Assembly: GCA_022510565.1 (NCBI GenBank)
Contig: JAFLTE010000006.1
Span: 1-64,000, forward strand
Direction of reading: 5' to 3'
Length of the DNA stretch: 64,000 nt
Origin: Lachnospiraceae bacterium
GTDB taxonomy: Bacteria; Bacillota; Clostridia; Lachnospirales; Lachnospiraceae
Part shown: positions 1 through 64,000 of the stretch, piece after piece
How the letters are laid out: every line of letters begins with the position of its first letter
Numbering within the stretch: position 1 is the stretch's first letter
Notes under the pieces: generated by a model
What the model was told of the DNA's origin: nothing
The model's database searches: none
What the model saw: the letters and a program-made list of their open reading frames with translations, nothing else
Made by a program: the position numbers and the translations under genes

Positions 1-293
1 AAGGTAAGCTGCCTGTCATAGTTCATCGCCTGAATCTGACAGCCGCCGCACTGTCTGTGGAACCCACACCTTGGTTCCACACGAAAAGAAGAAGGTGTCA
101 CCACCTTCTCTACTCTCGCATAGCCGTAATTCTTCTTACACTTCGTAATACGCGCTTGTACCGTATCTCCGATGACCGCATCTTTTATAAACAGGGTATA
201 TCCGTCAACCTTGCCGATACCCTCTCCGTCATTTCCGATATCCTCTATCACGACCGATACAATATCATTCTTCTTGTATGTTCCGTTTTCCAT
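1..293 (-). CDS. rlmD: 23S rRNA (uracil-5-)-methyltransferase, N-terminal part (window edge)
   Basis: Reading from ATG at 293 gives 97 residues before the window edge. The first ~60 residues look like a TRAM RNA-binding domain, followed by cysteines in the arrangement C-x6-CGGC that bind the 4Fe-4S cluster of RumA/RlmD-type uracil-5-methyltransferases. The catalytic domain is outside the window. The start lies 4 bases after the stop of the upstream YhaM-like gene, so the two RNA-acting enzymes are probably cotranscribed. RlmCD (both U747 and U1939) is an alternative name in Firmicutes. Confidence 0.85.
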   Translation of the reverse strand, partial: MENGTYKKNDIVSVVIEDIGNDGEGIGKVDGYTLFIKDAVIGDTVQARITKCKKNYGYARVEKVVTPSSFRVEPRCGFHRQCGGCQIQAMNYDRQLT

Positions 294-297
294 ATTT

Positions 298-1242
298 TTA
301 CTCCGTCCTCGTCCCTCTCACATTGGACTCAAACAGTCTGTTATATCCCAGCCATCCTGTCTCGGTACTGTTTTCCAGAAGCTCCGTAAAAGTCTCCATC
401 TTGGCATCGGTATTGTCCACGAATGTCAGCGCCACAGCCTCTATAATCGCAGGCTTTTTGGGAGAGCCAAACTCGAACTCCCCATGATGAGCCAGGATGC
501 AGTGTTTCAATTCGCCGGCAAGAATCGGCGGGAAGCCGTCTATCGCCTTTATTTTTTCACCTACCATCTCACTGCCGATTACAATGTGTCCGAGGAACTG
601 TCCGTCGTCAGTATAGTCATTCTGGGGAAACAGTGACAACTCTTTGGTCTTACCGATATCATGGCAGATGGCCGCAGTCAGAAGTAAATCTCTGTTCAAT
701 ACAGGATACTGCGAACATAAGAAATCACTCAGTTTTGTCACTGCCAAAGTATGCTGCAGCAGCCCGCCCACGAAACCGTGATGTACCGTTTTCGCCGCAG
801 AGGACTGGCGGAAAGCTTTGATAAACAATTCATCTTCCACGAAGAATGCCTGCAGCAGTTTTTTCAGATAAATATTTTCAATACTATGAATGAAACCCAA
901 TAATTCCTGCATCATGTCGTCAATCGGGAACTTGCTGACAGGGAGATAATCAGCCGCATCGTACTCTCCCTCGCGGCACTTGCGGATTCGTTTCACATTA
1001 ATCTGATTTGCACCCTGAAAACTGGTCACGTCGCCGTACACTTCTATATAATCCAGCGAATCAAAATCCTCGATTCCCGCACTGTTAGGATCCCATATTT
1101 TCGCATCCACGGTTCCGGTTTTATCCTGAAGAATAACATTATCATATGGTTTGCCGTTCTTCGTCACCGCCGACTGCTTATGCTTGCACAGATAGATATC
1201 AAATACTCTGTCGCCTTCTTTATAATCTTTAATATATTTCAT
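298..1242 (-). CDS. yhaM: YhaM-type 3'-5' exoribonuclease (OB fold + HD domain)
   Basis: 314 residues, the usual length for YhaM. An N-terminal OB-fold (tRNA_anti-like, ~15-90) is followed by an HD phosphohydrolase domain (~150-300), with visible metal-ligand motifs HHGFVGGLLQH, CHDIGK and LAHHGE. In Bacillus this enzyme is a Mn-dependent 3'-5' exonuclease acting on RNA and single-stranded DNA. It sits directly upstream of rlmD on the same strand with 4 bases between them. The family call is firm; the substrate is inferred from homologues. Confidence 0.85.
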   Translation of the reverse strand: MKYIKDYKEGDRVFDIYLCKHKQSAVTKNGKPYDNVILQDKTGTVDAKIWDPNSAGIEDFDSLDYIEVYGDVTSFQGANQINVKRIRKCREGEYDAADYLPVSKFPIDDMMQELLGFIHSIENIYLKKLLQAFFVEDELFIKAFRQSSAAKTVHHGFVGGLLQHTLAVTKLSDFLCSQYPVLNRDLLLTAAICHDIGKTKELSLFPQNDYTDDGQFLGHIVIGSEMVGEKIKAIDGFPPILAGELKHCILAHHGEFEFGSPKKPAIIEAVALTFVDNTDAKMETFTELLENSTETGWLGYNRLFESNVRGTRTE

Positions 1243-1301
1243 GCCCCAACCTCATTTCCGCACATAGTGTAAATTTCCCCAAGCTGTTTTCTCACGTAAG
1301 T

Positions 1302-2663
1302 CTATCTGGTTCCGAGCGTCACAGTCGCATTCATCTCACGTCCCTGACGCATCAATACAAATTCCATCGTGTCCTCGGGATTGGAATCATACAGCACGTC
1401 CAGCAATCTGCTGTAAGATGTAATCGTTGTTTCGTTGGCACGTATAATCACATCACCGTTTTGAATTCCTGCAGCCATTGCCGGAGAATCCATCTCAATT
1501 CCTTTGACATATGCGCCTTCCAACGTTCCCAACTCTACCCCCGCTTCTCTGGGCATGTCGACACCATGAATACCCAGATAAGCCCTCGCTCTGTCGTTGG
1601 ACATTTTTTCAATGGTTTTTTTCAGCTCAGTTATGCCGTAAGCTGTCAGCAGATTTCCCATGTCATTGCTCGTATCAATATTGTCGATAATGCCGATGAC
1701 CATCCCATCCATATTGAAAAGGACTCCCGTAGCATTACGGCTGCCGTATATATCTGTGGTAATCATCTTATACGCAGAGTCGACCTGGTCTACTACCGCT
1801 CCTGCGGAAGTCACTACACCGTAGCACACAGAACCGCTTGTTCCCATGGGACTTCCGAGCGCCATCACGGGCGTACCCACCAGATTGTTGTTATTGGAGC
1901 TTCCCAAAGTTGCAATACTAATCACGTCCATCGTCTCTTCTTCTATATCCATCAGTGGTACAGACAGAATCGCCAGCTCCGTATCGACATCCTTCTGAAC
2001 CAGTTCCGCATTAATTTTGGTCTGGTCGTAGAATGTCACAATAATGCTGTCCGCATCGTTTAGATTTCCCGCACTGACTAAAATGAGAAGGGACTTGCCA
2101 TTGTTCGCCACAATAATACCGGATGCCGATGCCTCGTTTTCATAGATATCATTAAACCAGTCAACATCCGACACGACGCTGGTGACAGTAACTACGGAGC
2201 GGCTCGCCTTCCGAGCCTGTCTCGCCATCTCCTCATAGAGAAGCTGATAATCGCTCAGACCGAATTGCACCTGAGACAGCAATTCCTCAATCTGCTCGTC
2301 CTCCAACCCCACCTGTACAATTTCGACGGTGGGTTCTATATCTTCCTCAATCAGCATATCCTCCGGCTTCATTTCTTCCGTCTCCGTCTCTTCGGGGAAC
2401 CGAACTTCTTCGGCTTCCTCTTCCGGATACAGACGGTTGCTGATAACCGGCTCCAACACCAAAAAGGTAAAACTCGCTACCAAACCGAATACCACAGCCA
2501 TCGCCACTGTGATTAACGTTCTTCGCAGAAGCTTCTTTTTATTGACCGGTTTCTGCTTTATCGTTTCACGCAAAAAATCCGGCTGCACGGGCGGCGTATA
2601 TTCCGCTTGTTCCTTGACTCCGTCCTGATCTATGTTGTTTTGTTCTTTTTCCTGCTCTTCCAT
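1302..2663 (-). CDS. HtrA/DegP-like membrane protein with PDZ domain, probably protease-dead
   Basis: 453 residues: cytoplasmic N-terminus with acidic and proline-rich stretches, one TM helix (~47-71), an acidic linker, a trypsin-like S1C fold (~150-345) and a C-terminal PDZ domain (~355-450). The fold is recognisable (SGIIV, TELAIL, GSPMG, GVVTSAG), but the triad positions do not match active HtrA. The His of the usual NNHVV segment is Gly in VSAGNL, the Asp of TDLA is Glu in TELA, and the usual GNSGG is replaced by RNATG, so the nucleophile Ser is Ala or Thr. It probably acts as an envelope binding or scaffold protein. It is monocistronic and divergent from mutS2. Confidence 0.8.
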   Translation of the reverse strand: MEEQEKEQNNIDQDGVKEQAEYTPPVQPDFLRETIKQKPVNKKKLLRRTLITVAMAVVFGLVASFTFLVLEPVISNRLYPEEEAEEVRFPEETETEEMKPEDMLIEEDIEPTVEIVQVGLEDEQIEELLSQVQFGLSDYQLLYEEMARQARKASRSVVTVTSVVSDVDWFNDIYENEASASGIIVANNGKSLLILVSAGNLNDADSIIVTFYDQTKINAELVQKDVDTELAILSVPLMDIEEETMDVISIATLGSSNNNNLVGTPVMALGSPMGTSGSVCYGVVTSAGAVVDQVDSAYKMITTDIYGSRNATGVLFNMDGMVIGIIDNIDTSNDMGNLLTAYGITELKKTIEKMSNDRARAYLGIHGVDMPREAGVELGTLEGAYVKGIEMDSPAMAAGIQNGDVIIRANETTITSYSRLLDVLYDSNPEDTMEFVLMRQGREMNATVTLGTR

Positions 2664-2795
2664 AGAATATATAACCTTCCTCTTGCTGAATTAAGTATAT
2701 CTTTTTTCTCTTTTATTGTAAAGAAGAACGAGAGCGTGGTAATTTCCCCCGATTTATGATAAACTTATCAATATAATAAACAGTTAAATAAATTG

Positions 2796-2812
2796 AGTAT
2801 TAAATTAATACT
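2796..2812. promoter_or_regulatory. perfect palindrome upstream of mutS2
   Basis: AGTATTAA-A-TTAATACT is a perfect 17-bp palindrome 33 bases before the mutS2 start, inside the AT-rich gap of 181 bases between the HtrA-like gene and mutS2. It could be an operator. It is AT-only in its core, so chance is possible. Confidence 0.35.
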
Positions 2813-2844
2813 ATCAGTACACCGAATTATAAAAGGAAACCACC

Positions 2845-5220
2845 ATGAACGACAAAGTATTACGCGTTTTAGAATATAACAAAATCATCGACAAGCTTAC
2901 CGACAAAGCCACCTCGGAACAGGGCAGAAAACTGACTTCCTCCCTTGTTCCCATGACAGACTTGGATGACATAGCCAAAGCGCAGACAGAAACTTCGGAT
3001 GCGTTGGGACGTTTGTTTAGTAAAGGCTCTACGTCTTTTGGCGGCAACAAGGATTTAGGTATGTGCATTAAATCCCTTGAGGTGGGCAGCGCTCTCTCGA
3101 TTGCCGAGTTATTGCGCATTGCGGCTTTCTTGGAAAATGTCAACCGCATCAAAGCCTATGGGCGAAGGGACAGAGAAGATACTCCTGCCGATTCTCTGGA
3201 TGAGTATTTCGATGTGTTGGAACCTCTCACGCCCCTTGCCAACGAGATTCGCAGATGCATTCTGTCGGAGGAAGAGATTGCGGACGATGCCAGTCCCACG
3301 CTCAAGCATATCCGACGCAGCATGTCGATTACCAACGACAAGATTCACTCACAGCTGACATCCATGATTAACGGCTCCTATCGTACCTATCTTCAGGACG
3401 CCGTTGTCACGATGCGGAATAACCGCTATTGTATTCCGGTCAAATCCGAATATAAGGGGCAGGTGTCCGGTATGGTGCACGACCAGTCCTCCACCGGCTC
3501 CACCTTTTTCATAGAGCCTGCGGCGGTTGTGAGTCTGAATAATGAATTAAAAGAACTGGAACTCAAGGAGCAGGAAGAAATCGGAGTGATTCTCGCCGAC
3601 TTAAGTGCGCAGGCGGGTGCATACACGGAAGTTCTGACAGCGAATCAGCAATCCATGACGGCGCTTGATTTTATTTTCGCCAAAGCATCTCTGGCTATGG
3701 AGCAGAATGCCACCATGCCGATTTTCAACACAGAGCATCGGATTCGGATTCGTCAGGGCAGGCATCCTCTTTTGGATAAAAAGACGGTGGTTCCCATCGA
3801 CATTCAGCTGGGCGAGAATTTCGACTTGTTGATTATTACCGGACCCAACACGGGCGGAAAGACGGTCTCCTTAAAAACAGTGGGACTTCTCACTTTGATG
3901 GGGCAGGCGGGTCTTCATATTCCGGCGCTTGACCGCTCCGAGTTATCTGTTTTTCAGGAAGTATACGCGGATATCGGGGATGAACAGAGTATTGAGCAGA
4001 GTCTCAGTACCTTCTCCTCCCATATGACAAATATTGTATCCATCTTGCAGACAGCGGATGCCGATTCTCTCTGTCTGTTCGATGAGCTGGGTGCAGGTAC
4101 CGACCCGACGGAAGGTGCCGCTCTCGCTATTTCAGTACTTGATTATCTGCATAATCGGGGAATTCGGACGATGGCGACTACCCATTACAGCGAGTTGAAG
4201 GTTTATGCCCTGTCTACTGACTTTGTGGAAAATGCCAGCTGTGAGTTCAGTGTGGAAACGCTGCGCCCGACTTACCGTCTCTTGATTGGCATTCCCGGCA
4301 AGAGTAACGCCTTCGCGATTTCCTCCAAGCTGGGACTTCCGGAGTATATTATTGAGGACGCCAAGCGACATATCACGGCGGATAAGGAGAGTTTCGAGGA
4401 CCTGCTGGCGGACCTGGAAAACAGTCGTCTCACAATCGAGAAAGAGCGGGCGGAGATTAATGCCTACAAGGAAGAAATCAAAACCTTAAAACAGCAGTTG
4501 GAAACCAAGCAGGAGAAGATTGAGCAGTCCAAGGCGCGCATTCTGCGCGAGGCCAACGAAGAGGCACGGGAGATTCTGCAGAATGCCAAGGATGTTGCGG
4601 ATGAGACAATCCGTAAATTCCAGAAAGCGGGCGACGGCACTTCCATCAAGGAACTGGAAAAATCGCGTCAGAAAGTGCGTGACAAGATTTCCGAGAAAAA
4701 TGACAAACTGGCTCTGAAAAACAGTCAGCCTACCCATAAGATATTGAAACCCAATCAAATCAAACTGGGGGACAGTGTCAAAATCATTTCCATGGGATTA
4801 AAAGGCACCGTCAATTCCCTGCCGGATAAGAACGGCAAGCTTTTCGTACAGTGCGGTATTATTCGATCACAAGTATCTTTGGACGACCTCGTTCTGACCG
4901 AGGAGGAGACGATTAACACCGGTAAGATGCAGCGCTCCTCTTCCGGCAAACTGAAAATGTCTAAATCTTACTCGGTTTCCACCGAGATTAATCTTCTGGG
5001 AAGGACAGTGGATGAGGCTCTTTCGGAGCTGGATAAATATTTGGACGACGCTTATCTGGCGCATCTTCCGAATGTCCGTATTGTCCACGGCAAGGGTACG
5101 GGCGCTCTCAGAAGCGCGGTGCACAACTATCTGCGTAAGAACAGAATTGTGAAAAGTTACCGACTTGGTGAATTCGGAGAGGGAGATGCCGGAGTCACAA
5201 TTGCGGAGTTTAAGGACTAG
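2845..5220 (+). CDS. mutS2: MutS2 ATPase with Smr domain (recombination / ribosome rescue)
   Basis: 791 residues, full length. An N-terminal clamp/coiled-coil region is followed by the ATPase core with Walker A GPNTGGKT (~334-341), Walker B CLFDELGAGTDP and the TTHYSELK motif, a long charged coiled coil (~510-630), a KOW-like segment and the C-terminal Smr domain with HGKGTG. The Smr LDLRG motif reads INLLG here. MutS2 proteins restrain recombination and in Bacillus also split collided ribosomes. A two-component system follows after 16 bases and is probably cotranscribed. ATG start with AAAGGA upstream. Confidence 0.95.
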   Translation: MNDKVLRVLEYNKIIDKLTDKATSEQGRKLTSSLVPMTDLDDIAKAQTETSDALGRLFSKGSTSFGGNKDLGMCIKSLEVGSALSIAELLRIAAFLENVNRIKAYGRRDREDTPADSLDEYFDVLEPLTPLANEIRRCILSEEEIADDASPTLKHIRRSMSITNDKIHSQLTSMINGSYRTYLQDAVVTMRNNRYCIPVKSEYKGQVSGMVHDQSSTGSTFFIEPAAVVSLNNELKELELKEQEEIGVILADLSAQAGAYTEVLTANQQSMTALDFIFAKASLAMEQNATMPIFNTEHRIRIRQGRHPLLDKKTVVPIDIQLGENFDLLIITGPNTGGKTVSLKTVGLLTLMGQAGLHIPALDRSELSVFQEVYADIGDEQSIEQSLSTFSSHMTNIVSILQTADADSLCLFDELGAGTDPTEGAALAISVLDYLHNRGIRTMATTHYSELKVYALSTDFVENASCEFSVETLRPTYRLLIGIPGKSNAFAISSKLGLPEYIIEDAKRHITADKESFEDLLADLENSRLTIEKERAEINAYKEEIKTLKQQLETKQEKIEQSKARILREANEEAREILQNAKDVADETIRKFQKAGDGTSIKELEKSRQKVRDKISEKNDKLALKNSQPTHKILKPNQIKLGDSVKIISMGLKGTVNSLPDKNGKLFVQCGIIRSQVSLDDLVLTEEETINTGKMQRSSSGKLKMSKSYSVSTEINLLGRTVDEALSELDKYLDDAYLAHLPNVRIVHGKGTGALRSAVHNYLRKNRIVKSYRLGEFGEGDAGVTIAEFKD

Positions 5221-5236
5221 AAAAGAGGTGTAAGGT

Positions 5237-5935
5237 ATGGTAAGTAAGCAGAAGATTTTAATCGTAGACGATGATAACAATATTGCGGAGTTGATTTCCC
5301 TGTATCTGACAAAAGAGTGTTTTGAGACAATGATTGTCAATGACGGCGAATCGGCACTCACCGCAGTGGAAAGCTTCGAGCCGAACCTGATGCTTCTCGA
5401 TTTGATGCTTCCGGGCATTGACGGTTATCAGGTTTGCCGAGAAGTACGCTCCAAATCCACACTTCCCATCATTATGCTCTCCGCTAAGGGCGAGGTTTTT
5501 GACAAAGTACTGGGGCTGGAATTGGGCGCTGACGACTACATGGAGAAGCCTTTTGACTCCAAGGAACTGGTTGCGAGAGTCAAGGCGGTATTGCGCCGCT
5601 ACAAGCCTGCTGCCGCAGAGCCGAAGGCATCGGATGTCAAGAGTGTAGAATATCCGGATTTGATTATCAATCAGACCAACTACTCTGTCATATACATGGG
5701 CAAGACAATCGAGATGCCTCCCAAGGAGCTGGAACTGCTCTATTTTCTGGCTTCCTCACCAAACCATGTATTCACAAGAGAACAGCTCTTAGACCAAATC
5801 TGGGGCTACGAATATATCGGCGATACACGTACCGTGGATGTACATATCAAACGTCTGCGCGAGAAGATTAACGACCACGAGAAATGGCGTATTGCCACAA
5901 TTTGGGGTATCGGATATAAATTTGAATCCAGATAG
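5237..5935 (+). CDS. OmpR/PhoB-family response regulator
   Basis: 232 residues. Receiver domain (~5-118) with the acidic pair DDD near residue 11, phospho-acceptor in LMLLDLMLP and Lys in MEKPFD; winged-helix DNA-binding domain (~135-230) ending in the typical TIWGIGYKFE. It is 16 bases after mutS2, 8 bases before its cognate kinase, with ribosome site AGAGGTG. The signal and targets cannot be read from sequence. Confidence 0.92.
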   Translation: MVSKQKILIVDDDNNIAELISLYLTKECFETMIVNDGESALTAVESFEPNLMLLDLMLPGIDGYQVCREVRSKSTLPIIMLSAKGEVFDKVLGLELGADDYMEKPFDSKELVARVKAVLRRYKPAAAEPKASDVKSVEYPDLIINQTNYSVIYMGKTIEMPPKELELLYFLASSPNHVFTREQLLDQIWGYEYIGDTRTVDVHIKRLREKINDHEKWRIATIWGIGYKFESR

Positions 5936-5943
5936 GTGTAACT

Positions 5944-7368
5944 ATGAGAAAAACGCTTTATCTCAAACTAATACTGGCCTATATCATCTTTTTTATGTTT
6001 GGCTTTATGGTGGTAGCTACTTTTGCGTCCAACATGACTATCGATCACCTGAAAAAAGGGAAAGCGGACTCTCTCTACAGGGAGGCCGTGCTGATTGCCA
6101 ACACTTACGCCAGCGACTTGTACAACAGTGAAATATCGCTGGAAGCGGTTAAATCACAGCTTGATGCATTGGATGCATACCTGAATGCCACTCTGTGGAT
6201 TATTAACCCTTCGGGACGTATGATTCTCGATTCCTCCTCTCCTCTGGATGTGGAAAATGAGGTTGTGATTGAGAATTTTGACCCAACTGTCACCGAGGGT
6301 TCTTACTATACGACAGGTAACTTTTTTAACACTTTTAAGGAAGAAATGCTCAGCGTGTTTGCACCCATCACCTCCGATTACAAGGTAAAGGGCTACGTGG
6401 TTATTCACAGCTCCATGCAGGACATCCGTTCAGAGGCGGACACGTTTCTCAACATTTCCTATATTACGTTGGTGGTTTTATTTTTACTGTCACTTATCAT
6501 CCTGATTTTCTTCACGGAGATTGTCTATCTTCCGCTCCGAAAAATTACGCTGGCCACAGAGCAGTACGCCAGCGGCAATATGCACTACGAATTCAGCGTG
6601 GAAAGTGAAGATGAGATGGGCTATCTGGCGGCTATGCTGTCCTATATGGCAAGCGAGATTGCCCGCTCCGAAGATGACCAGAAGAAATTCGTCGCCAACG
6701 TTTCTCACGACTTTCGCTCCCCATTGACTTCCATTAAGGGATATCTGGAGGCCATGATTGACGGCACGATTCCGCCAGAGATGCACGAGAAGTATCTGAC
6801 GATTGTTTTGAACGAGACAGAGCGTCTGCGCAAACTGACAAACAGTCTCTTAACCTTAAATAATCTGAACACGGCGGGAATGATGTTAAATAAAACGGAT
6901 TTTGATATCAACAAGACAATCCGCAGCGTGGCGGCTTCTTTTGAAGGCACATGTCGTGCCAAAACGATTGCCATTGAACTGGTACTGACAGGCGATGAGA
7001 TGTACGTCGTTGCCGACATGGACAAAATTCAGCAGGTGCTCTATAATCTGTTGGACAATGCCATCAAATTCAGTCACCACAATTCCATCATTAAACTGGA
7101 GACAACGGAGAAGCACAATAAAGTTTTTGTAAGTGTTAAGGATTCCGGCATCGGCATCCCGAAAGATGATTTGAAACTGATCTGGGACCGCTTCTATAAA
7201 TCCGACTTGTCACGCGGTAAAGATAAGAAGGGTACGGGGCTTGGTCTGTCCATCACGAAAGAAATTATCCGCTCCCACGGAGAAAATATAAATGTAATCA
7301 GCACGGAAGGTGTGGGAACGGAATTTATTTTCTCTCTTCCGAAATCCGAAGTGGAAGATGACGACTGA
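5944..7368 (+). CDS. membrane sensor histidine kinase
   Basis: 474 residues. TM helix ~8-30, extracellular sensor of ~135 residues, second TM ~172-195, HAMP linker, HisKA with phospho-His in VSHDFRSPL, and HATPase_c with LLDNAIKF (N box), DSGIGIP (G1) and GTGLGLS (G2). The H-box has DFRSP where HELRTP is more usual, which is common in clostridial kinases. It pairs with the response regulator 8 bases upstream. Convergent with trmL with only 27 bases between; no clear terminator is visible there. Confidence 0.92.
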   Translation: MRKTLYLKLILAYIIFFMFGFMVVATFASNMTIDHLKKGKADSLYREAVLIANTYASDLYNSEISLEAVKSQLDALDAYLNATLWIINPSGRMILDSSSPLDVENEVVIENFDPTVTEGSYYTTGNFFNTFKEEMLSVFAPITSDYKVKGYVVIHSSMQDIRSEADTFLNISYITLVVLFLLSLIILIFFTEIVYLPLRKITLATEQYASGNMHYEFSVESEDEMGYLAAMLSYMASEIARSEDDQKKFVANVSHDFRSPLTSIKGYLEAMIDGTIPPEMHEKYLTIVLNETERLRKLTNSLLTLNNLNTAGMMLNKTDFDINKTIRSVAASFEGTCRAKTIAIELVLTGDEMYVVADMDKIQQVLYNLLDNAIKFSHHNSIIKLETTEKHNKVFVSVKDSGIGIPKDDLKLIWDRFYKSDLSRGKDKKGTGLGLSITKEIIRSHGENINVISTEGVGTEFIFSLPKSEVEDDD

Positions 7369-7395
7369 TTGCCCACACATCCATGTATCTGCGTG

Positions 7396-7890
7396 CTACT
7401 CATGCCACTGCAGACGGTGCAGCTCCCCTTCGGTCTGCATGCCCTTAAAATGATTCTGTCTGAGTGCTTCGTAGAGTACGATTGCCACGGAATTGGATAA
7501 ATTCAGGGACCTAATCTGATCCATCATCGGAATGCGGATGCAGGTCTCTTCATTTTCCACTAAAATCTCCTCCGGAATCCCGCCGCTCTCTTTGCCGAAC
7601 ATAATATAGTCATCGGGACTGAAAGATACTTCCGTATAGACACGCTTTGCTTTTGTGGTTGCCATCCATATTTTTGCATTCGGATGTTTCTCACAAAATT
7701 CTGTGTAATTCATATATCTGGTTACGTCAAGCTGCTCCCAGTAATCCATACCGGAGCGCTTAATCGATTTCTCGTCCAATCTGAACCCCAACGGCTCAAT
7801 CAGGTGAAGGCTCGTACCTGTGGCGACACAGGTACGGCCGATATTTCCTGTATTAGCCGGAATCTCCGGCTGATGTAATATAATGTGCAT
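7396..7890 (-). CDS. trmL: tRNA (cytidine(34)-2'-O)-methyltransferase
   Basis: 164 residues, matching the minimal SPOUT methyltransferase TrmL in length and motifs: N-terminal LHQPEIPANTGNIGR, central FGKESGGIP and C-terminal RSLNLSNSVAI that form the trefoil-knot SAM site. It 2'-O-methylates the wobble base of tRNA-Leu isoacceptors. It precedes the convergent kinase gene; upstream is the Lrp/aminotransferase pair on the same strand after 49 bases. Confidence 0.93.
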   Translation of the reverse strand: MHIILHQPEIPANTGNIGRTCVATGTSLHLIEPLGFRLDEKSIKRSGMDYWEQLDVTRYMNYTEFCEKHPNAKIWMATTKAKRVYTEVSFSPDDYIMFGKESGGIPEEILVENEETCIRIPMMDQIRSLNLSNSVAIVLYEALRQNHFKGMQTEGELHRLQWHE

Positions 7891-7939
7891 GATGCCTCCC
7901 CCATGCGTACAGTTAATGTCTGTATTTAGTCTGCGGCAT

Positions 7940-9112
7940 TTACTTTTTTTCCGCCCGCAATTTCTCTACGAAATGCGCCAGCTTGCCGATGGCTATTTTC
8001 AGATTATCCAGAGAATATGCATAGGATATTCGAAGATATCCCTCACCGCAGTCGCCGAACGCAGTTCCCGGTACCACGGCAACCTTCTCCTCCGCCAGAA
8101 ATCTGTTTGCAAACTCTTCACTCGTCATGCCGAACTCTTTAATACACGGGAACACATAGAACGCACCGAAGGGCTCGAAGCATTCCAGATTCATCTCGCG
8201 AAAAGCATTCATCAGGTAGCGTCGTCTCTGGTTATATGCCGTCCGCATTTCCTGTACATCTCCATCCCCGTTGCGCAGGGCTTCCACAGCAGCATACTGG
8301 CTTGTGGTAGGCGCACACATAATCGCAAACTGATGAATCTTAACCATCTGCTCGATAATGGCTTTCGGACCGCACGCATATCCAAGTCTCCACCCGGTCA
8401 TGGCAAAGGCCTTGGAAAAGCCGTTAATCAGAATCGTCCTCTCCTGCATGCCCTCGATCTCCACAATAGATACGTGCTTTTCTTTGTAAGTAAGCTCCGC
8501 ATATATTTCGTCAGACATAACCAGGATATCATGTTTTCTGATTACTTCCGCAATCGCTTCCAAGTCCTCCCGCTCCATAATTGCACCGGTAGGATTATTC
8601 GGAAAAGGAAGTACCAGCACTTTCGTCTTATCCGTGATGGCATTTTCCAGCTCTTTCGCCGTCAGACGAAACTCATTCTCTGCCTTCAACTCAATAATCA
8701 CAGGCACGCCGCCCGCCATAAGTGCACACGGCTCGTAGGACACGAAGCTGGGCTGGGGAATCAGCACCTCCTCGCCCGGATTCAGCACGGCACGCAGACC
8801 GATGTCGATCGCCTCGGAACCGCCTACCGTAACCAACACTTCATTCGCCGGATTGTATGTAACGCCCTGCTTTCTTTTAATATAATGACAAATTTCTTCT
8901 TTCAGCTCTTTCAGTCCTGCATTGGAAGTGTAGAAGGTACGTCCTTTCTCCAGGGAATAAATACCCTCGTCTCTGATATGCCACGGCGTGTCGAAATCCG
9001 GCTCACCCACACCGAGGGAAATTGCATCGTCCATCTCGCTCACAATGTCAAAGAACTTCCGAATGCCGGAAGGCTTTAAAGCTACAATTCTGTCTGATAA
9101 AGGATTTCTCAC
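7940..9112 (-). CDS. PLP-dependent aminotransferase (class I/II)
   Basis: 390 residues, fold type I aminotransferase. GVGEPDFDTP near the N-terminus, FPNNPTGA, SDEIYAEL and the PLP-lysine segment NGFSKAFAMTGWRLGY are all present. GTG start overlapping the stop of the Lrp gene as GTGA. In Gram-positives this type is annotated as aromatic or aspartate aminotransferase (PatA/AraT-like); the substrate is not certain. Translational coupling with an Lrp-family regulator supports control by amino-acid supply. Confidence 0.9.
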   Translation of the reverse strand: MRNPLSDRIVALKPSGIRKFFDIVSEMDDAISLGVGEPDFDTPWHIRDEGIYSLEKGRTFYTSNAGLKELKEEICHYIKRKQGVTYNPANEVLVTVGGSEAIDIGLRAVLNPGEEVLIPQPSFVSYEPCALMAGGVPVIIELKAENEFRLTAKELENAITDKTKVLVLPFPNNPTGAIMEREDLEAIAEVIRKHDILVMSDEIYAELTYKEKHVSIVEIEGMQERTILINGFSKAFAMTGWRLGYACGPKAIIEQMVKIHQFAIMCAPTTSQYAAVEALRNGDGDVQEMRTAYNQRRRYLMNAFREMNLECFEPFGAFYVFPCIKEFGMTSEEFANRFLAEEKVAVVPGTAFGDCGEGYLRISYAYSLDNLKIAIGKLAHFVEKLRAEKK

Positions 9113-9594
9113 GGTGTCACCTTCTCTCTTGTATCTTCGTATTTCTTGGTTAATATTGTGCCGTGATCCTTATATTTCTTAAGGATAAAATGGGTCGCCG
9201 TACTTAACACAGACTCCAGTGTAGAGAGCTTATCGGTTACAAAGCCTGAGATTTCCTTAAGTGATTTACCTTCCAGCGTGACAAGCAGGTCATAACCGCC
9301 GGAAATCAAATACACGGAAGTCACTTCCGGATATTTGTAAATTCTCTCTGCAATATTGTCAAATCCCTGTCCCCGCTGCGGTGTCACACGCACTTCAATC
9401 AGCGCGGAGACTTTCTCAATCGAAGTCTTCTCCCAATCAATCATCGTATGGTAGCCGCAGATAATTCCTTCCGCTTCCAATGCAGCCAGTTCATTGACAA
9501 CGTCTATTTCCTCCACGCCTAAGATAACCGCCAACTCTTTTAAATCAATACGGCTGTTTCTTTCTACGATTGCTAACAGTTCTTCTCTCATCAT
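9109..9594 (-). CDS. Lrp/AsnC family transcriptional regulator
   Basis: 161 residues: N-terminal winged HTH (~1-60) and C-terminal RAM/AsnC ligand domain (~70-150) with YLISGGYDLLVT. Ribosome site GGAGG lies just before two tandem ATG codons (9594 and 9591); the second has better spacing, so the protein may be one residue shorter. Overlaps the aminotransferase start by 4 bases, implying co-translation and likely feedback control of that enzyme by an amino acid. Confidence 0.9.
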   Translation of the reverse strand: MMREELLAIVERNSRIDLKELAVILGVEEIDVVNELAALEAEGIICGYHTMIDWEKTSIEKVSALIEVRVTPQRGQGFDNIAERIYKYPEVTSVYLISGGYDLLVTLEGKSLKEISGFVTDKLSTLESVLSTATHFILKKYKDHGTILTKKYEDTREKVTP

Positions 9595-9649
9595 AATCCT
9601 CCATTCTTACATGTTATATTTTATGTTTTATGTAATGTTGCAATTTATT

Positions 9650-10630
9650 CTATACACAGTAAATCTGATCTGTTTTGGGTCTGTCCAGATAACGCTTCTC
9701 ATCCTCATTGTAAATGATCCGGTCATTGCCCTTAGTCGTTCTTCCGACAATTACAGCCGGAATGCCCTCCTGCGCCAGCGACTCGACAAGCATTTCGCCG
9801 TCATCCGTCACCATAATCAGGCAGCCACCTGATAACAACTCGTAGGGATTGAGCCCAAAAAATTCACAGATTTCTATTGTCTCCTGCTTCACAGGAATTT
9901 TCTTCAAATCGATTTCCAGTCCAACGCCTGCTCTCTGTGCCAGCTCCCATAAGGCTCCGAAAACGCCTCCTCTGGAAACATCGTGCATCCCACAAACGCC
10001 GGACTTCATGGCGGTGGCGGCCTCCGGTATGACAGACAGATACTTGTCGTATGCCGCCGCTTCTTCTATCATGCGTGCCGGATATCTGGTGCTCAGTTCT
10101 TCTCTCCGCTCTCTGGCTAGCCGCACCGTTCCTTCCAGTCCAATCCACTTACTAATTACAATATCTTGGTTCGGACCTATGGCTCGCATGGAGTTTGTGT
10201 CCTCCGGGCTCTGTTTTCCTATGCCGCTCACCGTCATAATCGGTTCTTCAATTCCCGCTGTTACTTCGGTATGTCCGCCTATAATATCCACGCCGCACCC
10301 ATTACAAATCTCCTGCGCCTGTTCCATCATCTGCTGCAGCTGAGTCTCTTCCGCCTTCTCCGGAAGCAAAACGGAAAGCATAACGCCCACCGGTTGTGCG
10401 CCTACTGCCGCAATATTGTTTAACGCCATCGGAATGGCATAGGCGCAAATGTCTTCGATCGGCGCGCTCACGGGGGTTACGGACAGCGCCACGTCATATC
10501 CTTCCCCAAACGATAAAACGGCGCAGTCTGCCCCTACACCTGCGCCATTTATCACTTCATCTCTGTTGTTATGAATTTTCTTAAGAACGGAACGTTTCAG
10601 CACGTTCTCCGATATTTTTCCTCTTTTCAT
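9650..10630 (-). CDS. AIR synthase-related (PurM/HypE/ThiL superfamily) protein
   Basis: 326 residues with the PurM-like two-domain ATP-binding fold. GADCAVLSFG, the metal/ATP-binding segment VDIIGGHTEVT and the C-terminal HDVSRGGVFGALWELA and ELLSGGCLIM are visible. The family covers HypE, ThiL, SelD and PurM. No hydrogenase maturation genes are near and the HypE C-terminal Cys is absent, so it is best left as AIR synthase-related. Lies 55 bases upstream of the Lrp gene and 24 bases downstream of the VanW-type gene, on the same strand. Confidence 0.8.
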   Translation of the reverse strand: MKRGKISENVLKRSVLKKIHNNRDEVINGAGVGADCAVLSFGEGYDVALSVTPVSAPIEDICAYAIPMALNNIAAVGAQPVGVMLSVLLPEKAEETQLQQMMEQAQEICNGCGVDIIGGHTEVTAGIEEPIMTVSGIGKQSPEDTNSMRAIGPNQDIVISKWIGLEGTVRLARERREELSTRYPARMIEEAAAYDKYLSVIPEAATAMKSGVCGMHDVSRGGVFGALWELAQRAGVGLEIDLKKIPVKQETIEICEFFGLNPYELLSGGCLIMVTDDGEMLVESLAQEGIPAVIVGRTTKGNDRIIYNEDEKRYLDRPKTDQIYCV

Positions 10631-10654
10631 GCCTTTGCGCCTGACTGTATTAAT

Positions 10655-12172
10655 CTACCACACCAGCGGCACTTCCTCGGGCGGCAGTTCTGCCGCCGCT
10701 GCCTCTTCCTCCGCTGCAGCTTGTGCCGCTGCCGCATCTGCCGCCGCTCTGTAAGAACCTGCTACCGCTTTGACTTCATCAATGCTGTTGGTTGCTATCG
10801 CCGCCATAATGGCATTGCGCGCCCCTTCATCCGCAGTGGCAACTCCGACGGTTGCACTTCTCGGTGCCTTCATATAAGAACTGCTGTTAATCTGTTCCCT
10901 GCTGACTTCCACACCGTTCTCCCGAACCACTTTCCACAACTGCGCTTTATATCCGATATGCGCCGACTGCACAGAACAGTACCCTACCGGTCGGGATTCA
11001 TCCACATAGATAACTTCCTCCTCCGGCACTGTTCGCTCCAACACAACGCTCTCATAGATAACTTCGCGATTGCTGTCTCTTGTCTCCACACCGTAAATCG
11101 TAAACGTAATATGCTTGTCAGGTGTCGTTGAGCCCTCTATATAAATCGGATAGTCCGTATTGTTCTTAAACTTGAAATCCTTACCGGAGGATTCCGCAAT
11201 TGCAGCATCTGCAGAAGGATCCACATAGGTCACAATCATGGAATGATTATACCGCTCCGTCACTTCCAGTTCCGATAGAAGCACGGCATTGTACAGCGTC
11301 GTAGATACTTGACAAATTCCTCCTCCCAGGCTGTCCACCACCTGCCCGTTCAGATAAGAGCCTGCCATATAATAACCATTCGCCTCGGTAAACGGGGCTA
11401 CTGCCTCGTAGGCGGAGAACTCTTCTCCCGGAAACAGAGTCGTACCGTTAATCAGATTGCATCCATTCGACACATTAGCGCTTCTGGAACCGCCGGATGT
11501 GGAATAACTGGTGGTAAAAGTACCCAGTACATCCTTAACCTGAGCCAAATCCTCCGCCTTGCCTATCGGTTCGTCCACAACAATCACCAAATCGATAGCA
11601 CAGCCCTCGCCGTTCCAATCACCGGTAAGATAATCATACACTGCATTCGCGGAAGCCTCCGTATCAACCATAACGCCGGAGTTTCCTTCCGTAATCTCAA
11701 AGCCTTCCTCCGTCTTAATCATGGTGGCATTGACTGCTTCTTGATTATACTGTCCCGCATTTTCCTCAATCAAAGTCTTAATCTTCTCTTTATCAAAGTC
11801 AAATACTATTTCATATATTTTATTTTGATGTTCGAGGTCTTTTAATTCTTTATAGCACTGCAGGATATCGCCGTCCCGACCGAAATTGGAGGCCTCGTCC
11901 AGAATACTCTCATTGGCCCACTTAAGCCCGAGTTCGGAAGCTGTGGTGACTATCGTACCTCCGTTTACTGCATTCAGCGTAATCTCTGATTCACCAAAAG
12001 AATCAACATAAGCCTTAATCTTATCTCCGGCTTCCTGAGTCGTCATTCCGGACAGATTAATATCATCTGCATAAATGCCTGATTCAATTTTATTCTCTTG
12101 TGCGCTGACAGGCATCGTGATAACCGCCGACACGGCTATGGCGAGCAGAACCGCCTTTGACATTTTTCTCAT
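10655..12172 (-). CDS. secreted VanW-family wall protein with peptidoglycan-binding domain
   Basis: About 505 residues. Signal peptide, then a PG_binding_4-like domain (~35-215, IYADDINLSGMTTQEA), then the VanW domain (~225-400) with GGGICQVSTTLYNA, and an Ala/Glu-rich C-terminal tail after residue ~430. An upstream in-frame ATG exists at 12181, but AAAGGA sits 8 bases before ATG 12172, so the shorter start is preferred. VanW proteins are found near vancomycin-resistance genes, but single copies are common in Clostridia and their biochemical role is unknown; no van genes are present here. Confidence 0.85.
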   Translation of the reverse strand: MRKMSKAVLLAIAVSAVITMPVSAQENKIESGIYADDINLSGMTTQEAGDKIKAYVDSFGESEITLNAVNGGTIVTTASELGLKWANESILDEASNFGRDGDILQCYKELKDLEHQNKIYEIVFDFDKEKIKTLIEENAGQYNQEAVNATMIKTEEGFEITEGNSGVMVDTEASANAVYDYLTGDWNGEGCAIDLVIVVDEPIGKAEDLAQVKDVLGTFTTSYSTSGGSRSANVSNGCNLINGTTLFPGEEFSAYEAVAPFTEANGYYMAGSYLNGQVVDSLGGGICQVSTTLYNAVLLSELEVTERYNHSMIVTYVDPSADAAIAESSGKDFKFKNNTDYPIYIEGSTTPDKHITFTIYGVETRDSNREVIYESVVLERTVPEEEVIYVDESRPVGYCSVQSAHIGYKAQLWKVVRENGVEVSREQINSSSYMKAPRSATVGVATADEGARNAIMAAIATNSIDEVKAVAGSYRAAADAAAAQAAAEEEAAAAELPPEEVPLVW

Positions 12173-12183
12173 AAAAGCCATCC

Positions 12184-12213
12184 TTTCCCCCGCATAATTG
12201 CCCCTGCGGGAAA
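12184..12213 (-). promoter_or_regulatory. hairpin that overlaps the ribosome site of the VanW-type gene
   Basis: On the minus-strand transcript, TTTCCCGCA (12213-12205) can pair with TGCGGGGGAAA (12194-12184), and the 3' arm runs directly into the ribosome site AAAGGA. There is no trailing T-run, so it is not a terminator. Pairing would partly hide the ribosome site. Confidence 0.45.
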
Positions 12214-12239
12214 ATTGTGATAGAATATAATAGTTCTGT

Positions 12240-12338
12240 TTACCGCACTACCGAGAGCAGAAGCGGAACAATCATTGCAATGACAAGTAATACAATAATA
12301 ATAGAAGAAATAATCTTCTTTTTTCTTCGATTAAGCAT
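12240..12338 (-). CDS. 32-residue single-TM microprotein
   Basis: ATG at 12338, TAA at 12240. The product begins MLNRRKKKIISS and continues as one hydrophobic helix rich in Ile/Val/Leu, ending with Arg: a positive-inside membrane microprotein. A strong ribosome site GGGGAGG sits 9 bases before the ATG. It is 58 bases upstream of the VanW-type gene on the same strand. Only 38 bases separate it from the divergent gene at 12377, so its promoter would lie inside that gene. No family recognised. Confidence 0.5.
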   Translation of the reverse strand: MLNRRKKKIISSIIIVLLVIAMIVPLLLSVVR

Positions 12339-12376
12339 AAAGTGAATCCTCCCCACTTTCTGAAAGGATATTATAT

Positions 12377-12994
12377 ATGAATTTCATACTAAATGCAAGC
12401 GCTCTCATATTTTCCGCCGCAGTCTTTCTGTACATTTTAAAAAGCAATAAAAAAGATGCTCATTCTCAGGACGATTTCTGGGAGCGGGAGCGTGCGGCTA
12501 ACAGCACCAGACGCAAACCGCTGGACGATTTGGACTATATCAAACTTCCTGTAGAACAGTTTCCCATGACGTTGCTCGAGGATGTCCCTAAAGTGGAGGA
12601 CTATAAGCAAATTATCCTCTCATTGAGCGAGCTGCCCATCGTAAATTTTACGGGCATCAGCAATACAGAGTTGAAACTGCGCTACGGCGCACCCAACATT
12701 GATCTTTTGATTTCCTATGACCAGAACTATACTCTCTTGGTTCGTACTTTACAGCAGTGGGCACAGGTACTCTATGATAACGGGTATATAGATGAAGCTC
12801 GTCAGTTATTGGAGTTCTCCGTCTCCACCGGCACCGATGTGAGTGCTACTTATCGTCTTCTGTGCCAAATTTACCGGGAACAGAATACCCCCGAAAAAAT
12901 CAGCAACCTCTATCCCATAGCGGAAATGCTGAATTCTGCTATGCAGAAGTCTATCGTCCGTACTCTGCAAGAAGCCGATCAATCCGACGACTAG
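12377..12994 (+). CDS. membrane-anchored hypothetical protein
   Basis: 205 residues. One N-terminal TM helix (~3-20) followed by a charged linker and a mostly helical cytoplasmic domain; the C-terminal ~80 residues (WAQVLYDNGYIDEARQLLEF...) resemble a TPR-like pair of helices. Ribosome site GAAAGGA. It overlaps the convergent exonuclease gene by 44 bases. Function not recognised. Confidence 0.75.
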   Translation: MNFILNASALIFSAAVFLYILKSNKKDAHSQDDFWERERAANSTRRKPLDDLDYIKLPVEQFPMTLLEDVPKVEDYKQIILSLSELPIVNFTGISNTELKLRYGAPNIDLLISYDQNYTLLVRTLQQWAQVLYDNGYIDEARQLLEFSVSTGTDVSATYRLLCQIYREQNTPEKISNLYPIAEMLNSAMQKSIVRTLQEADQSDD

Positions 12995-13667
12995 CCTCGC
13001 TGCGTGTCAGCTTTTCAATGTCATAATCTATTATCAGTTTATGCCTGTCCACTAATTTATATAACTGCTCTTTTTGAGGGATAGTGATGGGTGTGTCCCG
13101 TTTCGCTTGGTAGCGCAGAGTCTTCGGGCGAAACAGGCTCTTATCTTGCTCCATCTCTTCTTTATCATAAAACTGCTCTGCCAACTTCCGATACAATTCC
13201 ACGGTAGCCTTTGCATCGTGAAGGGCCCGGTGCGCACTATGTTCGATGCCGTAATGCTTACACAAATAAGGCAGGCTTCTACTCTCTAAATCCGCCAGAT
13301 ACTTGCGGGCAATTTTTAATGTGTCAATGCCCTGCTTCTCGAAGCTTAGTTTTTGATTCACCGCCGCCTTTTTTATAAAGGAATAGTCAAACAGTATGCT
13401 GTGTCCTAAAAGCACAAAGTCTCCGATCATTTCCAGTAGATTCGGAAGCATTTCCTCAATCTTCGGCGCGGACGCTAACTGCTCATCGCGTATTCCTGTC
13501 AACGAGACAATCCGTTCCTCCAATTTTCTGTCGGGATTGACTAAAGTTTCCCACTCTTCCACAATTAGGTTATTCTCTACCTTGACGACTCCAATCTCAA
13601 TAATCTTATCTGTTTTCGGATTCAGCCCGGTCGTCTCCAAATCAATGCAAACATATGAATCTGTCAT
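12951..13667 (-). CDS. DnaQ/PolC-epsilon-type 3'-5' exonuclease
   Basis: 238 residues from ATG 13667, chosen because GAGGAG lies 5 bases upstream; an in-frame ATG at 13703 has no ribosome site. DEDDh exonuclease motifs are intact: ExoI DLETTG, ExoII LLGHSILFDYSF and ExoIII HRALHDAKATVEL. The C-terminal ~65 residues (after ~175) are an extra Lys/Arg-rich helical tail often seen in clostridial homologues. Likely a proofreading or repair exonuclease acting apart from PolC. Overlaps the convergent gene at its 3' end. Confidence 0.88.
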   Translation of the reverse strand: MTDSYVCIDLETTGLNPKTDKIIEIGVVKVENNLIVEEWETLVNPDRKLEERIVSLTGIRDEQLASAPKIEEMLPNLLEMIGDFVLLGHSILFDYSFIKKAAVNQKLSFEKQGIDTLKIARKYLADLESRSLPYLCKHYGIEHSAHRALHDAKATVELYRKLAEQFYDKEEMEQDKSLFRPKTLRYQAKRDTPITIPQKEQLYKLVDRHKLIIDYDIEKLTRSEASRRIDRLLAEYGR

Positions 13668-13862
13668 TGTATCTCCTCTAATCCTTATACGACATTTTAT
13701 CATATTCCGGAGTTATCGCACGCCCTGCACTTAATCTACTCTAAATTTATAAACTGTAATTACATTTTAAATTAAGAAAACGTGTAATGCTAAATATATT
13801 GTATATTAAATCAAGTATGCGTGATATATATAGTATATATTTTGTTTTCCTACTGTTTAATA

Positions 13863-13917
13863 GGGATATTTACCAAAATATTCCAAATAGAATATTCCTA
13901 TTGCAAATTGGAATATT
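13863..13917. promoter_or_regulatory. array of four AATATTCC/GGAATATT boxes upstream of the XRE regulator
   Basis: GGGATATT (13863-13870), AATATTCC (13877-13884), AATATTCC (13891-13898) and GGAATATT (13910-13917), with centres 14, 14 and 19 bases apart. They end 43 bases before the GTG of the XRE gene, in an otherwise AT-rich gap of 293 bases. Such an arrangement fits a cooperative operator, probably autoregulatory. Confidence 0.6.
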
Positions 13918-13960
13918 TTATGGAGTGAATTTGGTCTAAAATAAAAGCAGGAATAACACT

Positions 13961-14314
13961 GTGCGTATGAGAACACGAATCAAGGAACTAAGATTGGAAA
14001 AAAATTTAACACAAGAGTCCCTCGCAAAGCATCTGGGCGTAAATCAAGCCACTGTAAGTAAACTGGAAAACGAATCAACTACACCTGACGCAACGCTTCT
14101 ATTACGTTTATCACATTTCTTTCATGTCTCAACAGATTATGTCTTGTATCTATCCGAGCAGCGTCAAAGTGCAGATTTACTCTTAGCAGACAACATGCAT
14201 CACCTCAAGAAATATCAGCACCTTATTTCCTTATATCAGAAAATGACACCCAAACAGCAGCACGATTGCTATAACTTCGTTCGTAGTATAATGGGCGACG
14301 ATGTAAATTGCTAA
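13961..14314 (+). CDS. XRE-family transcriptional regulator
   Basis: 117 residues. Cro/CI-type HTH (~7-61: RLEKNLTQESLAKHLGVNQ, SKLENESTTPD) plus a ~50-residue C-terminal helical part that probably dimerises. GTG start at 13961 with AGGA 8 bases upstream; ATG at 13967 is the alternative. It stands alone between genes pointing the other way, downstream of repeated AATATTCC boxes, which suggests self-control. No phage or mobile genes are next to it. Confidence 0.85.
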   Translation: MRMRTRIKELRLEKNLTQESLAKHLGVNQATVSKLENESTTPDATLLLRLSHFFHVSTDYVLYLSEQRQSADLLLADNMHHLKKYQHLISLYQKMTPKQQHDCYNFVRSIMGDDVNC

Positions 14315-14421
14315 ACATCCGAATATAGCATTTCTGACAGATTGACAGACCACCCTATATGCAAACTACCATTCCTGTCATATCTGTTCTGCGTGTACCC
14401 ACTTATGTGAGGCACGTCTAA

Positions 14422-14447
14422 AGGGCGGAATATAATCATTCCGCCCT
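14422..14447 (-). terminator. hairpin downstream of galT
   Basis: AGGGCGGAAT and ATTCCGCCCT form a perfect 10-bp stem with a 6-base loop, 17 bases past the galT stop. The T-run on the minus strand is short (TTT), so termination may be weak or the hairpin may act as an mRNA end. Confidence 0.65.
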
Positions 14448-14463
14448 CACATCTTCTACAACA

Positions 14464-15972
14464 TTAGTTATTTAAACTTTCCACAAACTTGTCGAATGCC
14501 GCCTGCCCTTCAGGTGTCCTCTTATACACGCCTGCATCTTCCAACACCTGCATAAACACATATCCAATCTCCTTATGCAGAATATCCGTCACATTCTCTT
14601 TCGTGATGTTGTCGTATTTAGGCAGAAATTCCTCCACCCAGTCAGCATGCTTTTCCAACACTTCATCCTTGCGGATATCCGCGCCGGAAAGAATGGCATC
14701 TGCGAGAAGCTCCATCTCGTCCTTTAATCTGGCGGGAAGCACTGCCAGTCCCATCACTTCTATCAGACCGATATTTTCCTTCTTAATATGGTGTAGATTC
14801 GCATGCGGATGATATACACCGAGCGGATGTTCTTCGGTTGTTATGTTATTGCGCAGCACCAAATCCAACTCGAATTTATCGCCCCTCTTTCTGGCAATCG
14901 GCGTAATTGTATTATGCGGTTCTCCGTCCGTCTGGGCAAAGATAAACGCAGATTCATCCGTATAGCCTCTCCAGGCATTTAAGATGACATCCGCTAGCGC
15001 AATCAATCTGTCAGAATTCTCGGAGGATATACGAATCACCGACATGGGCCAATTGACAATACCGGATTCCACATCTTCAAAACCCTTGACGGTAAAGGTT
15101 CTCTCTACCTTAGCTCTTGCCATGGCGAACTCATAGTGGCCGCCCTGGAAATGGTCATGACTTAAGATAGAGCCGCCCACAATCGGCAGGTCCGCATTGG
15201 AACCCACAAAATAGTGCGGGAACTGCTTTACGAAGTCGAATAATTTACAAAACGTATCATGCTCAATCTTCATCGGTATATGCTGAGAATTAAATACGAT
15301 ACAGTGCTCGTTATAATATACGTAAGGAGAGTACTGGAATCCCCACTTACTGCCGTTAATTGTCACCGGAATGATTCTGTGGTTCTGTCTGGCAGGATGA
15401 TTGACACGCCCTGCATAGCCCTCGTTCTCAATACATAAAAGACACTTGGGATATCCGCTCTGTTTCGCATTCTTGGCTGCGGCAATTGCCTTCGGATCCT
15501 TTTCCGGCTTGGACAAATTGATGGTGATGTCCAGGTCACCGTACTTGGTGGGCGCTATCCACTTCTGATCCTTCTTAATACGGTATCTTCTGATATAGTC
15601 GGTGTCCTGACTGAGCTTGTAAAAATACTCCGTTGCCTCCTTCGGGTCACGACTGTACTTCTCCTCAAAGGCGGAAATCACTTCGCTCGGTCTCGGCACA
15701 AGCATACTCATAATCTTCGTGTCAAACAAATCCCGATACACGATGCTGTTCTCTGTCATGATGCCCTGCTCATAAGCATAATCCATCATGCGGGAAAGTA
15801 CCGACTCCAGTTCATCAACACTCATTGTGACATCCGTGGCGCTTTCTTCCGGTTCATCCAGCCTAAAAAGTTCAAGCAGTCTGTTCGTTGTATAAATCTT
15901 ATCCGCTTCCTCAATCAGTCCGGTCTGCAGTCCGTACTGTACCAATTTATTAATATCTTCCTGAATCGTCAT
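14464..15972 (-). CDS. galT: UDP-glucose--hexose-1-phosphate uridylyltransferase (type 2)
   Basis: 502 residues, the long Firmicutes GalT type (the E. coli type is ~350). The nucleotidyl-transfer site reads SHDHFQGGHYEFA. Transfers UMP between UDP-glucose and galactose-1-phosphate in the Leloir pathway. Starts 16 bases after galK on the same strand and is surely cotranscribed with it. galE and a transporter are not in the window. Confidence 0.95.
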   Translation of the reverse strand: MTIQEDINKLVQYGLQTGLIEEADKIYTTNRLLELFRLDEPEESATDVTMSVDELESVLSRMMDYAYEQGIMTENSIVYRDLFDTKIMSMLVPRPSEVISAFEEKYSRDPKEATEYFYKLSQDTDYIRRYRIKKDQKWIAPTKYGDLDITINLSKPEKDPKAIAAAKNAKQSGYPKCLLCIENEGYAGRVNHPARQNHRIIPVTINGSKWGFQYSPYVYYNEHCIVFNSQHIPMKIEHDTFCKLFDFVKQFPHYFVGSNADLPIVGGSILSHDHFQGGHYEFAMARAKVERTFTVKGFEDVESGIVNWPMSVIRISSENSDRLIALADVILNAWRGYTDESAFIFAQTDGEPHNTITPIARKRGDKFELDLVLRNNITTEEHPLGVYHPHANLHHIKKENIGLIEVMGLAVLPARLKDEMELLADAILSGADIRKDEVLEKHADWVEEFLPKYDNITKENVTDILHKEIGYVFMQVLEDAGVYKRTPEGQAAFDKFVESLNN

Positions 15973-15988
15973 TTTATCATCCCCCTAC

Positions 15989-17152
15989 TTACAATTCTCT
16001 CGGTCCGTCACCAATCTCCACTACGTAGAAATCAGCAGTCTTGCCGGTACGTTCTCTGTAAGCCGTACCTACTTTTTCCTGAAATGTATCAACCGCTTCA
16101 TCCTTTACGATACTGACTGTACAGCCGCCGAAACCGCCGCCTGTGATGCGGGAACCGATAACACCGTCAATCTTCCACGCTTCCTCCACCAGCACGTCAA
16201 TTTCCTCGCAGGATACCTGATAGTCATCCCGAAGTGATACGTGAGATGCATTCATCAACTCCCCGAACAGTTTCAAATCGTTATTTTTCAGCGCCTCTAC
16301 CGCACGGACTGCTCTCCGATTCTCATACACTGCGTGCTTTGCTCTCTTGACGCGTACCTCATCCTTGATGACAGATTTATTCGCTTCAAACTCTTCCTCG
16401 GTAAGATCGCCCAGTCCTTTGATGTCAGTCACTGTCTGCAGCTCGGAAAGTGCCGTTTCACACTCGCTTCTGCGCACATTGTACTCAGAGTTAACCAGAG
16501 AGTGTTTTACATTACTGTTTGTTACCACAATCTTGGCACCACTCAGCTTAAGAGGTGCGTACTCATAAGATAAATCCGCCGTATCAAGGAAAATCGCATG
16601 ATCCTTTTTGCCCATGGCGGAGGCGAACTGGTCCATAATACCACAGTTCATACCATTAAAATTATTCTCGGAGTATTGACCGATCTGTGCCAACTCAACA
16701 TTCGTCACATCAAACCCGTACAGCTCTTTCAGCAAATACCCCGTCAGCACCTCAAGTGATGCGGAAGACGAAAGTCCCGAACCGTTAGGAATATTGCCGT
16801 TTAATACAATATCCAACCCACAGTCCATCACCATGCCTCTGCCTGCAAAGGCCCACATAACACCCTTCGGATAGTTCGTCCAATCTGCTTCCTTCGACGG
16901 TGTCAGGTCATCTAAGCTGCTCTCGATCACACCCATACTCTCAAAGTTCATGGAATAAAAGTTTAATTTTCTGTCTCCTCTTTTCCTGACAGCGGCATAT
17001 GTACCGATAGTCAGTGCACACGGAAAAACATGTCCCCCATTGTAATCAGTGTGCTCGCCGATCAGGTTGACGCGTCCCGGTGCGAAGTAAACCTTTGCTC
17101 CTTCACTGTTCCCGTAAAGCTGTGCAAATTTGTTCAGTACTGTTTCTTTCAT
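15989..17152 (-). CDS. galK: galactokinase
   Basis: 387 residues from ATG 17152, which has GAAGGAG nearby; the reading frame extends further upstream without a ribosome site. GHMP kinase motifs are complete: GRVNLIGEHTDYNGG (substrate), GSGLSSSASLEV (ATP loop) and ITGGGFGGCTV (motif 3). Phosphorylates galactose to galactose-1-phosphate for GalT. Driven by a promoter just behind the AraC-type gene, which is transcribed in the same direction and is a likely regulator. Confidence 0.96.
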   Translation of the reverse strand: MKETVLNKFAQLYGNSEGAKVYFAPGRVNLIGEHTDYNGGHVFPCALTIGTYAAVRKRGDRKLNFYSMNFESMGVIESSLDDLTPSKEADWTNYPKGVMWAFAGRGMVMDCGLDIVLNGNIPNGSGLSSSASLEVLTGYLLKELYGFDVTNVELAQIGQYSENNFNGMNCGIMDQFASAMGKKDHAIFLDTADLSYEYAPLKLSGAKIVVTNSNVKHSLVNSEYNVRRSECETALSELQTVTDIKGLGDLTEEEFEANKSVIKDEVRVKRAKHAVYENRRAVRAVEALKNNDLKLFGELMNASHVSLRDDYQVSCEEIDVLVEEAWKIDGVIGSRITGGGFGGCTVSIVKDEAVDTFQEKVGTAYRERTGKTADFYVVEIGDGPREL

Positions 17153-17226
17153 ACCCCGTTCTCCTTCTCTTATTTTCCCATACATAACTTTATGTTGTTA
17201 TCATATTAAATATTTGCGGGTTGTTA

Positions 17227-17255
17227 AATATCTCATTGTTATATAAACCTGTCAA
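17227..17255 (-). promoter_or_regulatory. sigma-A promoter of galK-galT
   Basis: Minus strand TTGACA (17255-17250), 17-base spacer, GATATT (17232-17227). It starts 5 bases beyond the stop of the AraC-family gene. AT-rich repeats ATATTTAACAA and ATATTTAATAT follow between it and galK and could be regulator sites. Confidence 0.65.
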
Positions 17256-17259
17256 AATG

Positions 17260-18168
17260 TTATCTGGAATCTGAATTGAGACTATTGATTTGATCGATAA
17301 AGTCCTCCACCTGTTTCAGATATTCTTTGTTGCGCCTGGTCTCCCCCTTCTGCATCTCTTTACGATAGCTTGTCGGCGACATCTTCTTCATCTGTTTAAA
17401 TGCCTTAGTGAACACCAGCGGATCCTGATAACCGCAGGAAAGTGCAATGCTCTCGATGGGCAGCGCGGTAAGCTGCAATAGCTCCGTCGCTTTCGTAATA
17501 CGGAAAGTAGCCAAGAACTGCTGCGGTGACATACCTATAGAATTCCGAAAAAGGGTGTAGAGATAACTTCTGTTAATGCAGACATAGTCCGCCACATCCG
17601 TCACTTTAATGGGATTGCAGTAATTGCTCTGTATAAAGGAAACCGCCTTGCGCACATAGTTATTTGCCTTGTCCGCCTCATTCTCGGCGACCTTCGTCCC
17701 TTCTGCTATAATCGACAGAAAAACGCCTAACTGCCCGTTGCGCCGAAGGTCATGGGACAGACCGAACGTATTGTGCTCCATCATATCCTTCACGATTCGG
17801 TACAGCTCCTGCGACTCCTCGGATTTGAAAATAGGCTGTCTCACGGACAGCCCAATATTACCGATATACTCCGCGGCCTGTGTGCCGCTGAAACCCACCC
17901 ATACATAAGTCCACGGGTCATTCTTGTCCGCCTGATAAAATGCCAGTTCATCCGGCGTAATCAGAAAACCGTAACCCGCTTCTAAGGGATACTCCTTGCC
18001 GCCGATTACAAACCTGCCTTTACCGCTTAATATGTAATGTACCAGATAGTGTGGTTTCAATGCCGGTCCGAAACTGTGAAGCCCTTCCGTACGCGACAAT
18101 CCACAGCAATTCACGTAAAGACTTCCCGTCTGCTCTCCGGCAAACTCCAATTTATACGCTTTCTCCAT
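17260..18168 (-). CDS. AraC-family regulator with cupin sensor domain
   Basis: 302 residues. N-terminal AraC-type cupin ligand domain (~15-150: HYILSGKGRFVIGGKEYPL, PDELAFYQAD) and C-terminal double HTH (~185-285: INRSYLYTLFRNSIGMSPQQFL, CGYQDPLVFTKAFKQ). Such proteins sense sugars; its position directly upstream of the galK promoter makes galactose or a galactoside the likely ligand. It starts 3 bases after the hybrid kinase stop, so it is probably cotranscribed with the phosphorelay genes, an unusual partnership. Confidence 0.9.
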   Translation of the reverse strand: MEKAYKLEFAGEQTGSLYVNCCGLSRTEGLHSFGPALKPHYLVHYILSGKGRFVIGGKEYPLEAGYGFLITPDELAFYQADKNDPWTYVWVGFSGTQAAEYIGNIGLSVRQPIFKSEESQELYRIVKDMMEHNTFGLSHDLRRNGQLGVFLSIIAEGTKVAENEADKANNYVRKAVSFIQSNYCNPIKVTDVADYVCINRSYLYTLFRNSIGMSPQQFLATFRITKATELLQLTALPIESIALSCGYQDPLVFTKAFKQMKKMSPTSYRKEMQKGETRRNKEYLKQVEDFIDQINSLNSDSR

Positions 18169-18171
18169 ATA

Positions 18172-20607
18172 CTATTTGCTTGCTGCCTCCTGCATCTTTG
18201 CTGCCAGCTGCTCCAGCCACCGGCTTACCGTTTCATTGCAGACATCATAATCAATTCGATTCATCGCCTCGGAAACTTCTTTCATGTAATCGGCCCATTC
18301 CTGTGCCAAATCATACTTGGAAAGTTCCTCTATAATCTCCTCTCCGCGGATTGAATCATAAGTGATGACGCTTTCCAGAAGCTGTTCCAAAATCCCCTTT
18401 AACGTTTCGTCGTCAATCGCACCCTTTTCTCCGGGCTCCTGTCCCGCCTTTGTGTGATATGGCAAAATCACGTCATACAGATTCCGATACATATCAAGCA
18501 GCGTAGGTGTTCGCGCGATAATAGGTCCCCACTCACTGTTCTTGCCGTTTAATTCAAGATCTTTCGCCAATTCAGACAATTCCATGGCTCCTATGGATTT
18601 GGAAATGCTCTTGAGGGAATGTACCTCAATCGTGTATGTCTCGAGATCTCCTGCTTCCACCGCTTTTTCGATAATGTTCGCTTTCTCTTCTATTGTATCC
18701 ATATAATCGGAAAGCACTTCCCTGTAGAGATTTTCATCGTCTCCGGAATACTGCATACCCACCGCCACATCGATACCTTCCATCTTCCATGACAAAGAAC
18801 CGGTCGGCGTTTTAGAGTTCTCCTCTTTATATCCGTCTTCCTCAAAACCCCTGTTTGATATGACTTTGTCAGCGGGCAGCCATTTACGAAGTGCCCTGTC
18901 CATGATACGCATTTCAATGGGCTTCGGAACAAAATCGTTCATGCCCGCTTCTATAAACATCTCCCTGGCGCCGCGCACTGCATTGGCCGACAACGCTATA
19001 ATAGGCATCGCGCGGAAACGCTCCTCCTCCAACCCACGTATGATTTTGGTTGCCTCGGAACCGTCCATCTGCGGCATCATGTGATCCATGAAAACCAGAT
19101 CGTATTCTCGATTTCTTACCATCTCTATTGCCATTGGGCCGCTGTCTGCCGTCTCAATATGCATCTTATATGGGCGAAGAAGCCCTTCAGCCACTTTCAG
19201 ATTTACCTTATTGTCATCAACAAGCAATATTCTCGCGTCCGGTGCAGTAAAAGTGGTATGCTTCTCTTCTTTATTGCGGGAATTTACTCTGGTAGCTCCA
19301 CGCTCCTCCTGCTTGATGGATTGTTGCAGTACCATCTGCGGATCCGTTTCAATGCACGGTCTTGCATCTATTACTTCCTGTATTACCGTAAACGAGAATT
19401 CGGAACCTTTCCCCAGAACACTCTTAGCCAGAATCGTACCACGCATTAAATCGACAAGTCTCTTGGAGATAACAAGTCCCAGACCGCTGCCACCTTTGGC
19501 GCGGTTTCTGCTGCTGTCTCCCTGTCTGAATTTAGTAAACAAGTCCTTCAACTGCTCCTGCGCGATGCCGATACCGGTATCTGTCACACAGACTTTCAGT
19601 TCAATCTCTTTATCTTGCCCGTTCACCGGCGTGAAATCCACTTCCAGGTGTATTGTACCTTTCTCGGTATATTTTGCCGCATTGCTTAACAGATTCATGA
19701 TAACCTGCTTAATTCGTACATCGTCGCCTCGCAGGCGGGAAGGAATATTCGGATTCGTATCTACCAATAATACGACCTGTTTTTCTGCGAGTATCACCTG
19801 TATTGCATTCACGACATCATGCACAAGCGACGTTATCTCATACTCCTCTTCCGTAATCTCAAGCGTGTCGGAGCGCATCTTCGTGACATCAAGGATATTT
19901 TCAATAATAGATACGAGTTCATCTCCTGCCGCGCGAATATTGTACAGATATTCTTTCTCCTGTTCAGGCAGCGAATCGTTACTAAGCGCCAACTCCACCA
20001 TTCCGGTGATTGCGTTCATCGGCGTTCTGATCTCGTGGCTCATATTGGCAAGAAAATCTTCCTTCGCCTGCGCCGCCGCTTCCGCCTCGTTCGCTTTCTG
20101 CTCTACCATCATCTGAATTCTCTGCTGTCGTTTAATCAGCATAATTAACAGAAACTGCACCAAATACACACTGAAAATGCGAATGGTAATTGCAATGGAG
20201 CTGTCGCGCACGATATAATACCGCCATTCTCCCTGCACAACCAATCTGTACATAACATAAATAGTGAAAAGCACCACCATCAGATAATTCGCTTTTAAAA
20301 AATGGTAAAAAGAGATAAGGCAGACCGCCGCACAAAACACGGTAAAAATCTCCGTGAATTCATGCAGCATAATACCATACGCAGATATGTTGATAAATGT
20401 TAAAACCGTCATTGTATATGCCTGAATGTCGACTCTGTCATCATGTACTCTCTGTACTATCAGGCTTAGAACAAGACCGAAGAAGGGTATAATAAGCCAT
20501 CTTCTATCCAGATTAAGATAGAAAATAATACTTATAACATATAATGAATAGAAGCAAAAAGCTCCGAACAGATAGCGCGGAATATTATCCTTTTCGTTTT
20601 TCCCCAT
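18172..20607 (-). CDS. hybrid sensor histidine kinase (HisKA-HATPase-REC-Hpt)
   Basis: 811 residues. A membrane domain of about six TM helices (~10-165) with hardly any extracellular loop, a short coiled coil, HisKA with MSHEIRTPMNA, HATPase_c (LLSNAAKYT, DTGIGIA, SGLGLVIS), a receiver (~460-580, acceptor in LVFMDHMMP) and a C-terminal Hpt domain with HSLKSISKSIGA. A full phosphorelay in one chain. The next gene downstream is the AraC regulator (3 bases) and upstream a lone receiver (36 bases), probably one operon. No DNA-binding output is fused, so the lone receiver or the AraC protein may be the end point. Confidence 0.9.
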   Translation of the reverse strand: MGKNEKDNIPRYLFGAFCFYSLYVISIIFYLNLDRRWLIIPFFGLVLSLIVQRVHDDRVDIQAYTMTVLTFINISAYGIMLHEFTEIFTVFCAAVCLISFYHFLKANYLMVVLFTIYVMYRLVVQGEWRYYIVRDSSIAITIRIFSVYLVQFLLIMLIKRQQRIQMMVEQKANEAEAAAQAKEDFLANMSHEIRTPMNAITGMVELALSNDSLPEQEKEYLYNIRAAGDELVSIIENILDVTKMRSDTLEITEEEYEITSLVHDVVNAIQVILAEKQVVLLVDTNPNIPSRLRGDDVRIKQVIMNLLSNAAKYTEKGTIHLEVDFTPVNGQDKEIELKVCVTDTGIGIAQEQLKDLFTKFRQGDSSRNRAKGGSGLGLVISKRLVDLMRGTILAKSVLGKGSEFSFTVIQEVIDARPCIETDPQMVLQQSIKQEERGATRVNSRNKEEKHTTFTAPDARILLVDDNKVNLKVAEGLLRPYKMHIETADSGPMAIEMVRNREYDLVFMDHMMPQMDGSEATKIIRGLEEERFRAMPIIALSANAVRGAREMFIEAGMNDFVPKPIEMRIMDRALRKWLPADKVISNRGFEEDGYKEENSKTPTGSLSWKMEGIDVAVGMQYSGDDENLYREVLSDYMDTIEEKANIIEKAVEAGDLETYTIEVHSLKSISKSIGAMELSELAKDLELNGKNSEWGPIIARTPTLLDMYRNLYDVILPYHTKAGQEPGEKGAIDDETLKGILEQLLESVITYDSIRGEEIIEELSKYDLAQEWADYMKEVSEAMNRIDYDVCNETVSRWLEQLAAKMQEAASK

Positions 20608-20643
20608 TAGAAGTTCCCCTCATATATGCTACCGCTCGTAGTC

Positions 20644-21057
20644 TTACTTCGAAAGTGCTTTTGCCATCTTGTCAAGCAGAGCATCCTTTGCCACAGGTTT
20701 AATGATATATCCCGCCGGCTTCAGAGACAAACATTCCATGACCGTAGTCCTATCCGTCTGTCCTGTCAGGAAATAGACCGGTATGTCCTTGGTAGCTTCC
20801 CTGCTCTTGATAATCTTGAGCACGGCAGCGCCGTTATACATAGGCATCATGTAATCTAAAAGAATCAGATCAGGTGTATATTTCAACAGAAAATCTATCG
20901 CCACCTTGCCTGAATTTATCACCGTTACTTTGTATGCATCCTGTAAATAGTAACGCAACGTCTTAAGCATATTTACATCATCATCGATAATCAAAATATG
21001 TTTTCTGTTCGTCTGCTCATTCGATTGTTCGAATAATATATTCTGCTTCTCCTCCAT
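20644..21057 (-). CDS. stand-alone receiver domain (CheY-like)
   Basis: 137 residues: ~20-residue polar N-terminus and one receiver domain with DDD, phospho-acceptor in LILLDYMMP, Thr in FLTGQ and Lys in IIKPVA. No output domain. It lies 36 bases upstream of the hybrid kinase and probably shuttles phosphate to or from its Hpt domain. Confidence 0.9.
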   Translation of the reverse strand: MEEKQNILFEQSNEQTNRKHILIIDDDVNMLKTLRYYLQDAYKVTVINSGKVAIDFLLKYTPDLILLDYMMPMYNGAAVLKIIKSREATKDIPVYFLTGQTDRTTVMECLSLKPAGYIIKPVAKDALLDKMAKALSK

Positions 21058-21228
21058 GTCCTCTTCCTCATCTCTATATTGTGCAAAGCTATAGTTATTT
21101 ATATTGTACCATTAAATAGTAATGGTTTCCACGATTTTTTTTAAAAAGGTTATGGTTTATAAAAGGACTGCTTTTTTCTTTACTTATACAATTTAATATA
21201 TTAAAGTAAAAATAGAAAGGATATTATA

Positions 21229-22878
21229 TTGTTTATGCTTACAATCACAGGTCAATCGATTTCTTCCGAGTTGGCAATCGGAACGATTCGATTCTATCGA
21301 CATATCAAAAATATTATCGGCGATACCGTCGCTGAAGACTCGCAGGCAGAGCTTATACGCTATCAGTCTGCCTATCAGACCAGCATGGATCAGCTTGAAC
21401 ATCTCTATCATAAGACGAAGCTGGAGATTAGTGCTGCAGAGGCGGATATTTTTGAAATGCATCGGATGCTCTTAGCTGACAGCCGATTTCATCACGCAAT
21501 CGAACAGGCCATTATAAAACAAAGTAAAACCGCGGAATATGCTGTTTACAGTGTGGGGCAGGATTTGTGGGAGCGTTTTATTGCCATGGAGGATCCGTAT
21601 CTTCAGGCGCGGGGCGCTGATATTCAGGATGTTATGAATCGGCTTCTTTACGCTTTGTCAGGCAAGAAGGCAAGCTCCTTCGACCACATTTCTGAGCCTT
21701 TTATTCTTATGGCACAGGATTTGACACCCAGCGAAACGGTACAGATGCGTTCCCCCAATCTGCTGGGCTTTGTCACCCATCAGGGAAGCCCTTACAGTCA
21801 TGCTGCGATTCTGGCTAAAACGATGGGCGTGCCCGCGCTGATGCACATAGATATTGATGAGAACTGGGACGGACACCTTGCCATTATTGACGGCGAAAAA
21901 CAATGTCTTTATATAGACCCGGACGAAGAACTGCTTCGTGAATATCAGACCAAACAATACTCCGAACAAAAGAAACGGGAGGAACTGTTGGCACTCAGAG
22001 ACCTGCCTGCCGTTACGCAGGATGGACACAAAGTAAAGCTGTATGCCAATGCAAACTCCCTCACCGACCTGTCTGCCGCCGCAGAGAATGGCGCGGAGGG
22101 CATTGGTTTATTCCGATCGGAATTTCTTTATCTAAACACATACGAATATCCGGACGAGGAGATGCAGTATGAAATCTATAAGAAAGTTCTGGAGCAGATG
22201 AAAGACAAGCATGTCGTAATCCGCACACTTGACCTCGGTGCCGACAAGAAAAGCCCCTATCTGACTTTGGAACCGGAAGAAAACCCTGCACTGGGTTATC
22301 GCGCCATCCGTATTTGCTTAAGTCAGCCTGAACTGTTTAAGGTACAGCTTCGGGCTCTGCTTCGTGCTGCCGCTCACGGCAAACTGCACATTATGTTTCC
22401 CATGATTATTTCCTTATGGGAAATACAGAGCATCAAGGAATTACTGGAAACCTGCAAGAAAGAGCTGACCGAAAAAGGAGTCCCCTACGGAGACCCCATT
22501 ATAGGCATTATGATAGAGACTCCTGCTGCCGCAATGATAGCTGACTCTCTGGCAAAGGAAGTGGATTTCTTCAGTATCGGCACCAACGATCTGGCGCAAT
22601 ACACACTGGCGCTGGACCGCAACAATGCGCTCCTGCACACTTTCTACAACCCCCATCATCCTGCACTGATCAGTATGATTGAAATGACCACCCAGGCTGC
22701 ACACAGGCACAACATTCCTGTATGCATCTGTGGAGAATCCGGCGCAGACCTCACTCTGACAAAGACTTTCCTCACCATAGGTGTAGACTCGATAAGCGTT
22801 GCGCCGGGCGCGCTGCTCCCTTTGAAAAAGACTATTCGGGAGACAGAATCTAACTGTCCGAGGAATGAAAATCAATAG
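21229..22878 (+). CDS. ptsI: PTS enzyme I (phosphoenolpyruvate-protein phosphotransferase)
   Basis: 549 residues from TTG 21229, which has AGAAAGG 8 bases upstream; ATG 21235 is an alternative. N-terminal HPr-binding helices, the phospho-His swivel domain with GSPYSHAAILAKTMG, and the PEP-binding barrel with EGIGLFRSEFL, IRTLDLGADK, IGIMIETPAA and CGESGAD. Moves phosphate from PEP to HPr. No HPr or EII gene is near, and it is slightly shorter than the usual ~570, so it may be a second EI copy. Its 3' end overlaps the convergent M56 gene by 29 bases. Confidence 0.9.
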   Translation: MFMLTITGQSISSELAIGTIRFYRHIKNIIGDTVAEDSQAELIRYQSAYQTSMDQLEHLYHKTKLEISAAEADIFEMHRMLLADSRFHHAIEQAIIKQSKTAEYAVYSVGQDLWERFIAMEDPYLQARGADIQDVMNRLLYALSGKKASSFDHISEPFILMAQDLTPSETVQMRSPNLLGFVTHQGSPYSHAAILAKTMGVPALMHIDIDENWDGHLAIIDGEKQCLYIDPDEELLREYQTKQYSEQKKREELLALRDLPAVTQDGHKVKLYANANSLTDLSAAAENGAEGIGLFRSEFLYLNTYEYPDEEMQYEIYKKVLEQMKDKHVVIRTLDLGADKKSPYLTLEPEENPALGYRAIRICLSQPELFKVQLRALLRAAAHGKLHIMFPMIISLWEIQSIKELLETCKKELTEKGVPYGDPIIGIMIETPAAAMIADSLAKEVDFFSIGTNDLAQYTLALDRNNALLHTFYNPHHPALISMIEMTTQAAHRHNIPVCICGESGADLTLTKTFLTIGVDSISVAPGALLPLKKTIRETESNCPRNENQ

Positions 22879-25240
22879 TTGATCCTTTGTCCAGATACAG
22901 AATAACAAAATGATACAACTTCTTAAGCCGTACACCATAATCTTCTTGTGATTCTGCCGCCTCGTCTGACCAGAGCGGACCGAATACCTCTTCCAAATCT
23001 GCTCTGTCATATGTCACAATCTCATTTCCGGAGCCTTCCGCAGGACTTATGACAAAATTGCATGTATCCAGATTTTTGATAGTGGCAAAGAGCATGACCG
23101 CATTGAAATACATCGCACCCTCATCCACGTTTTCCCGGTCGGTCGCAGTCTGTCGATAATTGACATCCAAAGATAAGCCGGTCTCCGGATCGGTCTGGAG
23201 TGTATGGATTGCGATATCTACATATTGTAATCCGTCAGGCTGAGGCAATGCGCTCACCAATGCCACGACTTTATATGCCTCGCCGAGATACTCTGTCCTG
23301 TTTGCCGCCAGCGCCTCAATCATTTCCTCACGTACTGCCCGGTTGATGCTCAGTACAATCACCTGTTCTGTAACTGCCTCAAGCTCGCTGTTGATATAGT
23401 CCATCTCACTTATATATTCATCTTTTACCCCAGAGTAATCGCCCTTCACATAGATATAACACCGCGCAGATGCCGCTGAGATTTCCGATGTTATCGGTCT
23501 ATTCACCACTATAATCTCTTCGTTAGGCAGATATTCAATTGGTTGTGTCATCGCTAATTCATCGAACTCATAACTGATTGTAACCTCCGACAAGTCTGTT
23601 TCGGAGGCCATTGAATTATCCGTCGAGCCTTCTTCCAGAATATATGTTGTATCATCATCTGTCACTTTAGTCATCTCATCGGGCATATCTTCACCGCTGT
23701 ACATATCCTCGTGTGCGATAATGCCGGCAGTACCCGGTACGCCTTCTGCCCCGCCGATGTTACTGTCTGTTCCCGGCACACCTTCACCATTTGAAGGAGT
23801 ATATGGGGTATATGTATGGGTTGTCGTTTCGTAGCCCGACGACGGAGTGATGGAAAGCATATACTGCCTCAGATACGGATTCCGTCCATAATTTCCCAAC
23901 GGAACAACTTCTCTTCCCTGCTCTATAAGCAGCACTGCCTCACCGTAAGACAACGTGCAGAATCTACCCACTTCTTCACCGGATGAAGCCTGATAGATAA
24001 TCACATTATCATCCCTGTCCGTCTCATAACCGCTAATCCCGGCAATGGTTTCCGGCAATCGAATCTGCATATCTCCCGTGATAAGCGTCAATGCACCCTC
24101 CCACATATTGCCGTGGAACAACGGATTCTTCGTAAACACCAATACCGATACCACGATGACCAGAACAAGCGCTGCCACCACCGCTGCACCTAACACGCGG
24201 GGTTTGTCGGCTATAAATTTAATGCGCTCCTTTACACTCTTACCGCTTCCCGTCATGGTCGTCGCTGTGCAGGCAATATCCGATAACCTGCTTTTTCTGG
24301 TGATGATGGAGAGCAAAGTCTCGCCATAGGAGATTCGTTCTTCCTCTCCCAACAGCAGGAGCGCCTCCTCATCGCAGGCAAGTTCACAATCTCGCTTGGA
24401 TAATACTGCCGCCACCCATACAAGCGGATTCATCCAATAAACAATGAGCAAAATACTGCGCACAATCGACCAGAAACTGTCACCATGCTTCTTATGGCAC
24501 ATTTCGTGGGTCAGTACATGGCGAAGCCTGTCCGGATCCTCCGCAATATCCGCCGTCAGATAAATTGATTCCCGAAAGGGAAGTCCGTACAGACAGGGTG
24601 ATGCGAGTCCTTCTATTGTGTAGATTTTAGCCTTACGCACGGCTCTGCTTATCTTATCATCTTCTATCCCCGGAACATCTTCATCCTGCGGCAGATTTAT
24701 CTTTGTTGACCACACTGACTCCGGCAGCAAAAATTCTTTGCGTCCTTTATGCAGTCTACGCGAGAAGATTATATTGGTGATAAGCATCCACAACGCCATG
24801 ATTATCATGCCGCCGCCCCAAATTCCACGAAAGATATCCAATAGGCTGAATCCTATTTTACCCGCCACAAAAACACTGGTCGGACCGTCTGTGCTGCCGG
24901 ATAGGTTCAGCGTTTCCCCCAACACATACCCTGCCACACGCCCCGCCCAAGTATTATCGGTTGACATCGCGAAAGACATCGGTAAAGAGACAGGTGTCTC
25001 CAACTGCTCTGTCACATCGCCAAACCTCGACTCCAGCATCTCGACTAAATCCATAATTCGAAACTCCTGTACGGATCCGATAGCCATATAAATCTGGGCC
25101 GTTGCCGGAATCATAAGGCGAAGCGCAACCAGAAGCCACAGCGCATATTGCAGCCTGCTGCTGATTTTCCCTCTAAAAACAACTCGTATCAACATGATAC
25201 ACAGTATCAAAACAGAAGATGTGATAATAATCTCTTTCAT
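22850..25240 (-). CDS. BlaR1/MecR1-type M56 metallopeptidase receptor
   Basis: 796 residues. Four-helix membrane domain with an M56 zinc peptidase: THEMCHKKHGD (HExxH variant, ~230) and the downstream Glu in ELACDEEALLLLG. After a fourth TM (~345-365) comes a ~430-residue extracellular part that lacks the STYK penicillin-binding motif of BlaR1. It contains a low-complexity linker with two GEGVPGT/AEGVPGT units and ends in a DUF4825-like module (VTYDRADLEEVFG...). So it senses something other than covalently bound beta-lactam. Follows blaI by 14 bases. Confidence 0.88.
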   Translation of the reverse strand: MKEIIITSSVLILCIMLIRVVFRGKISSRLQYALWLLVALRLMIPATAQIYMAIGSVQEFRIMDLVEMLESRFGDVTEQLETPVSLPMSFAMSTDNTWAGRVAGYVLGETLNLSGSTDGPTSVFVAGKIGFSLLDIFRGIWGGGMIIMALWMLITNIIFSRRLHKGRKEFLLPESVWSTKINLPQDEDVPGIEDDKISRAVRKAKIYTIEGLASPCLYGLPFRESIYLTADIAEDPDRLRHVLTHEMCHKKHGDSFWSIVRSILLIVYWMNPLVWVAAVLSKRDCELACDEEALLLLGEEERISYGETLLSIITRKSRLSDIACTATTMTGSGKSVKERIKFIADKPRVLGAAVVAALVLVIVVSVLVFTKNPLFHGNMWEGALTLITGDMQIRLPETIAGISGYETDRDDNVIIYQASSGEEVGRFCTLSYGEAVLLIEQGREVVPLGNYGRNPYLRQYMLSITPSSGYETTTHTYTPYTPSNGEGVPGTDSNIGGAEGVPGTAGIIAHEDMYSGEDMPDEMTKVTDDDTTYILEEGSTDNSMASETDLSEVTISYEFDELAMTQPIEYLPNEEIIVVNRPITSEISAASARCYIYVKGDYSGVKDEYISEMDYINSELEAVTEQVIVLSINRAVREEMIEALAANRTEYLGEAYKVVALVSALPQPDGLQYVDIAIHTLQTDPETGLSLDVNYRQTATDRENVDEGAMYFNAVMLFATIKNLDTCNFVISPAEGSGNEIVTYDRADLEEVFGPLWSDEAAESQEDYGVRLKKLYHFVILYLDKGSTIDFHSSDS

Positions 25241-25254
25241 ATAGTTATCCCGCC

Positions 25255-25629
25255 CTATTTCTTCTTTTGCTTCGCCTGCTCTAAAATATCATACAGCTCC
25301 TGTATTTCTTCTGCCGACAGAGCCTTATCTTCCACCATAGCATTGACCATCATGCCCAGGCTTCCTCTGTACACTTTCTGCAAGAATCCCCGTGTCTCCT
25401 GCATGGACACTTCCCCGCGCGGCACAATCGGGTAGAACACTTTGGCACGCCCAACCTTTCTATGAGCTACCGCGCCCTTGTTTTCCATACGGTTCAGCAT
25501 GGTAATGATAATATGTTTATCCCATGCCGTCTCCTCCTGCAGCGCCGCCGTCAGCTCAGTAATTGTTCTGCCTTCACTCTCCCAGAGCCAATTCATGATT
25601 TTCCATTCTCCGTCCGATAAATTGACCAT
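25255..25629 (-). CDS. BlaI/MecI/CopY-family repressor
   Basis: 124 residues, the typical size: N-terminal winged helix (~5-70, GEWKIMNWLWES, ITMLNRMENKG) and C-terminal dimerisation helices (~80-120). The family represses its own operon until the partner M56 receptor triggers its cleavage. It overlaps no other gene and its promoter region carries repeated GGTATAC boxes. Confidence 0.92.
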   Translation of the reverse strand: MVNLSDGEWKIMNWLWESEGRTITELTAALQEETAWDKHIIITMLNRMENKGAVAHRKVGRAKVFYPIVPRGEVSMQETRGFLQKVYRGSLGMMVNAMVEDKALSAEEIQELYDILEQAKQKKK

Positions 25630-25687
25630 AATATTCTACCTGCCTTTTCTTGTTGTTCTCCTGCATGATTCAGCTTTTTATGTATTG

Positions 25688-25764
25688 GTGCATACTACCC
25701 CCACTGCTAAATTTTGGTATACCCCTGTTTACCTTTGTGTTCTAATATTACTCCATAGGTATAC
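25688..25764. promoter_or_regulatory. repeated boxes upstream of blaI, candidate operator
   Basis: GGTATACCCCTGTTTACC (25716-25733) and GGTATACGCCTGTCAACC (25758-25775) match at 15 of 18 positions and are 42 bases apart, four helical turns. A related GGTGCATAC lies at 25688. They fill the 200-base gap upstream of blaI and probably bind the BlaI dimer. Confidence 0.55.
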
Positions 25765-25813
25765 GCCTGTCAACCTCTTTTTGAACAGTTTGCTACCACC
25801 TGCCTCAAGAAAA

Positions 25814-25843
25814 AAGTGCCCGGCTTAAAAGCCTAGGGCACTT
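25814..25843 (-). terminator. intrinsic terminator of the proS-ackA operon
   Basis: AAGTGCCC and GGGCACTT arms with additional inner pairs; on the minus strand the 3' arm is followed by TTTTTTC. The hairpin overlaps the last codons and TAG stop of the 149-residue gene. Confidence 0.85.
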
Positions 25844-26282
25844 GTTCTCCATACTTCTTATATAATTCATGTAATTTTTGTATGTCCTCTTCCGACATAC
25901 TGTTTTGCAGGTAGTCTTTTATCTGTTCGACGGAATCGCTGTTAATTCCGTCCCCTGCGATATCTATAAGATCGGACACCGTATCCTGATTGGCATATTT
26001 ACCGATAATTTCTTCGGCCATCTTCTTATCTTCTTCATCTATGCTGTCAACAATCGCTTTGGCCTTGGCTGCCGCCTCGGGGTCGCCGGAACTTTCCAAC
26101 GCCTTCTGAATCGCCTGCTGCATGAACTGTTCCGTCACTTTCCCGGTTACTGCAGACTGAATGCCGTCTTTGAAACTGCCGCTGACAAGCCCAATCAGAA
26201 CAATAACGCATACGACAATGACAAGAAGAAGCATAATTATCGTTCCGATGCCTTTCTTCTTTTTCTTCCTGCCTCTGCTCAT
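25833..26282 (-). CDS. single-TM hypothetical protein
   Basis: 149 residues: ten basic residues and Gly at the N-terminus, one TM helix (~13-34), then an acidic, helical extracellular or cytoplasmic domain rich in Glu, Asp and Ile. No catalytic motif recognised. It starts 1 base after ackA and ends in the operon terminator, so it belongs to the proS T-box transcript. Confidence 0.75.
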   Translation of the reverse strand: MSRGRKKKKKGIGTIIMLLLVIVVCVIVLIGLVSGSFKDGIQSAVTGKVTEQFMQQAIQKALESSGDPEAAAKAKAIVDSIDEEDKKMAEEIIGKYANQDTVSDLIDIAGDGINSDSVEQIKDYLQNSMSEEDIQKLHELYKKYGEQVP

Positions 26283-26283
26283 A

Positions 26284-27483
26284 TTAAGCTCCCGTCAGAC
26301 GTACGGTCTCTCTGGCAATCGCCAGCTCTTCGTTGGTAGGAACCACAAGCACTGCCACTTTGGAACCTTCCTCGGAGATAATTACTTCCTCGCCGCGAAG
26401 TTTATTTTTCTCAGAATTGATACTTGTACCCAAGAAACCAATGTACTGTGCGATTGATGCGCGCATTGCAGAGTCATTCTCTCCTACTCCGGCAGTAAAA
26501 ACAATGGCATCCACACCATTCATCGCCGCAGCATAAGCGCCGATATATTTTCCTACGCGATAAGCGTATGTTTCCAGAGCCGTCTTAGCTGCATCATTTC
26601 CCTTGGATGCCGCGTCAGACAAATCACGGAAATCGCTGGAAACACCATCGGACAAACCGAGAACGCCGGATTTCTTATTGCATACATTAATCACCTCGTC
26701 TGCGCTGATACCTTCTTTTTCCGCAATAAAAGTAATGATTGCCGGATCCAAATCGCCGGAACGCGTACCCATAATCAAACCTTCTAACGGAGTCAGACCC
26801 ATGGAAGTATCTACAGACTCGCCATACTTAACCGCAGATACGGAAGCGCCGTTTCCTAAATGACATACAATAATCTTTAACTCTTTGATATCCTTGCCCA
26901 AAATCTGTGCGGCACGTTTGGATACAAAATCATGGCTGGTGCCGTGGAATCCGTAGCGGCGCACTTTATGGTTCTCATAATAGGACAGCGGAAGTCCATA
27001 CAGATACGCTTTCTTCGGCATCGTCTGATGGAAAGCTGTATCGAACACGCCTACCATCGGTACATTAGGCATAATCTCTTTGCAGGAGTTAATGCCGATC
27101 AAATTCGCCGGATTGTGGAGCGGTGCCAAATCATTACACTGCTCAATCGCTGCAAGCACTTCATCATTCAGCACAACCGATGTGGCAAACTTCTCGCCGC
27201 CATGTACGATACGATGACCCACCGCACCAATCTCATCGAGAGACTTAATCACACCCACCTGCGGATCGGTCAGCTTCTCAATCACAAGCTTCACAGCTGC
27301 TGTGTGATTGGGCATATCCACTTCCGTCGTAACCTTGTCGCCGCCCTTAGGCTGATGCACGATTGCACTGCCGTCAATTCCGATTCTCTCACATAATCCC
27401 TTAGCCAGCACTTCTTCCGATTCACTGTCGATTAACTGATATTTCAGGGAAGAAGAACCACAGTTAATAACTAATATATTCAT
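26284..27483 (-). CDS. ackA: acetate kinase
   Basis: 399 residues, full length. ASKHA motifs: [11 protein letters not shown] at the N-terminus, [20 protein letters not shown] and FTAGVGEND. Makes ATP from acetyl phosphate, a main energy step in fermenters. Ribosome site AAGGAGG. It lies 15 bases after proS and not next to pta, its usual partner, so expression probably depends at least partly on the proline T-box promoter. Confidence 0.96.
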
Positions 27484-27498
27484 TTTGTAACCTCCTTT

Positions 27499-28929
27499 TT
27501 AATAAGCTCTACCCCAGTATACCATCTTTTTCGCGGGTTTGCCACAGCAGACACATGTGTCACCGATATTCTCCTGCTCGAAAGGCATACAGCGACTTGT
27601 AACGGCCAGTTCTTCCTTAATCTTGTCCTCACAATCCTGCTCACAGCACCACATAGCTTTAACGAAACCGGACTTCTCCGTGAAAAGCTTACGGAACTCG
27701 TCCATATTCTTAGCTTCATAAGTATGTTCTTCTCTGTGCGCCCGCGCGCGCTCCAACATCTCTACTTGTATTTTATTCAGAATCTCTGCTGTTTTTGCTT
27801 CCAATTCATCGAGCGATACTTCTATTTTTTCTCCTGTATCGCGGCGACAAATTACGCATTTGTTTGCCTCAATATCTTTAGGGCCTATCTCCACGCGAAT
27901 CGGTATACCGCGCATCTCCTGCTCGGAGAATTTCCAGCCGGGGCTCTTATCCGTGTCATCTACCTTTACACGGAAGTTGCTTAACTTGTCCCGCAGCTCA
28001 TACGCCTTATCCAATACCCCTTCCTTCTTCTGCTGAATCGGAATAATCATAACCTGTGTGGGCGCTACCCGAGGAGGCAAAACCAGACCGGAATTATCGC
28101 CATGAACCATAATCACGGCACCGATCAGTCGTGTGGACGCACCCCATGACGTCTGGTGTACATATTTCAGGGTATTGTCTTTATCCGTATATTGAATGCC
28201 GAATGCTTTGGCAAAGCCGTCCCCAAAGTTATGGCTTGTGCCGGACTGCAGCGCTTTACCGTCATGCATCAGCGCCTCAATTGTGTAGGTTGATTCCGCG
28301 CCTGCAAACTTTTCTTTCTCGGTCTTACGTCCCTTAATTACAGGAATCGCCAGCACCTGTTCGCAGAAATCGGCGTATATGTTGAGCATCTGAACGGTTC
28401 TCTCCTCCGCCTCCTGTGCTGTTGCATGAGCGGTATGTCCCTCCTGCCATAGGAACTCGCGGCTCCGCAAGAAAGGTCTGGTCTCTTTTTCCCAACGCAC
28501 CACGGAACACCACTGGTTACACAGCTGCGGCAAATCACGGTAAGACTGCACTACATTCTTATAATAATCGCAGAAAAGTGTCTCCGAAGTAGGTCTTACA
28601 CAGAGTCTCTCCTGTAAAGGCTGCATACCGCCGTGGGTTACCCATGCCACTTCCGGCGCAAAGCCTTCCACGTGGTCTTTCTCCTTATTCAGAAGACTCT
28701 CCGAAATAAACATAGGCATATATACATTTTGCACTCCCGTAGCTTTGAACATCGCATCCATCTGCTGTTGAATCAGCTCCCAGATTGCATAACCCGCCGG
28801 TTTAAATACCATACATCCCTTGATGCTGGTGTAGTCTATCAACTCCGCTTTCTTGACTACATCGGTGTACCATTGCGCGAAATCGTCTTCCATGGAAGTG
28901 ATCGCTTCTACTAATTTCTTCTCTGCCAT
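27499..28929 (-). CDS. proS: prolyl-tRNA synthetase (type 3, archaeal/eukaryote-like)
   Basis: 476 residues from ATG 28929 (AGGAAG upstream; the frame extends into the leader). Class II core with motif 2 [24 protein letters not shown] and motif 3 in [14 protein letters not shown], then the anticodon-binding domain and the C-terminal zinc-type domain with CC..C and CVCCGK cysteines ending in Tyr. This is the short form without the editing INS domain. Regulated by the T-box leader just upstream. Confidence 0.95.
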
Positions 28930-28980
28930 TTTTCCTACTTCCTTTCTTGATATGTTTTGTAAATTCATGCACTGCACAAC

Positions 28981-29240
28981 TAAAAAACCGCCAAAACTTC
29001 TGTCCCCCAAAGGGACCGAAATCTCGGCGGTACCACCCTAATTAGCATGTCTATACATGCTCTCTCAACATACCGTTATCGCCGGTGCTACGCTGTGCTC
29101 ATCACCCAGGACTCCGAGGCCGGTTCCGAATACTTCCCGTAAGAATCTCCCACCAATAATTCTCTCTCTGGCACGTTTCATATCCGTACTATTCTCTTCA
29201 TCGTCACGTTAAATTGTATAGTAACTGCTTTTATTTGCTG
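28981..29240 (-). ncRNA. T-box riboswitch upstream of proS
   Basis: This fills the 333-base gap between proS and the O-antigen-ligase-like gene. The minus strand shows the T-box core AGGGTGGTACCGCCG (29039-29025). The competing terminator pairs ACCGCC with GGCGGT (about 29032-28986) and ends in TTTTTTA (28987-28981). Upstream are the Stem I features: an AGAGAGAGAA stretch near 29165, GGTGGGAG near 29150, and a specifier-loop candidate GAACCGGCC near 29120 that contains the proline codon CCG. Uncharged tRNA-Pro should favour readthrough into proS. Confidence 0.93.
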
Positions 29241-29259
29241 TTCAGTTACATTTTTATCC

Positions 29260-29288
29260 ATTCTAGACGCTTGGCAGTGTTTTGTCAA
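29260..29288 (-). promoter_or_regulatory. sigma-A promoter of the proS T-box transcript
   Basis: Minus strand TTGACA (29288-29283), 17-base spacer, TAGAAT (29265-29260). It sits within the last codons of the preceding gene and starts transcription about 20 bases before Stem I of the T-box. Confidence 0.85.
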
Positions 29289-32200
29289 CCACTACCTGAC
29301 TTGATTGCCTCTTATCCGTCTCTCTGAGAATATACTCCCCTACACCCATTAATAGAAAGATAAACGGCGTGCAGAGCACTTGCTGATAACAGAAGAAATT
29401 GTAACACATATAAGATACGATTGACGCTGTAATACCCACAAGCAGAGAATCGCTCCGATGTTCACGGAAAAATCTGCGGATTGCCGTCACGTAGATTCCC
29501 ACGTAGGCAAGTGTCCCGATAATTCCGACATTAATCAGACTGTTCATCCATTCATTATGGGCATTAGTCAACTGCGCGTCTACCCAGAATAAAGCGGCCT
29601 CCTCAGCATAATAGGCATTTAAATAACTGTTGAAGCAATCCGGTCCCACACCGAACAGTTTGTACCTAAGATTTGCCTCCGTAAACATCTTAAAGGCCAT
29701 ATGCCATATCCTGCCTCTTCCGTTACCCCAATCATTGTTCCAGTTAAAATAGTAGATATCCGCCAGTCTGTCGGAAATCCCTTGTGGAAGACTTCCCCTT
29801 GATTGCAATACAATGAGAAGAATCAAGACTGCGACCACAACACCGGCTGCCGCCGGAGTGTACCCGCACAGCCGCACCATCAAAGAGGACGGATATTTGT
29901 GTGAACCCGAATCAAGCCCGATAAAGTACAATACAGCAGTTATAATAAGACAAATTGCAAGCAACCCCCACGTCACCGGCGAAGTCCACATCATCCTTGT
30001 CACGAAGTCCGCCTCAAACGCCGGATTGGGATGTATCTGCATCAGGTAATACATGACTTTGCCCGATGCAAAAAGCAGAGTGAGTGCTCCCGTAAACCGA
30101 CACATCATGCCACGTTCTTTCGCTGAAATCATAACGAAAACAACCATCGCACCCGCCAGACCAAAATATGCGCTGTCACTGTTCTGCGTCACCAAGGTAC
30201 AAAAGCCAATTGTCATAAAGACGCCGCTTAATATTCCCCACACCTTTTTATCACTATAAAGAAATATGCCCATACCCACAGGCAATGTAACTGCCAGAAA
30301 ACTACCATACCAAGTGGCTTGTCCCAATGTGGACAAAAATCGGGTTTTCTGCAAATCGGTAAGCTCATCATAGAAACCAATCGGATCGATCAGAAGCCTA
30401 TGCAAAATACCGATTCCGTACACAACGCACGCTGCCGCCAGCAGCACTGCAAATATCAATCGATAGTATTTTCCAAACCGCGATGCGAAAAGATATAGCA
30501 GCACAAAACTAATCTGGGACATCATACCCATACTCCATCCGGAATAGCCCCACCAGGCATCTTTATAAAATCCACCGAAAATTGCTGCAATCCATGACAA
30601 AATCAAATATGCCAGTACGCATCCGTCAGTGACGGACACCCGTACCTTTCCATGCTCCTTTATAAAGAAAACCAAATACGGTATCACCACGACGAACAAA
30701 ACAACACAGCCTGTCAGCATAATGTTTCTGTACGCGGCAAATTTAGCGTCCCCTATCCGGTGATAACCGTCCTTGGTATAGAAGGTCAACGCCACACACA
30801 GAACGACAGCCAAAACAGCAAACAGATTTTCCGCAATCTGCCCCGTAATCCTGAGTCCGGAAGCGAGAGGGCGTACCTTCTCATCTTCCTCTGAAACAAT
30901 TCTATGACCGATGCAATCATACACAGATTCTTCCGCCGTATTGCGATATAGTTTCTCACCGATTCCCAACACGATAAAAATATATGGCGTATTCAATACC
31001 TGCTGAAAGCTGACTAAATTATGCACTGTGTAGGCTAACATACTGACAGCGCATAAGTATAGCATCGGCTGCCTGTGCGCCCGTCTCATATACCTCACGA
31101 AAGCTGTCAAAAAGAGTCCCGCAAAACATATCCATCCAACCACACCTACATTGACAAGGAGTGTAAGCTGTTCATTGTGAGCATTGGTAAGCTTCTGGTT
31201 CGTGAACTGCCATACCAACCTGTCCGCCAATTCCGGCACATCATACACATAGTCTGCGAAACAGTCCGGTCCGACTCCTACGATTTTATGTAAGGCATCC
31301 AAGCTCCGATATGCGTTGATGCCGCAATTCCACGCCGCACCTCTGCCATGACCCCAGTCTTCCTGAAAAACTTCACTCCCATCAAATGCACCACTTACAT
31401 TCATCAGAATCATTGCCGCTATGCAACAGCTCCCCACTGCTGCTGCCGCTACAATATATTTCAGCCGCCTGTTTTTAAGCAAGCTGTTTTCTATATGTAG
31501 GATGTTCCTCTTTGCCAAGTTCCACAGAAGCACATAGCATACAAGCGCAATACACAAAATCCACCAAGCTGCATTTCCCGTCAGTAAAACTGCCGTAACG
31601 CCGGCACTGCCGCTATCATCTGTCAACGTATAGTTATATCGCAGATGCGGCAAAAACCGCATATATTTTCCTAACAGACAGCCTGCTGCAAACATGATAC
31701 ACAACTCCGGAAGACGATGCGTCCGTTTGCTGCTGCCAAGAGATAACACAAACAGCGTCAGCAACATAACAGCAAAGACCGGATATGCGCTCTCGCTTCC
31801 CTGCGTCACACCGGCAATCATCGCGATAAAACTGTAAACGCCTGCCGCAATTCGCAGCCACATCCTATCGCTGCACCAATACAGTGTCATGCCGATGGAG
31901 GCAGTGACAGACCAATAACCGCAAAACCAGTTGATGTTACCTAAGGTAGAGATAAAGACCGGCGTCTGTCCTTCCATGGCAATCGGGTAGATGGAATACC
32001 GATTGCATATCCCAAGTAAGAATACCGCCGCCGCCGCTGTGAGCCACACGATAAGCCATCTCAAGTCACCATGAAAATATCTTGAGAAAAGAAAATACGT
32101 CAGAACAAATATCATCTGGGTCATAACACCCATCTGCCATCCGGTTATACCCCACAGAGCATCTTCTTTATAGGCAGAGCACAGATAGGACAGCATCACC

Positions 32201-32532
32201 GCCACCAAATAACCGTAGGCAAACCAATCCGTGACAGACAATCGACGATAGTTTCTGATAATCCACCGGCTGTCACGACGTACGGCGATTGATAAGATAA
32301 TGACACATACCGACGCAGCCAACGTTGCCAGACTGACGTTGCGGAAAAACTCATACTTCACCGCCCCGATACGCGTATATCCGCCCGGCGCATAGAAAGG
32401 GTATATCAGAGCCATCACAAGAAAATATGCCATAATAATGCCCTGACAAATATCCCTGTGCCAACCGTCCGAATGATTCAGTTCTGTATGTTTTAACTCT
32501 TTCTCGTCCAATGCCACCATATTTTTAATCAT
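29263..32532 (-). CDS. tandemly duplicated O-antigen ligase-like membrane protein
   Basis: 1089 residues, about twice the size of a usual Wzy_C/O-antigen ligase protein. Two homologous halves follow each other (~1-520 and ~540-1075). Each starts with a TM after YEFFRN / FAAYRN, then WGITGWQMGVMTQ / WGYSGWSMGMMSQ, STLGNINWF / STLGQATWY and SESAY / SDSAY. Each then has the large loop GVGPDCF...LTNAHNE, and ends FQQVLNTPYIFIVLGIGE / YQQVLCTPFIFLLMGVGE. Around 24 TM helices in total. Probably joins lipid-linked glycans or similar chains at the membrane. It overlaps the AI-2E gene by 8 bases. Confidence 0.88.
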   Translation of the reverse strand: MIKNMVALDEKELKHTELNHSDGWHRDICQGIIMAYFLVMALIYPFYAPGGYTRIGAVKYEFFRNVSLATLAASVCVIILSIAVRRDSRWIIRNYRRLSVTDWFAYGYLVAVMLSYLCSAYKEDALWGITGWQMGVMTQMIFVLTYFLFSRYFHGDLRWLIVWLTAAAAVFLLGICNRYSIYPIAMEGQTPVFISTLGNINWFCGYWSVTASIGMTLYWCSDRMWLRIAAGVYSFIAMIAGVTQGSESAYPVFAVMLLTLFVLSLGSSKRTHRLPELCIMFAAGCLLGKYMRFLPHLRYNYTLTDDSGSAGVTAVLLTGNAAWWILCIALVCYVLLWNLAKRNILHIENSLLKNRRLKYIVAAAAVGSCCIAAMILMNVSGAFDGSEVFQEDWGHGRGAAWNCGINAYRSLDALHKIVGVGPDCFADYVYDVPELADRLVWQFTNQKLTNAHNEQLTLLVNVGVVGWICFAGLFLTAFVRYMRRAHRQPMLYLCAVSMLAYTVHNLVSFQQVLNTPYIFIVLGIGEKLYRNTAEESVYDCIGHRIVSEEDEKVRPLASGLRITGQIAENLFAVLAVVLCVALTFYTKDGYHRIGDAKFAAYRNIMLTGCVVLFVVVIPYLVFFIKEHGKVRVSVTDGCVLAYLILSWIAAIFGGFYKDAWWGYSGWSMGMMSQISFVLLYLFASRFGKYYRLIFAVLLAAACVVYGIGILHRLLIDPIGFYDELTDLQKTRFLSTLGQATWYGSFLAVTLPVGMGIFLYSDKKVWGILSGVFMTIGFCTLVTQNSDSAYFGLAGAMVVFVMISAKERGMMCRFTGALTLLFASGKVMYYLMQIHPNPAFEADFVTRMMWTSPVTWGLLAICLIITAVLYFIGLDSGSHKYPSSLMVRLCGYTPAAAGVVVAVLILLIVLQSRGSLPQGISDRLADIYYFNWNNDWGNGRGRIWHMAFKMFTEANLRYKLFGVGPDCFNSYLNAYYAEEAALFWVDAQLTNAHNEWMNSLINVGIIGTLAYVGIYVTAIRRFFREHRSDSLLVGITASIVSYMCYNFFCYQQVLCTPFIFLLMGVGEYILRETDKRQSSQVVVDKTLPSV

Positions 32533-33601
32533 AATCTAAGGAATCTCTTTCGTCAAATTCCGCATCACTGTTTTTTATTACTTTAAGAATTTCAATACTC
32601 ACAATAAGCGCAAGCGGTCCTTTGACGATTCCTCCGACCCCGAAAAGCTTTACACCTGCATAAATTGCAAACAGCATGAAAACAGGTGCAACACCGATAT
32701 GCTTGCCAATCAGTTTCGGCTCCATAAGCTCTCTGGTCACAATACAGACTACATACAAAATCAAACACACCGTCATCCGTACATACTGTCCGTTCAGCAA
32801 TTGCCAGACAGACAACGGCACCAACACGATACCTGTTCCGATAAAAGGCAGCGCATCCAGAACCCCCGCAAGAATACCAAACAGAATTCCTCCCGCGATA
32901 CCCACTACACTGAGCGTGATACTGCACAACAGGCTGATAATAAGCATAATCAGTCCCTGCGCCCTGAGAAAAGTTATGATATATGACAGAACACCTTCCA
33001 CCACCGCCCAAACGAGTCTCAGCTCCTCCGATTTCTTCAATTGTGCCACAATATTGGCATAATCCTTTTCCAATAAAATAGCCGCGATGCATGTAATCGC
33101 CAGAAAACCCAATGCAGCAAAAAGACCCTTGAAACACTGATAGGATGATGACAGAAGCCGCGGCATCACCTGCACTTGAACATCCTCCAGCACCAGCGTC
33201 AACTGCTCTATAACATAACTCTCAATCTGCTGCCCATTCCAACCGAATTTACCGTCCAGTTGACCGCAGCACTGATGAAAGAAAAGCTCGATCTGTTCAC
33301 TCGCCTGCGTGAAGAATGCTGGAAGTCCTTGAAGCTGTCTGCCGCCCAAGATAACAATAATCCACAGAATTCCCATCATAGCCAGAATAAGCGGCAGGAT
33401 TATACCCACCGCCAGAAACTTCTTCTTAATCGGAATATGGCGCTGCATGCGCTGCAGGAGCGGATAGCACAGAGTCATCAGAAGAAACGCAAACACAAAG
33501 GGCGCGGTAAGGTTAAACAAATATCGAAAGAAAAACCAGACTCCCGCAAAAATCAGACATATTTTAATAATTTTGTTATTTCGTATAATATCGTAGGACA
33601 T
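32525..33601 (-). CDS. AI-2E/YtvI family membrane protein
   Basis: About 358 residues from ATG 33601; the frame opens at a TTG 33631. Eight predicted TM helices in the AI-2E transporter-like pattern, with the typical RAQGLIMLIISLLCS, GILAGVLDALPFIGTGIVLVP and ELMEPKLIGKHIGV motifs. The family includes the Bacillus sporulation protein YtvI and cation/quorum exporters; the closer match cannot be told here. Overlaps the next gene by 8 bases, so the two are translated together. Confidence 0.85.
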   Translation of the reverse strand: MSYDIIRNNKIIKICLIFAGVWFFFRYLFNLTAPFVFAFLLMTLCYPLLQRMQRHIPIKKKFLAVGIILPLILAMMGILWIIVILGGRQLQGLPAFFTQASEQIELFFHQCCGQLDGKFGWNGQQIESYVIEQLTLVLEDVQVQVMPRLLSSSYQCFKGLFAALGFLAITCIAAILLEKDYANIVAQLKKSEELRLVWAVVEGVLSYIITFLRAQGLIMLIISLLCSITLSVVGIAGGILFGILAGVLDALPFIGTGIVLVPLSVWQLLNGQYVRMTVCLILYVVCIVTRELMEPKLIGKHIGVAPVFMLFAIYAGVKLFGVGGIVKGPLALIVSIEILKVIKNSDAEFDERDSLDYD

Positions 33602-33646
33602 GCTTTTATTATGCTTCTTTATATAAAGCAATATGCAGTCTTGGAC

Positions 33647-33970
33647 CTACGTAATTTTTGTTACAAAAAAAACTATTACGGGGGCAATAACCGCCCCCGT
33701 TTTTCTCTGATTCATTTTGTGTTGTGTTATTGTTCCAATCCAATCGCCCCTGTCAACCCATTGTTCCCTTGGAATCGTTGTAAGGTCAAGTACTCCTGCA
33801 GGAAGACCACTTGATGTACCGACACTTGCCGTTTCCTGTGTAGGCGCAGCTTCTGTACTGTCCGCAGGCGCAGCCGCCGCAACTTCTATCTTAGTATCAC
33901 TCACATAATTATTAGACACATAAGCGGTTGAGCCGTTATATTCAAAACGATACCATTTAGTCTCGTTACA
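33647..33970 (-). pseudogene. cut-off 3' part of the SH3-domain sigma factor gene
   Basis: Directly behind the TAG at 33973-33971 the same frame stays open for 107 codons. The first of these (NETKWYRFEYNGSTAYVSNNYVSD) complete the SH3 domain that starts before the stop, and an Ala/Pro/Thr-rich linker follows. The frame then runs through the terminator hairpin at 33678-33700, so its original end was probably earlier. A +1 frame stops at TAA about 25 bases before the hairpin. Either a nonsense mutation split the gene or the stop is read through. Confidence 0.6.
33678..33700 (-). terminator. strong terminator hairpin after the sigma/SH3 gene
   Basis: ACGGGGGC - AATAACC - GCCCCCGT, a perfect 8-bp GC-rich stem; on the minus strand eight Ts follow after five bases. 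On the plus strand TTTTT follows directly, so it could work both ways. Confidence 0.85.
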
Positions 33971-35194
33971 CTATCCGGTGATTGCAATCTCTTCATTGGT
34001 GGAAAGTGAGCCGACCTTTTCCCCGTCTGTATTTGGTGCTGTCCTGATATTAACGGTTTGGGTTGCGTACATTGTCGCACTCATATCAGTGTAAGTATAT
34101 TCTGGTTCTGCTGTCTGTTCGGTGGCTGTTTCTACCGTTTCTGTTTCCTCTGCGCTCTCAGCTTCCCCGGTTTCCGCTTTTTCAGTGCCTTCGGATTCAT
34201 CTGCCATTTCAGGTTCATCCGCAGTTTCCGTTTCTACCTGTAGAGTGTCTTTATCCGATTCCGTCATATCGGGATTCGTTTCCGAAGAAGTGTCCATATC
34301 CTCACTGTCCCCTGCATTAGCTGCATCCAACGCACTCTCTTCCTGCGCTCCTACAGAAGCCTCCTCTGTTTTCTGATTGGTAATGAGCACCGCTGCTGCG
34401 GCAACACCGCCCACTGTCACTACCGCCACCGCAATACCAACGGCAATTTTCAGTTGCACACCTTTTAATATAATACGTCCTCCTGCCTTTGCCGTCTGTG
34501 CGGCAACCGCTGATTTGGGGCGCACCCCCGAAAAGTTAAGCGGAAGTACAGGCATATGCATATCCTGCATCTGTGCGGTAAACAACGCCGTAAGGAAAGG
34601 AATAACAGCAACGGAATAGAGCTTGTCGCCGCTTTTCTCTTGATACCGCAACACGCCTTCTTTAATCTTTGCGCGAGCCACGCTCAACCGATATTTGACC
34701 GTACCCTCCGGGCATTCCATAATTTCAGCGATTTCCGCTACGGAGAACTCGTTAAAATAATGCAGCAAAATTGTCTGGTAAAGCACATCTGAGCAAGTCT
34801 CCTGTATAATCTTTAGCACCAGTTCTCTCTTGTCCGCATTGAGCGCATACTCTTCCGGCAGGAAGTTTTCATTCTCTTCCGTCTCCATGTTCTGAAGCTG
34901 TTCATCACCGGGAAGTGAGGGTTGCTTTTTCTTCAGACAGTTGATACATTTATTGGCGGTCATCCGATAAAGCCAGCGCTTGAACTTGCCCGTATCCTCC
35001 AGCGTGCCCAACTGTTCCAAGACGGTCAGATAAACCTCCTGCGTTACATCCTGAGCCTCCTGCTCATCTTTTAAAAACCCAAGACAAGTAAAATATACAG
35101 AGCGGCAGGTTTCCTGATACAGTTCTTCAAAAGCTGCCTTATCTCCTGTCGCCGCTTTTTGTACCAATTCTTTCAAAATATCGGTATCACTCAT
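33971..35194 (-). CDS. ECF-type sigma factor fused to a TM helix and extracellular SH3 domain (truncated)
   Basis: 407 residues from ATG 35194 (AGGAGG 8 bases upstream). Sigma region 2 (~10-75: YFTCLGFLKDEQEAQDVTQEV), region 4 (~130-185: FNEFSVAEIAEIMECPEGTVKYRLSVARAK), a cytoplasmic linker, one TM helix (~250-275), a long acidic Glu/Thr/Ser linker and the first strands of a bacterial SH3 domain (QTVNIRTAPNTDGEKVGSL). A TAG stop cuts the SH3 domain; its second half follows in the same frame. The layout implies a membrane-tethered sigma factor with an outside sensor. Confidence 0.8.
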   Translation of the reverse strand: MSDTDILKELVQKAATGDKAAFEELYQETCRSVYFTCLGFLKDEQEAQDVTQEVYLTVLEQLGTLEDTGKFKRWLYRMTANKCINCLKKKQPSLPGDEQLQNMETEENENFLPEEYALNADKRELVLKIIQETCSDVLYQTILLHYFNEFSVAEIAEIMECPEGTVKYRLSVARAKIKEGVLRYQEKSGDKLYSVAVIPFLTALFTAQMQDMHMPVLPLNFSGVRPKSAVAAQTAKAGGRIILKGVQLKIAVGIAVAVVTVGGVAAAAVLITNQKTEEASVGAQEESALDAANAGDSEDMDTSSETNPDMTESDKDTLQVETETADEPEMADESEGTEKAETGEAESAEETETVETATEQTAEPEYTYTDMSATMYATQTVNIRTAPNTDGEKVGSLSTNEEIAITG

Positions 35195-35243
35195 TCGTAT
35201 TTTCCTCCTAGTCATCCTGTATGGGCCTATCCCCTATTATATA

Positions 35244-35272
35244 ATGACAAGTAACAAAAGAAAAAGGTTGGG
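35244..35272 (-). promoter_or_regulatory. ECF-type promoter candidate of the sigma/SH3 gene
   Basis: Minus strand CCCAACCTTTTT with -35 core AACC, then about 16 bases, then TGTCAT. The AACCTTTT block matches the two GCAACCTTTT elements of the 57-62 kb cluster, and GTC is a usual ECF -10 core. Suggests autoregulation. Confidence 0.5.
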
Positions 35273-35289
35273 TTTTTAGGACATAAAAA

Positions 35290-35307
35290 CACCTCCAAAA
35301 GGAGGTG
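35290..35307 (-). terminator. terminator of the two-component operon
   Basis: CACCTCC - AAAA - GGAGGTG, followed on the minus strand by TTTTTATG. Lies 10 bases past the response regulator stop. Confidence 0.85.
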
Positions 35308-35316
35308 CATACTAAA

Positions 35317-36006
35317 TCATATTTTGAACCGATATCCCACGCCCCAGATTGTCTCTATATACTGCGGTTTGGCGCTGTCAAATTCAATCTTCTCACGAAT
35401 CTTCTTAATGTGAACGGTGACGGTGGCAATATCGCCGATGGAATCCATATCCCAGATTTCACGGAACAGTTCCTCCTTGGAATATACGTGATTCGGATTC
35501 TCCGCCAGAAAAGTCAGCAGGTCAAACTCCTTGGTTGTAAAAATTCTTTCCTCCCCATCCACGTAAACTCTTCTTGCCGTCTTGTCTATCTTAAGTCCTC
35601 TGATTTCAATAATGTCGTTAACCTTCTGATTGCTTCCTACCAATCTGTCATAGCGCGCCATATGTGCCTTGACTCTCGCCACAAGCTCCGAAGGGCTGAA
35701 CGGCTTAGTCATGTAATCATCCGCTCCCAGCCCCAATCCTCTTATCTTGTCGATGTCATCCTTCTTGGCGGATACCATGATAATAGGCACGTTTTTTTCA
35801 TCGCGAATTCTCCTGCATACCTCGAAGCCGTCTATACCCGGAAGCATAAGGTCTAAGATTACCAGATCAAAATCTCCCGTCAACGCGGTCTGTAATCCTT
35901 TGTCGCCGCTGTTTTCAATCTCTACCTCGAAATCGCTCAGCTCCAGATAGTCTTTCTCTAAATCGGCAATCGCCTCTTCATCTTCGATAATTAATATTTT
36001 GCTCAT
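35317..36006 (-). CDS. OmpR/PhoB-family response regulator
   Basis: 229 residues from ATG 36006 (AAAGGA upstream). Receiver with acceptor in LVILDLMLP and MTKPFSPSEL, and a winged-helix output domain ending ETIWGVGYRFKI. It starts 27 bases after the sensor kinase on the same strand and ends at a terminator. Target genes are unknown. Confidence 0.92.
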   Translation of the reverse strand: MSKILIIEDEEAIADLEKDYLELSDFEVEIENSGDKGLQTALTGDFDLVILDLMLPGIDGFEVCRRIRDEKNVPIIMVSAKKDDIDKIRGLGLGADDYMTKPFSPSELVARVKAHMARYDRLVGSNQKVNDIIEIRGLKIDKTARRVYVDGEERIFTTKEFDLLTFLAENPNHVYSKEELFREIWDMDSIGDIATVTVHIKKIREKIEFDSAKPQYIETIWGVGYRFKI

Positions 36007-36032
36007 ATGCTGCATCCTTTCTGTATAAAGTA

Positions 36033-37508
36033 TTAGTCCTGCGGCGCCTGATACTTACGGATTACGAAGTGCATACAGGTTCCTTCGTTCTCCTTGCTGG
36101 TCGCCCATATATAGCCGCCGTGATCTTCTATAATCTTTTTCACAATGGAGAGACCTATGCCGCTGCCGCCCTTAGAAGAATTGCGGGAGGCATCCGTGCG
36201 GTAGAACCTCTCGAAAATATTGGGCAAATCCTTCGCCGCAATTCCCATGCCGTTATCTTCAATCTCCACCCTGATGGAGTCCAGTTCATCCAGAATGCGG
36301 ATATCGATTACACCTTTTTCTTTATTCATGTATTTTACGCTGTTGCTGATAATATTATTGATTACACGCTTAAGCTGCTCCGGGTCTGCGATAATCTGTG
36401 TGGACGGCTCCACCAGCGCATCGTAATTTAGTTCTATATGCTTGGATTCCAGATCCAAACCGACCTCCTCCACGCAGTCTCCGAAATAATCGGCTACGTT
36501 AATACGACGGAAGGTGTAAGGAATTCGATTCGTATCAATTCCCGAGTAAGTGGTCAGCTCGTTAATCAAGCGATCCATATCGTTCGCCTTATCATAGATG
36601 GTTCGTATATATTTATTCATCTTCTCGGGCGTGTCGGCAACACCGTCCATGATTCCCTCCACATAACCCTTAATTGATGTAATAGGTGTTTTCAAATCAT
36701 GGGATATATTGCTGACCAACTCTCTGTTCTTCCGCTCGTGCTCAAACTTCTCGTCCGTGGACTCTTTTAACCGAAGACGCATATCTTCATAATTGCGATA
36801 CAGTTCCCCGATTTCGCCCTTCTCCTGCGTCGTCAGCATATATTCCAGATTGCCCTCCGCTATATTCTGCATCGCAGTATTTAATTGATTGATCGGTGTG
36901 AAAAGCCCTTTCTGCATCCACCATGTCAATACCATACTGGTAATGCACAATACAAGAATAAGTGCAAACAACATTTCCTTGAGCGCACTTCTCGATATGA
37001 GAGTACGCACGCTTGTCACGATAAAAAAACTGCCGTCGCTGTCGTCCGCAAATCGGAAGTCGAGCTGTTTGACCAACTTCTTCATATCATTATAATATAA
37101 ACCTGTCTCCGAATCCGGCAGTTCGTTACCGTACTCCGGCAGCACGCTGAATATCCGCCTTGCAGCAGTATCATTGCCCGTATAATAGATTTCGTCTCCT
37201 TTTCTCACGATAATGTAAGAAAACTTGCTGTTGAGTTCACCGCTGATTGCGCCCAGATAATCGGTATCTTCCAATTTCAATGGCTCTCGCTCAATCTGCT
37301 CCTTAACTTCCTCCAGCACCTCTTCTGTCATACGGCTGTAATTCTCTATCGTATATGCAATAGCCAGGTTCTGTCTGTCTAATAGTCCAATTTCTTTTCC
37401 TGCGTCTTCCACATGGCTTCCGACAACTATAAATGCGATAATCGTCAGTAAAAAAGGCACCAACACAACCGCTATTGACGTAATTAAAAGCCTTGTCTTA
37501 AACTTCAC
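36033..37508 (-). CDS. membrane sensor histidine kinase
   Basis: 491 residues, GTG start with AGAGGGG upstream. TM ~7-30, extracellular sensor ~140 residues, TM ~177-197, HAMP (~200-250), HisKA with ISHDLKTPITS, and HATPase_c with IISNSVKYM, EDNGMGI and SGIGLSIV. Partner of the response regulator downstream. It has a divergent neighbour, perR, 170 bases away. Confidence 0.92.
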   Translation of the reverse strand: MKFKTRLLITSIAVVLVPFLLTIIAFIVVGSHVEDAGKEIGLLDRQNLAIAYTIENYSRMTEEVLEEVKEQIEREPLKLEDTDYLGAISGELNSKFSYIIVRKGDEIYYTGNDTAARRIFSVLPEYGNELPDSETGLYYNDMKKLVKQLDFRFADDSDGSFFIVTSVRTLISRSALKEMLFALILVLCITSMVLTWWMQKGLFTPINQLNTAMQNIAEGNLEYMLTTQEKGEIGELYRNYEDMRLRLKESTDEKFEHERKNRELVSNISHDLKTPITSIKGYVEGIMDGVADTPEKMNKYIRTIYDKANDMDRLINELTTYSGIDTNRIPYTFRRINVADYFGDCVEEVGLDLESKHIELNYDALVEPSTQIIADPEQLKRVINNIISNSVKYMNKEKGVIDIRILDELDSIRVEIEDNGMGIAAKDLPNIFERFYRTDASRNSSKGGSGIGLSIVKKIIEDHGGYIWATSKENEGTCMHFVIRKYQAPQD

Positions 37509-37607
37509 CGGAATTTCCCCTCTCTATTCTTGTATCACTAATATACCACACTTTTGCGGGATAGAAATAAAACATATTTTATAATCTTATAAAAAATTTA
37601 TAAAAAA

Positions 37608-37636
37608 TTGACATGTCCGTTTTTATTTGCTATATT
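37608..37636 (+). promoter_or_regulatory. sigma-A promoter of perR
   Basis: TTGACA (37608-37613), 17-base spacer, TATATT (37631-37636). A PerR-like box begins 10 bases downstream. Confidence 0.85.
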
Positions 37637-37645
37637 AATTAAAAA

Positions 37646-37660
37646 TAGTAATCATTATCA
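37646..37660 (+). promoter_or_regulatory. PerR/Fur box upstream of perR
   Basis: TAGTAATCATTATCA fits the PerR box TTATAATNATTATAA at 11 of 14 fixed positions. It covers the expected transcription start, so it should give autorepression. Confidence 0.7.
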
Positions 37661-37677
37661 TTTTAGAGGTAATCAAG

Positions 37678-38058
37678 ATGGCACTCAAATACAGCAGACA
37701 AAGACAAGTCATCAAGGATTTCCTGATGACACGTAAAGACCATCCTACCGCTGATGTGGTGTATATGAACGTCAGGCGCGAATATCCCAATATAAGCCTT
37801 GGCACTGTATACCGTAATCTTTCATTGCTGGCCGATATTGGAGAAATCAAACGCCTGCGGGTGGGAGACGGTGTCGATCACTATGACGCAGATACATCCC
37901 AACATTATCATATCATCTGCACAAAGTGCGGAAGCGTAAAGGATTTAAAGATAAACGGCATTGAGCATATCATGGATATTGCCAACACAGATTTTGACGG
38001 TGAAATACAGGGACATGTCACTTATTTTTACGGCGTGTGCGGTGATTGTCATAAATAG
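37678..38058 (+). CDS. perR: Fur-family regulator, PerR-like
   Basis: 126 residues. Winged HTH (~1-80, GTVYRNLSLLADIGEIKRL), regulatory metal segment around HYDADTSQHYHIIC and two CxxC pairs (CTKCG and CGDC) for structural zinc. The residues and the adjacent rubrerythrin gene suggest peroxide sensing rather than iron sensing. Short for the family (usually 135-150) because the N-terminus is trimmed. Confidence 0.85.
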   Translation: MALKYSRQRQVIKDFLMTRKDHPTADVVYMNVRREYPNISLGTVYRNLSLLADIGEIKRLRVGDGVDHYDADTSQHYHIICTKCGSVKDLKINGIEHIMDIANTDFDGEIQGHVTYFYGVCGDCHK

Positions 38059-38077
38059 CCTGTGCCTCTGATTTATG

Positions 38078-38114
38078 TTGCGGCTTTTTTTACAATCATA
38101 TATAATTATTACTT
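38078..38114 (+). promoter_or_regulatory. rubrerythrin promoter with PerR-like box
   Basis: TTGCGG (38078-38083), 17-base spacer, TATAAT (38101-38106). The box ATATAATTATTACTT (38100-38114) overlaps the -10 and keeps the core of the PerR consensus (10 of 14 fixed positions). Confidence 0.65.
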
Positions 38115-38192
38115 GTAAGCGAACGATAAGACATGCTTAATTTTCGGCAGTGTCTTACAATAAATTTATTAAGAGAAAAGGAGAATACAATT

Positions 38193-38732
38193 ATGAAGTA
38201 TGTATGTCAGGTATGCGGTTATGTTCACGAAGGAGATGCTGCACCGGATAAATGTCCGGTATGTAATGCACCCGCAGAGAAATTTACGGCTCAGGGCGGC
38301 GAGAGAGAATGGGCTGCAGAGCATGTTGTAGGTGTTGCTCAGGGTGTCAGCGAAGACATCATTGCTGATCTGCGCGCTAACTTCAACGGAGAGTGTACAG
38401 AAGTAGGTATGTATCTTGCTATGGCAAGAGTTGCTCACAGAGAAGGCTATCCGGAAATCGGTTTATACTGGGAGAAAGCTGCTTGGGAAGAGGCAGAGCA
38501 TGCTGCTAAATTTGCTGAGTTACTTGGCGAAGTAGTAACAGATTCCACCAAGAAGAATCTGGAAATGAGAGTTGAGGCGGAGAACGGCGCTACAGCAGGT
38601 AAATTTGACCTTGCAAAACGTGCTAAAGCTGCTAACCTTGACGCAATCCATGACACAGTACATGAGATGGCCAGAGATGAGGCCCGTCATGGTAAGGCGT
38701 TTGAAGGTCTGTTAAAGAGATATTTCAGCTAA
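38193..38732 (+). CDS. rbr: rubrerythrin (reverse type, rubredoxin domain first)
   Basis: 179 residues from ATG 38193, which has AAAAGGAG upstream; the frame extends upstream without a ribosome site. An N-terminal rubredoxin domain with CQVCGY and CPVCNAP cysteines is followed by a four-helix di-iron domain with the E..H ligand motifs EEAEHAAKF and DEARHGKAF. Reverse rubrerythrins reduce hydrogen peroxide (and oxygen) in Clostridia. Behind perR and its box, as expected for a PerR-controlled peroxide defence gene. Confidence 0.93.
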
Positions 38733-38761
38733 TCAGAAATAAACATAACTTTATAACAAGA

Positions 38762-38790
38762 AAAGGTATGCCGAATGTCGGCATACCTTT
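38762..38790. terminator. bidirectional terminator between rbr and the glycosyltransferase operon
   Basis: AAAGGTATGCCGA - ATG - TCGGCATACCTTT, a 13-bp stem with T/A runs on both sides. Serves rbr (plus) and the convergent glycosyltransferase operon (minus), whose stop begins 2 bases away. Confidence 0.9.
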
Positions 38791-38791
38791 T

Positions 38792-40423
38792 TTACATTTC
38801 TTTTTTACGGAAAACGGACCCAATCTTATATTTATCTACCCATACTGAATATACTTCCTCATAGCCTTCATATTCCAGTGTATTTCCAACCACCCTGGTA
38901 TAATTTGCAATAATGTATTCCGCATCATCCTGTATATGAAGAATTCTGCCTGCATCCCCGTCATCCATTACCAGTTCCGCCATTTCGATAAAATAACCGT
39001 CCACGGTTATCTGCTCACCATCGTCATTATCCGCAATCCATTTAAGCATTTCAAGGTTGGACATATACCAGGAATCCCTGTCAAATTTTGTTGCAATATT
39101 TCTTCCTATCCCATTAAAATACACGGCCTGATAAGGATGATTTCGAACGAGCCACACAACCTGCAAAAGCAGACATACGGCAGCAATACCGTATATAACT
39201 TTTCTATTGATTTTTTGCAGCAAAAAGACCAACCCGTAAACCGCAATGCAACAAAACGGTACAAAAACAAAAAACATATGCCGCCATTCTTCGTAAATTC
39301 TGGAATTTAAAATAACCACGGCTCCCACAGAACCCCAAAAGAGAGCTAAAGAACAGCTCAGCCATTTATATTTCCCAAGAATATCAATCCACTTATTCTC
39401 TGACTTCCGGACAGAAACCACCGCGTAAACATGCCCCGCAGCGAACAACACAAGATACCATACAGGGATACTGATGCCAAACCATGCGAAGAGATAATAC
39501 CAAGGCCTTTCCTCACAGGTAACCAATCGACCGTTAAAAAGCATCGTACCATCCCATCTCTCATAATGTGAAAATCCTACAAAGGTTTCATAAAAGGTCC
39601 GGACAGGTTCTTCCCATGCCGCCGGTGTAATCACAAACCAGGCGAGAAGATATAAAAAAATAATCAACGGATATTTTTTCCATCCGAACTCCGAATGCTG
39701 TATCTCGTCTGCATGCTCTTTATGGGCAATTCGCGCCTGCGTAATATCCGTTACGATAAAATATCCGATCAAAAGAACCGGAAATAAAACACCCATAATA
39801 CGCTGGTTCGTCGTCAGTGCAGCCACGAAAGCAAATAACAAGATATTCAGGAAATTACATTTTTCCACCACATTGACAAGGGTTAGCAGCGCTGCCATAT
39901 TTAAGGCTGCAAAAATCATATTTTTGATGTCATAAAACTGATATGCAAAGAGTCTTGGATACAAAGAAATGAGCGCCATACCGGCCAGAGCATACCATCT
40001 GTTCCCCAAAATTTTTTTAAGGGCAAAATAGAAACATATATATCCCAAAACACAAATGAAGAAATTATACAGATGCCGACCTTGAAAAATACGCCTTACT
40101 GAAAGTTCAAAATGTAAAATATCTTCTACAAACACAAGTGGAAGCTGCATGGCAACGCCATAGTATTTATGCTCATACTCCGCCAGCTCGTCCACGTTCA
40201 TCATGCTGTCTATTTCCCTATGAAATAATTTGTCATTTATATATTTATATGCAACTCTGCTGTGCTCCCGCTGAATAGGCTCATCCACAGATACATTATA
40301 GTCCTGAAATACAGAGATTCCGACTAACAGATAAACAGCCAAAAATAAAATAAATATTAGCCAAAAGAATTTTCTATTCTGAAATAATGCTTTTATATTG
40401 CCATTCATTGTCTTTGAATCCAT
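38792..40423 (-). CDS. GT39-like membrane glycosyltransferase (GT-C fold)
   Basis: 543 residues. About 11-12 TM helices; the first outside loop has the acidic pair in SVDEP typical of GT-C/PMT-like polyprenyl-phosphate-sugar transferases, and the C-terminal ~90 residues form a soluble domain. Start ATG 40423 shares one base with the gtrA stop (TGATG). Last gene of the three-gene set; it probably transfers a sugar from a lipid carrier onto a cell-surface acceptor. Confidence 0.82.
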   Translation of the reverse strand: MDSKTMNGNIKALFQNRKFFWLIFILFLAVYLLVGISVFQDYNVSVDEPIQREHSRVAYKYINDKLFHREIDSMMNVDELAEYEHKYYGVAMQLPLVFVEDILHFELSVRRIFQGRHLYNFFICVLGYICFYFALKKILGNRWYALAGMALISLYPRLFAYQFYDIKNMIFAALNMAALLTLVNVVEKCNFLNILLFAFVAALTTNQRIMGVLFPVLLIGYFIVTDITQARIAHKEHADEIQHSEFGWKKYPLIIFLYLLAWFVITPAAWEEPVRTFYETFVGFSHYERWDGTMLFNGRLVTCEERPWYYLFAWFGISIPVWYLVLFAAGHVYAVVSVRKSENKWIDILGKYKWLSCSLALFWGSVGAVVILNSRIYEEWRHMFFVFVPFCCIAVYGLVFLLQKINRKVIYGIAAVCLLLQVVWLVRNHPYQAVYFNGIGRNIATKFDRDSWYMSNLEMLKWIADNDDGEQITVDGYFIEMAELVMDDGDAGRILHIQDDAEYIIANYTRVVGNTLEYEGYEEVYSVWVDKYKIGSVFRKKEM

Positions 40424-40854
40424 CAACCGGGCTCCGATTCCTTTTTTTCCTTTTTTATAAAAACCGCTTTTTTACCAAGCACATAATTTAAAACAATCAC
40501 CAAAAGCATGATGATGATTTTGGAAATACGGTCATTCCATCCGAATAATTCCACCATGAGAATCAAACCGAAGAAATCCACCAGACCCGTGAATCCTCTC
40601 GCCAAAATAAAGCGCAATAATTCCAAGAATGTCTGCAGCAGACTATCATTGATGGACTTATAAACCCAGAACTTATTGAGAAGATATCCGACAGCTTTAG
40701 ATAAAACAAGACTGACAATATTCGCTACCGTGTAGATTATGCCGATTTCACGTAACAGAAAGTATCCGACGGCATTTGTTAATGTAACTAATCCACCCGC
40801 AATGGCATATCGTATTATTTCATTATCCAAAAACCTGCGAATCAACTTTATCAT
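40423..40854 (-). CDS. GtrA-family flippase
   Basis: 143 residues with four TM helices and the GtrA-like pattern IRYAIAGGLVTLTNAVGYF and KAVGYLLNKFWVY. GtrA proteins move polyprenyl-phosphate sugars across the membrane. Between the GT2 gene (22 bases) and the GT39-like gene (1-base overlap), as expected for a three-component glycosylation system. Confidence 0.88.
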   Translation of the reverse strand: MIKLIRRFLDNEIIRYAIAGGLVTLTNAVGYFLLREIGIIYTVANIVSLVLSKAVGYLLNKFWVYKSINDSLLQTFLELLRFILARGFTGLVDFFGLILMVELFGWNDRISKIIIMLLVIVLNYVLGKKAVFIKKEKKESEPG

Positions 40855-40876
40855 GCCTACTCCTCATATCTGCAGG

Positions 40877-41824
40877 CTACACTTTTTCTTTAATATGTGC
40901 CTCTGAATAATTATTCCGTACTGTCACATCAACCAGCATATTTCCGATGAATCCGATCGATAAGAACTGGACTCCGAGAAAAATCAGCATAATACCCAAC
41001 TGCAGAAGTGGTCTGGTACCTATCTGAAATCCCATAAACCATTGTACAGTCAGATACAAACAAATCAGAAAACCGATTCCAAAAAATCCTGCACCAACCT
41101 TACCGAAGAAATACATCGGTCTGTCATGGTAATTGGATAAAAAGGCAACAGACAAGAAATCAAATAATCCCCGCATATAGCGTTCCATCCCGTATTTGGA
41201 TTTCCCATGTTTTCTCTTATTGTGATGTACCGGTATTTCCGTTATCTTAAAGCCCTTGCGATATGCCAGAACCGGAATATAACGATGCATTTCACCATAA
41301 ACATCCAAACTGTCCGACACCTCTCTGCGAAATGCTTTGTAACCGCAGTCAAAATCATGTAACTTAAGTCCGGACATTTTAGATGTAACTTTATTAAACA
41401 GTTTCGAGGGAAGCTTTTTCTCCATTGGGTCAAGACGATTCACTTTCCATCCGACAACCATATCAAATCCCTCGTCTATTTTTAACAGGAAGTTTTTCAG
41501 TTCTACCGGGTCGTCCTGCAAATCCGCATCCATTGTAATAATAATGTCACCCGTAACATTACGAAAAGCAGCCTGCAGTGCAATGGATTTCCCGAAGTTT
41601 TTGCGAAAAATAATATAACGGACTTTTTCATCCTGATTTCGCAGTTCCTTCATCACCTGCGCAGAATTATCTGTGGAGCCATCGTCTATAAAAAGGAATT
41701 CATAATCCGACAATAATTCTTCCGACAGACATAAGTTTATATTTGCCATAATCTGACTGTATAATTCATTTAAAGATTCTTCCTCATTATAAGCGGGTAT
41801 GACAAAAGATACCTTTCTTTGCAC
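40877..41824 (-). CDS. GT2 polyprenyl-phosphate glycosyltransferase (GtrB/DPM1-like)
   Basis: 315 residues from GTG 41824: AAAGGAG is 10 bases upstream and the mapped promoter places the transcript start near 41857, so the ATG at 41875 is excluded. GT2 domain (~1-220) with VIPAYNEEESL, DDGST and DADLQDDP (metal-binding DxD), followed by two TM helices. Attaches a sugar to the undecaprenyl-phosphate carrier on the inner face. Confidence 0.92.
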   Translation of the reverse strand: MQRKVSFVIPAYNEEESLNELYSQIMANINLCLSEELLSDYEFLFIDDGSTDNSAQVMKELRNQDEKVRYIIFRKNFGKSIALQAAFRNVTGDIIITMDADLQDDPVELKNFLLKIDEGFDMVVGWKVNRLDPMEKKLPSKLFNKVTSKMSGLKLHDFDCGYKAFRREVSDSLDVYGEMHRYIPVLAYRKGFKITEIPVHHNKRKHGKSKYGMERYMRGLFDFLSVAFLSNYHDRPMYFFGKVGAGFFGIGFLICLYLTVQWFMGFQIGTRPLLQLGIMLIFLGVQFLSIGFIGNMLVDVTVRNNYSEAHIKEKV

Positions 41825-41863
41825 GGCAGACGAACTCCTTTCACTGTACATAATCCATGTTTT

Positions 41864-41892
41864 ATTATAGTACAAGCATTACTGTATTGCAA
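41864..41892 (-). promoter_or_regulatory. sigma-A promoter of the glycosyltransferase operon
   Basis: Minus strand TTGCAA (41892-41887), 17-base spacer, TATAAT (41869-41864). It decides the GTG start of the GT2 gene. Confidence 0.75.
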
Positions 41893-41915
41893 ATGTCCAT
41901 TTCAATAGTTATTCT

Positions 41916-42479
41916 CTAGTATCCCTGCCTGATAATATCCGCAAGTCTGTAAGCTACATCCTCAAGGCTGCCGGACACAGTGCCTCTGAACCATGCCATG
42001 TACAGACTGCCGGCTCCCCCTGCATAGAAATAACACCTTTCTTTGAAGGAGATGCTGCCTCGCATTTCTTCATCAATATCCTCAGAGGAAGCGAGATGCT
42101 TCGCGATCAGCTCTGGTAATCGCTCAATAAACAGATTCGTTGACTGCGAACCCATTAGGACAAGAATCAATTCTTTATTCTCCTCCAGATATTGAGAAAT
42201 TTTTAGAAACATCGACCGTGGGTTCTTGAACAGATAGGGGTTTTCCGCATCCGAAAGTAAATTGTACAGGCTTTGCGCCACTTCATCTTCTATACTTTGA
42301 ATTAACATATTAATGTCCGTATAGTGCGCATAAAATGTACCTCTGTTCAGCTCTGCCTTTTCTACAATATTAGTAACCGTAATCCTATCCAAAGTCTTCG
42401 CCTGAAGGAGCTCAATAAAAGCATTTTTAATCAGCTTCTTTGAGCGAATAGCATTTCTGTATTCAGCTTTCTGTGCCAT
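41916..42479 (-). CDS. TetR-family regulator
   Basis: 187 residues. N-terminal HTH (~12-60: ITVTNIVEKAELNRGTFYAHYTD) and a TetR_C-like ligand domain. It is divergent from the MMPL transporter gene, with an inverted repeat between the two, so it probably represses the transporter and its large surface-protein partner. Confidence 0.9.
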   Translation of the reverse strand: MAQKAEYRNAIRSKKLIKNAFIELLQAKTLDRITVTNIVEKAELNRGTFYAHYTDINMLIQSIEDEVAQSLYNLLSDAENPYLFKNPRSMFLKISQYLEENKELILVLMGSQSTNLFIERLPELIAKHLASSEDIDEEMRGSISFKERCYFYAGGAGSLYMAWFRGTVSGSLEDVAYRLADIIRQGY

Positions 42480-42540
42480 ATTATTTCTCCATTCCTTTGC
42501 ATATCTTTTCTATATAATAATATTTTACTCTAGATTTACA

Positions 42541-42569
42541 ACAATTTTCAACCATTTGTTCAAAATTGT
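42541..42569. promoter_or_regulatory. inverted repeat, candidate TetR operator
   Basis: ACAATTTT (42541-42548) and AAAATTGT (42562-42569) form a perfect 8-bp inverted repeat with a 13-base spacer, in the divergent gap and just upstream of the -35 region of the transporter gene. Confidence 0.6.
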
Positions 42570-42591
42570 ACACTCGTATAAAATATGTTCA

Positions 42592-42620
42592 TTGTGCCCG
42601 GCTTTTGACAGTATTATAAT
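42592..42620 (+). promoter_or_regulatory. promoter of the MMPL operon
   Basis: TTGTGC (42592-42597), 17-base spacer, TATAAT (42615-42620), 34 bases before the GTG start. Confidence 0.6.
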
Positions 42621-42654
42621 ACGTGACGGAATATACACCAAAGGAGTGAATCAA

Positions 42655-45150
42655 GTGGAAAATCCAAAAAAACAACAAGATGACACAGGATTTATGATAA
42701 AGGTAGCAACTTTTATAGTTGACAGGCGTAACCTGCTTTTTCTGCTTTTCGGCATCGCCATTCTCTTTTCAGTCGTGGCTATGAACTGGGTCGCAGTAGA
42801 AAATGCATTGTCTGCCTACCTGCCTGAAACAACCGAGACGCGGCAGGGGCTTAATCGCATGGAAGAACAGTTTATTACATATGGCACCGCCAAGGTGATG
42901 GTGACCAACATTCCTTATGATAGAGCCGAGGAGATATCAGAGCAGATTGAGAAGTTGGATTCCGTAATTATGCTGACCTTCGATAACTCAACGGAACACT
43001 ATAATAATTTTTCCGCGCTCTATGATATTACTTTCGGCTACGAAGAAACAGACGAAAGAGCATTGGAAGCCCTGGATACTGTGAAGGATATGCTTTCGGA
43101 TTACGACTTGTATGTTTCAACAAGTATGGGCAATGCTTCCGCGGAACAGATAGCCAGTGAAATGCAGGTCATCAGTGTGCTGGTGGCTGTGGTAGTCGTC
43201 ACCGTACTTCTGTTGACATCCCAGACGTGGGCAGAAGTTCCCGTACTGCTTCTTACCTTTGTTTCCGCCGCGCTGATTACAAAGGGCACAAATTTCATTA
43301 TGGGCACAATTTCCTTTGTATCGGATTCAGTCACAATCGTTTTACAGCTTGCGCTCTCCATTGATTATGCGGTTATCTTTTGTAACAGATATAAGGAAGA
43401 ACATCAGCATCTCTCTATCAGAGAGGCAGATATTGTGGCGCTCAGTAAGGCGATTCCTGAGATTTCTTCCAGTTCCTTAACAACCGTAGGCGGACTTATC
43501 GCCATGATGTTTATGCAGTTCGGCATTGGCAGCGATATGGCACTTTGCCTGATTCGAGCTATTTTCTTAAGCCTTTTGGCCGTATTCCTATTAATGCCCG
43601 GACTGATTATGCTGTTTGGCAATGCAATGGATAAAACGTACCATAAGAGTTTTATTCCCCAGATTCCTTTTGTAGGAAAATTTGCATACAACACCAGATA
43701 TGTCATGCCGCCCTTGTTTTTAGTTGTAATTGTAGCCGCTTATTTGGTGTCTTCCCACTGTCCGTATGTATATGGTTATTCCATGCTGGAAACTCCTGTA
43801 CAAAGCGATGCCATGGTGGTCGACGAAATGATAGAGGAAAGCTTCGGAGCATCCAATATGGTGGCGCTTGTTGTGCCTGCGGGCAACTATGAGAAAGAGA
43901 AAGCGCTTCTTCGTGAACTGGAGTTATGTCCGGAGGTGAACAGCACACTGGGACTGTCCAACACCGAAGCCTTGGATGGTTATATGTTGACCGACAAGCT
44001 TACTGCCAGAGATTTCTCGGAACTTTTGGAGCTGGATTACGAGGTTGCCGAACTTCTGTATATGGCCTATGCGGTGAACGATGAAAACTATGCCAAGATT
44101 GTCAACGGCCTGTCTACCTACAGTGTACCGTTGATTGATATATTCATGTTCCTTTATGATGAGGTGAACGAAGGATATGTAACTCTTGAAGACGATATGA
44201 TGGATACGCTTGAAAGTGCTCATACACAAATGCAGATTGCTCTCGACCAGCTTCAGGGAGAAGATTACAGCCGAATGCTGGTCTACTTGAACCTGCCGGA
44301 AGAGGGAGATGAAACTTTTGCTTTCTTAGATAAAATGCATGATATTGCCGGCAAATATTATGAAGATACAATCCTGATTCCGGGCGAGGCAACCAGCCAA
44401 TATGACCTATATAAAACATTCCAGACCGACAACTTGGTAGTCAACGTGGTATCCATCCTGGCGGTCTTGGTTGTACTGCTATTCACTTTTATGTCAGCAG
44501 GTATGCCGGTTCTCCTAATCATGATTATCCAGGGTGCAATCTGGGTCAATTTCTCGTTTCCTGCCATTCAAGAAAAAAATTTATTTTTTATGAGCTACCT
44601 GATTGTCAGCTCCATTCAGATGGGTGCCAACATTGACTACGCTATCGTTATATCCGGCAGATTTATGGAACTGAAGGATAAGATGTCCAAAAAAGATGCT
44701 ATTATTGAGACCATGAATTTTGCCTTTCCGACCATTGTCACCTCCGGTTCCATGCTGGCCTTGGCAGGTATTTTCATCGGAAGGATGTCCTCTGACGGCG
44801 CAATCTGTGGTATCGGACAGTGTCTTGGACGAGGTACGATTATCTCCATTATTATCGTTATGTTCGTATTGCCTCAGATTCTGCTCCTCGGTGAAAAAAT
44901 CATTGACAAGACCTCCTTTGCCGTATCCATTCCGCTTAAACTGGAGAGAGTCTCCGGTCTGATTCGGGTTGACGGTATGGTTCAGGGTCAGGTCAACGGC
45001 ACTATTATCGGAGAAATGCATGGATTTATACGCGGTGATGCAAGTCTCTTTATTAATACAGGCAAGTTGGAACAGCGTAACGACGACGGCAGCAATCCGG
45101 AAACGCTGCTTCAGATGGAAAAGGAGGCCTTAAACGATGAAGAAATATAG
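42655..45150 (+). CDS. MMPL/RND-family transporter
   Basis: 831 residues from GTG 42655 (AAAGGAG 8 bases upstream); the open frame reaches back to 42556, before the promoter. Twelve predicted TM helices in two halves (1+5 and 1+5), with two extracytoplasmic domains (~50-185 and ~385-590). Typical TM4 segments LALSIDYAVIFCNRYKEE and IQMGANIDYAIVISGRFME are present, with Asp in the proton relay position. It ends with a ~70-residue cytoplasmic tail. Family members export lipids or act on surface polymers. Overlaps the next gene by 14 bases. Confidence 0.9.
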   Translation: MENPKKQQDDTGFMIKVATFIVDRRNLLFLLFGIAILFSVVAMNWVAVENALSAYLPETTETRQGLNRMEEQFITYGTAKVMVTNIPYDRAEEISEQIEKLDSVIMLTFDNSTEHYNNFSALYDITFGYEETDERALEALDTVKDMLSDYDLYVSTSMGNASAEQIASEMQVISVLVAVVVVTVLLLTSQTWAEVPVLLLTFVSAALITKGTNFIMGTISFVSDSVTIVLQLALSIDYAVIFCNRYKEEHQHLSIREADIVALSKAIPEISSSSLTTVGGLIAMMFMQFGIGSDMALCLIRAIFLSLLAVFLLMPGLIMLFGNAMDKTYHKSFIPQIPFVGKFAYNTRYVMPPLFLVVIVAAYLVSSHCPYVYGYSMLETPVQSDAMVVDEMIEESFGASNMVALVVPAGNYEKEKALLRELELCPEVNSTLGLSNTEALDGYMLTDKLTARDFSELLELDYEVAELLYMAYAVNDENYAKIVNGLSTYSVPLIDIFMFLYDEVNEGYVTLEDDMMDTLESAHTQMQIALDQLQGEDYSRMLVYLNLPEEGDETFAFLDKMHDIAGKYYEDTILIPGEATSQYDLYKTFQTDNLVVNVVSILAVLVVLLFTFMSAGMPVLLIMIIQGAIWVNFSFPAIQEKNLFFMSYLIVSSIQMGANIDYAIVISGRFMELKDKMSKKDAIIETMNFAFPTIVTSGSMLALAGIFIGRMSSDGAICGIGQCLGRGTIISIIIVMFVLPQILLLGEKIIDKTSFAVSIPLKLERVSGLIRVDGMVQGQVNGTIIGEMHGFIRGDASLFINTGKLEQRNDDGSNPETLLQMEKEALNDEEI

Positions 45151-48100
45151 AATCCTCTCTGTCTTGTTGGCGGCTGCCATGACTATAAGTACTTTTCCTA
45201 TTATGCAAGTGTCTGCAGCTCCGGATGATAATACCACGGGTGAAGACACGGAAAACACAACCTCGGAAGATAGCGAGACTTCCGATGCAGTGAAGATGGA
45301 AAATATATATATAAATTCCACGGAAGAATTTCTGGCATTTGCCGATAAATGTCATCTTGATTCATGGTCAGTCAATAAGATTGTTTATCTGGAACAGGAT
45401 ATTGACTTGTCTGGCACTTCTTTTGAAACAATTCCTGTTTTTGCAGGTGTTTTTGACGGTGGCGGACATACAATCACAGGCTTTCATCCTACGCAGCAAG
45501 GATATATTGTCGGCTTGTTCCGCTACATCCAAGAGGGTGCTATCGTCAGGAATCTGTCGATAAAAGGCCGCATTGATACGGTCAATGAGAAAAAGTGCGT
45601 CGGCAGTATATGCGGCATTAATTACGGGACAATCAGAAACTGCACTTTTCAAGGTGTTGTAAGCGGCCAGGATACGGTGGGCGGTATTGCCGGAATAAAT
45701 GAGTGGTCGGGTAATATTACCCACTGCACATCCGACGGCCGTATTACAGCTTATTATTCTACCGGCGGCGTCGTCGGCTCCAACCACGGTATTATCACCT
45801 TCTGTAATAACTACTCGGGAATCAATGACAATTCTGCCTGGGTGGAAGAAGATGATGAAATGGGAACAGGTCTGTTTTTCAGCTTTCAGGTAAATGAGGA
45901 TGAGGTGGAACTGTACAGCGGAGTGGACACGGGAGGAATTGCAGGTTACTCTGATGGTCTGATTGAGTATTGTAACAATAACGGTACAGTAGGCTATGAG
46001 CACACCGGCTATAATATCGGCGGCATTGCCGGCAGACAGACCGGTATCGTTTTACTTTGCACGAACAACGGCGAAGTCTACGGCAGAAAAGATGTGGGCG
46101 GTATTGTGGGACAGATGGAGCCCGACATTGAAATTGATGAAGCCCAGTCTCTGCGAAACGCTGTCAACAAGCTGCACGATTTAATCGACAAAACTCTCGA
46201 CGATATGCAGGATGGTACAAGTACAATCAAAACGGATTTGGATGCTCTCGGTGTGTACGGTGACGGAGCTCTGACTTCCGGAGACGCACTGGCCGGACAG
46301 ATGGGAGATTTTGTCGATGATAATATGGAACAAATACAGTCCATTACTGACCGTATGGATTATATAATGGATCTGCTTCCCGATATTATGGACGATATTG
46401 ATGCTTCCGGAGATGCATTTATACGGTTGACTGACGTGGCTGACCAACTGGTGAAGGATTTGAATTTCATGGATTCTCTGGATGACAGCGCCTATGATGA
46501 GACGGATTACAACAGAATCTCCTTGCTCTCCACAGTCGGCGGTCACCTTTTTGCCGGTTCTTCCGATCCGGCCGCCGGAGAGGTTGTTACCGTTACCGTT
46601 ACGCCCGATTCAGACTATGTGTTGACCTCTCTATCAGTTGTCGATGCCAACGGTACCGCTGTCCCCTTTAATGACAACAATCCGGGGGCAGACGGAAGCG
46701 GCGAATATACTTTTACCATGCCCTCCGCCAACGTAAAAGTTTCGGCTTATTTTCTACATAAAGATGCTGACGGCACATTCCACGTTTATGTTGCGGATGA
46801 GCCTGAATCTTCCACCGAATCTATTACTTCACTTTCGGAAAACACCTTGGAGGATACTTCCGATACAATTCGGAATGATGATGCCCCGCAAGATGAGTCT
46901 CCAAAGGAAGAGGTAGATGATACTGTTACAAGTGTGGATACTTATGCCAACATGACGGTTATGCTTCATTCCAATCTGAGCGGCAATGCATCCTACCAAA
47001 TAAATGGCAAGGTTGTATCATTGACGGTAAGGCCCGATTCTGGTTATACAGTGAACGGTGTGCCCACCGCAACGGATGCAAACGGTATTACCCTGCCTGT
47101 CACCCGAACACAAGGCGGCTCCTATCAGTATGAATTCAACGTGGAAGCAGAGGCTGTTTCACCGGTAAAAGTTGAAATCAATTTCTTAAAACAGAATAAA
47201 AGTTCCGCCGTGGATACCTCCATGGATAATATTCAGGCATCTATGCGTGACTTACAGGAAAGCGCCGAGCATGTTGACAAATGCCTGCAAAATATTGACG
47301 AAATTATGGCAGGTCGAACATGGGATGAGGTCAAGAAAAATCCAGCGGATAGAGATAAAGTAATTGACGAAGTTGTCCAAATGAGCGGTTATCTTGGCCA
47401 GATGTCCTCCTCTGCGTCCTCTGTCCTGAGCAATCTAAGTACACTTTACAATATTTTGTCCCCCTACATGCGTGATGCGATGGAGGCTGCGGCAAAAGAT
47501 ATCGACATAGCAACCGACGAGATTCAGAGCATGATTAATTCCATACGAGAAGCATCAAGAAACGTCAGAGGCATTGTCAGCTACATGAATGCTCAGCCGG
47601 ATATACAATTTTCCTTGCTTGGTCCCGAATTTGATGTAAATAGGGAAGAATTACATACTCAGCTTATGGGAATTTCCGAGAGTTTAAAAAGCTTAAGCAA
47701 TAATGCCTCCGATTACTCTGCAGTTGTAAATGAAGATCTAAAAGCGGTGAACGACCAGCTTAACATTGTATTTAATTTATTAACCGATCATTTAACGGAC
47801 TCCTCAGATCTCAGTGTCGAGGAACTCTATGAAGAAGTGGATGAGGATGACATAGATTCCATTGTCACCGGCAGAACCGATTCCTGTATCAATAACGGCA
47901 TTGTGAAAGGCGACATCAATATCGGTGGTATCGCCGGTGCTATGTCCATAGACGAGGAAGATCCGGAAGACAATGCTGCCGGCAGCATAAACTATCAGAT
48001 CGGTCGTCGTTTCATCACTAAGTGCATCATTACGGAATGCATTAACAAAGGTTACGTGACAGCGAAAAAAGACGGTGCCGGAGGAATTGTCGGCTATATG

Positions 48101-49183
48101 AAACACGGTATCGTCTCCAATTGCGAAGGCTACGGCGGTGTAGAAAGCACGGAGGGAGACTATGTCGGTGGTATTGCAGGACAGTCCCTAACCGTAATCA
48201 ATAACTGCTATGCACTCTGTTCTGTTGCCGGTGGAAAAAACATCGGTGGTATCGCCGGATATGCCAATACTGTCCGCGAATGTTATGCTATCGTTTCTGT
48301 CGATGCTTCCATCGGGAAAAAGGGTGCGATTGCGGGACAGATTACTGCCGACTCCACTGAGAACATTACCGATAATTACTACGTGGGTGATGACATCTTT
48401 GGAATCGACAACATCAGCTACGCAGGTGTTGCAGAACCGATTTCTTATAACGAACTGTTGACCGTACAATATCTGCCCACGGCTTTCTGGCATTTAAAAG
48501 TGACCTATCGAGTAGAAGATACCTATCTTGGAACTCAGGAAATGAAGTTCGGCGAAAGTTTAGCCGACTTGGACTATCCCGCAATACCCGCCAAGGAGGG
48601 TTATTACGGCGTATGGCCTGATTACTCCGATCAGATTATGACATGCAATCTTCTCATTGATGGAACTTATATGGATACTGTCACCGTCGTGGAGAGCGCG
48701 GAAAAAGCGGCTGCCGGAGTCGAAAACCGGCAAAAACCTTATGCATTGGTTGAACAGACATTTACAGAAGATACTCTCCTCAATGTGACACTGAGCGACC
48801 AGACACCGCCGGCAGAGGCTCATGGCAAAGACTATGTCATTTACGATGTTGCTCTGGAAAATGCAGACATCGGAGTCAAAGAAAGCTTTGCAATCAGGCT
48901 CTTAAATCCCTACACGAAAAATACACAGGTCTGGGGATTCCTGAACGGAAACTGGATCAAACTGGACAGCAAAACAAGAGGCCAATATCTGCAAGTAGAA
49001 ATGACAGGCCCAAAGGAAGCTTTTTGCATTGTGGAAGAAAAACTTAATGTACTGCTTATAATTATTGCAGTAACTGCAGGCGCAGCAGTACTACTACTGA
49101 TTGCTTATTTTCTGAAACGGGGAAAAGTAAAATTGTCAGCCCATATTGACCGGATTACCAAAAGAAATAATAGTGCCAAATAG
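45137..49183 (+). CDS. large surface protein: two GLUG beta-helix parts, coiled coils, C-terminal TM
   Basis: 1348 residues. Signal peptide (1-28), acidic linker, GLUG repeats (~55-340; VGGIAG, TGGVVGS, IGGIAGR), a long helical section (~345-455) and two divergent InlB/bacterial-repeat modules (~470-555 and ~620-690). A second helical section (~700-905) follows, then more GLUG repeats (~915-1100), a C-terminal beta domain, one TM (~1303-1325) and a short basic tail. No LPXTG: it is held by the TM. It overlaps the transporter gene by 14 bases, so the two are made together and probably form a complex. Confidence 0.88.
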   Translation: MKKYRILSVLLAAAMTISTFPIMQVSAAPDDNTTGEDTENTTSEDSETSDAVKMENIYINSTEEFLAFADKCHLDSWSVNKIVYLEQDIDLSGTSFETIPVFAGVFDGGGHTITGFHPTQQGYIVGLFRYIQEGAIVRNLSIKGRIDTVNEKKCVGSICGINYGTIRNCTFQGVVSGQDTVGGIAGINEWSGNITHCTSDGRITAYYSTGGVVGSNHGIITFCNNYSGINDNSAWVEEDDEMGTGLFFSFQVNEDEVELYSGVDTGGIAGYSDGLIEYCNNNGTVGYEHTGYNIGGIAGRQTGIVLLCTNNGEVYGRKDVGGIVGQMEPDIEIDEAQSLRNAVNKLHDLIDKTLDDMQDGTSTIKTDLDALGVYGDGALTSGDALAGQMGDFVDDNMEQIQSITDRMDYIMDLLPDIMDDIDASGDAFIRLTDVADQLVKDLNFMDSLDDSAYDETDYNRISLLSTVGGHLFAGSSDPAAGEVVTVTVTPDSDYVLTSLSVVDANGTAVPFNDNNPGADGSGEYTFTMPSANVKVSAYFLHKDADGTFHVYVADEPESSTESITSLSENTLEDTSDTIRNDDAPQDESPKEEVDDTVTSVDTYANMTVMLHSNLSGNASYQINGKVVSLTVRPDSGYTVNGVPTATDANGITLPVTRTQGGSYQYEFNVEAEAVSPVKVEINFLKQNKSSAVDTSMDNIQASMRDLQESAEHVDKCLQNIDEIMAGRTWDEVKKNPADRDKVIDEVVQMSGYLGQMSSSASSVLSNLSTLYNILSPYMRDAMEAAAKDIDIATDEIQSMINSIREASRNVRGIVSYMNAQPDIQFSLLGPEFDVNREELHTQLMGISESLKSLSNNASDYSAVVNEDLKAVNDQLNIVFNLLTDHLTDSSDLSVEELYEEVDEDDIDSIVTGRTDSCINNGIVKGDINIGGIAGAMSIDEEDPEDNAAGSINYQIGRRFITKCIITECINKGYVTAKKDGAGGIVGYMKHGIVSNCEGYGGVESTEGDYVGGIAGQSLTVINNCYALCSVAGGKNIGGIAGYANTVRECYAIVSVDASIGKKGAIAGQITADSTENITDNYYVGDDIFGIDNISYAGVAEPISYNELLTVQYLPTAFWHLKVTYRVEDTYLGTQEMKFGESLADLDYPAIPAKEGYYGVWPDYSDQIMTCNLLIDGTYMDTVTVVESAEKAAAGVENRQKPYALVEQTFTEDTLLNVTLSDQTPPAEAHGKDYVIYDVALENADIGVKESFAIRLLNPYTKNTQVWGFLNGNWIKLDSKTRGQYLQVEMTGPKEAFCIVEEKLNVLLIIIAVTAGAAVLLLIAYFLKRGKVKLSAHIDRITKRNNSAK

Positions 49184-49217
49184 AAGCATGAGACGGAAGT
49201 ATAAAATAAGAAAAGAG

Positions 49218-49252
49218 AAACCGCAATTCCGGGGAATCGGGATTGCGGTTTT
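49218..49252 (+). terminator. terminator of the TetR-linked MMPL operon
   Basis: AAACCGCAATTCC - loop - GGGATTGCGGTTT followed by TTG; about 35 bases past the stop of the surface protein. Confidence 0.88.
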
Positions 49253-49306
49253 TGAGTGGGTATAATATAATCAGAACAATATAGTGAATGTAAAGGAGGA
49301 AATAAA

Positions 49307-49918
49307 ATGCAAACACCCTTTTGGGAAGAATCCTACAAAAACAATGATATTCTTACCTTCGGTCCGGAACCGAATGCATCTTTAGTTGAAGCAGAAGAGT
49401 TTCTTAATGCCTCGGATAATATCATCGATGCAGGATGTGGAGACGGTCACAATGTGTTATATCTTGCTAAACAAGGATATCAAAATATTGATGCGTTTGA
49501 CTTATCCCAAAATGCAATTGCCAAACTCCATAAATTCGCAGAGAAAGACCATCTCAACATTAATGCATGGGTAGACAATCTCTGCGAATTCTCATTTCAT
49601 AGGAAATATAAATTAATTATGTCTTTCGGAACACTGCACTTTGTTCCCAAAGAAGATTGGCATAGATTTATTGTTAAGGCAAAAAAAGCAACGGAAGTTG
49701 GGGGTATTAACATTATACAGATATTTACCAACAAAGTACCTGCCAGTAGCGATATCGCTCCTTATGCTGTAGGCTTGTCTGATGATGGTGAAATACAGGA
49801 ATTGTATTCTGATTGGGACATTATTTCATTTAAATCCTATGTTTTTGAGGATGAACATCCCAATGTTCCCAAACATTTACATGCCTCCAATAAAATAGTG
49901 GCTCGTCGGATCAAATAA
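49307..49918 (+). CDS. class I SAM-dependent methyltransferase (TehB-like)
   Basis: 203 residues. Motif I IIDAGCGDGHNVLYLA, acidic end of beta-2 in FDLSQNAI, and a Rossmann fold up to ~150. Closest style is TehB/tellurite-resistance type methyltransferases, but the substrate cannot be told. AGGAGG 7 bases upstream. First gene of an AT-rich set (49.3-51.6 kb) with codon use unlike the neighbours. Confidence 0.82.
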   Translation: MQTPFWEESYKNNDILTFGPEPNASLVEAEEFLNASDNIIDAGCGDGHNVLYLAKQGYQNIDAFDLSQNAIAKLHKFAEKDHLNINAWVDNLCEFSFHRKYKLIMSFGTLHFVPKEDWHRFIVKAKKATEVGGINIIQIFTNKVPASSDIAPYAVGLSDDGEIQELYSDWDIISFKSYVFEDEHPNVPKHLHASNKIVARRIK

Positions 49919-49952
49919 TATATTGCACATACGTTTCAGGATGGAGAATATC

Positions 49953-50354
49953 ATGAATATAACATATACCAACCAAAAAAATTTTTCGGCAAATGATTTG
50001 CAGCAACTTTTCCAATCTGTCAATTGGTTATCGGCTAATTATCCTGACAGATTAAAAATGGCATTGGATAATTGTGAAACGGTATTTACCGCATGGGATG
50101 ATAAAAAACTGGTAGGTCTTGTTAATGCCATAGACGACAGTGAACTGACTGCCTATGTTCATTACTTGTGTGTAAATCCTATGTATCAGGGACAGGGAAT
50201 CGGAAGTGAGTTATTAAACAAGATTAAGATAAAGTACCAGAACTATTTATATATTATAGTTATAGCGGAGAATGAACCGCTTATAAAATATTATAGCCGG
50301 AATGGTTTCCAACATATTGATGGGCGATATGTGTTTGAAATTCAGAATGTGTAG
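49953..50354 (+). CDS. GNAT acetyltransferase
   Basis: 133 residues from ATG 49953 (GGAG 7 bases upstream). GNAT fold with the acetyl-CoA loop YQGQGIGSELL and the C-terminal beta-bulge YYSRNGFQ. Small acetyltransferase of unknown substrate; 10 bases before the HAD-GNAT gene. Confidence 0.85.
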   Translation: MNITYTNQKNFSANDLQQLFQSVNWLSANYPDRLKMALDNCETVFTAWDDKKLVGLVNAIDDSELTAYVHYLCVNPMYQGQGIGSELLNKIKIKYQNYLYIIVIAENEPLIKYYSRNGFQHIDGRYVFEIQNV

Positions 50355-50364
50355 GTAAACAGCA

Positions 50365-51612
50365 ATGAAATATAAATTATTATTATTTGATTTAGACGGC
50401 ACATTACTAAATAGTGATAAAAGTATTTCAGCGTATACTCTTTCTGTTTTGGATAAATGCCGGAATATGGGGTTATTGATAGGTGTTTCTACTTCCAGAA
50501 GTGAACAAAACTCTATAAATTTTTTATCACAACTTCTGCCGGATATTCTCATTTCCAGCGGCGGAGCATTGGTAAAACTTAATAAGAAATATATTTATAA
50601 GGCTGAATTTTCAATTGAAGAAACAAAGCAAATGATCAGAACTGTCAGGGAGATATGCGGTCCGGACAGTGAGATAACAATTGATACGATAGATAACCAT
50701 TATTGGAATTATAAAATTGACCCAAAACAACAGGATCAAAGTTGGGGCGATAGCATTTATACAGACTTTAATAACTTCAATCAAACTGCATTAAAAATGT
50801 GCGTGGAAATCTTTGATTCTAATACTGCCGATAGACTAAAAAACACATTAGCAGATTGCGATTGCATTAGATTTTCTGACGGTTACTGGTATAAATTTAC
50901 CAAAAAGGGCATAACGAAGGAAAATGCAATTAGAGAGATTTGTTTGGCATGTAATATTACCCCAGAAAATATTATAGCATTTGGGGATGATTACTCAGAT
51001 ATAGGAATGCTTAAGTTATGTGGTATGGGAGTTGCTATGGGCAATGCTATACAGGATGTCAAAGATATAGCTGATGTAATAATAGGGACTAATGATACTG
51101 AGGGGATTGCAAATTATCTAATAAAGGAATTTAATATAATAAATTACTCAATAAGGGAAATGAAAACAACGGAGTATTCTTTGTTAGAAGATTTCCTATA
51201 CGAAGCAATTTTTGTTCCTAAAGGCATTGATGCTCCGTCTCGATCTATTATTAACTCTCCGGAACTACAAATCTATGTTGCTGACTTCGGAACACAAAAA
51301 CATGACAGAGCTTTGCTTGCTGAGATAAATGGAAAAGTAATAGGCGCCGTATGGGTACGCATAATGAATGATTACGGGCATATTGATGATAAGACTCCTT
51401 CCTTTGCTATATCGCTGTATAAAGAATACAGAGGTTTGGGAATCGGCACTGTCATGATGAAAGAAATGCTCAACACTCTAAAAAAAGCAGAATACGAACG
51501 AGTTTCTCTCTCAGTGCAAAAAGCCAACTATGCAGTCAAAATGTATTTAAAATTAGGATTTGAAATTGTTGAAGAAACTGAGGAAGAGTACATAATGATA
51601 AAACGCTTATAA
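50365..51612 (+). CDS. HAD-IIB (Cof-type) phosphatase fused to a GNAT acetyltransferase
   Basis: 415 residues. Residues 1-258 form a complete Cof/YbiV-type HAD: DLDGTLLNSD, STSRSEQN, Lys region KKGITKENA and GDDYSDIGML. Residues ~263-415 form a complete GNAT domain with YKEYRGLGIGTVMMKEML and MYLKLGFEIV. The join has no linker of note. Each half looks intact; two reactions in one chain suggest linked steps of sugar-phosphate or amino-sugar metabolism, which is inference. Confidence 0.88.
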   Translation: MKYKLLLFDLDGTLLNSDKSISAYTLSVLDKCRNMGLLIGVSTSRSEQNSINFLSQLLPDILISSGGALVKLNKKYIYKAEFSIEETKQMIRTVREICGPDSEITIDTIDNHYWNYKIDPKQQDQSWGDSIYTDFNNFNQTALKMCVEIFDSNTADRLKNTLADCDCIRFSDGYWYKFTKKGITKENAIREICLACNITPENIIAFGDDYSDIGMLKLCGMGVAMGNAIQDVKDIADVIIGTNDTEGIANYLIKEFNIINYSIREMKTTEYSLLEDFLYEAIFVPKGIDAPSRSIINSPELQIYVADFGTQKHDRALLAEINGKVIGAVWVRIMNDYGHIDDKTPSFAISLYKEYRGLGIGTVMMKEMLNTLKKAEYERVSLSVQKANYAVKMYLKLGFEIVEETEEEYIMIKRL

Positions 51613-51643
51613 TGCAAAAACTCATATGACAGGTAAGTAAATT

Positions 51644-52144
51644 ATGACACTACAATACAGAAAAGCAACTTTAGACGATTTAGAAGAAATATACGCTCTG
51701 GTTTCCCATGCCGTAGACGATTTGATAAGGAAAGACATTCTGCAGTGGGATGAAATCTATCCAACCAAGGAAGATTTCCGAGACGATATCAACAGAAACC
51801 AACTTTACGTCGGTTTGACGGACAATCAGATTGCGGTCGTGTACGCCCTAAATCAGGAAAGCGATAAAGAATATCAAAACGGTAATTGGAAATATCCGGA
51901 CAGACCTTATTATGTCGTGCACAGATTATGTGTACATCCTAATTTCCAGCATAAAGGAATTGCCAAACACACGCTGCTGCATATAGAAGCGGAATTATTA
52001 CAAAATGATATTCATGCAATCAGGTTAGACGCTTTCTCCAATAATCCGTTCTCCCTCAAGCTGTACGATTCACTGCAGTATTCGAGAGTCGGTTATGCCG
52101 ACTGGCGCAAAGGAAGATTCTATTTGATGGAGAAGTACTTTTAG
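51644..52144 (+). CDS. GNAT acetyltransferase
   Basis: 166 residues, complete GNAT domain with VHPNFQHKGIAKHTLLHIE and the C-terminal LYDSLQYSRVGY. Third acetyltransferase domain in 2.2 kb. GC is higher than that of the preceding genes. Substrate unknown. Confidence 0.87.
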   Translation: MTLQYRKATLDDLEEIYALVSHAVDDLIRKDILQWDEIYPTKEDFRDDINRNQLYVGLTDNQIAVVYALNQESDKEYQNGNWKYPDRPYYVVHRLCVHPNFQHKGIAKHTLLHIEAELLQNDIHAIRLDAFSNNPFSLKLYDSLQYSRVGYADWRKGRFYLMEKYF

Positions 52145-52179
52145 ATAAGTTCTATAAAAATCTCCTGCCTTCTTCGAGA

Positions 52180-52656
52180 TTACTTCTCTGATTTTAATTT
52201 TTCTGGATCTATGGAGGATAAGGGACCTGCTTCATCCTTGCTTTTAACCGTATAATTGGGTAGCTCTCTTGCCATTAATCCTTTTAAACTCATAATATTA
52301 TTAGTATATGATTGCCGTTGCTTTAAATATAATAATTCTCTAATAGCCTCTTCAACAGCCGCATTTAAAGACTTCCCACATCCTAAAGCATAGGCAGCAA
52401 GGTTCCTATGCAATTCAGGACTGATTCTAACATTAAAGCTTCCCTTGTACGGCTGCTCCGGCTGTACATTCCGTTCTTTACAATCTGCCAAATACTCATC
52501 AATTACTGTATGGAAGTCTTGTTCTAATGCTTGCACAGAGTCTCCCTCATAGGATAACAATGATTTTAATCCGATAACTTTTCCGAAGAGACAATTATCT
52601 TCACTTGAATACTCAACAGTCCCATTATAATTTTTGTATGACAATAGATTACTCAT
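52180..52656 (-). CDS. hicB: HicB-family antitoxin with RHH DNA-binding domain
   Basis: 158 residues. N-terminal HicB partial RNase H-like fold (~5-75: GTVEYSSEDNCLFGKVIGL) and a ribbon-helix-helix (~85-120: FNVRISPELHRNLAAYALG, SLNAAVEEAI), plus a ~45-residue tail. Its start overlaps the stop of the shortened hicA (ATGA), the normal toxin-antitoxin arrangement. The antitoxin looks intact while the toxin is not. Confidence 0.85.
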   Translation of the reverse strand: MSNLLSYKNYNGTVEYSSEDNCLFGKVIGLKSLLSYEGDSVQALEQDFHTVIDEYLADCKERNVQPEQPYKGSFNVRISPELHRNLAAYALGCGKSLNAAVEEAIRELLYLKQRQSYTNNIMSLKGLMARELPNYTVKSKDEAGPLSSIDPEKLKSEK

Positions 52657-52814
52657 AATAAGTTACCCTTTCTTAATTTTTCTATAACCTGATCCAGAAT
52701 ATAACGTTTTAATATGCCGGTAGGATGAGGTCTGTGAAAGCTGATAACTTCATCAAAAGTAAAATCCTTAGGTTTGTCTAATAATCTATTGATTAGTTTA
52801 TCAATTTTACTCAT
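52653..52814 (-). pseudogene. hicA: hicA toxin with internal deletion
   Basis: Only 53 codons (ATG 52814, TGA 52653; AAGGAG upstream), where HicA toxins have ~80-85. The product has the HicA start (MSKIDKLINRLLDKPKDFTF) and the HicA end (SFHRPHPTGILKRYILDQVI), but the middle 25-30 residues are missing. That segment holds the glycine-rich hairpin and the His/Ser-containing active loop. The reading frame is kept across the junction near residue 23. It should be an inactive toxin. Confidence 0.75.
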
Positions 52815-52881
52815 CCACTTTGCTCCTTTATATATAATTTACTCCTATGACCAAAAACATGCAACTATTTTTAGTTGCATG

Positions 52882-53829
52882 CTAAGATCCTAACCGCTTA
52901 ACTTTCCGCTCCGTAATCTTGTCACCGTCCTCTATCTGTCCGCATAGCAGCGGAGAATCTGCATTATACATTTCGAAGTTTCTCTCTGCCTTTTCCCAAC
53001 TGTCGTTGGCATAGCAATATCTACACCCGTTCAGACATGTATGATATGTACCCACTTCAACGCTCTCTACACAACCACACTCAGCTCTTTGGTTCTTATC
53101 CTTTCCTACATGAATGTCATGTCCTGTAATCTCTTCCACAAGTGTTCTGTCAATGCAGCTACTATGTGCTATTCCACAATCCGATAAGTTAATCTTCTCC
53201 GCACATGTCGCTATTTCCATGCCGTTGCGGTGTGCAATTTCGCTAAGCCTCGCTGCGAAAACCCTAAACTTCTGAATATGGTCACTATCCACTTGACCAT
53301 CCTCCGGAACCGGCTCTTGAACCTTTAACTTTCTCATAGCTGTTTTATTCTTTGCATAAGTATCCACAAAACTAATAACACATCTCTTCGTATATCCTGC
53401 CAACGCATCAGCAATCTGCTCAAACGCCCGCAAATGATACTCCTCAGTATAAATATCATTAAAGAAAATCGGATCGTAACGCCAGACGACCCGGCTACTG
53501 CCGATTGTACTCGATAATCTTTGGAAAACAGGTATCATTTTATCCTTTTTGTGGGGAACATTCGGCTCTATATCGCGCCCGTATCCCGTCAAGGTAAATT
53601 GAAAATAGTAGGCATAACCATCCAACTCATGTAATCTGTCCAACATCGGTTCCGGATTCTTCGTCCAGAACACAATACAGTCAACCAAGTCGGGTGACAA
53701 ATCGATTCTGCTGACTTGGTGGGGATTTATGGGATTCTTTACATACAAGAATCCCTCTTTAATTCTATTATAAAACCAGTCGGAATAATAATTCGGAATA
53801 TCGGTCCTGCGACTCACACTTAAGATCAT
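52882..53829 (-). CDS. DUF1848 family protein
   Basis: 315 residues from ATG 53829 (GGGGG upstream; the open frame begins at 53883 without a ribosome site). N-terminal ILSVSRRTDIPNYYSDWF and central VFWTKNPEPML are family signatures. The C-terminal CLNGCRYCYAN carries C-x3-C-x2-C, the spacing of radical-SAM clusters, with further Cys in CGC upstream. Function unknown; relation to SplB-like radical SAM enzymes is possible. Confidence 0.85.
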   Translation of the reverse strand: MILSVSRRTDIPNYYSDWFYNRIKEGFLYVKNPINPHQVSRIDLSPDLVDCIVFWTKNPEPMLDRLHELDGYAYYFQFTLTGYGRDIEPNVPHKKDKMIPVFQRLSSTIGSSRVVWRYDPIFFNDIYTEEYHLRAFEQIADALAGYTKRCVISFVDTYAKNKTAMRKLKVQEPVPEDGQVDSDHIQKFRVFAARLSEIAHRNGMEIATCAEKINLSDCGIAHSSCIDRTLVEEITGHDIHVGKDKNQRAECGCVESVEVGTYHTCLNGCRYCYANDSWEKAERNFEMYNADSPLLCGQIEDGDKITERKVKRLGS

Positions 53830-53942
53830 ATTGCCCCCAGACTTATACGCAAAATACAAAGGTGTAATCTTGCTTTTCACCATCTACAAGCTATATTTAA
53901 CTTATCATACATTCCTTAGTAAATCATAAAAGAGGACTATCT

Positions 53943-54580
53943 ATGAAACAACTTTATTTATTATACCTGCTTTGCATTGCATGTCTGATTGGCGGCTGCG
54001 CAAACAGGTCTGCCGATACGAATAATGTCATTACGGAATCGGATGGCGGTACCGCTTTATGCGCGATTCCCATTCCCTTTGAAAAAATACGTTAGTTATA
54101 AGTATGACGGACGAGAACAACGGTTATCTGCTATATTGCAGTACTCCGGCTGCGGGAATAATGATGAAATATCTGTATGTCACGGAAGACCGCTGGACTA
54201 CCTACGATGTAAAGGACATCAGTTCTCTCATAGACGGATATCCGACCAGCCTCTCTGCACTGTCGCCGGAACATGTTTACATAGGAACGCAGATGCGCAG
54301 TAACGGATATCTGTTTGAGACAACCGACGGAGGCGAGCATTGGAGTTCCGTTTCGGTAGACGAGGGTTATTACCGATATGGTTATGTGCCGCTTTTGGAT
54401 GAGAATAACGGCGTCATGTATGTATTCTTGGAATATGAGACAGATGACGGCAGCCACTACAACTACAACCTATACCAATCCGACATTAATGCAACGGCAT
54501 GGGAAAAGATAGGCAGCTATTCATTGGGTGCAGACGGGTCTTCGCTTCAGGAAGGCCGGTTTTTTATTTTTTCTTTATAA
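53943..54580 (+). pseudogene. broken lipoprotein gene with beta-propeller-like repeat
   Basis: First frame 53943-54095 codes 50 residues with a lipoprotein signal (lipobox IGGC at Cys19) and stops at TAG. The rest follows in another frame (54104-54580, 159 residues: TDENNGYLLYC, FETTDGGEHWSSV), resembling Ycf48/sialidase-like propeller repeats (GG.HW). Homologous proteins are several hundred residues, so both the frameshift and the early end point to decay. Confidence 0.6.
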
Positions 54581-54599
54581 ACACTTCATAATTCTATAA

Positions 54600-54628
54600 T
54601 TGATTCATTGTTATAGTTGATGTATAAC
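54600..54628 (+). promoter_or_regulatory. promoter of hsp20
   Basis: TTGATT (54600-54605), 17-base spacer, TATAAC (54623-54628), followed by a ~85-base leader. No CIRCE element was seen. Confidence 0.6.
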
Positions 54629-54648
54629 ATATATAAACAAAGAAACAC

Positions 54649-54692
54649 CTATCAGCTATGAATCGGATTTCTCAATTCGGTCATACTGATAG
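54649..54692 (+). promoter_or_regulatory. long hairpin in the hsp20 leader
   Basis: CTATCAG (54649-54655) pairs with CTGATAG (54686-54692), extended by TATGA/TCATA with one bulge. The loop holds TTTCT, which could pair weakly (with G-U pairs) with the AGGAG ribosome site at 54706-54710. A possible RNA thermometer. Confidence 0.4.
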
Positions 54693-54718
54693 CATAGAAT
54701 AGAAAAGGAGTGATTATT

Positions 54719-55171
54719 ATGTTAAGACCTGCATTATTTAACAACCGTACCTACAGACCCATGTTTTTCGAGGATTCCTTCGATGAGATGTTTGACAATG
54801 CTTTCAAGAATTTCTGGGGCAACAATGAGCTTGCCACTTTCGATGCGTTTAAGACCGACGTCATCGATCAGGGTGACAACTATCTGCTGCAAGCGGAGCT
54901 GCCCGGTTTCGACAAGTCCGACATCAACATCGATTTGAAAGACAATCTGCTTACTATCTCGGCTTCTCATAAGGAAGAGAAGGATGAGGAAGATAAGAAT
55001 AAGTACATCCGCAAGGAGCGTTACTACAGTTCTTATTCCAGAAGTTTCCGCGTAAACGATGTGGATGCCGGGGATATTGACGCTTCTTACAATAACGGCA
55101 TCCTGGAAGTCAAATTCCCGAAGAAAGAACTTGCCGCCAAAGAAGAAGTGAAGAAAATCGAAGTGAAGTAA
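54719..55171 (+). CDS. hsp20: Hsp20/alpha-crystallin small heat-shock protein
   Basis: 150 residues from ATG 54719 (AAAAGGAG 8 bases upstream). Alpha-crystallin domain (~45-140: DNYLLQAELPGFDKSDINIDL, NNGILEVKFPK) and a short charged tail. ATP-independent chaperone. Single gene with own promoter and terminator. Confidence 0.95.
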   Translation: MLRPALFNNRTYRPMFFEDSFDEMFDNAFKNFWGNNELATFDAFKTDVIDQGDNYLLQAELPGFDKSDINIDLKDNLLTISASHKEEKDEEDKNKYIRKERYYSSYSRSFRVNDVDAGDIDASYNNGILEVKFPKKELAAKEEVKKIEVK

Positions 55172-55179
55172 TCTTAATG

Positions 55180-55208
55180 AAAATCCCGCTGGAATCCGGC
55201 GGGATTTT
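55180..55208 (+). terminator. hsp20 terminator
   Basis: AAAATCCCGC - TGGAATCCG - GCGGGATTTT followed by TGTTTT; 8 bases past the hsp20 stop. Confidence 0.88.
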
Positions 55209-55243
55209 TGTTTTACCAATATATATAATATTTATTCCTAACA

Positions 55244-57037
55244 TTACTTGATTGTCTGAATCAGTTCCAAGAACTCTTCCTTATATTCATCTGACAATTC
55301 AATAGATTTCAGCACTTTCTCCACATGATTTACCGAAGCATTCTCCGGATATTCACTGTGGGATGCCAGAAGACCGAACTCTGCTACTGCTGCCGCAAAG
55401 ACATAATCATCTGACGGCGTACTCGTATAACTCTCATATCCTACCGGATACTGCAGCAGGTTACTGCTATCCTCAGCCGGTTTCTTATAGCGGATGCTGA
55501 TAGTCAGCCACTCTTCCTCCTGAATGTCCTGCCACTCGTCGAGATCGAGCGTGCCTAACTGTTTACCCAGTGCTTCCTTATATTGTTTGCTGTATTTTAA
55601 CTCGTCAACTTCTCCTTTAGTCATTCCGTTAATCGGCTGTTTTAATACAATCTCATAAAGTGCCGTCACACTGTGTCCCGCTCCGATTTCACCTGCATCT
55701 TTTGTATCATCGTTGAAGTCCTCTTTAGCAAGTGCTCTGTTTTCATAGCCAAGAAGTCGATAGCTTTCCACAACCGCCGGATTGAACTCTACCTGAAATT
55801 TCACGTCCTTGCATATGGTAAGTAAGGTCGCTGACATCTCTTCCACCAAAACCTTGTTGGCTTCCCGCAGACTGTCTATATACGCATAGTTGCCGTTGCC
55901 CTTATCAGCCAGTGTTTCCATCTTGTTGTCTTTAATGTTTCCGGTACCGAATCCAAGTACCGACAGGAAGATTCCGGATTCTTTCTTCTCGGAAATCAGT
56001 TCTTCCAACTCTTCCTCACTGGTCAGTCCTATGTTCAGGTCACCGTCAGTTGCAAGGATAATACGGTTATTTCCGCCTTCAATAAAGTTTTCCTCTGCAA
56101 GCTTATAAGCCGTCTCTATTCCTTTGCTTCCATATGTTCCGCCGCCGGCTTTCAATGAATTCAGTGCTTTCTTAATCTTCTTGGTCTCATCACCGCGTAC
56201 ACCGTCCAGCACGATTCTGTCATCCCCCGCATAAGTCACAATAGATACTCTGTCCTTCTTAGTCAGGTTTTCAGCCAACAAGCTGAAAGATTCCTGAAGA
56301 AGCGGTAACTTATCATCGGAATACATGGAACCTGACACATCCAACAGAAAAACCAGATTTGAGGGTGGTGCCTGAGAATAATCGATATCCTCGGTTTTTA
56401 ACCCAATCATAAGAAGTTCTGCATCATCATTCCACGGGCAAGTACTAATCTGGGTTGTAACGCCGAAAGGCTCCATACCCTTCGGTGCATTGTAATCATA
56501 GGAGAAATAATTAATCATCTCCTCAATTCTCGCCGCTCCCTGAGGCAGCTCATCCAGCTCGTAACCACTGTTAATCAATCTGCGCAAATTGCTGTAGGAA
56601 GCCGTATCCACATCCGCCGCGAAAGTAGACAACGGCGCTTTCATAACAGGCGAAAATCCTTGCTCCTCCCACTGGCTGTACTCCTCTGTGTTGGGATAAT
56701 CAGGCTCCCAATCATACTCATAGCAGGATTCTGTATAGCCGTTCATAATGTCCTGCCTTGCGCTGTCACTGTAATCCACATCGGCTTTTGATGTAGCACC
56801 GTCATAGACATAGCCGTCCGATGCGGGAGCTTCGGCAGCCTCGTCATATGCATAACCTGAATCCTGCGTTGCCGCAGCACCTGTTGTCGGCGCATAATTT
56901 TCAGACGCTCCATCTGCCGCCGCCGTAGAGCCGCCCGATTCACTTGCGGTGTCCAAACTGCCTCCGCAGCCTGTCATCAGCATGGCCCCCGCCATAACCA
57001 ACGACAAAACTTTTGCACAATAGTTTTTCTTTTTCAT
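55244..57037 (-). CDS. von Willebrand A domain lipoprotein (YfbK-like)
   Basis: 597 residues. Lipoprotein signal with lipobox MTGC (Cys24), a low-complexity Ala/Ser/Tyr linker (~30-110), a conserved N-terminal vWA-associated domain (STFAADVDTASYSNLRRLI), the vWA domain (~225-405) with MIDAS DVSGSM and a C-terminal DUF3520-like part. Anchored on the outer face of the membrane. Preceded by a GCAACC-N16-GGTATT promoter, so most likely a target of the ECF sigma factor at 60.6 kb. Confidence 0.9.
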   Translation of the reverse strand: MKKKNYCAKVLSLVMAGAMLMTGCGGSLDTASESGGSTAAADGASENYAPTTGAAATQDSGYAYDEAAEAPASDGYVYDGATSKADVDYSDSARQDIMNGYTESCYEYDWEPDYPNTEEYSQWEEQGFSPVMKAPLSTFAADVDTASYSNLRRLINSGYELDELPQGAARIEEMINYFSYDYNAPKGMEPFGVTTQISTCPWNDDAELLMIGLKTEDIDYSQAPPSNLVFLLDVSGSMYSDDKLPLLQESFSLLAENLTKKDRVSIVTYAGDDRIVLDGVRGDETKKIKKALNSLKAGGGTYGSKGIETAYKLAEENFIEGGNNRIILATDGDLNIGLTSEEELEELISEKKESGIFLSVLGFGTGNIKDNKMETLADKGNGNYAYIDSLREANKVLVEEMSATLLTICKDVKFQVEFNPAVVESYRLLGYENRALAKEDFNDDTKDAGEIGAGHSVTALYEIVLKQPINGMTKGEVDELKYSKQYKEALGKQLGTLDLDEWQDIQEEEWLTISIRYKKPAEDSSNLLQYPVGYESYTSTPSDDYVFAAAVAEFGLLASHSEYPENASVNHVEKVLKSIELSDEYKEEFLELIQTIK

Positions 57038-57075
57038 ACCCTTTCCTCCTTTGGGAGCAATATGCTCCTACTATG

Positions 57076-57103
57076 AATACCCCCAATAAGAGGAAAAGGT
57101 TGC
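57076..57103 (-). promoter_or_regulatory. ECF promoter of the vWA lipoprotein gene
   Basis: Minus strand GCAACC (57103-57098), exactly 16 bases, GGTATT (57081-57076). Identical boxes and spacer to the element at 62556-62583. Both are preceded by an AT-rich tract and share TTTTGCAACCTTTT. Confidence 0.75.
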
Positions 57104-57147
57104 AAAATTTGTAAAAAATTTTCAGCTTTTATGAATTTTTATACGAA

Positions 57148-59775
57148 TCAGAATCTGCCCGTATCCAGATAGATGACACCTAACCAGTAAAATCCATATA
57201 AATCTACGTCATCACCCATAATTGCATAGACAGCATCCGTAATCTCGTAAAATCTCTCATCGTCCAAATCGTAATCCGTACGCAAAATGGCTTGTCCCGA
57301 TTCCTGCAAGTCCTTGGCGAGCTGCTCTGCCGCCTCTTCTGCCGGGAAGTACCGATCCGTGATATGGTAATACTCACAGCTTTCGCTTTCACCTTTGTAA
57401 TTATCCAGAAGCTTATCCGTCATATATGTCTTATCTTCCACCAGAATCCTTTCTCCGGCAAAATTCGGAAGATTCAACAAAGCATTCGGAATATACTCCA
57501 TATCATTATTCGTGGCATCTACAATCTGCCAGTCGCCGTCCAGCTTAACTTTATTCCATGCGTGAGCCAATCCGCCGTCCAAGATGCCTGTAACCACGAT
57601 GCTTTCCAAGCCTGCAGCATCCGACAACAGCTTGAATGCTGCCGCATAACCGCTGCATACACATTTGCCGTTAATCAATGCACCGTATGCGGTAAAGGAA
57701 TCGTTGAAGCTATCATCAACATATAAGAAATTATTTTCTTCCGCATTTGCAAGCGCATCCTCGTCATACGAGATTGTGTCACACAGATATTGATTAATAG
57801 CCAGTTCAATCTCTTCGTCTGTCATACCGGGCTTCACAATCTGCGAGATAACCTCTTCCAGCTTTTCCTGAATCTCTTTCTGCTTTCTCGCCTGTGTCTT
57901 ACTGTCATCATCATAAGCTACACGAAGCAGCATTCTCTTACGATTAAGCTGATAGCCACGAAGTCCCAGAATCATCGGATTCTGATAAAACGCCTCCATA
58001 AGAACATCTTCCACTAAAGACGCATCTTTCGCTTCCGGAAATTCTGATAAATCAATTACCTCAACTCCCGCCAGCATATTGGCAGCCAGATATTCTCCGA
58101 GCGCACTGTTGGCAAAAATCTCTATATCTTCCATCTGGCGGACTTCCTGCTGCGGCTGCTCACTCACTTCCTCTCTCGCATCCCGCAGTACACCAAAGGC
58201 CTTACCTCCCGCTTTTTTTCGCAGCTGTGCCTCTCTGTCCTCCAAGAACTTCATGTCCGCCTGTAAGTTCGCTTCATCATAATCTAATAATTCCATCGAA
58301 TAGGAAAAAGGTGTGCCTTCTACGACATACGGTACTGTCAGGCAGTTCTCCGTTTTACCTTCCACGAAGTTTCCTTCATCATCTACATACCACACCCTTT
58401 TAGGTGCGACGCTTGCTTCCTCGGTATGGTAGTCAATCAGTTTCTGGTTTGTGATTCCGTCACACATGGTCACATAATCATATGCAGGAAATTGTTCTAC
58501 GGATTCATACTCCCTGGTAAAACCGTTCTCTTTCTCCGTGTTGGTTGCCACGGAGCTAGGCAAATTCGGTGCCATCTCGCTGAAGAAAAACGTGTTGCTA
58601 ATCATGGAAGTTCCGTCCTGACCGACTGCAATCACGCAGACCGCTCTGTCATTTTCCTCCGCCCATTGCCACTTCACTACCGTATTGGGTTCATACTCAT
58701 CTATATAATAATTGTATGTAGTTTCGTTTTTCCAATCATCCTCGCTTACACGATAGATGTCAAAATCTTTGTTTGCGTACGCAAAATTACTGAATTCAAC
58801 CGCTTCTGTAGTCCATGTTGTGTCCTCGGTCGCGCCCAAAGGATACATTAAACTTTCATATCCTTTCTCCGGATTCCACTCTACTCTACAGATAATATAT
58901 TCTGCAGCACCCTCAACGGATGTCCACTGGAACATCGGTCTTCCGTCATCTAAGATTGAATAGTCGAGTACCGGAGTATCTTCCAATTCTGCCGCTAACG
59001 TAATAATGCTTACCTGCGGCTCCTCCAACTCCTCACCGGTCTTCTCGTCATAATAACAGGCAAGATACAATGTTCCCACATTACCCCATGTCATGCCGCT
59101 GCCAAAATCAAAAAGTACATTCTGTGAATGGTCGTAACGGTTTACCGTCTCTGTGTCCAGTCCCAATGTCGCAATACGACAAGGTCCCCAGTTAGGCGGC
59201 GCAATCGAGAGCGTCCCTGTAGCCTCATCCCAGTCATAAGAAGACCCAACAACCTCTCCCGTCAAATCGGGATTCTGGAAGATTTTACAGAAATATCTCC
59301 AGTTATCAAGATCTTCCATCGCATAAGGGTCGTATTCCATATGTACCTTGATTGCATCACTTCTGCCAAGCTCCTCTATTGCATCGCCATAACTATAGCC
59401 GTACAGCGGAGTGTCCTTGTATTTATCTTTGGCAGCCGATGCCAAATGAACAGATGTCACATAACTTGCATCCGCCAGCAAATCGTAATCATCCTGCTCC
59501 TGCAGTGCTGGCTCCACGCCCGCATTGTCATCAGAGGTACTGCTTACAGGCTGGTTTGTCTCCTGCCCTGCATCCACCATAGTATCACTGATTTCCTCCT
59601 GCGCTGTGTGGAAATGTCCGTACAACGCACCACTGAGTATTGCTACAGCAAGTACAACTGCCGTGATGGCATAGGGACGACGTTTCTTTCTCTTCGCACG
59701 ATGCAGCTCTTTCTGTTCCTCTGTCAGTTCTTTTTTCTCAATCTCAATTCGTATATAATCATTCTCAAATTTCAT
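57148..59775 (-). CDS. membrane-anchored transglutaminase-like protein
   Basis: 875 residues. Cytoplasmic basic N-terminus, one TM (~36-54), extracellular fibronectin-like or other beta-rich regions (~90-400) and a C-terminal transglutaminase-like fold. The full catalytic triad is present: Cys in CVCSGYA (~707), His in LAHAW (~738) and Asp in IVDATNND (~753). It may crosslink or cleave wall proteins. ATGA overlap with the preceding gene, so it belongs to the sigma operon. Confidence 0.85.
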   Translation of the reverse strand: MKFENDYIRIEIEKKELTEEQKELHRAKRKKRRPYAITAVVLAVAILSGALYGHFHTAQEEISDTMVDAGQETNQPVSSTSDDNAGVEPALQEQDDYDLLADASYVTSVHLASAAKDKYKDTPLYGYSYGDAIEELGRSDAIKVHMEYDPYAMEDLDNWRYFCKIFQNPDLTGEVVGSSYDWDEATGTLSIAPPNWGPCRIATLGLDTETVNRYDHSQNVLFDFGSGMTWGNVGTLYLACYYDEKTGEELEEPQVSIITLAAELEDTPVLDYSILDDGRPMFQWTSVEGAAEYIICRVEWNPEKGYESLMYPLGATEDTTWTTEAVEFSNFAYANKDFDIYRVSEDDWKNETTYNYYIDEYEPNTVVKWQWAEENDRAVCVIAVGQDGTSMISNTFFFSEMAPNLPSSVATNTEKENGFTREYESVEQFPAYDYVTMCDGITNQKLIDYHTEEASVAPKRVWYVDDEGNFVEGKTENCLTVPYVVEGTPFSYSMELLDYDEANLQADMKFLEDREAQLRKKAGGKAFGVLRDAREEVSEQPQQEVRQMEDIEIFANSALGEYLAANMLAGVEVIDLSEFPEAKDASLVEDVLMEAFYQNPMILGLRGYQLNRKRMLLRVAYDDDSKTQARKQKEIQEKLEEVISQIVKPGMTDEEIELAINQYLCDTISYDEDALANAEENNFLYVDDSFNDSFTAYGALINGKCVCSGYAAAFKLLSDAAGLESIVVTGILDGGLAHAWNKVKLDGDWQIVDATNNDMEYIPNALLNLPNFAGERILVEDKTYMTDKLLDNYKGESESCEYYHITDRYFPAEEAAEQLAKDLQESGQAILRTDYDLDDERFYEITDAVYAIMGDDVDLYGFYWLGVIYLDTGRF

Positions 59776-60542
59776 ATAATTTCTTCCTCCATGAGCAGTT
59801 CATATGCCTTGTCTGCAAACTCTTCGCGACTGATAACCTCATCTGTCAGCACTGTGTTGATTACGTACATCTTGCTGTCCACCTGCACATAGGCTATCCA
59901 GGCCCCATCAGAATCCTTCCCCACATACAACTCTGTATCCTGCACCGCAATGCACTCTGTATCAGGATTGCCATAAAAAGCGGGAATCTCCTTCACTTCT
60001 TCAACCCATAAATCACTATTGCCGTAGAGGCTGTCTATATAACTCTTGTCCTCACTTTGAACTTCGGCATCTGTATACCCGTCGCCTTTCGATGCGGCAT
60101 CCCAATTGACATTATTTTCTGCTGTCGCTGCAGCACCCGCTGTCATGTCATATTTACTTCCGCCTTTTTCGATAGGTTCCTCTGCTGCGCCTTCCATCTC
60201 CTCCGCTATATCGGCGCTCCCAAACTGCAAGCCCATATCATTTGCCTCAGTCGCTCCCGATGCCATATCCATCGGACTGTTCGATTTAGCTGTACCACTG
60301 CCGCTGCCAAATCTCATCATCGAGACGCTAAACAGCATCACACAGAATACTGCAGCCGCTGCTATGGGAAACGCCCACTTATATACTTTGCTATAGGAAG
60401 GCTTCGGCTGCGCTGTAACGTTTCTCTGCATTCCCTCTCTGTTAAGCCGCTGTTCCTCTTCCCACATGGCTTCCTTGGTCTTACGAATCAACTCGGCAGG
60501 AGCATGTATTTGTGAAGTTTCTTTCTTATATTGTTCCATCAT
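59772..60542 (-). CDS. putative anti-sigma factor, single TM
   Basis: 256 residues. Cytoplasmic N-terminus (~55 residues; IHAPAELIRKTKEAMWEE) without a zinc-finger, one TM (~55-73) and an extracellular part with low-complexity Gly/Ala/Glu and a C-terminal domain. Located 18 bases after the ECF sigma gene and overlapping the next gene by 4 bases. The topology and place fit an anti-sigma factor; sequence alone does not prove it. Confidence 0.72.
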   Translation of the reverse strand: MMEQYKKETSQIHAPAELIRKTKEAMWEEEQRLNREGMQRNVTAQPKPSYSKVYKWAFPIAAAAVFCVMLFSVSMMRFGSGSGTAKSNSPMDMASGATEANDMGLQFGSADIAEEMEGAAEEPIEKGGSKYDMTAGAAATAENNVNWDAASKGDGYTDAEVQSEDKSYIDSLYGNSDLWVEEVKEIPAFYGNPDTECIAVQDTELYVGKDSDGAWIAYVQVDSKMYVINTVLTDEVISREEFADKAYELLMEEEII

Positions 60543-60560
60543 AATTAGGATTTCCTTCTG

Positions 60561-61055
60561 CTATAATTCTTCCCCTATCAGTTCCTTAAGCATCTCTCGG
60601 GCCCGATGCATCTGCGATTTCACAGTGGTTTCTTTCTGGTCTGTCAACTGGGCAATCTCCGCCACCGTCCGTCCTTCGAAATAATACAGATGAATGACGA
60701 GGCGATATTTCGGCGGAAGCTTCTGCACTGCCGCCCGCACCGGATGCTCCTCCGGCAGTTCATATCCACCGCTCTCATCCGCCATGCGCTCCGGCTCTTC
60801 TATAAAATCCACATTTTTGTTCCAGTATTGCTCGAAATGCTTCTTGGCACAATTGATTGTCACTCGTATTAACCATGCTTTAACATGTTCCCAAGATTCC
60901 AACTCATGTACATGACTTACCAACCGCACGAATACTTCCTGGAATAAATCATCTGCGTCTGTTGTATTTTTTACCTGCGACAGCGCCAGCCGGTACACCA
61001 TGTCAGCGTACCTGTCAATCGCCGATTCTGCCGTTATCTGTTCCTCTTTAGGCAT
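60561..61055 (-). CDS. ECF sigma factor
   Basis: 164 residues from ATG 61055 with AGGGGA upstream. Region 2 (~10-75: YADMVYRLALSQVKNTTDADDLFQEVFVRLVSH) and region 4 (~105-160: PPKYRLVIHLYYFEGRTVAEIAQLTDQKETTVKSQMHRAR). First gene of sigma/anti-sigma/transglutaminase-like operon. No GCAACC box precedes it; instead a 13-bp inverted repeat flanks a TATAAT, so it does not appear to be directly autoregulated by the cluster motif. Confidence 0.92.
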   Translation of the reverse strand: MPKEEQITAESAIDRYADMVYRLALSQVKNTTDADDLFQEVFVRLVSHVHELESWEHVKAWLIRVTINCAKKHFEQYWNKNVDFIEEPERMADESGGYELPEEHPVRAAVQKLPPKYRLVIHLYYFEGRTVAEIAQLTDQKETTVKSQMHRAREMLKELIGEEL

Positions 61056-61058
61056 ACA

Positions 61059-61113
61059 AAAATCCCCTATCAAATAATGCACATTTATTTCATTATACAC
61101 GATAGGGGATTTT
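61059..61113 (-). promoter_or_regulatory. inverted repeat enclosing the promoter and ribosome site of the ECF sigma gene
   Basis: AAAATCCCCTATC (61059-61071) and GATAGGGGATTTT (61101-61113) are perfect 13-bp inverted repeats, 29 bases apart. On the minus strand a promoter TGTTCA-N17-TATAAT (61120-61092) overlaps the upstream arm, and the downstream arm includes the AGGGGA ribosome site. A transcript reading through from the lipoprotein genes could fold and hide the ribosome site; a transcript from the inner promoter (start ~61085) would lack the first arm. Confidence 0.7.
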
Positions 61114-61151
61114 ATGAACAGAATAATTATAATGCCGTATCCACTATGGCG

Positions 61152-62459
61152 TTAATATTCCGGTTTGGTGGCGTTCTCAATCTCCATGGATTGTACTTTG
61201 CCATCCTTGACAACAATCGTATATTTATCCAGTACACTCTTGTCAGGGTCTGCTATTTCATAATAAGTATAGCCGCTGTCAGAAGTTTCCACTTCACAGT
61301 TAAAACCGTCTACCGCTTTCTTCACGGCGCTTTCCGCATCACCAACCTTAATGTTGCCGGGGAATACCAAATCAAATTCCGGTCCGTTGACGCTCGACTT
61401 CATGGACAGCGCAAAACAGTTCTCAACCGTGGTTGCATAGTCTGCGTAGTTCTTCACCATCGTACGAAGTGTCTGGTTGTTATATCGCAGATTAACCCAT
61501 CCGTTTCTGCCTGCTGCCACTACACTGTCGGAATTGGATGTATCAATAGTAAATCCATTCTCCAACAGAACCGATACAGGACAGGGAAGTGAATATACAA
61601 CACCTTCCAGCTCGGCAGTGTAAGCATAGAAATCGCTGCCTAAGGATTTCGGGGCTTTATACTCTTTTACCAGATCGGGAACTTCTTCATTAACGGAATT
61701 ATCGGCTCCCTCCAATGCTACCATGTTCTCAATCTCAATCTCCAGCAGTGCATCCTCTTCCTTGTATACATACAGATTAATTTCACTGTAAGAATCAATC
61801 TCGTAGGTCATCTTATAATACATATCACCTTCATAATCATCACTGGGGTCTCCGTATGCAGCTATGATATCATCAGTGTTTGATACGCCCCACTGAATGC
61901 CACCCGGCAGAATAATCTCCCAATCACAGTCTTTTAACTGAAATTTATCCAGTGTGATGCTCGCGACCATACTCTCTGAAAACGGTACAGTGTTCATGGA
62001 CAGATTCGCAAGCCTCGTGGATACTCTGAAACCGTCTTTCTTCCATGTCGCACCAAATGTATACTGATTGGAGGACAAAGTGTCTGTTGCATCTTCTTGG
62101 AATTCCCAACCAAGTGCCTCAAAATCGGAATACCACATAGGGAACTGATATACAATGCCATCGATAGATACCTGAAAATCGTACAAATCGTCTGACAGCT
62201 CGCTCGGTGCCGATGCTGCCTTCTTGGGTTCTGCGACTTCTTCCTCCTCTGGCTCTTCTTCCTCTTCTTCCTGCTCTTCTTCTACCTCAGGTTCTTCCTC
62301 AATCTCTTCCTCAGGCTCTTCCTCTTCAAATTCTTCCGCCAGCGCCTCTCTCGCTTCATCCGCTGCAGATGTGTCTCCATTATCTCCCGATGCTCCGCAC
62401 GCTGCCATCGATAATGTGCAGCTGATCGCCAGCAATACTGCCAGTGTCTTTTTCTTCAT
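61152..62459 (-). CDS. lipoprotein with acidic linker and two repeat modules (paralogue 1)
   Basis: 435 residues. Lipoprotein signal with lipobox AAC (Cys21), a striking Glu-rich linker (~35-75), then two related modules: LYDFQVSIDGIVYQFPM...ILPGGIQWG (~90-245) and FYAYTAELEGVVYSLPC...FPGNIKVG (~270-430). Homologous to the following paralogue along the whole length except the linker. Has the cluster ECF promoter (62556-62583). Family and function not recognised. Confidence 0.82.
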   Translation of the reverse strand: MKKKTLAVLLAISCTLSMAACGASGDNGDTSAADEAREALAEEFEEEEPEEEIEEEPEVEEEQEEEEEEPEEEEVAEPKKAASAPSELSDDLYDFQVSIDGIVYQFPMWYSDFEALGWEFQEDATDTLSSNQYTFGATWKKDGFRVSTRLANLSMNTVPFSESMVASITLDKFQLKDCDWEIILPGGIQWGVSNTDDIIAAYGDPSDDYEGDMYYKMTYEIDSYSEINLYVYKEEDALLEIEIENMVALEGADNSVNEEVPDLVKEYKAPKSLGSDFYAYTAELEGVVYSLPCPVSVLLENGFTIDTSNSDSVVAAGRNGWVNLRYNNQTLRTMVKNYADYATTVENCFALSMKSSVNGPEFDLVFPGNIKVGDAESAVKKAVDGFNCEVETSDSGYTYYEIADPDKSVLDKYTIVVKDGKVQSMEIENATKPEY

Positions 62460-62473
62460 TTTCTCCTCCGTTC

Positions 62474-62491
62474 CAAAGCGATTCCGCTTTG
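62474..62491 (-). promoter_or_regulatory. leader hairpin of lipoprotein paralogue 1
   Basis: CAAAGCG - GAAT - CGCTTTG, 7-bp stem ending 6 bases before the GGAGGAG ribosome site. A 6-bp version is found at the same place in paralogue 2 (63851-63869). Confidence 0.5.
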
Positions 62492-62555
62492 ATAATCATT
62501 TTTGTTCAAGCAATCCCCATTGCTAAAAAGGCTTTATACCGACCCTTTCAAAGAT

Positions 62556-62583
62556 AATACCTTTGAGGGATATAAAAGGTTGC
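62556..62583 (-). promoter_or_regulatory. ECF promoter of lipoprotein paralogue 1
   Basis: Minus strand GCAACC (62583-62578), exactly 16 bases, GGTATT (62561-62556), about 97 bases upstream of the start codon. Matches the element at 57076-57103. Confidence 0.75.
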
Positions 62584-62609
62584 AAAAATTTTTAAAAAAA
62601 TCTGTGGGC

Positions 62610-63836
62610 TTAGTATTCCGGATTTTCCCTATAATTAATATCCATATATATTATTTTTTTGTTAGATACGATAAAGGTATAAATCTCGGGCGAAGTATTC
62701 TTGGCATCCGTCATCCAGTAATAAGTATAATCACCATCTTTTTCCTTGAAATACTCCACTCCCTTTAATACCTGCTTCAATGAATCTTCCGAATCGCCAA
62801 GTTTAATATTGCCGGGGAACACGATATCAACATCTGTTTTCAGTCCCCATGTCTCCAGCGATGTGACAGAACAATTCTCTATCGTTGTTGCGTAATCTGC
62901 ATAGTTCTTCACTTTCACAGACAATATCCGGTCGCCGTAACAAAAAACGACCGAACCGGAGGCACCTGTTGCCAGCTCCATGTCAGATTTAGAGGTGACT
63001 ATGGTAAACCCATTCTCCACCAGAACGGATACCGGACATGGCAGAGCATACACGACACCTTCCAATTGTACATTGTACTCATGGAGGTCATCGCTTAAAG
63101 ACTCCGGTGCCTGATATGCCTTCACAATATCGGGAACCTCTTCACTGACAGAATTGTCAAGACCCTCCAATTCCACCCTGTTGGCAATCTCAATTTCTTC
63201 CAATACACCATCTTCTTTGGATACAATCAGCGTAACGTACTGACGATATGGAGCGAGGTCATAGCTCAAATGATAAGAGAAATCGCTCTCACTCTCGAAA
63301 GATGGATTGCCGTACGCCGCTATAATATCGTCATAACTTGACACTTCCCACTGAATCCCTCCCGGCAGTATAATATCCCAGTCACAATCTTTTAAATATA
63401 ACCTTCTTAACTCAATACTACATACAATGCTCTCCGAATAGGCAATTGTATTGATAGATGGATTAAACATGTACGTATAGATATCAATCCCATCCTTTCT
63501 CCATTTCTCTCGGGTATGTTCATCGGCACTCAATGTACCTGTCAACCCGCCCTTAAACTGCCAACCCAACGCCTCCATATCAGAATACCACATCGGAATC
63601 TGATATACCGTGCCATTGATGGCAACCTGGAAATCATATAGATTGTCCGATAAGTCTGCCGGCACCTCCGCAGGCTCTTTAAGCGCTTTTTTCTCGGCAT
63701 TTTGTCCGGTCCCGCCGGACTCTGTTGAAATTTTCTCCTCAGATGCCGATGTCTCATCGCCGCCTGTTGCTCCGCATGCTGCTATTGATAATGTGCAACT
63801 GATCGCCAGCAATACTGCCAGTGTCTTTTTCTTCAT
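62610..63836 (-). CDS. lipoprotein with two repeat modules (paralogue 2)
   Basis: 408 residues from ATG 63836 (GGAGG upstream; the open frame extends into the preceding gene's end). The signal sequence MKKKTLAVLLAISCTLS is nearly identical to paralogue 1, lipobox AAC (Cys21), then a shorter linker without the Glu tract and the same two modules (LYDFQVAINGTVYQIPM...ILPGGIQW; LHEYNVQLEGVVYALPC...FPGNIKLG). A tandem gene duplication. No ECF box upstream inside the window; may be cotranscribed with the partial membrane protein before it. Confidence 0.82.
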   Translation of the reverse strand: MKKKTLAVLLAISCTLSIAACGATGGDETSASEEKISTESGGTGQNAEKKALKEPAEVPADLSDNLYDFQVAINGTVYQIPMWYSDMEALGWQFKGGLTGTLSADEHTREKWRKDGIDIYTYMFNPSINTIAYSESIVCSIELRRLYLKDCDWDIILPGGIQWEVSSYDDIIAAYGNPSFESESDFSYHLSYDLAPYRQYVTLIVSKEDGVLEEIEIANRVELEGLDNSVSEEVPDIVKAYQAPESLSDDLHEYNVQLEGVVYALPCPVSVLVENGFTIVTSKSDMELATGASGSVVFCYGDRILSVKVKNYADYATTIENCSVTSLETWGLKTDVDIVFPGNIKLGDSEDSLKQVLKGVEYFKEKDGDYTYYWMTDAKNTSPEIYTFIVSNKKIIYMDINYRENPEY

Positions 63837-63850
63837 TTTTTCCTCCGTTC

Positions 63851-63869
63851 CAAAGCATTTTCCGCTTTG
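63851..63869 (-). promoter_or_regulatory. leader hairpin of lipoprotein paralogue 2
   Basis: CAAAGC - GGAAAAT - GCTTTG, same position relative to the GGAGG ribosome site as in paralogue 1, with a loop that differs. Confidence 0.45.
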
Positions 63870-63873
63870 ATAA

Positions 63874-64000
63874 TTATTTATCTCTTTTTTCCACCATCTT
63901 ATCATACTGCCAATACATCTTCTGTACTTCGTTTTCCAATATGTAGTAATGCCGTACGTACGGAATGAGTAAAATCAGCAGCGCGATTGCCAGCAATCCG
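63874..64000 (-). CDS. C-terminal part of a membrane protein (window edge)
   Basis: An open frame from the window edge to TAA at 63874: 41 residues with a hydrophobic helix (GLLAIALLILLIP), then the polar tail YVRHYYILENEVQK ending KRDK. It stops 37 bases before paralogue 2 and is likely its operon partner. Family cannot be determined. Confidence 0.6.
   Translation of the reverse strand, partial: GLLAIALLILLIPYVRHYYILENEVQKMYWQYDKMVEKRDK

Follow-up and report, generated by a model that had tools for sequence, protein, structure and literature searches.

Two copies of the sequence GCAACC-N16-GGTATT, located on the minus strand of a 64,000-nucleotide stretch of Lachnospiraceae DNA (hereafter, the window), are in all likelihood the -35 and -10 elements recognized by the stress-type ECF sigma factor whose gene lies between them. 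In the proposed promoter, TGCAACYTTTT forms the -35 element and AAAGGTATT the -10 element, with a transcript start expected some 7 bases beyond it. What the sequences show directly is the motif with its constant spacing, its association with the sigma factor throughout the genus, and its position ahead of the sigma operon and of lipoprotein genes; comparison of relatives makes both sites very probably promoters of this nearby sigma. As defined by sequence comparison, unusually well in this instance, the circuit is of an ordinary, well-known kind in a new place; its one unusual element is the leader of the sigma gene itself.

Promoters of clostridial ECF sigmas are poorly defined; a passage of a start-site study of C. 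difficile describes the consensus of its three ECF sigmas as still to be identified (PMC7438776). Our literature search found nothing on an ECF sigma factor with GCAACC in clostridia, nor on ECF sigma autoregulation in Lachnospiraceae. Here, 41 genomes of one gut genus allow the sigma to be studied alongside its promoter, its targets and naturally occurring variants of its own control. The features of the window are collected in Table 1.

Table 1. Features of the sigma cluster in the window, with the basis of each assignment
Feature	Position	Strand	Basis or remark
VWA lipoprotein	55244..57037	-	Pfam vWF_A, VWA, YfbK_C; lipobox by sequence
Probable ECF promoter of the VWA lipoprotein gene, GCAACCTTTT-N12-GGTATT	57076..57103	-	predicted start ~57069-57067
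Transglutaminase-like protein	57148..59775	-	Pfam Transglut_core; N-terminal hydrophobic segment read from sequence
Putative anti-sigma factor	59772..60542	-	position and alignment, predicted model; no Pfam family
ECF sigma factor gene, 164 aa (sigma2 13-77, sigma4 106-156)	60561..61055	-	Pfam Sigma70_r2 and Sigma70_r4_2
Predicted hairpin AATCCCCTATC...GATAGGGGATT, overlapping the ribosome-binding site of the sigma gene	61061..61111	-	fold and alignment
LP1 lipoprotein	61152..62459	-	no Pfam family; lipobox by sequence
Probable ECF promoter of LP1	62556..62583	-	predicted start ~62549-62547
LP2, LP1 paralogue (53% identical)	62610..63836	-	no ECF site seen ahead

The motif and the genes behind it

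The first-pass annotation had reported two identical sites flanking an ECF sigma operon, each ahead of a lipoprotein gene, and had considered them unlikely to arise by chance. Recounting bore this out: the window contains exactly two such sites against an expected 0.01, and none of 100 dinucleotide-preserving shuffles of the window had two. The TTTTGCAACCTTTT context is common to both, and the two downstream genes, encoding the VWA lipoprotein and LP1, both carry a lipobox as read from sequence, their ATG codons lying 38 and 96 bases, respectively, from GGTATT. The flanking arrangement requires one refinement, in that the sigma gene does lie between the sites but neither is directly ahead of it; the upstream site serves LP1, and a hairpin separates LP1 from the sigma gene.

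The motif was extended to GCAACYTTTY-N12-GGTATT, and a logo was built from 59 non-redundant sites chosen by this exact pattern. Positions that the pattern does not impose were also conserved, namely T at -1, immediately 5' of GCAAC (95%), A at position 19 (81%), and the run T, A, R, A at 33-36 (86%, 78%, 93% and 80%); an A/T-rich stretch was seen upstream of the sites. The run at 33-36 places a start-like TARA at the expected transcript start, predicted for the window at ~57069 and ~62549, close to the 57070 and 62550 named in the first-pass annotation. The picture was similar in a relaxed set comprising 44 sites, itself still selected at 12 or more matching bases of 16. The spacer is shorter by one base in loci L212 and L232. 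As to the earlier proposal that the form is that of an ECF promoter, the AAC in the -35 element stood (by construction in the exact sites; A 100%, A 91% and C 100% in the relaxed ones), but the -10 element did not conform, being GGTATT in place of the usual CGT.

In the genome of the window (G000, a 3.2-Mb draft that is 89.6% complete), the exact extended pattern occurs six times and the reversed pattern not at all. All six sites are intergenic and ahead of genes, 28-125 bases from the next start codon. Besides the VWA lipoprotein and LP1, the genes concerned encode a DUF4349 lipoprotein (contig C45), an HSP70-family protein (C49), another lipoprotein (C13) and a small membrane protein (C59). 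It is to be noted that the HSP70-family gene has its exact site 125 bases upstream (L186:2197). Allowing three mismatches added only three places, equal to the three found in the reversed control. The pattern GCAACNTTT-N9-16-GTA matched the genome 18 times, with promoter spacing in eight, of which six were intergenic with GGTATT; the remaining two (L033, L037) are located within genes and were set aside.

Across the 98 genomes compared (see below), 79 exact sites were found, and 75 distinct ones were followed in loci of the genus, the next gene being identified by BLAST against the proteins of the window's genome, or, for the SIMPL type, through a sequence motif, with a Pfam match in one scanned member. 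This gene encoded a VWA protein in 28 cases, a DUF4349-type lipoprotein in 19, LP1 in 10, the sigma factor in seven, a SIMPL lipoprotein in five and others in six. A lipobox pattern was recognized after 60 of the sites, and three more (two of the DUF4349 type and one VWA with unread bases) precede members of lipoprotein families in which the pattern is missing; thus, 63 of the 75 sites lie ahead of lipoprotein genes. This bias puts the little-known families DUF4349, SIMPL, YfbK_C and LP1 under a common regulatory context; in the literature searched, nothing was found joining DUF4349 to a sigma factor.

Association with the sigma factor among relatives

The 98 genomes comprised 60 of the window's genus, its own included, and 38 from other genera; a sigma orthologue, defined by more than 250 bits and at least 70% identity, was present in 41 of them, and the exact motif in 40. 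The motif was found in 39 of the 41 genomes with the orthologue but in only one of the 57 without it (Fisher p ~1e-23, kinship not corrected); within the genus, whose genomes are not independent samples, the corresponding figures were 39/41 and 1/19 (p 4e-12, again with kinship not corrected). The two misses, G014 and G049, carry sites matching 15/16 and 14/16 bases in the cluster itself (L238 and L247), whereas the lone motif without an orthologue belongs to G052, a genome only 66% complete, where it lies ahead of a DUF4349-type lipoprotein gene (L190). The exact motif was absent from all 38 genomes of other genera, and the reversed control pattern matched in two of the 98 genomes. The idea that this is the regulon motif of the nearby sigma is therefore supported by both the genome scan and the related genomes, and the motif has indeed been kept, exactly or nearly so, in the 41 genomes that have the orthologue.

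To place the sites within the clusters, a search with the sigma factor gave 80 loci, from which we took the 51 that reach at least 64% identity (L204-L254, mostly with Lachnospiraceae titles). Since many of the titled loci are genomes of the same 98-genome set, they support the placement but are not fresh evidence for the association. A site was scored when at least 13 of 16 informative bases matched within 200 bp upstream of a callable gene. By this measure, 24 of 27 clusters had a site ahead of the VWA lipoprotein gene, 11 of 12 had one ahead of LP1, and 24 of 47 had one ahead of the sigma gene, while none preceded the putative anti-sigma gene (0/49) or the transglutaminase gene (0/12); the reversed-sequence control gave zero for all genes except LP1 (1/12). 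The missing VWA and LP1 sites are accounted for individually: in L236 and L246 the VWA site falls inside an over-long gene call, in L232 the spacer is the shortened one, and in L226 an over-long call of LP1 covers a site at 4472. The gene map recovered the sigma gene in 35 of 41 loci.

With a looser pattern, we classified 47 clusters, all but L216, L217, L227 and L247, for which no class could be assigned: the site was within 150 bp of the sigma gene in 25, further upstream in 14 (13 at 1.4-1.5 kb and one at 0.3 kb), and in neither place in eight. The first-pass annotation had regarded loss of the motif from clusters that retain the sigma gene as evidence against the regulon, and these eight clusters, without a qualifying site at or further upstream of the sigma gene, count to that extent against it; for one of them (L214, genome G010), an exact site is present in another part of the genome.

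We also inspected 29 more distant loci (L255-L283), in which the sigma is 36-46% identical. In three, a GCAACC-type site ends 41-63 bases before the stretch that matches the sigma, with a PWM score of 22.8-24.9, compared with a maximum of 16.4 in the reversed L204-L254 sequences; a high-scoring site was absent from the other 26. The three (L256:2601, L258:5931 and L261:5910) show a GCAACC(A/G)TT-type element and GGGTATT just 5' of the sigma gene, and their sigmas, 43-46% identical, come from two Oscillospiraceae records and one Candidatus Parachristensenella. Since such distant relatives have similar sites, the promoter preference of the sigma may be ancient.

The motif might instead belong to a different ECF sigma in these genomes, such as either of the neighbours that adjoin the cluster in relatives. 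The opportunity exists, in that the window's genome has 26 sigma70-family matches (20 over the cut-off, non-ECF sigmas included), and relatives often have two more ECF genes next to the cluster. In a search for these neighbours among 61 genomes, of which 37 belong to the genus, the divergent neighbour had as its best G000 match, among the matches listed, a protein only 48% identical, and no match of at least 64% among those listed for the motif-bearing G000, G003, G020, G023 and G031; the other neighbour had 66-68% matches in G006, G008 and G035, all of which lack the motif. Judged by the matches listed, neither neighbouring ECF gene tracks the motif. Together with the many sites directly 5' of the gene of the sigma studied here, this makes a different ECF reader improbable. 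Still less credence is due to an operator for a dimeric regulator, which would draw on the partial inverted repeat ACCTTT-N10-AAAGGT, with the A-rich bases in front of GGT mirroring the T tract. The outer GCA and ATT are conserved and yet asymmetric, weaker sites ahead of the sigma gene (for example L233 and L241) lack the T and A tracts but retain GCAACC and GGTATT, the start-like element follows at a fixed distance, and the spacer is one base shorter in L212 and L232; such an operator is thus very improbable, and recognition by the sigma encoded in the cluster is the reading we follow below.

The leader of the sigma gene

The window's lineage seems to drive its sigma gene from a promoter of the housekeeping type, placed on the loop side of a hairpin that resembles a terminator. 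The hairpin consists of 13 pairs, its 3' arm containing the Shine-Dalgarno sequence AGGGG, 8 bases before the sigma ATG, and a TATAAT is found on the loop side (61097-61092). The folding energy is -22.2 kcal/mol (z -3.9), with no shuffle as good. The stem is followed by a TTTTT tail; the loop is longer than our terminator scan allows, and the hairpin was not listed by it. Its inverted repeat occurs once in the genome, and Rfam gave nothing over thresholds within 54500-64000. The hairpin is kept in 11 aligned clusters, in which 93% of cells pair, compared with 39-51% when the alignment is slid. Four pairs changed on both sides (by inspection, three in L238 and one in L223), a number reached by 5 of 500 shuffles; the covariation score was reached by 37 of 500, and the pair types were no more varied than in shuffles (451/500 as high).

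A scan for two-hexamer promoters found 17 sigma70-like sites versus 14.3 in shuffles, i.e., no excess, and the case for TATAAT thus comes from its conservation. It is present in 3 of the 25 clusters whose ECF site is no more than 150 bp from the sigma gene but in 15 of the 22 others (p ~1e-4, uncorrected), and in L212, L213 and L225 the ECF site directly abuts the remaining 3' arm of the hairpin. That relatives with a direct ECF site are mostly without TATAAT suggests a promoter exchange, in which lineages would have swapped the housekeeping promoter and hairpin for direct self-activation, in either direction.

How the device might work is offered tentatively. Transcripts started in the loop would have no 5' arm and would be translated, whereas read-through from the sigma-driven LP1 would fold, hide the ribosome-binding site and be silenced; exchange of such an insulator for self-activation between lineages would yield the same regulon with and without a feedback loop. 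It is also conceivable, although doubtful, that the inverted repeat is the operator of a repressor sitting over the promoter and not an RNA hairpin at all, and the near invariance of both arms in 10 of the 11 clusters would suit this explanation. In L238, however, both sides of the stem carry changes and the pairing persists, and the Shine-Dalgarno sequence is part of the 3' arm, after which most rows have a run of T; these features accord better with an RNA hairpin.

The sigma factor, its cluster and the proposed circuit

A section of PMC8103513 defines ECF sigmas as having only sigma2 and sigma4, joined by a linker of fewer than 50 residues, and states that later classifications limit the definition to sigma2 and sigma4. 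The sigma of the window has just these two domains in its 164 residues, and it matches TIGR02937 with 83.6 bits (cut-off 42.9). The NCBIfam models for SigV, SigM and SigW of B. subtilis also match, with scores of 89.3, 76.6 and 75.5 bits that are all below the curated cut-offs (190, 147.95 and 209, respectively); membership in these families was therefore rejected. Promoters of these B. subtilis sigmas have AAC and a T tract in the -35 element, and differ from the window motif in bases of both the -35 and the -10. No anti-sigma family in common with SigV, SigM or SigW was found.

The protein encoded next to the sigma is called a putative anti-sigma factor by position and layout only. It has a conserved N-terminal segment, IHAPADLI..TK.A..EE (helix), one hydrophobic segment, a variable linker and, in the predicted model, a confident small C-terminal alpha/beta domain, the mean pLDDT of the whole model being only 67. 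A relative was found in 49 of the 51 loci. No anti-sigma family of Pfam matched in the 29 members searched (eight families matched one member each), and the structure search produced no credible match (best E 0.046). LP1 is predicted to consist of two similar domains (~92-245 and ~277-428), the likeness being judged from the order of strands and helices; a PCNA-type clamp was rejected for it, as the best E of 6e-4 came with a TM-score of 0.09 and an rmsd of 23.

In the circuit that we propose, the adjacent membrane protein would act as the anti-sigma factor, and an envelope signal would release the sigma. Once freed, the sigma would activate a limited number of surface lipoproteins, namely VWA/YfbK, LP1 and DUF4349, joined by SIMPL in certain relatives; its own gene would be a further target in many of them. 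For the lineage of the window, the loop promoter would supply basal sigma and the hairpin would limit read-through from LP1, so that feedback would be weakened or indirect.

The system resembles ECF (group IV) sigmas in possessing sigma2 and sigma4 only, AAC in the -35 and a 16-base spacer, and those with an adjacent anti-sigma and an autoregulated promoter in that a membrane protein gene adjoins the sigma gene and many relatives have a site at the sigma gene itself; unlike them, it has the GGTATT in the -10, and the window's lineage has no direct site at the sigma gene. The sigma E envelope-stress regulon of S. coelicolor offers a close parallel in the excerpted account (PMC6767563), where GCAACC-type -35 elements occur at several targets, several targets are lipoproteins, the sigE operon includes a lipoprotein gene, and the sigE promoter is not a sigma E target, as appears to hold for the window's sigma gene. 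In that same account the -10 is mostly CGTC-like, more targets are listed, and sigE is under a two-component system, of which none was seen in the window's cluster.

Some further observations concern gene content. LP2 is in tandem with LP1, between an upstream 336-bp gene and the promoter of LP1, and a second LP1-like gene was not seen in the mapped LP1-bearing clusters of relatives. Some relatives have up to three ECF sigma genes per cluster (L147:2901-3410 and L147:9515-10078), whereas the window has one. Upstream of the cluster and outside the window, two small adjacent genes (L144:11424-11957, contig C92 of G000) resemble a toxin-antitoxin pair of the Phd/YefM-RelE type, as read from their sequences.
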